Assembly: GCF_030693485.1 (NCBI RefSeq) | Contig: NZ_JAUYAN010000274.1 | Coordinates: forward strand, 1-37,279 | DNA: 37,279 nt | Source: Bradyrhizobium sp. | GTDB taxonomy: Bacteria > Pseudomonadota > Alphaproteobacteria > Rhizobiales > Xanthobacteraceae | Direction: 5' to 3' | Shown here: positions 1 to 37,279 of the stretch, piece by piece | Layout: the number at the start of each line of letters is the position of its first letter | How positions within the stretch are numbered: position 1 is the stretch's first letter | Program-made: the position numbers and the translations under genes | Notes under the pieces: model-generated | The model's database searches: none | What the model saw: the letters and a program-made list of their open reading frames with translations, nothing else | Told to the model about the DNA's origin: nothing

Positions 1-2045
1 GCGTCGGGCTCCGGCTCGCGGCCGCGGAACGCGATATAGGCGTCTTCCGGATCGCGCGAGCCGCCGGAAGAATAGATGTCGTCGTGCAGGCGTTTTGCAA
101 CCCTGGAATCGAAGATGTCGCCGGCCTCCTCGAAGGCGCCGAACGCGTCGGCGTCCATCACCTCGGACCACATGTAGCTGTAATAGCCCGAGGCATAATG
201 GTCGCCGGAAAAGACATGGCCGAACTGGGTCGGCCGGTGCCGCAGCGAGATTTCCGCGGGCATCCCGATCTTGTCCAGCTCGGCGCGTTCGAACGCCCGC
301 ACGTCTGATATCGACTGTGCGGGCTGGGTGTGGAATTCGAGATCGATCAGCGCCGAGGAGACGAACTCGACAGTGGCAAAACCCTGGTTGAATTTGCGCG
401 CGGCGATGAAGCGCTTCAGGAGATCGTCCGGCAGCGGCTCGCCGGTCTGGTAGTGGCGGGCAAACTGCCTGAGCACCTGGGGCTGCTCCTGCCAGTGCTC
501 GTAGAGCTGCGAGGGCAGTTCGACGAAATCGGTGAACACCGAAGTGCCCGAAAGCGAGGGGTAGGTCACATCCGACAGCATCCCGTGCAGGGCGTGGCCG
601 AATTCGTGAAACAGGGTGCGGGCGTCGTCCGGCGACAGCAGCGACGGCTGGCCGTCGGCGCCCCTGGAGAAATTGCAGACATTGAGAATCAGCGGCGCAA
701 CCTCGCCGTCGAGCTTCTGCTGGTCGCGCAGCGAGGTCATCCAGGCGCCTGAACGCTTTGACGGCCGGGCGAAATAGTCGCCGTAGAACAGCGCCTTGTG
801 CCTGCCCGCGGCGTCCTTGACCTCCCAGACCCGGACGTCCGGGTGCCAGGCCGGGATATCCTTGCGCTCGGTGAAGGAGAGGCCGAACAGCCGGCTGGCG
901 CAGTCGAAGCAAGCGTCGATCATGTGGTCGAGCGAGAGATAGGGCTTGATGGCGGCGTCGTCGAAATTGGCCCTGATCTGCCGCAGCTTCTCGGCGTAAT
1001 AGCGCCAGTCCCACGGCGCCAGCGCGAAATTGCCGCCTTCTGCGGCGACCAGCGCCTGCAGGGCATCGCGATCGGCGAGTGCACGGGCACGGGCCGGCTT
1101 CCAGACCCGCTCCAGCAGGCCGCGCACCGCCTCCGGCGTTTTGGCCATCGAGTCCTCCAGCCGGTAGGCGGCGAAGGTCGGGAAGCCCAGCAGCCGGGCG
1201 GTCTCCTCGCGCAGCTTCAGGATCTCGAGGATGGTTTCGTTGTTGTCGTTGGCGTTGCCATTGTCGCCGCGCGCGGTGAAAGCCTTGAACACCTTTTCGC
1301 GCAGATCGCGGCGGGTGGAGCTCTTCAGGAACGGCTCCACGAAGGAGCGCGACAGCGTCATGACTGCCTTGCCGGCCATTCCGCGCTCCTCGGCCGCGGC
1401 CCTGGCGGCCGCGACAAAACCTTCAGCCAGGCCGTCGCGATCGGCCTCGCCGAGTTCCATGAACCAGTCCTGCTCGTCGCCGAGCAGATGATGGCTGAAG
1501 GCGGTGCCGAGATGGGCCAGCCGCTCGTTGATCTCGGCCATCCGCTTCTTGGCTAACTCGTTGAGCCCGGCGCCGGCGCGGTGGAAGCGGGTATAGGTGC
1601 GCTCCAGCAGCCGCAGCTGCTCGCCCGTCAGCCCGAGGTTGGCGCGGTTGTCGTGCAACAGCGCGATGCGTCCGAACAGCACCGCGTTCATCATGATCGG
1701 ATTCCAGTGCCGCGCCATCCGCAGCGACACTTCCTTGTCGATCTCCAGCAGCTCCGGGTTGGAGTGCGCCGAGACCAGGTCGTAGAACACTGCCGCCACA
1801 CGGGAGAGCAGCTTTCCGGAGCGCTCCAGCGCCGTGACGGTGTTGGCAAAGTCGGGCGCGGCGGGATCGTGCTCGATCGCGACGATCTCGGCGGCGTGAT
1901 CGGCGAAGGCCTGCTCGAAGGCCGGCAGGAAGTGTTCCGGCGCGATCTCGGGGAATGGCGGGGTTTCAAACGGCGTCTGCCAGGCCTTCAGCAGCGGGTT
2001 TGCCTGGGCCTGCGTGGCGGCCGCCATTTCCGAGCTTTCCGACAT
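1..2045 (-). CDS. dcp: M3 family metallopeptidase (oligopeptidase A / dipeptidyl carboxypeptidase type), C-terminus cut off by window edge
   Basis: Continuous minus-strand frame from ATG at 2045 (MSESSEMAAATQAQANPLLKAWQTPF...) running off the left edge; contains the HEFGHALHGMLSD zinc-peptidase motif near 590-625. Absent from the ORF track because it is open at the edge. Confidence 0.93.
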   Translation of the reverse strand, partial: MSESSEMAAATQAQANPLLKAWQTPFETPPFPEIAPEHFLPAFEQAFADHAAEIVAIEHDPAAPDFANTVTALERSGKLLSRVAAVFYDLVSAHSNPELLEIDKEVSLRMARHWNPIMMNAVLFGRIALLHDNRANLGLTGEQLRLLERTYTRFHRAGAGLNELAKKRMAEINERLAHLGTAFSHHLLGDEQDWFMELGEADRDGLAEGFVAAARAAAEERGMAGKAVMTLSRSFVEPFLKSSTRRDLREKVFKAFTARGDNGNANDNNETILEILKLREETARLLGFPTFAAYRLEDSMAKTPEAVRGLLERVWKPARARALADRDALQALVAAEGGNFALAPWDWRYYAEKLRQIRANFDDAAIKPYLSLDHMIDACFDCASRLFGLSFTERKDIPAWHPDVRVWEVKDAAGRHKALFYGDYFARPSKRSGAWMTSLRDQQKLDGEVAPLILNVCNFSRGADGQPSLLSPDDARTLFHEFGHALHGMLSDVTYPSLSGTSVFTDFVELPSQLYEHWQEQPQVLRQFARHYQTGEPLPDDLLKRFIAARKFNQGFATVEFVSSALIDLEFHTQPAQSISDVRAFERAELDKIGMPAEISLRHRPTQFGHVFSGDHYASGYYSYMWSEVMDADAFGAFEEAGDIFDSRVAKRLHDDIYSSGGSRDPEDAYIAFRGREPEPD

Positions 2046-2191
2046 CAAGATTTCCCGTTTTGGTCGCGAATGAATCGAGGGATCTATATCACGCGATGGG
2101 GCTTTTTTGGGCCCTTTTGCGCTTGATAGCAGGGGCCTTTTGATAGAGATTGCGCCCGCAACAGGATCTTGGCCCCAAGGACTTTGGCCCC

Positions 2192-2452
2192 ATGAACGCG
2201 CAGCCCTCCCCGACCGCACCCCGCCGGATCAACTGGCAAAGCGTCGTCACCGTCATCAGCGCCGCGATCCTGATCGGCGCCGAGGTGTTCGGCGCCGCCT
2301 TCGCCGGCGGTTGGGCGCTCGGGATCCTGCTCGGGCTCGACAACACCAGCTCGCACATCCTGCAGGCGGTGCTGTTCGCGATCGGCGTCCTGATCATGGT
2401 GGCGTTCGTCCGCAACGCCCAGCGCATCGAGCCGTTCACGCGCCGCGCCTGA
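2192..2452 (+). CDS. small two-TM hypothetical membrane protein
   Basis: ORF 2150..2452; internal ATG at 2192 gives MNAQPSPTAPRRINWQSVVTVISAAILIGAEVFGAAFAGGWALGILL... with two hydrophobic segments. Confidence 0.6.
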   Translation: MNAQPSPTAPRRINWQSVVTVISAAILIGAEVFGAAFAGGWALGILLGLDNTSSHILQAVLFAIGVLIMVAFVRNAQRIEPFTRRA

Positions 2453-2659
2453 AGTCGGCGCACAGGAAGCGGCGCGCCGGCCCGTGAAAATACCTGCGCG
2501 CTCTTCGCACTCCCTTAAGAAAACTTAACGTCTGTTCACCTTTGGCGCCGCGCGCGTGCGCCGCAGGCAACACTGCAAGCAGATGTTAGGTAAATTTGTC
2601 CCCAGCCTAAAAAAACTGTTGCGAAGCAGAGTCAAAACACCTATTTGCACTCTTGCCCA

Positions 2660-3125
2660 ATTTCGCACGTGCCTGTGGTCGTGTGTCAGTCGGTAGGTAT
2701 CCGGACAAGAGGCCGGACAGCCGCCAAGGGACGAAGAACCGAGGGTCGCTCAGGTCATCTGACTTGAGAGTCCAGCATCTCTCTCAAGAGATGCCGTTGA
2801 AGGTCTCTTCGATCCTTGCAACCGTGACTGGCAGCCGGAGGCGAACCGGCGCACCTCGTTCTCAACGGGGGACGCGACTTAAAGCAACGACGGATCGGGC
2901 TTTTTTGGTCTCTGCCGGCTTTCCATCAGCCGGCGCGAATACCGAAGAGGCTTGTCCTTCATTGCCAGGTGTGCGGGCGGGATCCTTCCCAACCAATCCA
3001 CGGCAGCACAGTTCGGTCTGAGTTTTTGGCTGCGTCGCGCCTCCATCGCGCAACGTGGCCGGAGCGCTCTGATCCGAGATCATTTTTTGAACGTGTCTCC
3101 GTCGCTGGGGCCGTTTGGGAGGGTG
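2660..3125 (+). promoter_or_regulatory. long structured 5' leader of the decarboxylase gene; candidate alphaproteobacterial speF-type leader RNA
   Basis: Stem-loops read directly: ctcaggtc/gacttgag (2749-2768), gcatctct/agagatgc (2775-2794), tgccggct/agccggcg (2913-2935). Location upstream of an ornithine decarboxylase gene fits the described speF RNA motif; no covariance model was run. Confidence 0.45.
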
Positions 3126-3130
3126 CTACT

Positions 3131-4273
3131 ATGACTGAACGTATCCAGGAATTCCTGCGCAGCCGCCGTAACGAGGGCCAGGACGTCGAGCCGTGTCTCG
3201 TCGTCGACCTCGAGGTCGTGCGCGACAATTACCAGACCTTCGCGAAGGCGCTGCCGGACAGCCGCGTGTTCTATGCCGTCAAGGCCAACCCGGCGCCGGA
3301 AGTGCTGTCGCTGCTGGCCTCGATGGGCTCGTGCTTCGACTGCGCCTCGGTTCAGGAAATCCAGATGGCGCTGGACGCGGGTGCGACCCCGGAGCGTGTC
3401 TCCTATGGCAATACCATCAAGAAGGAGCGCGACATCGCGCGTGCCTTCGCGCTCGGCATTCGCCTGTTCTCGGTCGACTGCACCGCCGAGGTCGAGAAGA
3501 TCGCCCGCGCCGCCCCCGGCGCCAAGGTGTTCTGCCGCATCCTCTATGACTGCGCCGGCGCCGAATGGCCGCTGTCGCGGAAGTTCGGCTGCGATCCGGA
3601 AATGGCGGTCGACGTGCTCGACCTCGCCAAGCGCCTCGGCCTGGAGCCCTATGGCATCTCGTTCCATGTCGGCTCGCAGCAGCGCAAGGTGAAGGCGTGG
3701 GATCGCGCGCTGTCGATGGCGTCATCGGTTTTCCGCGACTGCGCGGAGCGTGGCATCAACCTGTCGATGGTCAACATGGGCGGCGGATTTCCGACCAAGT
3801 ACCTGAAGGAAGTTCCGGCGGTGGTGCAGTACGGCCGGTCGATCTTCCGTGCGCTGCGCAAGCATTTCGGCAACGCGATCCCGGAGACCATCATCGAGCC
3901 GGGCCGCGGCATGGTCGGCAATGCCGGCATCATCGAGACCGAAGTCGTTCTGATCTCCAAGAAGAGCGACGAGGACGAGGTGCGCTGGGTGTATCTCGAC
4001 ATCGGCAAGTTCGGCGGTCTCGCCGAGACGATGGACGAGTCGATCCGCTACGCCATCAAGACGCCGCATGACGGCGCCGAGATGACGCCGTGCGTGCTCG
4101 CGGGTCCGACCTGCGATTCCGCCGACGTGATGTACGAGAAGCTGCCGTACCCGCTTCCGGTGACGCTCGAGATCGGCGACAAGCTGCTGATCGAAGGCAC
4201 CGGCGCGTATACGTCGACCTACTCGTCGGTGGCGTTCAACGGCTTCCCGCCGCTGCGGACCTACCACATCTGA
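3131..4273 (+). CDS. odc: type III PLP-dependent ornithine/lysine decarboxylase
   Basis: ATG at 3131 (MTERIQEFLRSRRNEGQDVEPCLVVDLEVVRDNYQTFAKALPDSRVFYAVKANP...); PLP-lysine motif YAVKANP, GPTCDSADV, fold type III (alanine racemase-like) decarboxylase hallmarks. Confidence 0.93.
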   Translation: MTERIQEFLRSRRNEGQDVEPCLVVDLEVVRDNYQTFAKALPDSRVFYAVKANPAPEVLSLLASMGSCFDCASVQEIQMALDAGATPERVSYGNTIKKERDIARAFALGIRLFSVDCTAEVEKIARAAPGAKVFCRILYDCAGAEWPLSRKFGCDPEMAVDVLDLAKRLGLEPYGISFHVGSQQRKVKAWDRALSMASSVFRDCAERGINLSMVNMGGGFPTKYLKEVPAVVQYGRSIFRALRKHFGNAIPETIIEPGRGMVGNAGIIETEVVLISKKSDEDEVRWVYLDIGKFGGLAETMDESIRYAIKTPHDGAEMTPCVLAGPTCDSADVMYEKLPYPLPVTLEIGDKLLIEGTGAYTSTYSSVAFNGFPPLRTYHI

Positions 4274-4297
4274 GGCCTCTCCGAGGCCCGACTAACC

Positions 4298-4325
4298 GGG
4301 AGCCGGTGCGCCGGCTCCCTCCCCT
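4298..4325 (+). terminator. hairpin downstream of decarboxylase, probable terminator
   Basis: gggagccgg-tgcg-ccggctccc (9-bp stem) starting 25 bp after the stop codon; weak T/C-rich tail. Confidence 0.5.
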
Positions 4326-4390
4326 TGATCTGTCCATTGCTGACAACGCTCCGCCGGCTCACTGCCGGCCGGAGCGAGGACTGACGTGCC

Positions 4391-4993
4391 ATGACTGCTT
4401 TGCGGAAGCCCCCTGTTGCCCTCATTTCCGATGCCGCCCCGTTCGCGATCCGTGCGGAGCGTGCCTCGGACGTCGTTGCGCGTGAAGCGCTGCTGGATGC
4501 CTGCTTTGGCGCGAATCGCCATACGCGCACCTGCCAGCGCCTGCGCGACGGACGCGCGCCCGCCGAAGGCCTTGCCTTCTCGGTGGTGCGTCAGGGCCGA
4601 CTGGTCGGAACCGTGCGGTTGTGGCACGTCAGCGCCGGGGGCAAGCCGGCGCTGGTGCTCGGCCCGCTCGCGGTCGACGCGTCCTGCCGCGAGCTCGGCA
4701 TCGGCGCAGCCCTGATGACCCACGCGCTGGCGGCGGCTAAATCGCGCGGCCATGGCGCGGTGATCCTGCTCGGCGACGCGCCGTATTATGCCCGCTTCGG
4801 CTTCTCGGCGCTCGGGACCGGCGAACTGTCGCTGCCCGGCCCGTTCGAACGCGACCGGCTGCTGGCTCTTGAACTGCGCGACGGCGCGCTGGATGGCGCC
4901 TGGGGCATGATCGCGCCCTCGGGCGAGGCGGCGCCGCAGGCCAGGCTGTGGCCGGCCGGAAAAGCCCGTAGACTGGCCACTCACGCCGCTTGA
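4391..4993 (+). CDS. GNAT family N-acetyltransferase
   Basis: 200-aa ORF; LVLGPLAVDASCRELGIGAALMTHALAAAKSRGHGAVILLGDAPYYARFGF is a typical GNAT motif A/B pattern. Confidence 0.85.
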   Translation: MTALRKPPVALISDAAPFAIRAERASDVVAREALLDACFGANRHTRTCQRLRDGRAPAEGLAFSVVRQGRLVGTVRLWHVSAGGKPALVLGPLAVDASCRELGIGAALMTHALAAAKSRGHGAVILLGDAPYYARFGFSALGTGELSLPGPFERDRLLALELRDGALDGAWGMIAPSGEAAPQARLWPAGKARRLATHAA

Positions 4994-5025
4994 ACCGAGG
5001 TTAAATCCTCCCGGAGGTGCATGAC

Positions 5026-5412
5026 ATGTCTCGCCGCCTGATTTCCACCGGCTCGCCGTTCGAGAAGGCCGCCGGCTACAGCCGCGCCGTGCTCGACGGC
5101 GAGTTCGCCTTTGTCGCCGGCACCACCGGCTACGACTACGCCACCATGACCATGCCGGCCGATATCACCAGCCAGGCACGAAACTGTTTTGGGACCATCG
5201 AGGCCGCGCTCGCGGAAGGCGGCTTTGCGATGACCGACATCGTGCGGGCGACCTACTACATCACCAACGCCGCGGATGCCGAGGCCCTGATCGCGGTGTG
5301 CGGCGAAGTTCTCGGCAGTATCCGTCCCGCCTCGACGCTCCTGGTCGTCGCCGGGCTCTACAAGCCCGAGATGAAGGTCGAGATCGAAGTCACCGCGAAG
5401 CTGCAAACCTGA
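5026..5412 (+). CDS. RidA/YjgF/UK114 family protein
   Basis: MSRRLISTGSPFEKAAGYSRAVLDGEFAFVAGTTGYDYATMTMPADITSQARNCFGTIEAALAEGGFAMTDIVRATYYIT...RPASTLLVVAGLYKPEMKVEIEVTA; ggagg RBS just upstream of 5026. Confidence 0.9.
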   Translation: MSRRLISTGSPFEKAAGYSRAVLDGEFAFVAGTTGYDYATMTMPADITSQARNCFGTIEAALAEGGFAMTDIVRATYYITNAADAEALIAVCGEVLGSIRPASTLLVVAGLYKPEMKVEIEVTAKLQT

Positions 5413-5553
5413 ATCCCGCCGCGCCGCGCGGCCGATTATCACGGGCTGGCCGGTTGACTTTGCCGGCAGCGTACTTAGGTAAAAGTGATCATGATGAGCC
5501 TGCATTGCAAACGCATGTTGCTGCGCGCCGGTCACCTTCACGCAGGAAGGTAG

Positions 5554-5582
5554 CCCGGACGGATATAATTGAACCGTCCGGG
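5554..5582. repeat. inverted repeat / stem-loop between ridA-like and rnk-like genes
   Basis: cccggacgg ... ccgtccggg, 9-bp perfect arms around an 11-nt AT-rich loop. Confidence 0.5.
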
Positions 5583-5651
5583 TTCGATTGACTGCGATTT
5601 GAGCACCCCGAATCTCCCTTCCAGAAGTATTGATCGCGTGATGCCGCCGAC

Positions 5652-6083
5652 ATGCGCGTCCGGATGACTGTGAAAAACATGATCAACCCAGCCCGAACCC
5701 AGCTGCCGCCGATCCGGATCCGGCAGACCGACTTTGAACGGCTCGCCCAGCTCGCCGAAGCCGCCGCAGCGACGGCGCCGTCCACGGCCGAATTCCTGGC
5801 CGATGAAATCGAGCGCGCGACGCTGGTTCCCGACACCGCGCCGCTGGCGGGCGTCGTCGGCATGGACTCCGAAGTGATCTTCCGGGACGACGCCACCGGG
5901 CTGCAAAAGCAGGTCACACTGGTGTATCCGAAATCTGCTGACATCGAGGCTGGCCGCATCTCGGTGCTGACCCCGATCGGCGCCGCCCTGATCGGCCTGT
6001 CCGCCGGACAGGCCATCAGCTTCGCCACGCCCTCGGGCGAACGGAAATCCCTTACCGTCCTGGAAGTTCGCCAACCGAATTGA
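5652..6083 (+). CDS. rnk: Rnk-type nucleoside diphosphate kinase regulator / GreA-GreB C-terminal domain protein
   Basis: 143-aa ORF; LPPIRIRQTDFERLAQLAE... GMDSEVIFRDDATGLQKQVTLVYPKSADIEAGRISVLTPIGAALIGLSAGQAISF is characteristic of Rnk/GreAB C-terminal domains. Confidence 0.85.
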   Translation: MRVRMTVKNMINPARTQLPPIRIRQTDFERLAQLAEAAAATAPSTAEFLADEIERATLVPDTAPLAGVVGMDSEVIFRDDATGLQKQVTLVYPKSADIEAGRISVLTPIGAALIGLSAGQAISFATPSGERKSLTVLEVRQPN

Positions 6084-6209
6084 CCGACTGACAATCATCG
6101 GCAAGATGCAGCCGCCATTGCCAGGCGATTGCCCGATCCGCCGCCAATTCTCATCCCCCTGATCGCGCCGACCTCGCGCGTTCCCCATCGTCCCTCGGAG
6201 TCGAAGCCA

Positions 6210-7634
6210 ATGTCCTCGCCCATCCACGCGAAAATCACCGGTCCCATCGTCATGATCGGGTTCGGCTCGATCGGCAAAGGCACGCTGCCGCTGATCGAGC
6301 GGCATTTCGACTATGACAGATCGCGCTTCGTCATCATCGATCCGCATGAGGACGGCGAACTCGCCAACAAGCACGGCGTGCGCTTCATCAAGCAGGGCAT
6401 CACCCGGGAGAACTACCGCGAGGTGCTGGTGCCGCTCTTGACCGAAGGCGGCGGCCAGGGCTTTTGCGTCAATTTGTCGGTCGACACCGGATCGGTCGAC
6501 ATCATGAGCCTGTGCCGCGAGATCGGCGCGCTCTACATCGACACCGTGGTGGAGCCGTGGCTCGGCTTCTATTTCGACAAGACCATCGGCCCCGAGAAGC
6601 GCTCCAACTACGCGCTGCGCGAAACCCTGCTCGCCGCCAAGCACAAGAGTCCCGGCGGCACCACCGCGGTCTCCACCTGCGGCGCCAATCCCGGCATGGT
6701 CTCGTGGTTCGTCAAGCAGGCGCTGCTCGACATCGCCCGCGACACCAACATCCCGATCAACGAGCCGAAGAGCCGCGAGGGCTGGGGCCAGCTCGCCCAC
6801 AGGCTCGGCGTCAAGGGCATCCATATCGCCGAGCGCGACACCCAGCGTTCCAAAAAGCCGAAGCCGATGAACGTGTTCGTCAACACCTGGTCGGTGGAAG
6901 GCTTTGTGTCCGAAGGCATGCAGCCCGCCGAGCTCGGCTGGGGCACCCATGAAACCTGGATGCCGGACAATGGCCGCGCCCACACCGAAGGCTGCGGCGC
7001 CGCGATCTATCTGCTGCAGCCCGGCGCCAACACCCGCGTGCGCTCCTGGTGCCCGACCCCCGGCGCGCAATACGGCTTTCTCGTCACCCACAATGAGTCG
7101 ATCTCGATCGCGGATTATTTCACCGTGCGCGACGGCCAGAAGGTGATCTACCGCCCGACCTGCCACTACGCCTATCATCCCGCCAACGACGCCGTGCTGT
7201 CGCTGCACGAGATTTTCGGCGCCACCGGCAAGATGCAGCCGAGCTGGCACATTCTGGACGAGAACGAGATCGAGGACGGCATCGACGAACTCGGCGTGCT
7301 GGTCTACGGCCACGCCAAGAATGCCTACTGGTACGGCTCGCAGCTCTCGATCGAGGAAACCCGTCAGATCTGCCCCTACCAGAACGCCACCGGCATGCAG
7401 GTGTCGTCGGCGGTGCTCGCCGGCATGGTGTGGGCGCTGGAAAACCCGACCGCCGGAATCGTCGAGGCCGACGAAATGGATTTCAGGCGCTGCCTCGAAA
7501 TCCAGCGGCCGTATCTCGGCCCGGTGAAGGGTTTTTACACCGACTGGACGCCGCTCGCCGACCGGCCGGGACTGTTCCCGGAGGATATCGACGCGTCGGA
7601 TCCGTGGCAGTTCCGGAACGTGCTGGTCAGGTGA
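6210..7634 (+). CDS. hss: homospermidine synthase
   Basis: ATG at 6210: MSSPIHAKITGPIVMIGFGSIGKGTLPLIERHFDYDRSRFVIIDPHEDGELANKHGVRFIKQGITREN...; Rossmann GFGSIGKG and characteristic homospermidine synthase segments. Confidence 0.94.
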   Translation: MSSPIHAKITGPIVMIGFGSIGKGTLPLIERHFDYDRSRFVIIDPHEDGELANKHGVRFIKQGITRENYREVLVPLLTEGGGQGFCVNLSVDTGSVDIMSLCREIGALYIDTVVEPWLGFYFDKTIGPEKRSNYALRETLLAAKHKSPGGTTAVSTCGANPGMVSWFVKQALLDIARDTNIPINEPKSREGWGQLAHRLGVKGIHIAERDTQRSKKPKPMNVFVNTWSVEGFVSEGMQPAELGWGTHETWMPDNGRAHTEGCGAAIYLLQPGANTRVRSWCPTPGAQYGFLVTHNESISIADYFTVRDGQKVIYRPTCHYAYHPANDAVLSLHEIFGATGKMQPSWHILDENEIEDGIDELGVLVYGHAKNAYWYGSQLSIEETRQICPYQNATGMQVSSAVLAGMVWALENPTAGIVEADEMDFRRCLEIQRPYLGPVKGFYTDWTPLADRPGLFPEDIDASDPWQFRNVLVR

Positions 7635-7641
7635 GGCCGCG

Positions 7642-7661
7642 CCGGCGCCTGATGGCGCCGG
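7642..7661 (+). terminator. stem-loop after homospermidine synthase
   Basis: ccggcgcc-tgat-ggcgccgg, 8-bp perfect stem 8 nt after the stop codon; no T tract. Confidence 0.35.
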
Positions 7662-7780
7662 GGTCGAACATAACCAGGCATTAACGATGTCGTGGCACGG
7701 TGAGGGGTCTTTGTTGCGAGGCTTGGAGCCGTCGCCGCAACTCCGTTGCGACCGAAGGCTCCTTCAGGGGAGCGCTGACC

Positions 7781-7996
7781 ATGCGCGCCATCATTGCTAT
7801 CGTCCTGGCTGCGGCGGCACTGGCTGCCTGCTCGCCTGACAATGATGTGACCGGCTCGATCGGGAGCTGCGCAAATAAGCTTTTTAGCCCGTTCAATCCC
7901 AGGGACATGAAGCAGTGCGTGGCTGCCTGCATCACCTGCGATCGTGGCGTGACCACCACCTGCTCCACATCCTGCACGCTCAAGGGTGCGCGCTGA
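7781..7996 (+). CDS. small Cys-rich lipoprotein, function unknown
   Basis: MRAIIAIVLAAAALAACSPDNDVTGSIGSCANKLFSPFNPRDMKQCVAACITCDRGVTTTCSTSCTLKGAR; lipobox LAAC plus six further Cys. Confidence 0.65.
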   Translation: MRAIIAIVLAAAALAACSPDNDVTGSIGSCANKLFSPFNPRDMKQCVAACITCDRGVTTTCSTSCTLKGAR

Positions 7997-8088
7997 CGGC
8001 GCACGCAAGCCAAGCCCTTCCTTCGAGACGCGGCCAAGACGCCGCTTCTCTGGATCAGGACCGAGTGAGATAGGGGCTGTGAAAGCCG

Positions 8089-8427
8089 CTACCGCTCCTT
8101 GATCGGCGGGGCGATCTTTTCGGCGGGAGCGGACGGCAGCGCTGGCTGCGCACCCGCCTTCTGCGCCTCGGCATCGGGCCGCGCGGGCTCGGGCGGTACG
8201 GCGGTCGGCCGCGCGCCTGTCGTCGTCGGCTCGGAAGGGGCTGACGGCTTGTTCTCGGCGCCCGGCGTCGATTGCAGCGGCTGCGTCGCCTGCGCCATCT
8301 GCGGATGCGGCTGGCCGGAGTTGAGCTTCGCCAGCGAGATACCGGTGATGGCGAGCCCGGCTACCACCATGGCGCCGGCCAGCAACACATCCATCCTGTA
8401 GGCGCGTTTCCTGTCGTCCGGAGCCAT
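8089..8427 (-). CDS. hypothetical single-TM protein with Pro/Ala-rich tail
   Basis: Internal start at 8427 gives MAPDDRKRAYRMDVLLAGAMVVAGLAITGISLAKLNSGQPHPQMAQATQPLQ...; one TM then low-complexity region. Confidence 0.55.
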   Translation of the reverse strand: MAPDDRKRAYRMDVLLAGAMVVAGLAITGISLAKLNSGQPHPQMAQATQPLQSTPGAENKPSAPSEPTTTGARPTAVPPEPARPDAEAQKAGAQPALPSAPAEKIAPPIKER

Positions 8428-8533
8428 TGAGTTCACCGCTGAGTTACCGCGAATTGGTTCGCAGGAGTTCAACGTTTGACCGGCAGCCCGGTTCCACGGC
8501 AGCAACCACGCGCCACGCAACAGTGCCGCGATG

Positions 8534-9556
8534 CTACAGCGCCAGCAGTCCCGCTTCGCCATCTTCCGCGGCGAACGCCAGCTGCGTGCCCTTGGCGTTC
8601 CAGGCCAGGCCTGCGACCTGCGCGCCGCCGTTCTTGCGCACCAGGATTTCCGCGCCGTCGGTCAGCCGCGCCATCAGCACGGTGCCGTCGCTGTAGCCAG
8701 CCGCCAGGATATCCTGCTTCGGATGGCAGGCGACCGCGGAGACGCGCGCCCGCAGCGGCGCCAGCATCGCGGGCTCCTTGCCCATCGGGCCGTCCTTGCT
8801 GCCGAACGGCCAGATGATCACGGAATCGGCGCCTGATGTCGCCAGGCCCTTGCCGCCGACGCTCCATGACAGCGAGCGCACGCGGCCGGGATAGCCGGTC
8901 ATGCGCATGTGCCTGGTATCGGCGAGCCGCCAGCCATGCAGCGCCGGCTCATGCATCGCGGTGACCAGAAATTTGTTGTCGGGGCTGAAGATGACACCGA
9001 GATGCGAGCCGGCCCATTCCAGCACTTCGGCGTTGGCGGCCATGTTGGGAAACCACAGCGTCACGCCGTTGTAATGCGCGATCGCGAGCCGCAGCCCCTT
9101 CGGCGCGAATGCCAGGCCGCCGACGGTAGACGGCACGTCAAATGATTTTTCCTCGCTCTTGCCGCCGCGGACGTAGGCGGTCTTGCCGGCCGACCAGGCG
9201 ATGGCGCCGTCGGGATGGACCGCGACATTGTCGATCCAGCGCCGCTTGGCGTCGGTCGCGAGCAGCGTGACCTCGCCCTTTTTGTCGAGCGCCACGACCT
9301 TGCCATCGTCACCGCCCATCACGATGCGGGCGCCATCGGTCGCGGCGCACAGGATGCCGCCGCGGTGGACCGGAGCCAGCGATATCTCGCCGTCAGAGGT
9401 CGCCAGCGCCACGCTTTCCTCAGCGCCGATGAAGGCCGCGATGTCGCCGAGAAAGTGCACCGAGGTGACGGGCATGCCGATCGCGAGCGGGCGCACCCGG
9501 TCGGTGACCGAGACGATGGAAGCGGCATTCTGGCCGGGATCGAACTCTTTCATCAC
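8534..9556 (-). CDS. WD40-repeat beta-propeller protein, no signal peptide, translationally coupled to COG0523 GTPase
   Basis: 340 aa with repeating VHFLGD..AAFIGAEESVALATSDGEI / VAVHPDGAIAWSAGK / VIFSPDNKFLVTAMHEPALHGW / LSWSVGGKGLATSGADSVIIWPF / VACHPKQDILAAGYSDGTV blades; ATGA overlap with the upstream gene. Confidence 0.88.
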   Translation of the reverse strand: MMKEFDPGQNAASIVSVTDRVRPLAIGMPVTSVHFLGDIAAFIGAEESVALATSDGEISLAPVHRGGILCAATDGARIVMGGDDGKVVALDKKGEVTLLATDAKRRWIDNVAVHPDGAIAWSAGKTAYVRGGKSEEKSFDVPSTVGGLAFAPKGLRLAIAHYNGVTLWFPNMAANAEVLEWAGSHLGVIFSPDNKFLVTAMHEPALHGWRLADTRHMRMTGYPGRVRSLSWSVGGKGLATSGADSVIIWPFGSKDGPMGKEPAMLAPLRARVSAVACHPKQDILAAGYSDGTVLMARLTDGAEILVRKNGGAQVAGLAWNAKGTQLAFAAEDGEAGLLAL

Positions 9557-10611
9557 GTGGTGATACAGCCTTCGAAGCCGTCACGGATCATCTGCTCGGG
9601 CAGCTCCCGGCCGATGAAGACGAGGCGGCTCTCGCGCGCTTCGCCGTCCTTCCAGGCACGCTGGTGGTCGCCTTCTAGCATCATGTGGACGCCCTGAAAC
9701 ACGTAACGGTCGTCATCGTCGGTGAAGGCGAGAATGCCTTTCGAGCGCAAGATCTTCTGGCCCTCGCTGGCGACCAGGTTCTGCAGCCACGGCATGAATT
9801 TCGTCGCATCGAGCGGCTTGTCGGACCGCAGCGACAGCGATTGCATGTCTTCGTCGTGATAGTGCTTCAGGCCACCATGGCTGTGGCCATGATCGTGAGC
9901 ATGATCGTGTCCGTGATGATGATCATGGTCGTGACCGTGGCCGTCACCGGCATCGAGAAATTCCGGCTCGATTTCGAGAATGCGGTCGAGATCGAACGCG
10001 CCGCGCTCCAGCACGTCCGACAGCGCCACCTGGCAGCGCTCGGTGCGGTGCAGTTTGGCGTAGGGGTTGATGGCGCGGATCCGGGCCTCGACTTCGGCCA
10101 GTTCGGCCTTGGAGACGAGATCGGTCTTGTTGAGCACGATGACGTCGGCGAAAGCGATCTGGTTCTTGGCCTCGGGCGCGTCTTTGAGCCGGTCGTTCAG
10201 CCATTTGGCGTCGGCCACCGTCACCACGGCGTCGAGCCGGGCGTGCTTCTGCACGTCCTCGTCGACGAAGAAGGTCTGCGCCACCGGCGCCGGATCGGCG
10301 AGGCCCGTAGTCTCGACGATGATGGCGTCGAACTTGCCCTTGCGCTTCATCAACCCGTCGAGGATACGCACGAGGTCGCCGCGCACGGTGCAGCAGACGC
10401 AGCCATTGTTCATCTCGAACACTTCTTCGTCTGCGCCGATGATCAAATCGTTGTCGATACCGATCTCGCCGAATTCGTTGACGATGACGGCGTATTTCTT
10501 GCCGTGGTTTTCCGAAAGGATGCGGTTGAGCAGGGTGGTCTTGCCGGCGCCGAGATAGCCCGTCAGCACGGTCACGGGAATTTTTTGGGACGAAGGTTCA
10601 GTCATAGTCAC
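9553..10611 (-). CDS. COG0523/CobW-family GTP-binding protein, putative zinc metallochaperone
   Basis: TVLTGYLGAGKTTLLNRIL (Walker A), NNGCVCCTVRGDL (CXCC), ETTGLADPAPV, NKTDLV; internal His-rich run GHGHDHDHHHGHDHAHDHGHSHG. Confidence 0.95.
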   Translation of the reverse strand: MTMTEPSSQKIPVTVLTGYLGAGKTTLLNRILSENHGKKYAVIVNEFGEIGIDNDLIIGADEEVFEMNNGCVCCTVRGDLVRILDGLMKRKGKFDAIIVETTGLADPAPVAQTFFVDEDVQKHARLDAVVTVADAKWLNDRLKDAPEAKNQIAFADVIVLNKTDLVSKAELAEVEARIRAINPYAKLHRTERCQVALSDVLERGAFDLDRILEIEPEFLDAGDGHGHDHDHHHGHDHAHDHGHSHGGLKHYHDEDMQSLSLRSDKPLDATKFMPWLQNLVASEGQKILRSKGILAFTDDDDRYVFQGVHMMLEGDHQRAWKDGEARESRLVFIGRELPEQMIRDGFEGCITT

Positions 10612-10665
10612 TCCGGAGGGGCGGTATTTCGCGCTGCTCTGCCGGCGGCAGGGAGGGCCCCTGCC

Positions 10666-11538
10666 CTAATTGGCGAGCGCACTGGTCAGGGCCTTTATAT
10701 TGTGCCTGACCATATCAATGTAAGTGGGGGCGTCGCCCTTTTCGGCCGTCAGGCTGTCGGAATACAGCGTTCCGCCGACCTTGGCGCCGGTCTCGGCCGA
10801 TATCCGCCGGATCAGCCTGCTATCGCTGATGTTTTCGAGGAAAACCGCCGGGATTTTCTGGGTCCTGATCTGGGTGATGATGCGGGCGATGTCGCGCGCG
10901 CTGGCCTCGGATTCGGTGGAAACGCCGAGCGGCGCCACGAATTCGATGCCATAGGCTGACGCCAGATAGCCGAACGCATCATGGGTCGAGATCACCTTGC
11001 GGCGGTCTTGCGGGATCTGCGCCACCGCCGCCCGCATCTCGCGGTCGAGCGCGTCGAGCTTTTCGAGATAGGTTTGCGCGTTGCCGCGATAGAACTCGGC
11101 CCCGGCGGGGTCGGCGGCGGCCAGCGCGTCGCGGATGTTGGTCACGTATATCTTGGCATTGGCGGCCGATTGCCAGGCGTGCGGATCGGCATGGGAGCCG
11201 AGCTTGCGCGGCGCGATGCCCTTGGTCGCAATGGCGATGGTTGGTTTCTTGCCCGAGGATTTCACCAGCCGCGACAGCCAGCCTTCGAAGTCGAGGCCGT
11301 TGACGATGACGAGCCTGGCATCGGCAATCTTCTTTGCGTCGGCCGCTGTCGGCGTATAGACGTGCGCGTCGCCGTCGGGGCCGACCAGCGTCGTGACATC
11401 GACGCGGTCGCCGCCGACATTGCGGACGAAATCGCCGAGGATCGAAAAGCTGGCGACTACGTTGAGGCGATCCTGCGCGTGGGCGGGAAGTGCTGCGGTG
11501 ATCAACGCGAAACAGCCGAGCCAGAATAGTCGTCGCAT
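10666..11538 (-). CDS. metal (zinc) ABC transporter substrate-binding protein, cluster A-I / AztC-like
   Basis: Signal peptide MRRLFWLGCFALITAALPAHA; RLNVVASFSILGDFVRNVGGDRVDVTTLVGPDGDAHVYTPTAADAKKIADA..., SHADPHAWQS, STHDAFGYLASAYGIEFV. Confidence 0.92.
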   Translation of the reverse strand: MRRLFWLGCFALITAALPAHAQDRLNVVASFSILGDFVRNVGGDRVDVTTLVGPDGDAHVYTPTAADAKKIADARLVIVNGLDFEGWLSRLVKSSGKKPTIAIATKGIAPRKLGSHADPHAWQSAANAKIYVTNIRDALAAADPAGAEFYRGNAQTYLEKLDALDREMRAAVAQIPQDRRKVISTHDAFGYLASAYGIEFVAPLGVSTESEASARDIARIITQIRTQKIPAVFLENISDSRLIRRISAETGAKVGGTLYSDSLTAEKGDAPTYIDMVRHNIKALTSALAN

Positions 11539-11541
11539 GAT

Positions 11542-12411
11542 TTACGCCTCCAGATGCCGGCGGGGAAACATCTGCCGGAACAGGCCGCTGACGGTGCCGA
11601 ACAGGACCGAGCCGATATACAGCACCGCCGCCACCAGGATGATCGCAGGCCCCGAAGGCACCTTGGTCTGGAACGACAGCACCAGCCCCGCATAGCCCGA
11701 CACGATCGCGCTCGCGACCGCGATGCAGATCATGCCGGTGATGTCGCGCGACCAGAACCGCGCGATGCCGGCGGGCAGGATCATCAGCCCGACCGCGAGC
11801 AGAGTGCCGAGCGCGTGAAAGCCGTTGACGAGATTGATGACCAAAAGGGCCAGAAACGCCAGATGCGCCGGCGCGCCAGCGCGGCTGACGGTGCGCAAGA
11901 ACACCGGATCGACGCATTCGATCACCAGCGGGCGAAAGATCACCGCCAGCACCAGCAGCGTGATGGTGGCATTGAAGGCGATCACCAGCAGGGTTTGGTC
12001 GTCCATGGCGAGGATGTTGCCGAACAGCACGTGCAGGAGGTCGATGTTGGTGCCCTTGATGGAAACGATGGTGACGCCGAGCGCCAGCGACACCAGATAG
12101 AAGGTCGCCAGCGAGGCGTCTTCCTTCAGCTCGGTGTTGCGCGCGACCAGCCCGGCGAGGATGGCGACGGTAAAGCCCGCGATCAATCCGCCCGCGGTCA
12201 TCGCGAACAGGCTGAGGCCGGACAGCAGGAAGCCGATCGCCGCCCCCGGCAGGATGGCGTGCGCCATGGCATCGCCGACCAGTGACATCCGCCGCAGCAT
12301 CAGGAACACGCCGATCGGCGCGCCACCCAGCGACAACGCGATCACGGCGGCCAGCGCCCGGCGCATGAATTCGAATTCGGTGAAGGGCGCGATCAGCGCG
12401 TCATAAATCAT
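11542..12411 (-). CDS. metal (zinc) ABC transporter permease (ZnuB/AztB-like)
   Basis: 289-aa polytopic protein; FMRRALAAVIALSLGGAPIGVFLMLRRMSLVGDAMAHAILPGAAIGFLLSG typical of the ABC-3 permease family. Confidence 0.93.
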   Translation of the reverse strand: MIYDALIAPFTEFEFMRRALAAVIALSLGGAPIGVFLMLRRMSLVGDAMAHAILPGAAIGFLLSGLSLFAMTAGGLIAGFTVAILAGLVARNTELKEDASLATFYLVSLALGVTIVSIKGTNIDLLHVLFGNILAMDDQTLLVIAFNATITLLVLAVIFRPLVIECVDPVFLRTVSRAGAPAHLAFLALLVINLVNGFHALGTLLAVGLMILPAGIARFWSRDITGMICIAVASAIVSGYAGLVLSFQTKVPSGPAIILVAAVLYIGSVLFGTVSGLFRQMFPRRHLEA

Positions 12412-12414
12412 CGC

Positions 12415-13173
<759 letters not shown>

Positions 13174-13175
13174 GC

Positions 13176-13358
13176 TCACCTCATCGCCATCCAAACCACG
13201 GCCCACAGGCCGGCGCTGACCGTAAGCGCTGCCCCCAGTCGGGCCAAAACCGTCATGCGCAGGATCGACCAGGGCGCCGCCTGCGCCGGATGCGGCGACG
13301 ACGGCCCGTGGCTATGGGCGTGGGGATGTGCGTGGTCGTGAGAATGCGCATGAGTCAT
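13176..13358 (-). CDS. 60-aa His-rich single-TM microprotein, first gene of zinc operon
   Basis: MTHAHSHDHAHPHAHSHGPSSPHPAQAAPWSILRMTVLARLGAALTVSAGLWAVVWMAMR; stop 2 bp before the ATPase start codon, directly downstream of the Zur-box-like palindrome. Confidence 0.7.
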   Translation of the reverse strand: MTHAHSHDHAHPHAHSHGPSSPHPAQAAPWSILRMTVLARLGAALTVSAGLWAVVWMAMR

Positions 13359-13365
13359 GAGAAAA

Positions 13366-13385
13366 CGTTATAATATAACATAACG
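13366..13385 (-). promoter_or_regulatory. Zur-box-like operator
   Basis: cgttataatataacataacg: arms cgttat/ataacg form an inverted repeat; resembles alphaproteobacterial Zur boxes of the GTTATgtTATAACATAAC type, and sits immediately upstream of zinc uptake genes. Confidence 0.75.
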
Positions 13386-13398
13386 GGTGTCCACGGAG

Positions 13399-13599
13399 GG
13401 TTTTTGAGGCCGTGGATTCATTAACGTCCAGCGATAGCCGTATTGATGCGCGCTGGATGAGGGCAAGGTAGTTGACAGCGAGCTTGTCGTGGCAAGTTGC
13501 AACGCACCGACACCGTTGATCTTGTTGAAGGCTCCGGTTTGGTAGCTTGAACCACGCGCCGGGCAACGCCATCAACCCGCAGAGGCTATGGCAGCCCAT
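13399..13599 (-). pseudogene. C-terminal remnant of an IS5-type transposase
   Basis: Minus-strand frame reads ...GAWFKLPNRSLQQDQRCRCVATCHDKLAVNYLALIQRASIRLSLDVNEST..., resembling the IS5-group transposase C-terminus (R.ATRYDKLA.NFLA...ASIRLWL..NEST); no N-terminal or catalytic part present. Confidence 0.7.
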
Positions 13600-13638
13600 C
13601 AGGCTCTTGCCGCGCCGCCGACCTGGGCGGCGACATTT

Positions 13639-14343
13639 TCAAAGCCGAAGGTAGGTGTATCCTTCTTTTTTCTGAAGGCGGCTGATCTCCGCAATACCCG
13701 AAGGTACCAACACGGCCTCAGGTACCACGGCACGTGTATCGATCTGCTGGCGCGTCAATGTGTTGGTGCATACGCGAAACTCAACCCCGCGAGCACGCAA
13801 TTCGCGTAGCGCGCCAATGTAAGGTTGCCCTTCAGTATCCTGCGCCCCCTGAAGGAGGAAATTGATCCCATCGCTATGAGCGACGACAACGACCTGCAGA
13901 TTTGGCTCGGCGTCGAGATGGTTTTTCAACGTACGCAAGTTCGCCTTGACGTGATTGCCTCCGGCGAGGTGATAAACGATGCGAGTACCCTGCGCGGTCC
14001 CCGCGCTGGATTGTGCATTCCAGGGTTGCGCCAGCGCGAGCCACCCGACGATCAGCAACGCGGCGATTCCGGGAGTCGCCGCCAGACAGAATCCCAGTGA
14101 CCGCGAGGTGGCCTGTTGCGGCGCGGCTGCAAATTGAGCCTGCACCGCCTCTCGCAATCGTAACGGCGCCTTCGCAGGTTCGCAGGCGCGGGAGATCGCT
14201 GTCCGCAGTGTCTGGACGCCAGCTATTGCGGCACTGCACCTGGGGCACTCCTGCAAATGCGCCTCCACTGCGAGCGCGCTTTGCAGATCAAGCTCGCCAT
14301 CAATATAGGGGCTCAACAGGCGATTGAGTTCGGCGCATTTCAT
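13639..14343 (-). CDS. anti-sigma factor: N-terminal zinc-binding (zf-HC2) domain, TM, C-terminal periplasmic DsrE-like domain
   Basis: Start at 14343: MKCAELNRLLSPYIDGELDLQSALAVEAHLQECPRCSAAI (HxxxCxxC ZAS motif); TM GIAALLIVGWLALA; then GTRIVYHLAGGNHVKANLRTLKNHLDAEPNLQVVVVAHSDGINFLL...; ATGA overlap with the sigma gene. Confidence 0.88.
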   Translation of the reverse strand: MKCAELNRLLSPYIDGELDLQSALAVEAHLQECPRCSAAIAGVQTLRTAISRACEPAKAPLRLREAVQAQFAAAPQQATSRSLGFCLAATPGIAALLIVGWLALAQPWNAQSSAGTAQGTRIVYHLAGGNHVKANLRTLKNHLDAEPNLQVVVVAHSDGINFLLQGAQDTEGQPYIGALRELRARGVEFRVCTNTLTRQQIDTRAVVPEAVLVPSGIAEISRLQKKEGYTYLRL

Positions 14344-14900
14344 GTTCCGGTCTCCCTTGGTCTGACGCGCTCGGCGATCAAGCCCTGAAGCAGGCGGCGC
14401 GCCCGCGACAGGCGAGACATCACGGTGCCGATCGGCGTCCCGACGATGTCGGCGATCTCCTGGTACGAGCAACCTTCGATTTCCCTCAAAACCAACACTT
14501 CATGAAAGTCGCGAGGCAAGGCGCCGAGGCATTGCCGCACCATCTCGCTTTCGGCGCGCGCGATCACGGCGGCCTCGGGGTTAACCGGCAGGGTAATCAC
14601 CGCCCCGGCTGCAAGCATCTCCGCGTCATGGCGCTGTTCGTCAAAGTCCTCGGCGGGGCCGGGCAGATGCTCGCGTTGCCGAAGCTCGTAGCAGGCGTTT
14701 CGGACGATGCGCAGCAGCCAGGGTCTGGCATTATCGCCGCGCAGCGAGCCGAAAAACCTCCATGCACGCAAATAGGCCTCCTGGACTGCGTCCTCGGCAA
14801 GTCCGTCATTCTTCGCCAGCCATCGCGCAAGATTGTAGGCAGCATCGAGGTGCGGCAGCATCAGCCGCTCGAATCGCTCGCGCTCCCAGTCGTCGTGCAT
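14340..14900 (-). CDS. ECF RNA polymerase sigma factor
   Basis: Start at 14900: MHDDWERERFERLMLPHLDAAYNLARWLAKNDGLAEDAVQEAYLRAWRFF (sigma2) ... LPRDFHEVLVLREIEGCSYQEIADIVGTPIGTVMSRLSRARRLLQ (sigma4). Confidence 0.95.
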   Translation of the reverse strand: MHDDWERERFERLMLPHLDAAYNLARWLAKNDGLAEDAVQEAYLRAWRFFGSLRGDNARPWLLRIVRNACYELRQREHLPGPAEDFDEQRHDAEMLAAGAVITLPVNPEAAVIARAESEMVRQCLGALPRDFHEVLVLREIEGCSYQEIADIVGTPIGTVMSRLSRARRLLQGLIAERVRPRETGT

Positions 14901-14937
14901 AGGTTCCTCCTGATACAGGATCGGCCGGCAATCAATC

Positions 14938-14980
14938 TTATTCCCGGAACCATCGGGAATAAACGCTCGACGGCACCGGT
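14938..14980. promoter_or_regulatory. divergent ECF-type promoter pair (mirrored GGGAATAA elements)
   Basis: TTATTCCC (14938-14945) and GGGAATAA (14955-14962) face outward; each is followed 13 nt later by CCGRT (CCGAT toward sigma gene, CCGGT toward DsrE gene). Confidence 0.55.
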
Positions 14981-15050
14981 AGGACACAATGGGACGGGGG
15001 TCGACCTGACGTTCCCGCTTCGTTTCGAGGAAATCCAAGGAGAACCGATC

Positions 15051-15488
15051 ATGAGGAAATCTCTCGTCGCCGCCGCTGCTGCGCTCGCGTTGACCGCCAT
15101 GGCAACTGCCGCCGTCGCCGACAATGCGGTCGGGCCAGACAAGGTCGTCTATCACGTCAACAACACGGAGTTGCAGGCTTCCGATGCGCTGCGCAACATC
15201 GGCAATCACCTGGAAGTTAACCCGAAGGCGAAGATCGTCGTCGTAACCCATGCGCGCGGCGTCGACATGCTGTTCAAGGACGCAAAGGACAAGAACGGCA
15301 ATGCATACAGCGCCGGGATCGCGGAACTCAAACTGCAAGGAGTGCAATTCGACATCTGCCAGATCACCCTGCGCAATCGCAAACTGGAGAAGGACCAGTT
15401 CGTATCCGAGGCGACGTTCGTGCCCTCAGGCGTGGCCGAGATCACACGGCTGCAGCAGCGCGAAGGCTACGCATACCTCAGACCTTGA
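15051..15488 (+). CDS. secreted DsrE-like protein, paralogue of the anti-sigma C-terminal domain
   Basis: Signal peptide MRKSLVAAAAALALTAMATAAVADNA; PDKVVYHVNNTELQASDALRNIGNHLEVNPKAKIVVVTHARGVDMLFKDAKDKNGNAYSAGIAELKLQGVQFDICQITL...VPSGVAEITRLQQREGYAYLRP. Confidence 0.88.
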   Translation: MRKSLVAAAAALALTAMATAAVADNAVGPDKVVYHVNNTELQASDALRNIGNHLEVNPKAKIVVVTHARGVDMLFKDAKDKNGNAYSAGIAELKLQGVQFDICQITLRNRKLEKDQFVSEATFVPSGVAEITRLQQREGYAYLRP

Positions 15489-15741
15489 TCCAGGTCGTCG
15501 CTCAGACGTAGTGGCTGGACCGGTCGCCCTTCGCCACTCCGTAATTCGGCAGCCACAATTCTGGGACGTCTGCTTGGACCGAAATCCGAAGCGTCCGCGC
15601 TGGGCTCTTGTGCCAATTGTTTCGTACTCTCCTGCCACATCGCGTCATTTCGCGGCGACACAGCGACGCAGTCGCTTTCGGAGTGGAAGCAGACATTCAG
15701 CGAACCGTGCTGACAGCACCGTATTTATGAGTACGCAGTGC

Positions 15742-16239
15742 CTACGGCTTGCCGATCGCCATCGCGATCGCCGCCGCCAGGAACGGGAACGGCAGCGACA
15801 CCGCCGCGCGGAACCAGACGAAGCGCTCCGGCATGAACGGGATTTCCCACAGGATCAGCCGCTGGAAGGCGAACAGCGCCCAGGCGGTCACATAGGCGAT
15901 GACCTGCGGCGGACCCGCGCCGGCCTTCATGGCGACCGCGCCCAGCGAAAAGCCGATCACCGGGCCGCCCGGCGTGGCGGCGCCGGCGACGGTGGCCATC
16001 AGCACGCCAAGCCAGCCCGAATCGGGCCCGAGCCAGCCGGTGATTACTTCGGAGGGAATGACGGCAGCGATATAGCCCGCGCCGATCACGCCGAGCGCGA
16101 TGCGCGGCACGATGTTGATGAAATCCAGCGTGCCTTCGCGCATCGACGAGACCAGCACGGGGCGGCCGCGCTGAAAGGACATGAACCCGAGCACGGCGAC
16201 CGAACCCCACAGGATGATGTCGACGATCAGCGCGCTCAT
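15742..16239 (-). CDS. half-length permease (COG0701/YraQ-type), C-terminal partner
   Basis: Start 16239: MSALIVDIILWGSVAVLGFMSFQRGRPVLVSSMREGTLDFINIVPRIALGVIGAGYIAAVIPSEVITGWLGPDSGWLGVLMATVAGAATPGGPVIGFSLGAVAMKAG...; ATGA overlap with preceding gene. Confidence 0.8.
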   Translation of the reverse strand: MSALIVDIILWGSVAVLGFMSFQRGRPVLVSSMREGTLDFINIVPRIALGVIGAGYIAAVIPSEVITGWLGPDSGWLGVLMATVAGAATPGGPVIGFSLGAVAMKAGAGPPQVIAYVTAWALFAFQRLILWEIPFMPERFVWFRAAVSLPFPFLAAAIAMAIGKP

Positions 16240-16838
16240 GGCGGTGCGCCCTTCGGATAGAGCCTGATATAGACGAAGCGGCCGAGCGCGCCGGCCAGGA
16301 TCGGCAGCGGCAGCGAGATCACGATGCGCCACAGCGTGAAGTCGGTGCCCATGATCGGCAATTCCCAGACGATGGCGCGGCCATAGCCGATCAGGGTCCA
16401 GCTCACCACCATGGCGATGGCGGCGCCGAAATCGGCGCCGACCGTGAGCAATGCAGCCGCCACCGGATAGACCGTAAACGGTCCGCCCGGCAGGATCGCG
16501 CCGAACGCGGTGCCGATCAGCAAGCCCTTCAGGCCGGAATTCGGCCCGAGCGCACGCGACACCTTCTCGTGCGGCAGGATCTCGGCGATGAAGGCGCCGA
16601 GCAGGCAGCCTGCCAGCACGCGCGGCAGGATGCCGCCGAACAACTCCAGATCGCTGAAGAGAATCTGCAGCACGCCGTCGGCGCCGTCGCGGCGCCAGAC
16701 CAGCACCACGCAGACCGCGACCAGCACGGCGAGGAAGATCATCGACCAGCCGATCGGCTTGCGGATGCGTCCGGGACGCGGCGCGGTGTCCGCGGCGTCG
16801 TCGGCCGGCGCCGGGTCTTTCAGGGGGAGTTCTGCCAA
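16236..16838 (-). CDS. half-length permease (COG0701/YraQ-type), N-terminal partner
   Basis: MAELPLKDPAPADDAADTAPRPGRIRKPIGWSMIFLAVLVAVCVVLV...VSRALGPNSGLKGLLIGTAFGAILPGGPFTVYPVAAALLTVGADFGAAIAMV. Confidence 0.8.
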   Translation of the reverse strand: MAELPLKDPAPADDAADTAPRPGRIRKPIGWSMIFLAVLVAVCVVLVWRRDGADGVLQILFSDLELFGGILPRVLAGCLLGAFIAEILPHEKVSRALGPNSGLKGLLIGTAFGAILPGGPFTVYPVAAALLTVGADFGAAIAMVVSWTLIGYGRAIVWELPIMGTDFTLWRIVISLPLPILAGALGRFVYIRLYPKGAPP

Positions 16839-16869
16839 GGCAATCGGTCTGGGAGGTGAAAAGGCTGAA

Positions 16870-16900
16870 CCTGCTTAAGTCTTGACCTGCTTAGTCTTGA
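16870..16900. repeat. two-copy tandem direct repeat upstream of permease pair
   Basis: CCTGCTTAAGTCTTGA (16870-16885) followed immediately by CCTGCTTAGTCTTGA (16886-16900). Confidence 0.8.
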
Positions 16901-16974
16901 CGGCACAGCGAAGCAAACGGAACGACAGCGCAACCCCATGCGTGGCCCGTGGGTAGCCATGCGCAGGCGCGGGT

Positions 16975-17352
16975 TCACGTCAAGTGGCGCACCAGCGCGA
17001 GGCCCGCGAACAGGCCGGCGATCGACAGCACCACCGAGCCCAGCACGTAAAACAGCGCATGGGCGATCTCGCCCCGCTGGTAAAGCAGCGCGGCGTCGAG
17101 CGAGAACGCCGAGAAGGTGGTGTAGCCGCCGAGGATGCCGGTCATCAGGAACAGCCGCCAGGGCTGCGAGGCCCCGCCCTTGAAGGCGAGATAGCCGGCC
17201 ATCAGGCCCATGACGAGCGAGCCGGAGATATTGATGATGAAGGTGCTCCAGGGAAACGCGGTGCCGAGGCCGCGCGCGCTGAGCATGTTGACGGCGTGGC
17301 GCAGCGACGCGCCGATCCCGCCACCGACGAACACCAGAAGATAGCTTCTCAT
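16975..17352 (-). CDS. crcB: fluoride efflux transporter CrcB/FluC
   Basis: MRSYLLVFVGGGIGASLRHAVNMLS...FPWSTFIINISGSLVMGLMAGYL...LMTGILGGYTTFSAFSLDAALL; GGxxGAxxR, N(I/V)xGS and GYTTFSTF signatures. Confidence 0.95.
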   Translation of the reverse strand: MRSYLLVFVGGGIGASLRHAVNMLSARGLGTAFPWSTFIINISGSLVMGLMAGYLAFKGGASQPWRLFLMTGILGGYTTFSAFSLDAALLYQRGEIAHALFYVLGSVVLSIAGLFAGLALVRHLT

Positions 17353-17419
17353 CTGCTCCACCCGCACTCCAGTTGCAAGCCACAGACCTCAGTATGCGGC
17401 GCGGCTGACCCAAACGAAA

Positions 17420-17444
17420 GGGCGGCAGTGAGATACTGCCGCCC
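17420..17444. terminator. 10-bp perfect hairpin between sodB and crcB
   Basis: gggcggcagt-gagat-actgccgccc, followed on the minus strand by a T-rich tttcgttt; consistent with a terminator for sodB (minus strand). Confidence 0.6.
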
Positions 17445-17457
17445 CAACAATCTGGTT

Positions 17458-17538
17458 GTCATTCCGGGGCGATGCGCAGCATCGAACCCGGAATCTCGAG
17501 ATTCCGGGTTCGGCCCTTCGGGGCCGCCCCGGAATGAC
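17458..17538. repeat. 81-bp palindromic intergenic element (REP/RPE-like)
   Basis: Outer arms gtcattccggggc ... gccccggaatgac; centre gaacccggaatctcgagattccgggttc (17484-17511) is a perfect 28-bp palindrome. Confidence 0.85.
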
Positions 17539-17542
17539 AGAA

Positions 17543-18145
17543 CTAAACGCCGGCCTTCGAGAACAGCTCGTCGACATACTCCCAGTTCACCAGATGATCG
17601 ACGAACGCCTTGAGATAGTCGGGGCGGCGGTTGCGATAATCGATGTAGTAGGAGTGCTCCCAGACGTCGACGCCGAGGATCGGGGTGGCGCCGTGCACCA
17701 GCGGGCTTTCGCCGTTGGCGGTCTTGGAGATTTCGAGCTTGCCGTTCTTGACCGACAGCCAGGCCCAGCCCGAGCCGAACTGGCCGACGCCGGCGGCGGC
17801 GAAATCGGTCTTGAACTTCTCGAGCCCGCCGAGATCCTGGTCGATCTTCTTGGCCAGACGGCCGGGCAATTTGTCGCCGCCGCCGTTGGGCTTCATCCAG
17901 TTCCAGAAATGCAGGTGGTTGTAGTGCTGGCCGGCATTGTTGAACAGCGGCGCATTCTTGCCGAACGAGCCCTTGACGATCTCCTCGAGAGACTTGCCCT
18001 CGAATTCGGTGCCTTTCAGCAGATTGTTGCCGTTGGTCACATAGGCCTGATGATGCTTGTCGTGGTGGAATTCCAGCGTTTCCTTCGACATATGAGGAGC
18101 AAGCGCGTCATAGGCATAAGGAAGGGTGGGAAGCGTGAAGGTCAT
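17543..18145 (-). CDS. sodB: superoxide dismutase (Fe/Mn family)
   Basis: MTFTLPTLPYAYDALAPHMSKETLEFHHDKHHQAYVTNGNNLLKG...HYNHLHFWNWMKP...GSGWAWLSV...DVWEHSYYIDYRNRRPDYLKAF. Confidence 0.97.
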   Translation of the reverse strand: MTFTLPTLPYAYDALAPHMSKETLEFHHDKHHQAYVTNGNNLLKGTEFEGKSLEEIVKGSFGKNAPLFNNAGQHYNHLHFWNWMKPNGGGDKLPGRLAKKIDQDLGGLEKFKTDFAAAGVGQFGSGWAWLSVKNGKLEISKTANGESPLVHGATPILGVDVWEHSYYIDYRNRRPDYLKAFVDHLVNWEYVDELFSKAGV

Positions 18146-18271
18146 GGGGTGATGTCCGCAATGATGGGAGACGTTGGCTTAACGGGAACCCTTATAGAAG
18201 GTTCCAGCGCGCTTAAATACAGCAAATTGGAACGGCCAGACCAGACCGCGCACGAGAGAAAGAACCGCAAC

Positions 18272-18799
18272 ATGAGCATCGAGATCGACGTATTGAACGG
18301 GGACGCATCGTGGCCGACGGCCGAGCCGCTTTTCAAGGCGGTGTGGCCGGCCGACGTCGTTGAGAAGCTGCCATGGGGTCATGTCAAATGGGCCAATGCC
18401 GACCTCCGCGTCCTGATCGATGCGCCCACGGGTGAGCTGGCCTGCCATGTCGGCATCTACTTCCGCCAGGGGACCTGGGACGGCCGCAAGGTCCAGATCG
18501 GCGGCATCGGCGGGGTTGCGACCCGCGAGGACTGCCGGCGGCAGGGCTATGCCAGCCTCGCGCTCGACGCCGCGATCCAGACCATGCGCCACCATGAGGC
18601 GGTGCAATTCGCGCTGTTGTTCTGCGAGCCGCACAATTTCGCGTTCTACCAGTCGCGCGGCTGGCACCCCTTCACCGGCGAGGTCTACGCCCAGCAGCCG
18701 GAAGGGCGCGTTCGTTTCGAGGCGATGGCGCCCTTCGTATACGATTTCTCCCGCAAGCCGCGGCAGGGCGTGATCGACCTATGCGGCCTGCCATGGTGA
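18272..18799 (+). CDS. GNAT family N-acetyltransferase, distantly AAC(2')-like
   Basis: MSIEIDVLNGDASWPTAEPLFKAVWPADVVEKLPWGHV...VQIGGIGGVATREDCRRQGYASLALDAAIQTM...FYQSRGWHPFTGEVY...GVIDLCGLPW. Confidence 0.75.
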   Translation: MSIEIDVLNGDASWPTAEPLFKAVWPADVVEKLPWGHVKWANADLRVLIDAPTGELACHVGIYFRQGTWDGRKVQIGGIGGVATREDCRRQGYASLALDAAIQTMRHHEAVQFALLFCEPHNFAFYQSRGWHPFTGEVYAQQPEGRVRFEAMAPFVYDFSRKPRQGVIDLCGLPW

Positions 18800-18886
18800 C
18801 CATGCGTGTTGCGGGGTGGCGCTGCGGGGCCGGTTGATCATATGTCAGTCATAATTCTTTTGCCGGGCCGGGATGACGCGTGACGC

Positions 18887-20257
18887 ATGACCATTGAGGC
18901 CCCGCCTGAAGCTTCCGCAAAGGTCCCGGCCAACAGCCTGCTGACATCGCCGATCCTGCCGACCCTGCTGCGGCTGACGCTTCCCAATGCCATCGCGATG
19001 GTCGGCACCACCCTGGTTGCGGTTGCCGAAACCGCCTATATCGGCCGCCTCGGCATCGAACCGCTGGCCGCGATCGCCCTGGTTTTTCCCTTCGTCATGC
19101 TGACGCAGATGATGTCGGCCGGCGCCATGGGCGGCGGCGTTTCCTCCGCGGTCAGCCGCGCCATCGGCGCCGGCGACCGCGACCGCGCGGCGACGCTGGC
19201 GCTGCACGCCGTCATGATCGGCCTGCTCGGCGGACTGTTCTTTACAGTCGTCATGCTGTCGTTCGGCCGGCAGTTCTATATGCTGCTGGGCGGGCGTGGC
19301 GGCGTGCTCGAACAGGCAATGCAATATTCGCAGGTGCTGTTCTCCGGCGCGGTGTCGATCTGGCTGGTCAATACGCTGGCCTCGGTGCTGCGCGGCACGG
19401 GCGACATGCGGATGCCGTCGGCGACGCTGATCGGGGTCGCCATTATTCAGATCGTGGTCGGCGGTGCATTGGGCCTCGGCCTTGCGGGCCTGCCGCAGCT
19501 GGGCATGCGCGGCGTCGCCGCCGGCCAATTGATCGCGTTCTCGCTTGGCGCGATGTTCCTCGCATGGATCCTGGTCAGCGGCCGCAGCCGGCTGACACTG
19601 GATTTCCGCGCCTTCAAATTTCAGCGCGTCATGTTTCTCGATATCCTCAAGGTCGGCGCAATCTCCTGCGTCGCGCCGCTGCAGAGCGTGCTGACCATTC
19701 TGATCTTCACCAAGATCCTGGCCGGCTATGGCACCGCGACGCTGGCCGGCTACGGCATGGGCTCGCGGCTCGAATTCCTGCTGACCCCGATCTCGTTCGC
19801 CTTCGGCGTGGCCTCGGTGCCGATGGTCGGCATGGCCGTCGGCGCCGGCATGGTGGCGCGCGCCCGCAGGGTGGCCTGGACCGCGGGCGCGGCATCAGGC
19901 CTCGTCGTCGGGCTGATCGGCCTGATCGTCGCGGTCCATCCGGTGCTGTGGGTGTCGATGTTCACCAGCGATCCTGGCGTCACCGCGGCGGCCTATTCCT
20001 ACTTTGCCTGGGCCGGCCCGGCATTCGCGTTTTTCGGATTGGGCACCTGCCTCTATTTCGCGTCGCAGGGAGCGGCGAAGGTCGGCGGCCCGGTGCTCGC
20101 GGGAACCGGCCGCCTGTTGCTGGTCGCGCTCGGCGGCTGGTGGCTGGTGTCGATCGATGCGCCGGCCTGGGCGCTGTTCGCGCTGGTCGGCGCCGCCATG
20201 GTGTTGTTCGGCCTCGGCGTCGCCGCATCGGTCTGGCTGACGCGCTGGGGCAATTGA
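18887..20257 (+). CDS. MATE family efflux transporter
   Basis: 456-aa polytopic protein; LRLTLPNAIAMVGTTLVAVAETAYIGRLGIEPLAAIALVFPF and a repeated second half typical of MATE (MatE) proteins. Confidence 0.93.
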   Translation: MTIEAPPEASAKVPANSLLTSPILPTLLRLTLPNAIAMVGTTLVAVAETAYIGRLGIEPLAAIALVFPFVMLTQMMSAGAMGGGVSSAVSRAIGAGDRDRAATLALHAVMIGLLGGLFFTVVMLSFGRQFYMLLGGRGGVLEQAMQYSQVLFSGAVSIWLVNTLASVLRGTGDMRMPSATLIGVAIIQIVVGGALGLGLAGLPQLGMRGVAAGQLIAFSLGAMFLAWILVSGRSRLTLDFRAFKFQRVMFLDILKVGAISCVAPLQSVLTILIFTKILAGYGTATLAGYGMGSRLEFLLTPISFAFGVASVPMVGMAVGAGMVARARRVAWTAGAASGLVVGLIGLIVAVHPVLWVSMFTSDPGVTAAAYSYFAWAGPAFAFFGLGTCLYFASQGAAKVGGPVLAGTGRLLLVALGGWWLVSIDAPAWALFALVGAAMVLFGLGVAASVWLTRWGN

Positions 20258-20315
20258 GTTCCGCATTGCACGAATTCGATTTCTTGTTATGCAGGCCGGC
20301 TTCAAGGAGAGGCCC

Positions 20316-20565
20316 ATGTTCTGGCGATTCGGTTCCGTCATTGCAATCCTGGCCACGTTGTTCGGCGCCGCTGCCGCGCATGCGCAAGCCGGCGACGAGC
20401 CAATCGGCGTCTGGCTGACCCAGGCCGGCGACGCCAGGGTCCGCATCAGCAAATGCGGCGGCGGACTCTGCGGAGGTCTCGCTGGCCGGATCGGATACGC
20501 TCAAGGTCGAGGGCTGCATCGGCGCGCTCTGCGGCGGCGAGAACTGGACCCGCGCCGGGCGGTGA
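20316..20565 (+). pseudogene. DUF2147-type secreted protein with internal deletion and frameshift
   Basis: Frame 1 gives signal peptide + GDEPIGVWLTQAGDARVRISKCGGGLCGG; the next frame resumes with VSLAGSDTLKVEGCIGALCGGENWTRAGR* (stop 20563-20565). The middle of the domain is missing. Confidence 0.75.
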
Positions 20566-20590
20566 GTGCCGGAACGGTTCGGCACGCAGG

Positions 20591-21771
20591 CTATCTGCGC
20601 TGGTTATAGACGTCGATGCAGACGGCTCCGAGCAACACCAGGCCCTTGATCACCTGCTGGTAGTCGATGCCGATCCCGAGGATCGACATGCCGTTGTTCA
20701 TGACGCCCATGATCATGGCGCCGATCACCGCCCCGCCTACCAGGCCGACACCGCCATAGGCCGAAGCGCCGCCGATGAAGCAGGCGGCGATGACGTCGAG
20801 TTCGAAGCCTGCGCCTGCCTTGGGCGTAGCCGTGTTGAGGCGGGCGGCGAAGACGAGCCCGGCCAGCGCGGCCAGAACCCCCATGTTGACGAAAGCGAAG
20901 AAGGTGAGCCGTTCGGCCTTGATGCCGGACAGCTTGGCTGCTTTCGCATTGCCGCCGACCGCATAGACCTGCCGGCCGATGACGGTTCGCCGCGTCACGA
21001 AGCTGTAGAGCGCAATCAGCGCCGTCATGATGACAAGGACGTTCGGAAATCCGCGATGCGAGGCGATCAGGTAGGTGAAGGCGAGCACCGCGCCCGAAAG
21101 CACCGCGGTCTTCGCGACAAAAAAAGCGTAAGGCTCCACCTCGATCCCATACGACTGTTCGCGCGCGCGGCCCCTGGCGCCGGCAAGAACCAGCGCCAGG
21201 GTCAGCAATACGCCGAGCAGCAGCGAGGTTGGATGCAATGTGCCGGGCAGCAGTTCCGGAATGAAGCCCGACGATAGTTTCTGAAAGGCCGGCGGAAACG
21301 GTCCGACCGACTGGCCCTGCAGCAGCGCGAGCGCAAGGCCCTTGAACACCAGCATACCGGCCAGCGTGACGATGAAGGAGGGGATGCCGAAATAGGCAAC
21401 CCAGTAACCTTGCGCCGCGCCGATCGCCGCGCCCACCAGCAGGCATGCGATGAAGGCTGTGGGATAATCGACCTGATAACGCACCATCAGCACCGCGGCG
21501 ACGGCGCCGACGAAGCCGGCGACCGATCCGACCGACAGATCGATATGGCCGGTGACGATCACCAGCAGCATACCGAGGGCCATGATGACGATGTAGCTGT
21601 TCTGCAGCACCAGATTGGTGAGATTGAGCGGCTGCAGCAGCGTACCGTCGGTCACGACCTGGAAGAACAGCATGATCGCGAACAGCGACAGCAGCATGCC
21701 GTAGTTTCGCAGGTTGTTCTTGATGAACCCCGCATGTCCGCGATGTTCGGGAAGCGGAACCGTCTTGTCGG

Positions 21772-21775
<4 letters not shown>
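20591..21775 (-). CDS. gguB: sugar ABC transporter permease (GguB/XylH-type)
   Basis: 394 aa; GMLLVIVTGHIDLSVGSVAGFVGAVAAVLMV, GRQVYAVGGNAKAAKLSGIKAERLTFFAFVNMG, ACFIGGASAYGGVGLVGGAVIGAMIMGVMNNGMSILGIGIDYQQVIKG. Confidence 0.93.
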
Positions 21776-23349
<1,574 letters not shown>

Positions 23350-23353
23350 TGGA

Positions 23354-24427
23354 TCAATTGAACTGCGAGCGCTTGTAATAGCCGCTGTCGATCAAGACCT
23401 TCTCCCAGTTGCTCTTGTCAACCACGACCGGCTTGAGCAGATAGGACGGCACCACCTTGACGCCGTTGTTGTAGGTTTTGGTGTCGTTGACCGTGACCTC
23501 CTTGCCGCCGAGCACCGCATCGACCATGTCCACGGTCACCCGCGCGAGGTCGCGCGTATCCTTGAAAATGGTCGAATATTGCTCGCCTCGCAGCATCGCC
23601 TTGATCGAGGGAACTTCGGCATCCTGCCCGCTGATCACGGGCATCGGCTGACTGGCGCTGCCATAGCCGACACCCCTGAGGGAGGAAATGATTCCGATGG
23701 ACAGACCGTCATAGGGTGACAGCACGGCATCGACGCGCTTCCTGCCATAGAAGGCGCTGAGCAGATTGTCCATGCGGGACTGGGCGGTCGCACCGTCCCA
23801 CCGCAGGGTCGAAACCTTGTCCATGCCCGTCTGCCGGCTCGCGACAACCAGTTTGCCGCTGTCGATATAGGGCTGCAGCACCGACATGGCGCCGTTGTAG
23901 AAGAAGTAGGCGTTGTTGTCGTCCGGCGAACCGCCGAACAGTTCGATATTGAACGGTCCCTTGCCCTCCTTCAGCCCAAGGCCCTGCTCGATCGACTGCG
24001 CCTGCAGCGCCCCGACCTGGAAATTGTCGAAGGTCGCGTAGTAGTCGACGCTGGGCGTGTTGCGGATCAGACGATCATAGGCAATCACGGTGATGCCCCT
24101 GGCCTTGGCCTGCCTGAGCACGTCGGAGAGCGTGGTGCCGTCGATCGCCGCGATCACCAGCACCTTGGCTCCCTTGGTCACCATGTTTTCGACCTGGGAG
24201 AGCTGGTTCGGGATATCGTCCTCGGCATATTGCAGGTCGGTGCCGTAGCCGCGTTCCTTCAGCACCTTGACGATGTTGTTGCCGTCATCGATCCAGCGCG
24301 CGGAGGCCTTGGTCGGCATCGCGATGCCGACGGTCGGCTTGCTTTGTGCCAGCGCGCCGCCATCCGGCGCGGCGACGGCAAGGCCCGCCAGCGCGAGCGC
24401 GAACAATTTGGCCTTCAGCTTCAACAT
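23354..24427 (-). CDS. chvE: periplasmic sugar-binding protein (ChvE-like)
   Basis: Signal peptide; [75 protein letters not shown]...[34 protein letters not shown]. Confidence 0.92.
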
Positions 24428-24538
24428 GCTTTACTCCCTCAGGATAGATCTTGCTTTCTTTTTCCGGGGGATCGTAGCGATAGCCCTCACGAAGGCAACA
24501 TGGCTCCGGCGCAGTCCGCCGCCGATAGAAGGGCCGTC

Positions 24539-25696
24539 TCAGGCCGCCATCGCCTTCAGCGCTGACGCGGCCGAGGCATAGCCGCCGCGGGCGCCGTCGA
24601 TGAAATGGACGTGGTCGCTCCGCGTTACCGACGGAGCAAAACAGGTCATCATCGCCGCATCCTGCCGGTGCAGGCCGTAGCGCACGGTTCCCGCCGCGGC
24701 CGCCGCGGCCAGCACTTTCGTGAGCGCGCCTTCCAGCTCCGGCGTGCAGTCGAGGATCATGCGCAAGCCATCGTCATATTTGCGGAAGTCGGAATTCTCC
24801 ACCACCTGCTGCACATAGGTCTTCGGCACGAAGCCGCCGACGCTGATGCCGAAACGCATGATCACGTAGACGAACAGCGTATTGGCGAGCACGAAGGCGC
24901 GCCGCCTGAGCAGCGATCCACGCAGCGTGCTGACTTCGTATTTATTGCCGCTCGGCGGCCATGTCAGCGGCGGGCCGTCCGGCGGCACCGGCCGCCCGGC
25001 ATCCGGGCTGCGCTCCACCAGCGCGATGACGTCCTCGATCACCTTGCGAAAAGCCGAGGCGGCGGCGGCGCGCGCGGGCACCACCAGCACCGATAGGATG
25101 AGGCCGCGCGTGGAGGGAATTTCCTCGAACCGGCACGACAATCCCGTGAGATCGGGCTGGGCGCCGGGCGCGGCCTTCGGCACCGCGAACTCGCCGCGCT
25201 TCATTGCCGTCTCCGCCCAGCCGAGACCGCCACCGGAAAACATCGCATAGGACAGATTGGCCGACGGCCCGAACCGGGCGACGCGGACGTCGAAGCCCTG
25301 CGCCCGCACCGCCGACACCGGCACCAGCGCCACCCGCATCACCAGGTTAAGGCTCTCCTCGACCCAGATCGAGGTCGCCGCCAACGCCTCCCGGGTGCGC
25401 TCGACATCGTCCGGCGACACCGCAAAACTGGCGCCGTCGCCGCCGAACACGAAGGGAAATTCGCGCCCTTCCAGCGCATTGGTGACCGCCGCGATGACCG
25501 AAGCCCCGGCCATGTTGACCGCCTTGTAGCGCGCCTCCGCGATTGCCCTGGTCGATTCCACGATATCGGCGACGCCGATCGACCAGTCGTCCGGCAGCGC
25601 CGAATACAGCGCCGGATCCATCAGGCTGGCAAAGCCGCGAAAGACCGGGATGGAGCTGTAGAAGGTGTCGCTGGCGGTGGGTATGGTCATGGGCAC
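24539..25696 (-). CDS. DUF3095 family protein (cyclase-like N-terminal segment)
   Basis: MPMTIPTASDTFYSSIPVFRGFASLMDPALYSALPDDWSIGVADIVESTRAIAEARYKAVNMAGASVIAAVTNALEGREFPFVFGGDGASFAV...; matches remembered DUF3095 layout. Confidence 0.75.
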   Translation of the reverse strand: MPMTIPTASDTFYSSIPVFRGFASLMDPALYSALPDDWSIGVADIVESTRAIAEARYKAVNMAGASVIAAVTNALEGREFPFVFGGDGASFAVSPDDVERTREALAATSIWVEESLNLVMRVALVPVSAVRAQGFDVRVARFGPSANLSYAMFSGGGLGWAETAMKRGEFAVPKAAPGAQPDLTGLSCRFEEIPSTRGLILSVLVVPARAAAASAFRKVIEDVIALVERSPDAGRPVPPDGPPLTWPPSGNKYEVSTLRGSLLRRRAFVLANTLFVYVIMRFGISVGGFVPKTYVQQVVENSDFRKYDDGLRMILDCTPELEGALTKVLAAAAAAGTVRYGLHRQDAAMMTCFAPSVTRSDHVHFIDGARGGYASAASALKAMAA

Positions 25697-25884
25697 TGAA
25701 CGGTCCGGACCTCGAGGCGTTGCAACAGATACGGCAATTCCCTGGATCGGTTTCGTTCAGGTGTGTCGACGGGGTCAGGCGCCTGATCCGTCGCGGAAAC
25801 ATCAAACGTGGGCGGCAAGTCCATTCTACGCAGCAATCGTCGACCGGAAAGGCAAGCTATCGCGACAGAGTAAAGGCAGCTTGG

Positions 25885-26073
25885 CTAGTCGTCGGGATGG
25901 CCTATCTCCCTGACATTTTCGGGGCTTTCCGGAATGGCCGGCGCCGTGCGATTGGTCCTGATCGTGGCGAGCTTCTCGCGCAGCTTTTCGTAGTCTTTCG
26001 GCTTCCTGGCCTTTTTCAGGTTGGACGTCAGGAGGTCCACGAGTTTGTCTGAAGCCGCCATTTCAATCTCCAA
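25885..26073 (-). CDS. 62-aa charged small protein, possibly co-transcribed with the nitrilase-like gene
   Basis: MEIEMAASDKLVDLLTSNLKKARKPKDYEKLREKLATIRTNRTAPAIPESPENVREIGHPDD; 40 bp downstream of the 26114..27898 stop, same strand. Confidence 0.55.
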   Translation of the reverse strand: MEIEMAASDKLVDLLTSNLKKARKPKDYEKLREKLATIRTNRTAPAIPESPENVREIGHPDD

Positions 26074-26113
26074 CCGGCCGGGAATCCGTCACATAGGACG
26101 TATCCTAAGGCAT

Positions 26114-27898
26114 TCAACCCTTGAATTCCAGCCAGGGAGGCAAGTCGCCCTTCATCCGTACACCATGGGCAGCGCCAAGTTCGAACTGAACCGTGGCCCC
26201 CCCGTCTCCGCGGCCATCGAGCGTGAACTGTTCCACCATGCGGCTGGTCAACGTCAACAGCAACGCATGATCGCCTTTCGGAAGTTTTAGAGCCCGGGCC
26301 TTCCCGTTCGGCTCCTTCCATAGCGCGATCTCCCGGCTTTCCGCCTCGCCGGGCATCGCCGAACGCAGTACCATGCCGAGCGACGTCACCGTGAGGACGG
26401 CGGATCCCGGATCGTCCGCGAGCACGGTTGCGTAGCGGGCCGGCCATCGCTGCTCAAGCTGCGGACCGTCCATCAGAAGCGCAATGACGAGATTCGGCCC
26501 GATCGCATTCATCACGGTCAAAACCGGGTCGTAGCGCGCGAGATCTTCGCAGACCAGCACGGAGAGCGCGGCCCGTGGCCTGAACAGGGTGATGTAGCAG
26601 TGACGGTAACTGACGTCGATTTTCTCCCACCATTTGCAGTTTGGATCCAGCACATGCCCGAGCTGATAGCGGCGAATCTGATCGCCGTCGAGAAGCCAGC
26701 GGTGGTGCTTTGACTGAAACGACCGGTTGATGACCTCGCCGTCCTTGAACCGGTAAATGGCCGCCGAATTCCGCGGCGGCGGCTTTTTATGGTCGGGTTG
26801 ATCGTCGGGTGCATCGCCGTCGACAACGACGCCAGTGATGAACAGATCGAGACCTTTCTGCTTCTGGGCGAGAAACCCCGCAACCTTGTTGGCGAAATCG
26901 ATCGGGAGCGCCGTTTCGGGCAACACGATGGCGTGGACCGGTTCGAGTTCCGGCTGCGCTGCCTTCACCAGATCGAGCAGGAACTGGGCAAATTTCTCTT
27001 CCGTGGCAGATCCCATCCATGCGCCGGGATTGAGAGTGAAAGCGCGCTTGTTCGAGGCTCCGGGAAGCTTCCCGTCGACCTTCTTGAAGCTGTTCCCCGC
27101 GATGGCAAAGGGAAAGGGAACGATCAGGAGATTGAACGGCTCGAGATCGTGATGGCCCTCGTTGGCGAATTGCCACCGCGTCGACACATTGGCGATGGAA
27201 GGCAGCAACGCGACGTGATGCGTCATGGATCGCAGCGTGCAGCCGACTGCCGGCGTACTGGTTTTCGGTTGCACGCAGGCAATGGCCGGCGGCACGCGCA
27301 TGCAAAGACTGTGCGGCAGATAGGGCAGAAGGTCGCCGCCCATAACCGAGGGTGGTTGACGTGGGTCGCGCCGCTTGCGCTCCCAGGCGATATAATCGTC
27401 AGCGACGAGATACTGGATTTCGGTAGCGGTTTTCGTCGAGCGCTTCCGCGCGGAGACTCGTTCGGCGGGAGAAAATCCGATGCCTGCGCATGCCTCGTCG
27501 GCAATCGTAAGGAGCTTAAAGACGATCGTTTTCCATGTGAGCGATTTGGGAGTGGTGTCGTCGATCCGGGCATCTCCGTATTGCAGAAGCTCCGTCCAGA
27601 TTTTCTCGACTTTTTCGGGCGGGCTTACCGATTTCGCCCACTGCTGACCAAGGTTCCGCGTTTCCTTGATCCAGGAAGCATCAAGAGGGAAATCGTGTTC
27701 CCAGTAGGCCATGAAGCTGAATTCGGAGTAAAGGCCGGAGCGCTCGGTAATGGTGGCAACCGCCGCGAAAAGATCGGGCGGCCATTCGCACACGCCATTC
27801 CAGTCGTTCGGCTGCCCGCTGTCGTTCGGCTGTCTCGTGCCGTCAGGCAGGACGCTCTTGATAATCCCGAGAACGCTCGATTCCCCTTGCGATGCCAT
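26114..27898 (-). CDS. large protein with C-terminal carbon-nitrogen hydrolase (nitrilase)-fold domain, unknown function
   Basis: Start 27898 (MASQGESSVLGIIKSVLPDG...). C-terminal half carries a plausible Glu-Lys-Cys triad: AIVLPETALP, SFQSKHHRWLLDGDQ, LSVLVCEDLARYDPVL. N-terminal ~250 aa not recognised. Confidence 0.8.
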   Translation of the reverse strand: MASQGESSVLGIIKSVLPDGTRQPNDSGQPNDWNGVCEWPPDLFAAVATITERSGLYSEFSFMAYWEHDFPLDASWIKETRNLGQQWAKSVSPPEKVEKIWTELLQYGDARIDDTTPKSLTWKTIVFKLLTIADEACAGIGFSPAERVSARKRSTKTATEIQYLVADDYIAWERKRRDPRQPPSVMGGDLLPYLPHSLCMRVPPAIACVQPKTSTPAVGCTLRSMTHHVALLPSIANVSTRWQFANEGHHDLEPFNLLIVPFPFAIAGNSFKKVDGKLPGASNKRAFTLNPGAWMGSATEEKFAQFLLDLVKAAQPELEPVHAIVLPETALPIDFANKVAGFLAQKQKGLDLFITGVVVDGDAPDDQPDHKKPPPRNSAAIYRFKDGEVINRSFQSKHHRWLLDGDQIRRYQLGHVLDPNCKWWEKIDVSYRHCYITLFRPRAALSVLVCEDLARYDPVLTVMNAIGPNLVIALLMDGPQLEQRWPARYATVLADDPGSAVLTVTSLGMVLRSAMPGEAESREIALWKEPNGKARALKLPKGDHALLLTLTSRMVEQFTLDGRGDGGATVQFELGAAHGVRMKGDLPPWLEFKG

Positions 27899-28081
27899 GA
27901 TGTGCTCACGAGGCTGACAATCAATTTCTGAAAAACATTTGAGTGGGCCGCCGGCGAAAAACACAGCGCCGCGCATCACATTATGCGCACCAAATCAATA
28001 ATCGGCAAGGTTGTAGAGGCACCTTCTATCATCACAAGGTGTCCACAGACAGCATGGCGGCACGGAGTCAGCGCCGCAAGA

Positions 28082-29959
28082 TCAGCCGCCGCCTTTCGCT
28101 ACTCCCTGCAGCACCAGCCGGTTGAGGCGGCCGGCAAACGCGGCCGGGTCTTCCGGCAATTCGCCGTCGAGGATTTGCGCCTGCTCCAGGAGCAGGAAAG
28201 AAAGGTCCGCCCCGTCGGCGCCCTCACCTGAGATCGCCGCCACCAGCGGATGGCGCAAATTGATCTCAAGGATCGGTTTGGTGCCGGCGCCCTTGTTCTG
28301 CCGCGCCAGCAGGCGCTCCAGTTCGCGGTCCGGGCCATGGCTGCCGGCGACCAGGCAGGACGCGCTCGATGTCAGCCGCTGCGAAGCGCGCACGTCGGAG
28401 ACGCGCTCGCCGAGGGTGGCCTTGATGACGGCGATGATACCAGCCTCATCGGCTTCCGGCTTTGTTTCTTCCTTGTTGTCGTCCAGCAGCGGGATCAGTC
28501 CAAAATCGATATCGCCCTGGCTCAACGACTTCAGCGGCTTGCCTTCGAAATCCAGGGGCGCCGAGGTCCAGAACGCATCGACCGGGTCGGTCAGCAGCAG
28601 CACCTCGATGCCGCGGGCGGCGGCCGATTCCAGCTTGGGGTTCGATTTCAGCCGCTCGATGCTGTCGCCGACCAGGAAGTAGACCTCGGTCTGGTTCGGT
28701 TTTGCGTCCGCGAGATACTGCTTCAGTGACCGGTTCTCGCCCGCCGTGGTGGTGAAGCGCGACAGCGCCAGCAATTTTTCGCGCCGCTCGAAATCCTCAT
28801 AGAGTCCTTCCTTGATCACAGGCCCGAAGGCGTCCCAGATCTTCGCGAAATTCTCCGGGTCCTTGTCGCCGAGCGTTTCCAGTTCGCTGACGACCCGCGT
28901 GGTCACCGCCTTCCTGATCTGCGCCAGCTGCGGGTTGTTCTGCAGCATCTCCCTGGAAATGTTGAGCGGCAGGTCCTCGCTGTCGACCACGCCGCGGATG
29001 AAGCGCAGATAGGCCGGCAGCAGGTCGGCGTCGTCGGTGATGAAGACGCGGCGGACATACAGCTTCACCCTGCCCTTGCGCTGCGGCTCGAACAGGTCGA
29101 ACGGTTTGGCCGAGGGCGCGAACAACAGCACGGCGTAGGAGTAACGGCCCTCGGCGCGGTAATGCAGCGTCATCGCCGGCTCGTCGAACGCGGTCGCGAT
29201 CGACTTGTAGGCCTTGGCGTAGTCTTCCGCCGCCAGTTCCGACTTCGAGCGCTGCCACAGCGCGCTGGCCGAATTGATCTGGCGTGGCTCGCCTCCTTCC
29301 GCAACCAGTTCGATCGGAAACTGGATGTTGTCGGAATAGGCGCCGACGATGCGCTCGATCTCGTAAGTCTCGAGATATTTCGTCGCATCGGGTTTCAGAT
29401 GCAGCACGATCTCGGTGCCGCGCGCCACGCGCTTCGCATCTTCCTCGCCGGCCGGGGCGATTTCAAATCCGGCACCGCCGGACGACGACCAGGCCCAGAC
29501 CTCGTCGGCGCCGGCGCGGCGGCTGAATACCTCGATGCGTTCGGCCACCATAAAGGCGGAATAGAAGCCGACGCCGAACTGGCCGATCAGGCCGGCGCCG
29601 TCCTTGGCCTCGGTCAGCCTGGACAGGAAGGATTTGGTGCCGGAGCGGGCGATGGTGCCAAGATTGTCGATCAACTCCTGGCGGTCCATGCCGATGCCGG
29701 TATCGATTACGCGGAGCGTATTGGCTGTCTTGTCGGGCACGATTCGGATCCTGGGCGGCTCGCCGTCCGCGATCAGCCCAGGATGGGCGATCGCCTCATA
29801 GCGCAGCTTGTCGCAGGCATCTGAAGCATTGGAGATCAATTCGCGAAGGAAAATATCGGTTTCGGAATAGACCGAATGCACCATCAGGTGCAGCAATTCG
29901 GCGACCTCGGCCTGGAACGGCTGGGAGACGGGGGTGGTCTCGGTGGTGGTGGCAGTCAT
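28082..29959 (-). CDS. htpG: molecular chaperone HtpG (Hsp90)
   Basis: [103 protein letters not shown]. Confidence 0.98.
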
Positions 29960-30152
29960 TATCGATCTCATTCAAGAATGAACATCCGCAGTGCAGCCTG
30001 ATATAGCGATACCACGTGAGGTGGCAAGATTTGCGACCGGCCGGCATGGAGAACGCCGGGCGGAACCGGGACCAAGGACATCGGGACCAACCATTTGCGG
30101 ATTTTCGGCCCATGGTGGACACTGTGAGGGCCGCAGGGAGACGTGCGCCAAT

Positions 30153-32204
30153 ATGCGAATCGGCATTCGCCTTGCTATTTCCGGACTGGTCCTCGCGTCG
30201 ATCCTGGTGAGCGCCGTCGGCGTCCATCTGCTGTGGTGGCGGACCGCCGAAGCCAACAGCCAGGCGCTGGCGGACACCATCAACCGCCAGATCGTCGCGG
30301 CGGTTGAAAAGGAAGTCACCGTCATCACAACGGAAGCGCGCGCCGCGCATACCGCGATCCGCACCTTGTTCCTGCAGAACGTGCTCGAGACCCGCGAGGC
30401 GGACAAGCGCGAATTCGTCTTCCTGTCGCAATTGCAGTCGCAGCCGAACATTTCATGGGTGGCGTTCGGCTGGCCGGACGGCACGTTCTTCGCCGCGCAC
30501 AAGCTCGGCGATCTGGCGCTGGAAATGATGGAAATCGCGCCGGTCGACGGCGTCGTCAAGCGGCGGGTCGACCAGTACCAGGTGGTGGTCGGCGATATCG
30601 AGTTCGAGAAGCGGCGGTTCGAAGACACCCAATATGCGGTGACCGAACAGGAATGGTTTCGTTCAGGGCTGGCCGCCGACGAACCGCGCTGGTTCAACGT
30701 CACGGCTCATCCGGTCGGACTGCGTCCGTCGATCGCCTTTGCCGGTCCGATCGACGTCTACCAGAAGCGTCAGGGCGTTCTCGCCATCATCATCGAATAT
30801 ACCCGCCTCGCCCGGTTCCTGTCGCAGCTCTCGGTCGGAGCGTCCGGTGCGGCATTCATCCTGGGCAGCGATGGCACGACGATCGCCGCTCCCGATCCGG
30901 ATGCCGATGAACTGAACATGCAGCGGTCCGACCAGCCATTGCTCGGGATCGCCCGGCGCGCGGTCGGACAGGCCAGCGGCTCCGGTTCCGAGAAAAAGGC
31001 CGGTGGTCACGTCAGGCTCGAACAGGCCGGCGAGGCCTATGCGGTCAGCCTCACGCCGCTCGCCTTTCCGGGCTGGACGCTGGCGACCGTGATTCCGGAA
31101 AAGGAATTTCTCGGTCCGATCGAGGCGACGATCCGGAAACTGCTGATGGGTCTCGCCGTGCTGATTCTGGCCGCCGGCCTGTTTTCCGCATGGCTGGCCC
31201 GGCGTCTCATCGCCACGCCGCTGATTGTCGTGGTCGATGAACTCAAGCACGTCGCCCGCTTCGATCTCGACAAGGTCCGCCGCCACGCCTCTCGTGTCAC
31301 CGAGATCGAGAATCTGTCGGGCGCCATCGCCGATATGGCGGGCGGGCTCGCCGCGTTCCGGAAATACATTCCCGCCGATCTGGTCAGAACTCTGGTTAGC
31401 GAAGGCGTCGAACCTCGCCCCGGCGGCTCGATCAAGCCGCTGACGATCCTGTTCGCCGATATCGCCGGCTTCACCGGATTGTCCGAGCGGCTCGGCGACC
31501 GCATCGTCCCGCTGCTCTCCAGCTATCTCGACACCATGTCGCGCGAGGTCAGCAGCCATCACGGCACCATCGATAAATTCATCGGCGACGCGGTGATGGC
31601 GTTTTGGGGCGCACCGGCCGCCAACCCCGATCACGCCGTCGACGCCTGCCGCGCCGCGCTTGCCTGCCAGCGCGCGCTCCGGGAGTCCGGCCTGGCCGAC
31701 GATGCCGGCTTGCCGCTGCGGGTGCGGATCGGCCTCAATTCCGGCGACGTGCTGGTCGGCAATATCGGCTCCGAGGTCCGCCTCAATTATACGGTGATCG
31801 GCGACGCCGTGAACGTCGCCAGCCGGCTGGAAGGCGCCAACAAGGAGTATGGCACCGACATCATCATCGGCGAGGAAACCCGCCGCCTCGCCGGCGATCG
31901 GATCCTGGTTCGTGAACTCGACCGCCTGACGGTTTACGGCCGCGCGCACGGCATCGCGGTCTATGAATTGCTGGGGATGGCGGAGGACAATGCGGTGCTA
32001 CCGCCCTGCATGGCGTTGTATGAATCCGGCCTATCCGCCTATCGCGACCGCCGCTTCGAAGCGGCCGCCGAATTGTTCGAGCAGGCGCTGCAGGCGCGCG
32101 ACGGGGACCAGCCCGCGCGCATGATGCTCGAACGCTGCCGCAGCCTTGTTCGACAGCCGCCGGGCGACGAATGGGATGCGACCAACGCCTTGCAAGCCAA
32201 ATAG
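30153..32204 (+). CDS. membrane-bound class III adenylate cyclase with periplasmic sensor and HAMP-like linker
   Basis: N-terminal TM, extracytoplasmic Cache-like region, second TM (LLMGLAVLILAAGLFSAWLARRLI), then LTILFADIAGFTGLSERLGDRIVPLLSSYLD...GTIDKFIGDAVMAFWGAP...RIGLNSGDVLVGNIGSEVRLNYTVIGDAVNVASRLEG. Confidence 0.93.
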   Translation: MRIGIRLAISGLVLASILVSAVGVHLLWWRTAEANSQALADTINRQIVAAVEKEVTVITTEARAAHTAIRTLFLQNVLETREADKREFVFLSQLQSQPNISWVAFGWPDGTFFAAHKLGDLALEMMEIAPVDGVVKRRVDQYQVVVGDIEFEKRRFEDTQYAVTEQEWFRSGLAADEPRWFNVTAHPVGLRPSIAFAGPIDVYQKRQGVLAIIIEYTRLARFLSQLSVGASGAAFILGSDGTTIAAPDPDADELNMQRSDQPLLGIARRAVGQASGSGSEKKAGGHVRLEQAGEAYAVSLTPLAFPGWTLATVIPEKEFLGPIEATIRKLLMGLAVLILAAGLFSAWLARRLIATPLIVVVDELKHVARFDLDKVRRHASRVTEIENLSGAIADMAGGLAAFRKYIPADLVRTLVSEGVEPRPGGSIKPLTILFADIAGFTGLSERLGDRIVPLLSSYLDTMSREVSSHHGTIDKFIGDAVMAFWGAPAANPDHAVDACRAALACQRALRESGLADDAGLPLRVRIGLNSGDVLVGNIGSEVRLNYTVIGDAVNVASRLEGANKEYGTDIIIGEETRRLAGDRILVRELDRLTVYGRAHGIAVYELLGMAEDNAVLPPCMALYESGLSAYRDRRFEAAAELFEQALQARDGDQPARMMLERCRSLVRQPPGDEWDATNALQAK

Positions 32205-32271
32205 TATGGGTGCCGGTTTCCCGCTCTTGCACAACCATCACGGGTTTGTGATAGCAGGCGGTGACGACATC

Positions 32272-32297
32272 GTAACGGCTCCGACACCAGGCCCGTA
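32272..32297 (+). promoter_or_regulatory. candidate ECF promoter upstream of bufferin operon
   Basis: gtaacg-N16-cgta; resembles the GTAACC-N16-CGAA pattern recalled for Caulobacter SigF-type promoters that drive DUF2282/DUF692 operons. Confidence 0.35.
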
Positions 32298-32343
32298 ATT
32301 TGGGAATGCTTTCGCAGCTGAAGTTTCAAGGAAGGATCGCCTC

Positions 32344-32640
32344 ATGAGTTCCAAAACGGCCCTCGCCAACGCCACCATCGCCGGCTCCCTCGCCGCCGCG
32401 CTTGCCATGATCGCGGCTCCGACGTTCGCGGGGCCAAAGCTGCCGCAGCCGACCATGGACAAGTGCTTCGGCATCGCCTTGAAAGGCGAGAATGATTGCG
32501 GGGCGGGCGCCGGCACCACTTGCGCCGGTACCGCCAAAACCGACTACCAGGGCGATGCCTGGAAGTACGTCGCCAAAGGGACCTGCGCGAGCATCAAGAC
32601 CCCGAAGGGCACCGGCTCGCTCGAGCCCACCAAGTCCTGA
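32344..32640 (+). CDS. bufA: DUF2282 / BufA1-type RiPP precursor (bufferin) with signal peptide and four Cys
   Basis: [98 protein letters not shown]; the Cys pattern and downstream MNIO gene are diagnostic. Confidence 0.88.
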
Positions 32641-32667
32641 ACCGAAACCGCCAAGCGAGTTCAGCGG

Positions 32668-33525
32668 ATGTCCATCGCTGCCTGTTTGCCGGCCTCGGCC
32701 GGCGTCGGCTTCAAGCCCGAGCACGGGGCGGCCATTCTGGCCGCCGCGCAGCCGATCGGATTCTTCGAGGTCCATGCCGAGAACTACATGGGAGCCGGCG
32801 GGCCGCCGCATGCGCAGCTCACCGCGTTGCGCGAACGCTATGCGCTGTCGGTGCACGGCGTCGGGCTGTCGATCGGCTCGACCGGGCCGCTGCATCGCGC
32901 GCACCTGACGAGGCTGCGCCAGCTGTGCGATCGCTATGCGCCGGCCAGCTTTTCCGAACATCTTGCCTGGTCGTCGCATGACGGCGTCTACTTCAACGAT
33001 CTGCTGCCGCTGCCTTACACCGAAGCGACGCTGGCGCGTGTCGCCGATCACGTCGACCAAGTGCAGACCGCGCTGGGGCGGCGGATGCTGCTGGAAAATC
33101 CGTCGACCTATCTCGACTTCACCGAGAGCACGATCGCGGAAGTCGATTTCCTCGCCGAGATATCGCGGCGCACCGGCTGCGGATTGCTGCTCGACATCAA
33201 CAACGTCTTCGTCTCGGCCACCAACCACGGCACGTCGGCGCTGGACTATCTCGACCGGTTTCCGCTGGACCGGGTTTTCGAAATTCACCTGGGCGGTCAC
33301 GATGCCGATACCGACGATGTCGGAGAGCCGGTGCTGATCGACAGCCACCGCGTGGCGGTCGCGGACGAAGTCTGGGCGCTGTACCGCCAGGTGATCGCCC
33401 GCACCGGTGCGCTGCCGACCCTGATCGAATGGGACAACGATGTGCCGGACTGGCCGACGCTGCGCGCCGAGGCCGGCGCCGCCCAACGCATCCTGTCGGG
33501 TGCGGCGCCCGAGTCGGCGGCTTGA
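32668..33525 (+). CDS. bufB: DUF692 multinuclear non-heme iron oxidative enzyme (MNIO), BufB
   Basis: [118 protein letters not shown]. Confidence 0.94.
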
Positions 33526-33533
33526 GCGACGCC

Positions 33534-34334
33534 ATGCCCGTGACATACGAAGCATCTTTTGCGAAAGCGCTGTTCGGTGCCGAACCGGCCCTTCCGCCGG
33601 GTATCGACGCGCACTCCGCCGCCGCTCCGGCGCGGCGCTTTGCCATCTACCGCAACAACGTCATGGCAAGTCTTGCCGCAGCGCTGGCGCGACGCTATCC
33701 CGTCATCGAACGGCTGGTCGGCGGCGAATTCTTCGGCGCGATGGCGCGGCAATTCGTGATCAAGCATCCGCCGCGTTCGCCGTTGCTGGCGCAGTATGGT
33801 GAGGCGTTCGCCGACTTCATCACCGGGTTCAAGCCGGCGCGGGAACTGCCTTACCTTGCGGACGTGGCGCGGCTCGAAGCGGCGCGCACCCGCGCCTACC
33901 ATGCGGAAGACGCCGTGCCGCTCGGTGCGGACAGCTTCGCGGCGCTCGATGCCGAAGCCCTCGGAGACATCCGCCTCCTTCTGCATCCCTCGGCCGCCAT
34001 CCTGCGCTCGCCGTTCCCGGTCGTGACGATCTGGGCGATGAACAGCGGCGAACTCGAGCCGCAGCCGATCGAGACCGGGCACGGCGAGGACGCCCTCGTC
34101 GTCCGGCCGCATCTCGACGTCGAAATCCGCGCGCTGCCGCCGGGCGGCGCGACGTTCCTGCAGTCGCTCGCCGACGGCCTGCCGCTGCGCGATGCCATCG
34201 CCGCCGCGCTCGCCGACCACACCGGTTTCGATCTCACCGGCAATCTCGCAGGCCTGATCGGCTCAGGCGTCGCCCGCGCCATCCTGTCTCCGGCGGCGGC
34301 GGTTGCGGAAAAATCCGATATGGCGATACCATGA
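33534..34334 (+). CDS. bufC: DUF2063 partner protein, BufC
   Basis: Start 33534: MPVTYEASFAKALFGAEPALPPG...ARRFAIYRNNVMASLAAALARRYPVIERLVGGEFFGAMARQFVIKHPPRSPLLAQYGEAFADFI typical of DUF2063. Confidence 0.9.
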   Translation: MPVTYEASFAKALFGAEPALPPGIDAHSAAAPARRFAIYRNNVMASLAAALARRYPVIERLVGGEFFGAMARQFVIKHPPRSPLLAQYGEAFADFITGFKPARELPYLADVARLEAARTRAYHAEDAVPLGADSFAALDAEALGDIRLLLHPSAAILRSPFPVVTIWAMNSGELEPQPIETGHGEDALVVRPHLDVEIRALPPGGATFLQSLADGLPLRDAIAAALADHTGFDLTGNLAGLIGSGVARAILSPAAAVAEKSDMAIP

Positions 34335-34389
34335 TGGCCGGCAAGCTTCGCCGCACCGCGCCCGCGCAAATCCTCGCAGAAGGACCATC

Positions 34390-36006
34390 ATGGCAAGAAC
34401 CGGGTTTGATATGGAGTTCGACGTCGTGGTGGCCGGCGCCGGATCGGCCGGATGCGTGGTGGCGGCGCGGCTGACGGAAAACCCCGGGATTTCGCTATGC
34501 GTGATCGAGGCCGGCGGGCGCGACCGCAATCCCTGGATTCATATTCCCCGGGGATTCGGCAAGCTCGTGCCCAACCCTGATATCAACTGGGGTTACGAGA
34601 CCGAACCGGAGCCGGGACTGGGCGGCCGCAGCATCATCTGGCCACGCGGCAAGGTGGTGGGCGGATCGGGCTCCATCAACGGGCTGGTGTTCCTGCGCGG
34701 CGCGCCGAGCGACTACGACGATTGGCAGCGGCTCGGCGCGCAAGGCTGGGGCTACAAGGACGTGCTGCCCTATTTCAAGCGGATGGAGCATTGCGTCGAT
34801 GGCGCGGACGCGTGGCGCGGCACCGGCGGCCCGATCACGGTCTCCAACGTCAAGCGGCCCTCGACGGTGGCGAAGGCCTTTGTCGAGGCCTGCGAGCGCC
34901 TGCAATATGCGCGCAACCCGGACTTCAACGGCGAGCGCATCGACGGGGTCGGTTTTGCGCCGCTCAACGTCCACAATGGCTGGCGCCGCTCGACCGCGGT
35001 TGGCTATCTCCGGCCCAACCTTTCCCGGAAAAACCTGGAATTAATGACCAGAACCCATGTCCGGAAAATCCTGTTCGAGGGACGTCGCGCCGTCGGAGTC
35101 GAGGTCGAGCGCGACGGCAAAATCCAGCGCATCGGCGCGCGGCGGGAGCTGATCCTGTCCGGCGGCGCCATCAACTCGCCGGTGCTGCTGCTGGCCTCCG
35201 GCATCGGCCCGGCGGGCGAGCTGGCGCAGCACGGTATCGACGTGAAGCTGGACCTGCCCGGCGTCGGCAAGAACCTGCAGGATCATTATCAGGCGAGCTT
35301 TGCGTTCAAGACCAATAGCGGCGACACGCTCAATGAAGCCGTGATGAACCCGGTCAAGTCGGCCAGGATGGCGCTGCAATGGCTGTTCACCGGGACCGGC
35401 CAGCTCGCGGTCGGCGCCACTGAAGCGACGCTGTTCGCCAAATCCAGCTCCTCCGAACCGGTGCCGGATCTCCAGTACCAGGTGCTGAATTTCTCTTCCG
35501 ATAGTCTAAAGCTCGGATTGCACCGCTGGCCGGGCTTTACCTTCATCTTCAGCGTCTGCCGGCCGAAGAGCCGCGGCGAGATCACGCTGCGCGACGCCGC
35601 GGGCCGCACCGCGCCGCGCATCCTCGCCAATTACCTTGTTCATCCCGACGACATGCGCATCATGCAGGCCGGCTTTCGCATCGGGCGGCAGATCGCCGCG
35701 ACCGAGCCGTTCCGCGCGCTGGTGACCGAACAGATCCGGCCCAATCCTGCGATCGAAAGCGACGACGAAATCGCCGACTTCGTCCGCGGCATGGGCTCGA
35801 CGGTCTATCATCCCTGCGGCACCTGCCGGATGGGCGAGGATGCCCGCGCCGTGGTGGATAGCTCGCTGCGCGTCCGCGGTATCGACGGCTTGCGCGTGGT
35901 CGACGCTTCCGTGATGCCGGCGATGCCGTCGCCGAACATTCATCCCGCCACCATCATGGTTGCGGAAAAGAGTTCCGACCTCATCGCGCAGGCGCTGAGG
36001 CATTAA
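34390..36006 (+). CDS. GMC family FAD-dependent oxidoreductase (choline dehydrogenase-like)
   Basis: FDVVVAGAGSAGCVVAARLTENPGISLCVIEAGG, WPRGKVVGGSGSINGLVFLRG, LSGGAINSPVLLLASGIGPAGEL, HPCGTCRMGEDARAVVDSSLRVRGIDGLRVVDASVMP. Confidence 0.96.
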   Translation: MARTGFDMEFDVVVAGAGSAGCVVAARLTENPGISLCVIEAGGRDRNPWIHIPRGFGKLVPNPDINWGYETEPEPGLGGRSIIWPRGKVVGGSGSINGLVFLRGAPSDYDDWQRLGAQGWGYKDVLPYFKRMEHCVDGADAWRGTGGPITVSNVKRPSTVAKAFVEACERLQYARNPDFNGERIDGVGFAPLNVHNGWRRSTAVGYLRPNLSRKNLELMTRTHVRKILFEGRRAVGVEVERDGKIQRIGARRELILSGGAINSPVLLLASGIGPAGELAQHGIDVKLDLPGVGKNLQDHYQASFAFKTNSGDTLNEAVMNPVKSARMALQWLFTGTGQLAVGATEATLFAKSSSSEPVPDLQYQVLNFSSDSLKLGLHRWPGFTFIFSVCRPKSRGEITLRDAAGRTAPRILANYLVHPDDMRIMQAGFRIGRQIAATEPFRALVTEQIRPNPAIESDDEIADFVRGMGSTVYHPCGTCRMGEDARAVVDSSLRVRGIDGLRVVDASVMPAMPSPNIHPATIMVAEKSSDLIAQALRH

Positions 36007-36013
36007 GGCTTCG

Positions 36014-37279
36014 ATGAAAAGCGGCGCAAGCCGAACTGCAAACAAGAAAACAAAGGGAAACGCCGTGACGAAAACATCCAGAGTAAAGAGCGTCGAAATT
36101 CTCGCCTGCGACGCCGGCTGGCGGAACTATCATTTCGTCAAGGTCTCGACCGAGCACGGCGTGGTCGGCTGGAGTGAATATGACGAGGGGTTTGGCGCGC
36201 CCGGCGTCGGCACGGCGATCCAGCGGCTGTCCGGCCGCGTCGTCGGACAGGACGTCATGGCGCATGAGCGGATCTTTGCCGAGCTGTCCGCGGCGACCCG
36301 CCCCGCTACCGGCGGCGTGGTGGCACTGGCGCTTGGCGCCATCGAGAACGCACTGCTCGACGCCAAGGCCAAGTTGCTCGGCGTGCCCTGCTACGAACTG
36401 CTCGGCGGCAAGATCCGCGACCGCGTCCGGGTCTACTGGTCGCATTGCGCCACCTGGCGCATCAACCATCCCGGCTGGTACAAGCCGGCGATCACCGACC
36501 TCGACGGCGTCAAGGCGATCGGTCGCGAGGTCCGCGAGAAGAAATTCACCGCGCTGAAGACCAACATTTTCACCTACACCGACGGCAAGCCGCAGGGCTG
36601 GCGGCCCGGTTTTGGTGTGCCGTTCGAGCCGGAGATCAATGTCGACCGCAAGGTGCTGCGCGACCTGCGCATGCATCTGGAAGCCATCCGCGACGGCGCC
36701 GGGCCCGATGTCGATATCCTGCTCGACCTCAACTTCAACGCCAAGACCGAAGGCTATCTCAAAATCCTGCGCACCATCGCCGACCTCGACATGTTCTGGA
36801 TCGAGATCGACAGTTTCAGCCCGGAAGCGCTGGGCTATATCCGACGGCAGAGCCCGCACCCCATATCGTCCTGCGAGACGCTACTCGGCCTGCGCGAATT
36901 CCTGCCCTATTTCCGCGAGCAGGCGATGGATGTCGCGATCATCGACACGCCGTGGAACGGGGTCTGGCAGTCGATGAAGATCGCGGCCTCCGCCGAAGCC
37001 CACGAGGTCAACGTCGCGCCGCATAATTTCTACGGCCACCTCTGCAGCATGATGAACGCGCATTTTTGCGCGGCGGTGCCGAATTTGCGGATCATGGAAA
37101 TCGACATCGACCGGCTGGAGTGGGACCACGAACTGTTCACCCATTTGCCCGAGATCGTCGACGGCTACCTCGTGGTCCCCGACCGCCCCGGCTGGGGCAC
37201 CGAACCCAACGAGGAAGCGCTGCGCGCGCATCCGCCGAAGGGACTCGGCGGGCTGTTGAATTATGGGCAGAAGAAATAG
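36014..37279 (+). CDS. mandelate racemase / muconate lactonizing enzyme family (enolase superfamily) protein
   Basis: VALALGAIENALLDAKAKLLGVPCYELLGGKIRDRVRVYWSH, DILLDLNFNAKTEGYLKI, FWIEID, SSCETLLGLREF; stop codon tag is the last three bases of the window. Confidence 0.9.
   Translation: MKSGASRTANKKTKGNAVTKTSRVKSVEILACDAGWRNYHFVKVSTEHGVVGWSEYDEGFGAPGVGTAIQRLSGRVVGQDVMAHERIFAELSAATRPATGGVVALALGAIENALLDAKAKLLGVPCYELLGGKIRDRVRVYWSHCATWRINHPGWYKPAITDLDGVKAIGREVREKKFTALKTNIFTYTDGKPQGWRPGFGVPFEPEINVDRKVLRDLRMHLEAIRDGAGPDVDILLDLNFNAKTEGYLKILRTIADLDMFWIEIDSFSPEALGYIRRQSPHPISSCETLLGLREFLPYFREQAMDVAIIDTPWNGVWQSMKIAASAEAHEVNVAPHNFYGHLCSMMNAHFCAAVPNLRIMEIDIDRLEWDHELFTHLPEIVDGYLVVPDRPGWGTEPNEEALRAHPPKGLGGLLNYGQKK

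Follow-up and report, generated by a model that had tools for sequence, protein, structure and literature searches.

Architecture of the locus

The window, i.e. the whole analysed stretch of 37,279 nucleotides from a Bradyrhizobium sp. contig, carries an ECF sigma factor gene, an anti-sigma factor gene and a divergent gene for a secreted DsrE protein. The features are outlined below; Z type denotes the zinc-finger type of the module described further on.

13396..15740 (no strand): inserted cassette of about 2.34 kb, flanked by znuC and an ArsP-like permease gene and containing exactly the three genes
13639..14343 (minus): anti-sigma factor with ZAS zinc finger, transmembrane helix and periplasmic DsrE domain (Pfam and AlphaFold model)
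14125..14343 (minus): cytoplasmic zinc anti-sigma domain with C3, H29, C33 and C36 (zf-HC2, E 3e-11; RsrA-like TIGR03988, E 1e-11, below its cut-off)
14029..14091 (minus): transmembrane helix, residues 85-105 (hydrophobic stretch, helical in the AlphaFold model)
13642..13989 (minus): periplasmic DsrE domain, residues 119-234 (PF02635, E 1.4e-10 for the domain alone; own HMM; fold match to 1l1s, 2pd2, ychN and DsrEFH)
13768..13770 (minus): conserved sensor-domain cysteine C192 in the C-terminal part of the DsrE domain (76/76 modules; invariant column in A1)
14340..14900 (minus): ECF sigma factor (Sigma70_r2 and r4_2)
14919..14945 (minus): predicted sigma-operon promoter, GGGAATAA-N15-GATC (one of two matches in the 5.28-Mb genome; place and spacing the same in homologous Z-type loci)
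14955..14981 (plus): predicted secreted-DsrE promoter, GGGAATAA-N15-GGTA (the other genome match; divergent; conserved in L028, L197, L200 and L201)
15051..15488 (plus): secreted DsrE protein (PF02635, E 1.5e-12; AlphaFold pLDDT 86.5; fold match 1l1s, TMt 0.92)
15357..15359 (plus): conserved cysteine C103 of the secreted DsrE (invariant column in A2)

An earlier, sequence-only reading had described the anti-sigma factor as a zf-HC2/ZAS domain followed by one transmembrane helix and a C-terminal DsrE domain, and the profile matches and the AlphaFold model agree on exactly this architecture. Residues 3-36 matched zf-HC2 (PF13490, E 3e-11) and residues 148-232 matched DsrE (PF02635, E 5.5e-10 with the whole protein searched), and the model places a DsrE-like alpha/beta fold at residues 121-233, preceded by a single hydrophobic helix (85-105). 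The ZAS pattern HxxxCxxC together with an upstream zinc ligand is provided by C3, H29, C33 and C36, and HxxxCxxC is present in L197 and L200-L204 as well. The DsrE domain contains a sole cysteine, C192, within RVCTNTL. The sigma factor (186 aa) carries both PF04542 and PF08281, as expected for an ECF protein. The reported ATGA overlap of the sigma and anti-sigma genes was located at 14340-14343, and the conserved promoter element in front of the sigma gene suggests that this gene is autoregulated.

The secreted DsrE protein starts with a signal-peptide-like N-terminus, and its mature part contains only one cysteine, C103 in DICQITL. BLASTP aligned it to the DsrE domain of the anti-sigma factor over 115 aa at 41% identity (E 3e-32, far beyond chance), with the cysteine, one in each domain, at the same position. 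The similarity of the two domains and the retention of one cysteine in each, both noticed in the sequence-only reading, were thereby substantiated, and the structural similarity on which that reading depended was found in the AlphaFold models, both of which adopt the DsrE fold. Profile, fold and cysteine assign both domains to the DsrE/DsrF-like family: PF02635 scored 39.9 and 48.2 bits for the two window sequences against a cut-off of 22.7, and TMt values versus 1l1s were 0.86 for the anti-sigma domain and 0.92 for the secreted protein. The best structure matches of both models were MTH1491 (1l1s) and ST0148 (2pd2), followed by YchN and the DsrEFH/TusBCD subunits. MTH1491 and ST0148 are the nearest solved structures, but they are stand-alone proteins of unknown function. 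DsrEFH and TusBCD consist of cytoplasmic E/F/H subunits encoded together with dsrC/tusE, whereas the proteins described here are single-domain and either secreted or membrane-anchored; among the module neighbourhoods examined no DsrEFH/TusBCD-type neighbours (E/F/H, dsrC/tusE) were recognised.

The sequence-only reading had also spoken of a duplicated domain. The homology behind this proposal is real, but the duplication is neither recent nor local: in the DsrE-domain tree the window-type anti-sigma domains form a clade of their own (100/99) apart from the secreted partners, and judging from this tree the two domains are old paralogues. An origin of the anti-sigma domain as a recent local copy of the secreted gene was ruled out by the same tree.

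Conservation of the three-gene module

A first search with the window protein returned the full trio in only one more Bradyrhizobium MAG (L028, 93% identical), and these two MAGs are the only Bradyrhizobium-like carriers that were found. A more distant copy with the same trio layout was present in genome G623. Its anti-sigma factor had a match in 77 of the 100 genomes of the G623 family, covering 11 of 12 genera, with nearly all matches full-length, and 29 of the 30 loci fetched from this family contain the entire trio in the same divergent layout, while the thirtieth ends at a contig edge. A profile search of 349 genomes of the G623 order revealed full-length fusions in about 50 genomes from some 14 families; in 298 genomes of the Hyphomicrobiales order it gave no full-length fusion beyond the known ones. 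A restriction of the trio to two Bradyrhizobium MAGs was therefore ruled out by the G623-family, order-wide and Z-type matches. The hosting order is presumably Burkholderiales-like, and its family f120 probably corresponds to Thiobacillaceae.

For 76 modules, sampled by the sigma/anti-sigma profile, the anti-sigma DsrE cysteine is kept without exception and the divergent secreted DsrE gene is present in 61, from many families; since these loci were found via the sigma/anti-sigma search, the counts measure partner conservation and not an unbiased frequency. Conservation of the three-gene arrangement in relatives, on which the sequence-only reading had staked its proposal, is thus documented by both sets of loci. 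Counts by type are approximate, since a few rows were mislabelled by the automatic procedure (AS_L103_7765, AS_L109_5072, SEC_L186, L188, L192, L193_6747m and L195_7278m) and L202 was wrongly typed N.

Some further genes recur around the modules. In L103 (4313-5578) and L104 (4488-5678) the anti-sigma gene has as its neighbour a gene for a DegS/DegQ-like serine protease, which is a candidate for the site-1 protease; however, the protease gene also lies beside petABC, an arrangement common in betaproteobacteria. Genes for porin-like outer membrane proteins commonly follow the secreted DsrE gene (L104 7722-9014, L160, L168, L174); the divergent porin-like example in L126 gave no Pfam match.

Sequence types and repeated fusion

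Two types of the module can be distinguished. The Z type comprises the window and families f138, f166 and f168 of a betaproteobacterial-looking order (L197, L200-L204), and in the commoner N type a related anti-sigma domain lacks the zinc ligands. The sigma factors also differ in the NCBIfam model closest to them, PRK12533 for the window and PRK12511 for G623, with both matches below the cut-off. In the DsrE-domain trees the N-type sensors form one clade, the Z-type sensors form a separate clade (100/99) within the secreted VYH-type proteins, and two sensors of family f169 are placed among the secreted ACENT-type proteins. A single clade of N-type and window-type sensors was rejected by the AU test (p = 0.020), run before further Z-type rows joined. 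Consequently, there is moderate evidence, moderate because the tree alignment holds about 126 columns, that the anti-sigma/DsrE fusion or a domain replacement took place more than once. The f169 loci (L198 6706-7350, L199 1100-1744) encode N-type anti-sigma factors with an ACENT-type DsrE domain, which looks like a third fusion or domain replacement. The secreted partners, for their part, belong to at least two distant clades (VYH type and ACENT type) against one anti-sigma clade.

Promoters and predicted regulon

The intergenic region of the window contains two outward-facing promoter-like elements, one before the sigma operon and one before the secreted gene. In most lineages the divergent promoters read GGAATAA-N15-CGTC, and the Z type exhibits GGGAATAA-N15-GGTA/GGTC-like elements. 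The pattern GGAATA[AG]-N15-CGTC occurred 58 times in 108 kb (30 N-type module loci), and in the same 108 kb neither spacers of 10-14 and 16-20 nor the reversed-pattern control gave a single occurrence. With a slightly stricter pattern whole genomes contained 0-4 sites each, mostly the module pair, and the reversed control few or none. For the window genome (5.28 Mb), GGGAATAA-N15-SRTM was found only at 14919-14945 (minus) and 14955-14981 (plus). Given this promoter pair and the rarity of the motif elsewhere, the sigma operon and the secreted DsrE gene are very probably both driven by the sigma factor, which in the window genome perhaps has no further targets. The feedback control proposed in the sequence-only reading is supported at the level of transcription, since one sigma-type promoter stands before both units; the hetero-oligomerisation or ligand competition of the two DsrE domains that it put forward is hypothetical. 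Against a dedicated regulator role of the secreted protein stands that some lineages have soxYZ, a sulfur transporter or a porin instead, so that it may simply be an output.

In the first family, recurring extra motif sites lie before other secreted DsrE genes (L093-L096, L098 and L099). These genes stand at distant loci and encode a second secreted DsrE family (MKQMNKLMGALLGG...) with the same promoter motif; in L093 a gene for an AhpC/TSA-like protein is located nearby on the same strand. In two species of one genus (L101, L102) the motif precedes the gene of a secreted DUF255/YyaL-like thioredoxin-domain protein (DUF255-like by eye), and the surroundings of the L108 module contain a similar gene. 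Several extra motif sites precede genes without a clear sulfur role.

Insertion in the window genome

Bradyrhizobium relatives lack the stretch 13396-15740 and have the znuABC side and the permease side joined with about 6-70 bp between them. Because relatives lack the stretch and have the flanks adjacent, the trio appears to have been gained as one unit. Its GC content is 60.3%, compared to 65.0 and 65.5% in the 5-kb flanks. No insertion-sequence-like repeats or obvious mobile-element ends were found at the cassette ends. L028 (4866-6711) shares the insertion site and both promoter elements, its intergenic region being 140 bp versus 150 bp in the window. The nearest relatives of the cassette that were found are the Z-type loci of the other, betaproteobacterial-looking order. 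Beside the left insertion edge, just upstream of znuC, an AT-rich palindrome (GTTATAATATAAC, 13360-13390) is kept in the relatives and resembles a Zur box for the zinc-uptake genes.

Sulfur gene context

Modules that lack the secreted DsrE gene often have a porin gene, soxYZ or the gene of a YeeE/YedE sulfur transporter in its place or in the operon. In f159, soxY diverges from the sigma operon and has soxZ, SoxA-like and SoxB-like genes after it, and in f129 soxYZ and SoxA/SoxB-like genes stand downstream of the sigma/anti-sigma pair in the same orientation. The module of f122 lies inside a cluster with SoxB-, SoxX-, SoxA-, SoxZ- and SoxY-like and Sulf_transp genes. In f138 (L200, Z type) the secreted DsrE gene is followed by soxY- and soxZ-like genes, with SoxB-like and YeeE-like genes further on. 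SoxY, SoxZ and Sulf_transp of representative loci were confirmed by Pfam, and the other Sox names were assigned by eye. On a Runella plasmid, the gene for a related secreted DsrE has as neighbours a YeeE/YedE gene and a gene of the metallophosphatase/5'-nucleotidase type, which includes SoxB. The co-located sox and YeeE/YedE genes strengthen the link to sulfur, which the sequence-only reading had drawn from the DsrE family, well past a guess. One study reports that a DsrE-family protein forms Cys-S-thiosulfonate with tetrathionate and passes thiosulfate to TusA (PMC4175335).

In the window genome itself, a SoxY match was obtained on another contig, where SoxX-, SoxA-, SoxZ- and SoxB-like genes cluster with it next to an ArsR-type regulator gene (these neighbours assigned by eye). 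In the whole-genome pattern search no site matching the sigma motif was found at this cluster.

Proposed mechanism and alternatives

We consider it likely that the locus encodes a self-contained ECF sigma/anti-sigma module, whose periplasmic DsrE sensor responds to reduced, probably sulfane, sulfur in the periplasm. When the signal is absent, the sigma factor would be kept at the membrane by the zinc anti-sigma domain. Sulfur or thiosulfate donated by polysulfide, tetrathionate, a persulfidated carrier (for instance SoxYZ) or the secreted DsrE may then be bound by the one cysteine conserved in the periplasmic DsrE domain, and the loaded domain would change its state, freeing the sigma factor by a conformational change or by regulated proteolysis. 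From the near-identical promoters, free sigma factor would transcribe the sigma operon as well as the divergent gene for the secreted DsrE. The secreted DsrE may serve as a periplasmic sulfur-binding carrier or buffer, which would take sulfur from the sensor domain or hand sulfur to it, so that the feedback loop is closed. A sigma factor of this kind appears to drive, in related lineages, soxYZ, other secreted DsrE genes and the sulfur transporter gene. We infer from this arrangement what the chemical signal is, how sigma is released and in which direction the feedback runs. Against a reading based on sulfur count the possible non-sulfur roles of DsrE-fold proteins, the extra motif sites before genes without a clear sulfur role, and the position of the sox cluster of the window genome on another contig, with no motif site and with an ArsR-type regulator gene beside it.

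MucA-MucB and RseA-RseB likewise combine a membrane anti-sigma factor having a periplasmic domain with a secreted modulator; that modulator is not homologous to the sensor domain, whereas here the secreted protein is its homologue. By analogy, the secreted DsrE might chiefly be a regulator that docks on the anti-sigma DsrE domain, or competes with it, in a mixed oligomer, as MucB/RseB do on MucA/RseA, with sulfur chemistry being secondary. DsrE proteins do oligomerise (DsrEFH and TusBCD structures are among the fold matches), both domains share one fold and 41% identity, and their genes are often paired and co-regulated. However, soxYZ or a sulfur transporter stands at the paired place or in the operon in f122, f129 and f159, so that a DsrE partner is not obligatory, and the pairing of at least two distant secreted clades (VYH, ACENT) with one anti-sigma clade argues against a tight, co-evolved interface. 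We regard this docking role as rather unlikely and, because soxYZ or a transporter can stand in its place, prefer to see the secreted DsrE as a sulfur-carrying output with an additional modulating effect on the sensor rather than as a dedicated regulator.

It is improbable that the DsrE cysteine instead senses oxidants or metal as part of a general periplasmic thiol/oxidative or metal-stress response, with the sox linkage reflecting the lifestyle of the hosts. The motif sites before the thioredoxin-domain protein gene (DUF255-like, by eye) in one genus, the AhpC/TSA-like gene near one secreted DsrE target and the adjoining znuABC of the window would fit such a sensor, but in several lineages sox genes share the operon or diverge directly from it with the same promoter, and the znu neighbourhood is merely the insertion site. 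A transferred cassette that stays silent and without role in the host of the window is likewise improbable. The finding of only two Bradyrhizobium-like MAGs with the trio and the GC content below that of the flanks are in line with a passenger, yet the three frames and both promoter elements are intact and are kept in L028, where the anti-sigma factor is 93% identical.

Relation to known systems and significance

The favoured module, a sulfur-responsive ECF pair with a DsrE sensor, counts among its closest counterparts RpoE1 and RpoE4 (ECF26) of Sinorhizobium meliloti, sulfite systems that are autoregulated and control a small regulon including periplasmic sulfur oxidation (PMC3511301). As in these, an ECF sigma factor is paired with an anti-sigma factor, co-transcription and autoregulation being putative for the window genes, and the secreted-protein gene linked to S. 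meliloti rpoE1 was likewise suspected of regulation; unlike here, their anti-sigma factors were described by COG5662 and the linked secreted protein by a lipoprotein-15 motif, and a DsrE domain was not described (PMC3511301). ECF sigma-2 of Arcobacter butzleri (AB1044) activates the sox operon but, in contrast to the window module, has a broad regulon, and the available part of that source mentions neither a DsrE sensor nor a secreted DsrE (PMC3445524). SoxR of Hyphomicrobium is a sulfane-sulfur repressor that responds on cysteines and controls sox genes; it is a cytoplasmic ArsR-type protein with two crucial cysteines, whereas the window module is predicted to sense in the periplasm with one (PMC10451225). 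In the literature on DsrE with sigma/anti-sigma factors, on COG1416 and on soxY with ECF factors no description of such a module was found; what looked like DsrE in two of the sigma-factor papers proved to be DsRed. The full ECF classification may already list, by genomic context, a group whose anti-sigma factor bears DsrE.

Going further, and only tentatively, DsrE domains fused repeatedly and independently to anti-sigma factors might constitute a new class of ECF signalling, in which periplasmic sulfane sulfur is read directly on the cysteine of a membrane protein. Secreted DsrE, SoxYZ and the sensor would exchange sulfur, and the carrier pool would act as the feedback signal for thiosulfate-oxidation genes in Thiobacillus-type and many other betaproteobacteria.

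Little is known about how sulfur oxidisers detect reduced periplasmic sulfur across the membrane; SoxR, the sensor known for sulfane sulfur, is cytoplasmic. The module predicts a membrane-spanning sulfur sensor, a promoter code that is both short and exact and, across many betaproteobacterial families, a small regulon, and these predictions make an open regulatory question testable. It also illustrates how a metabolic relay domain has apparently been fused to anti-sigma factors more than once and how a three-gene signalling cassette moves as a unit.
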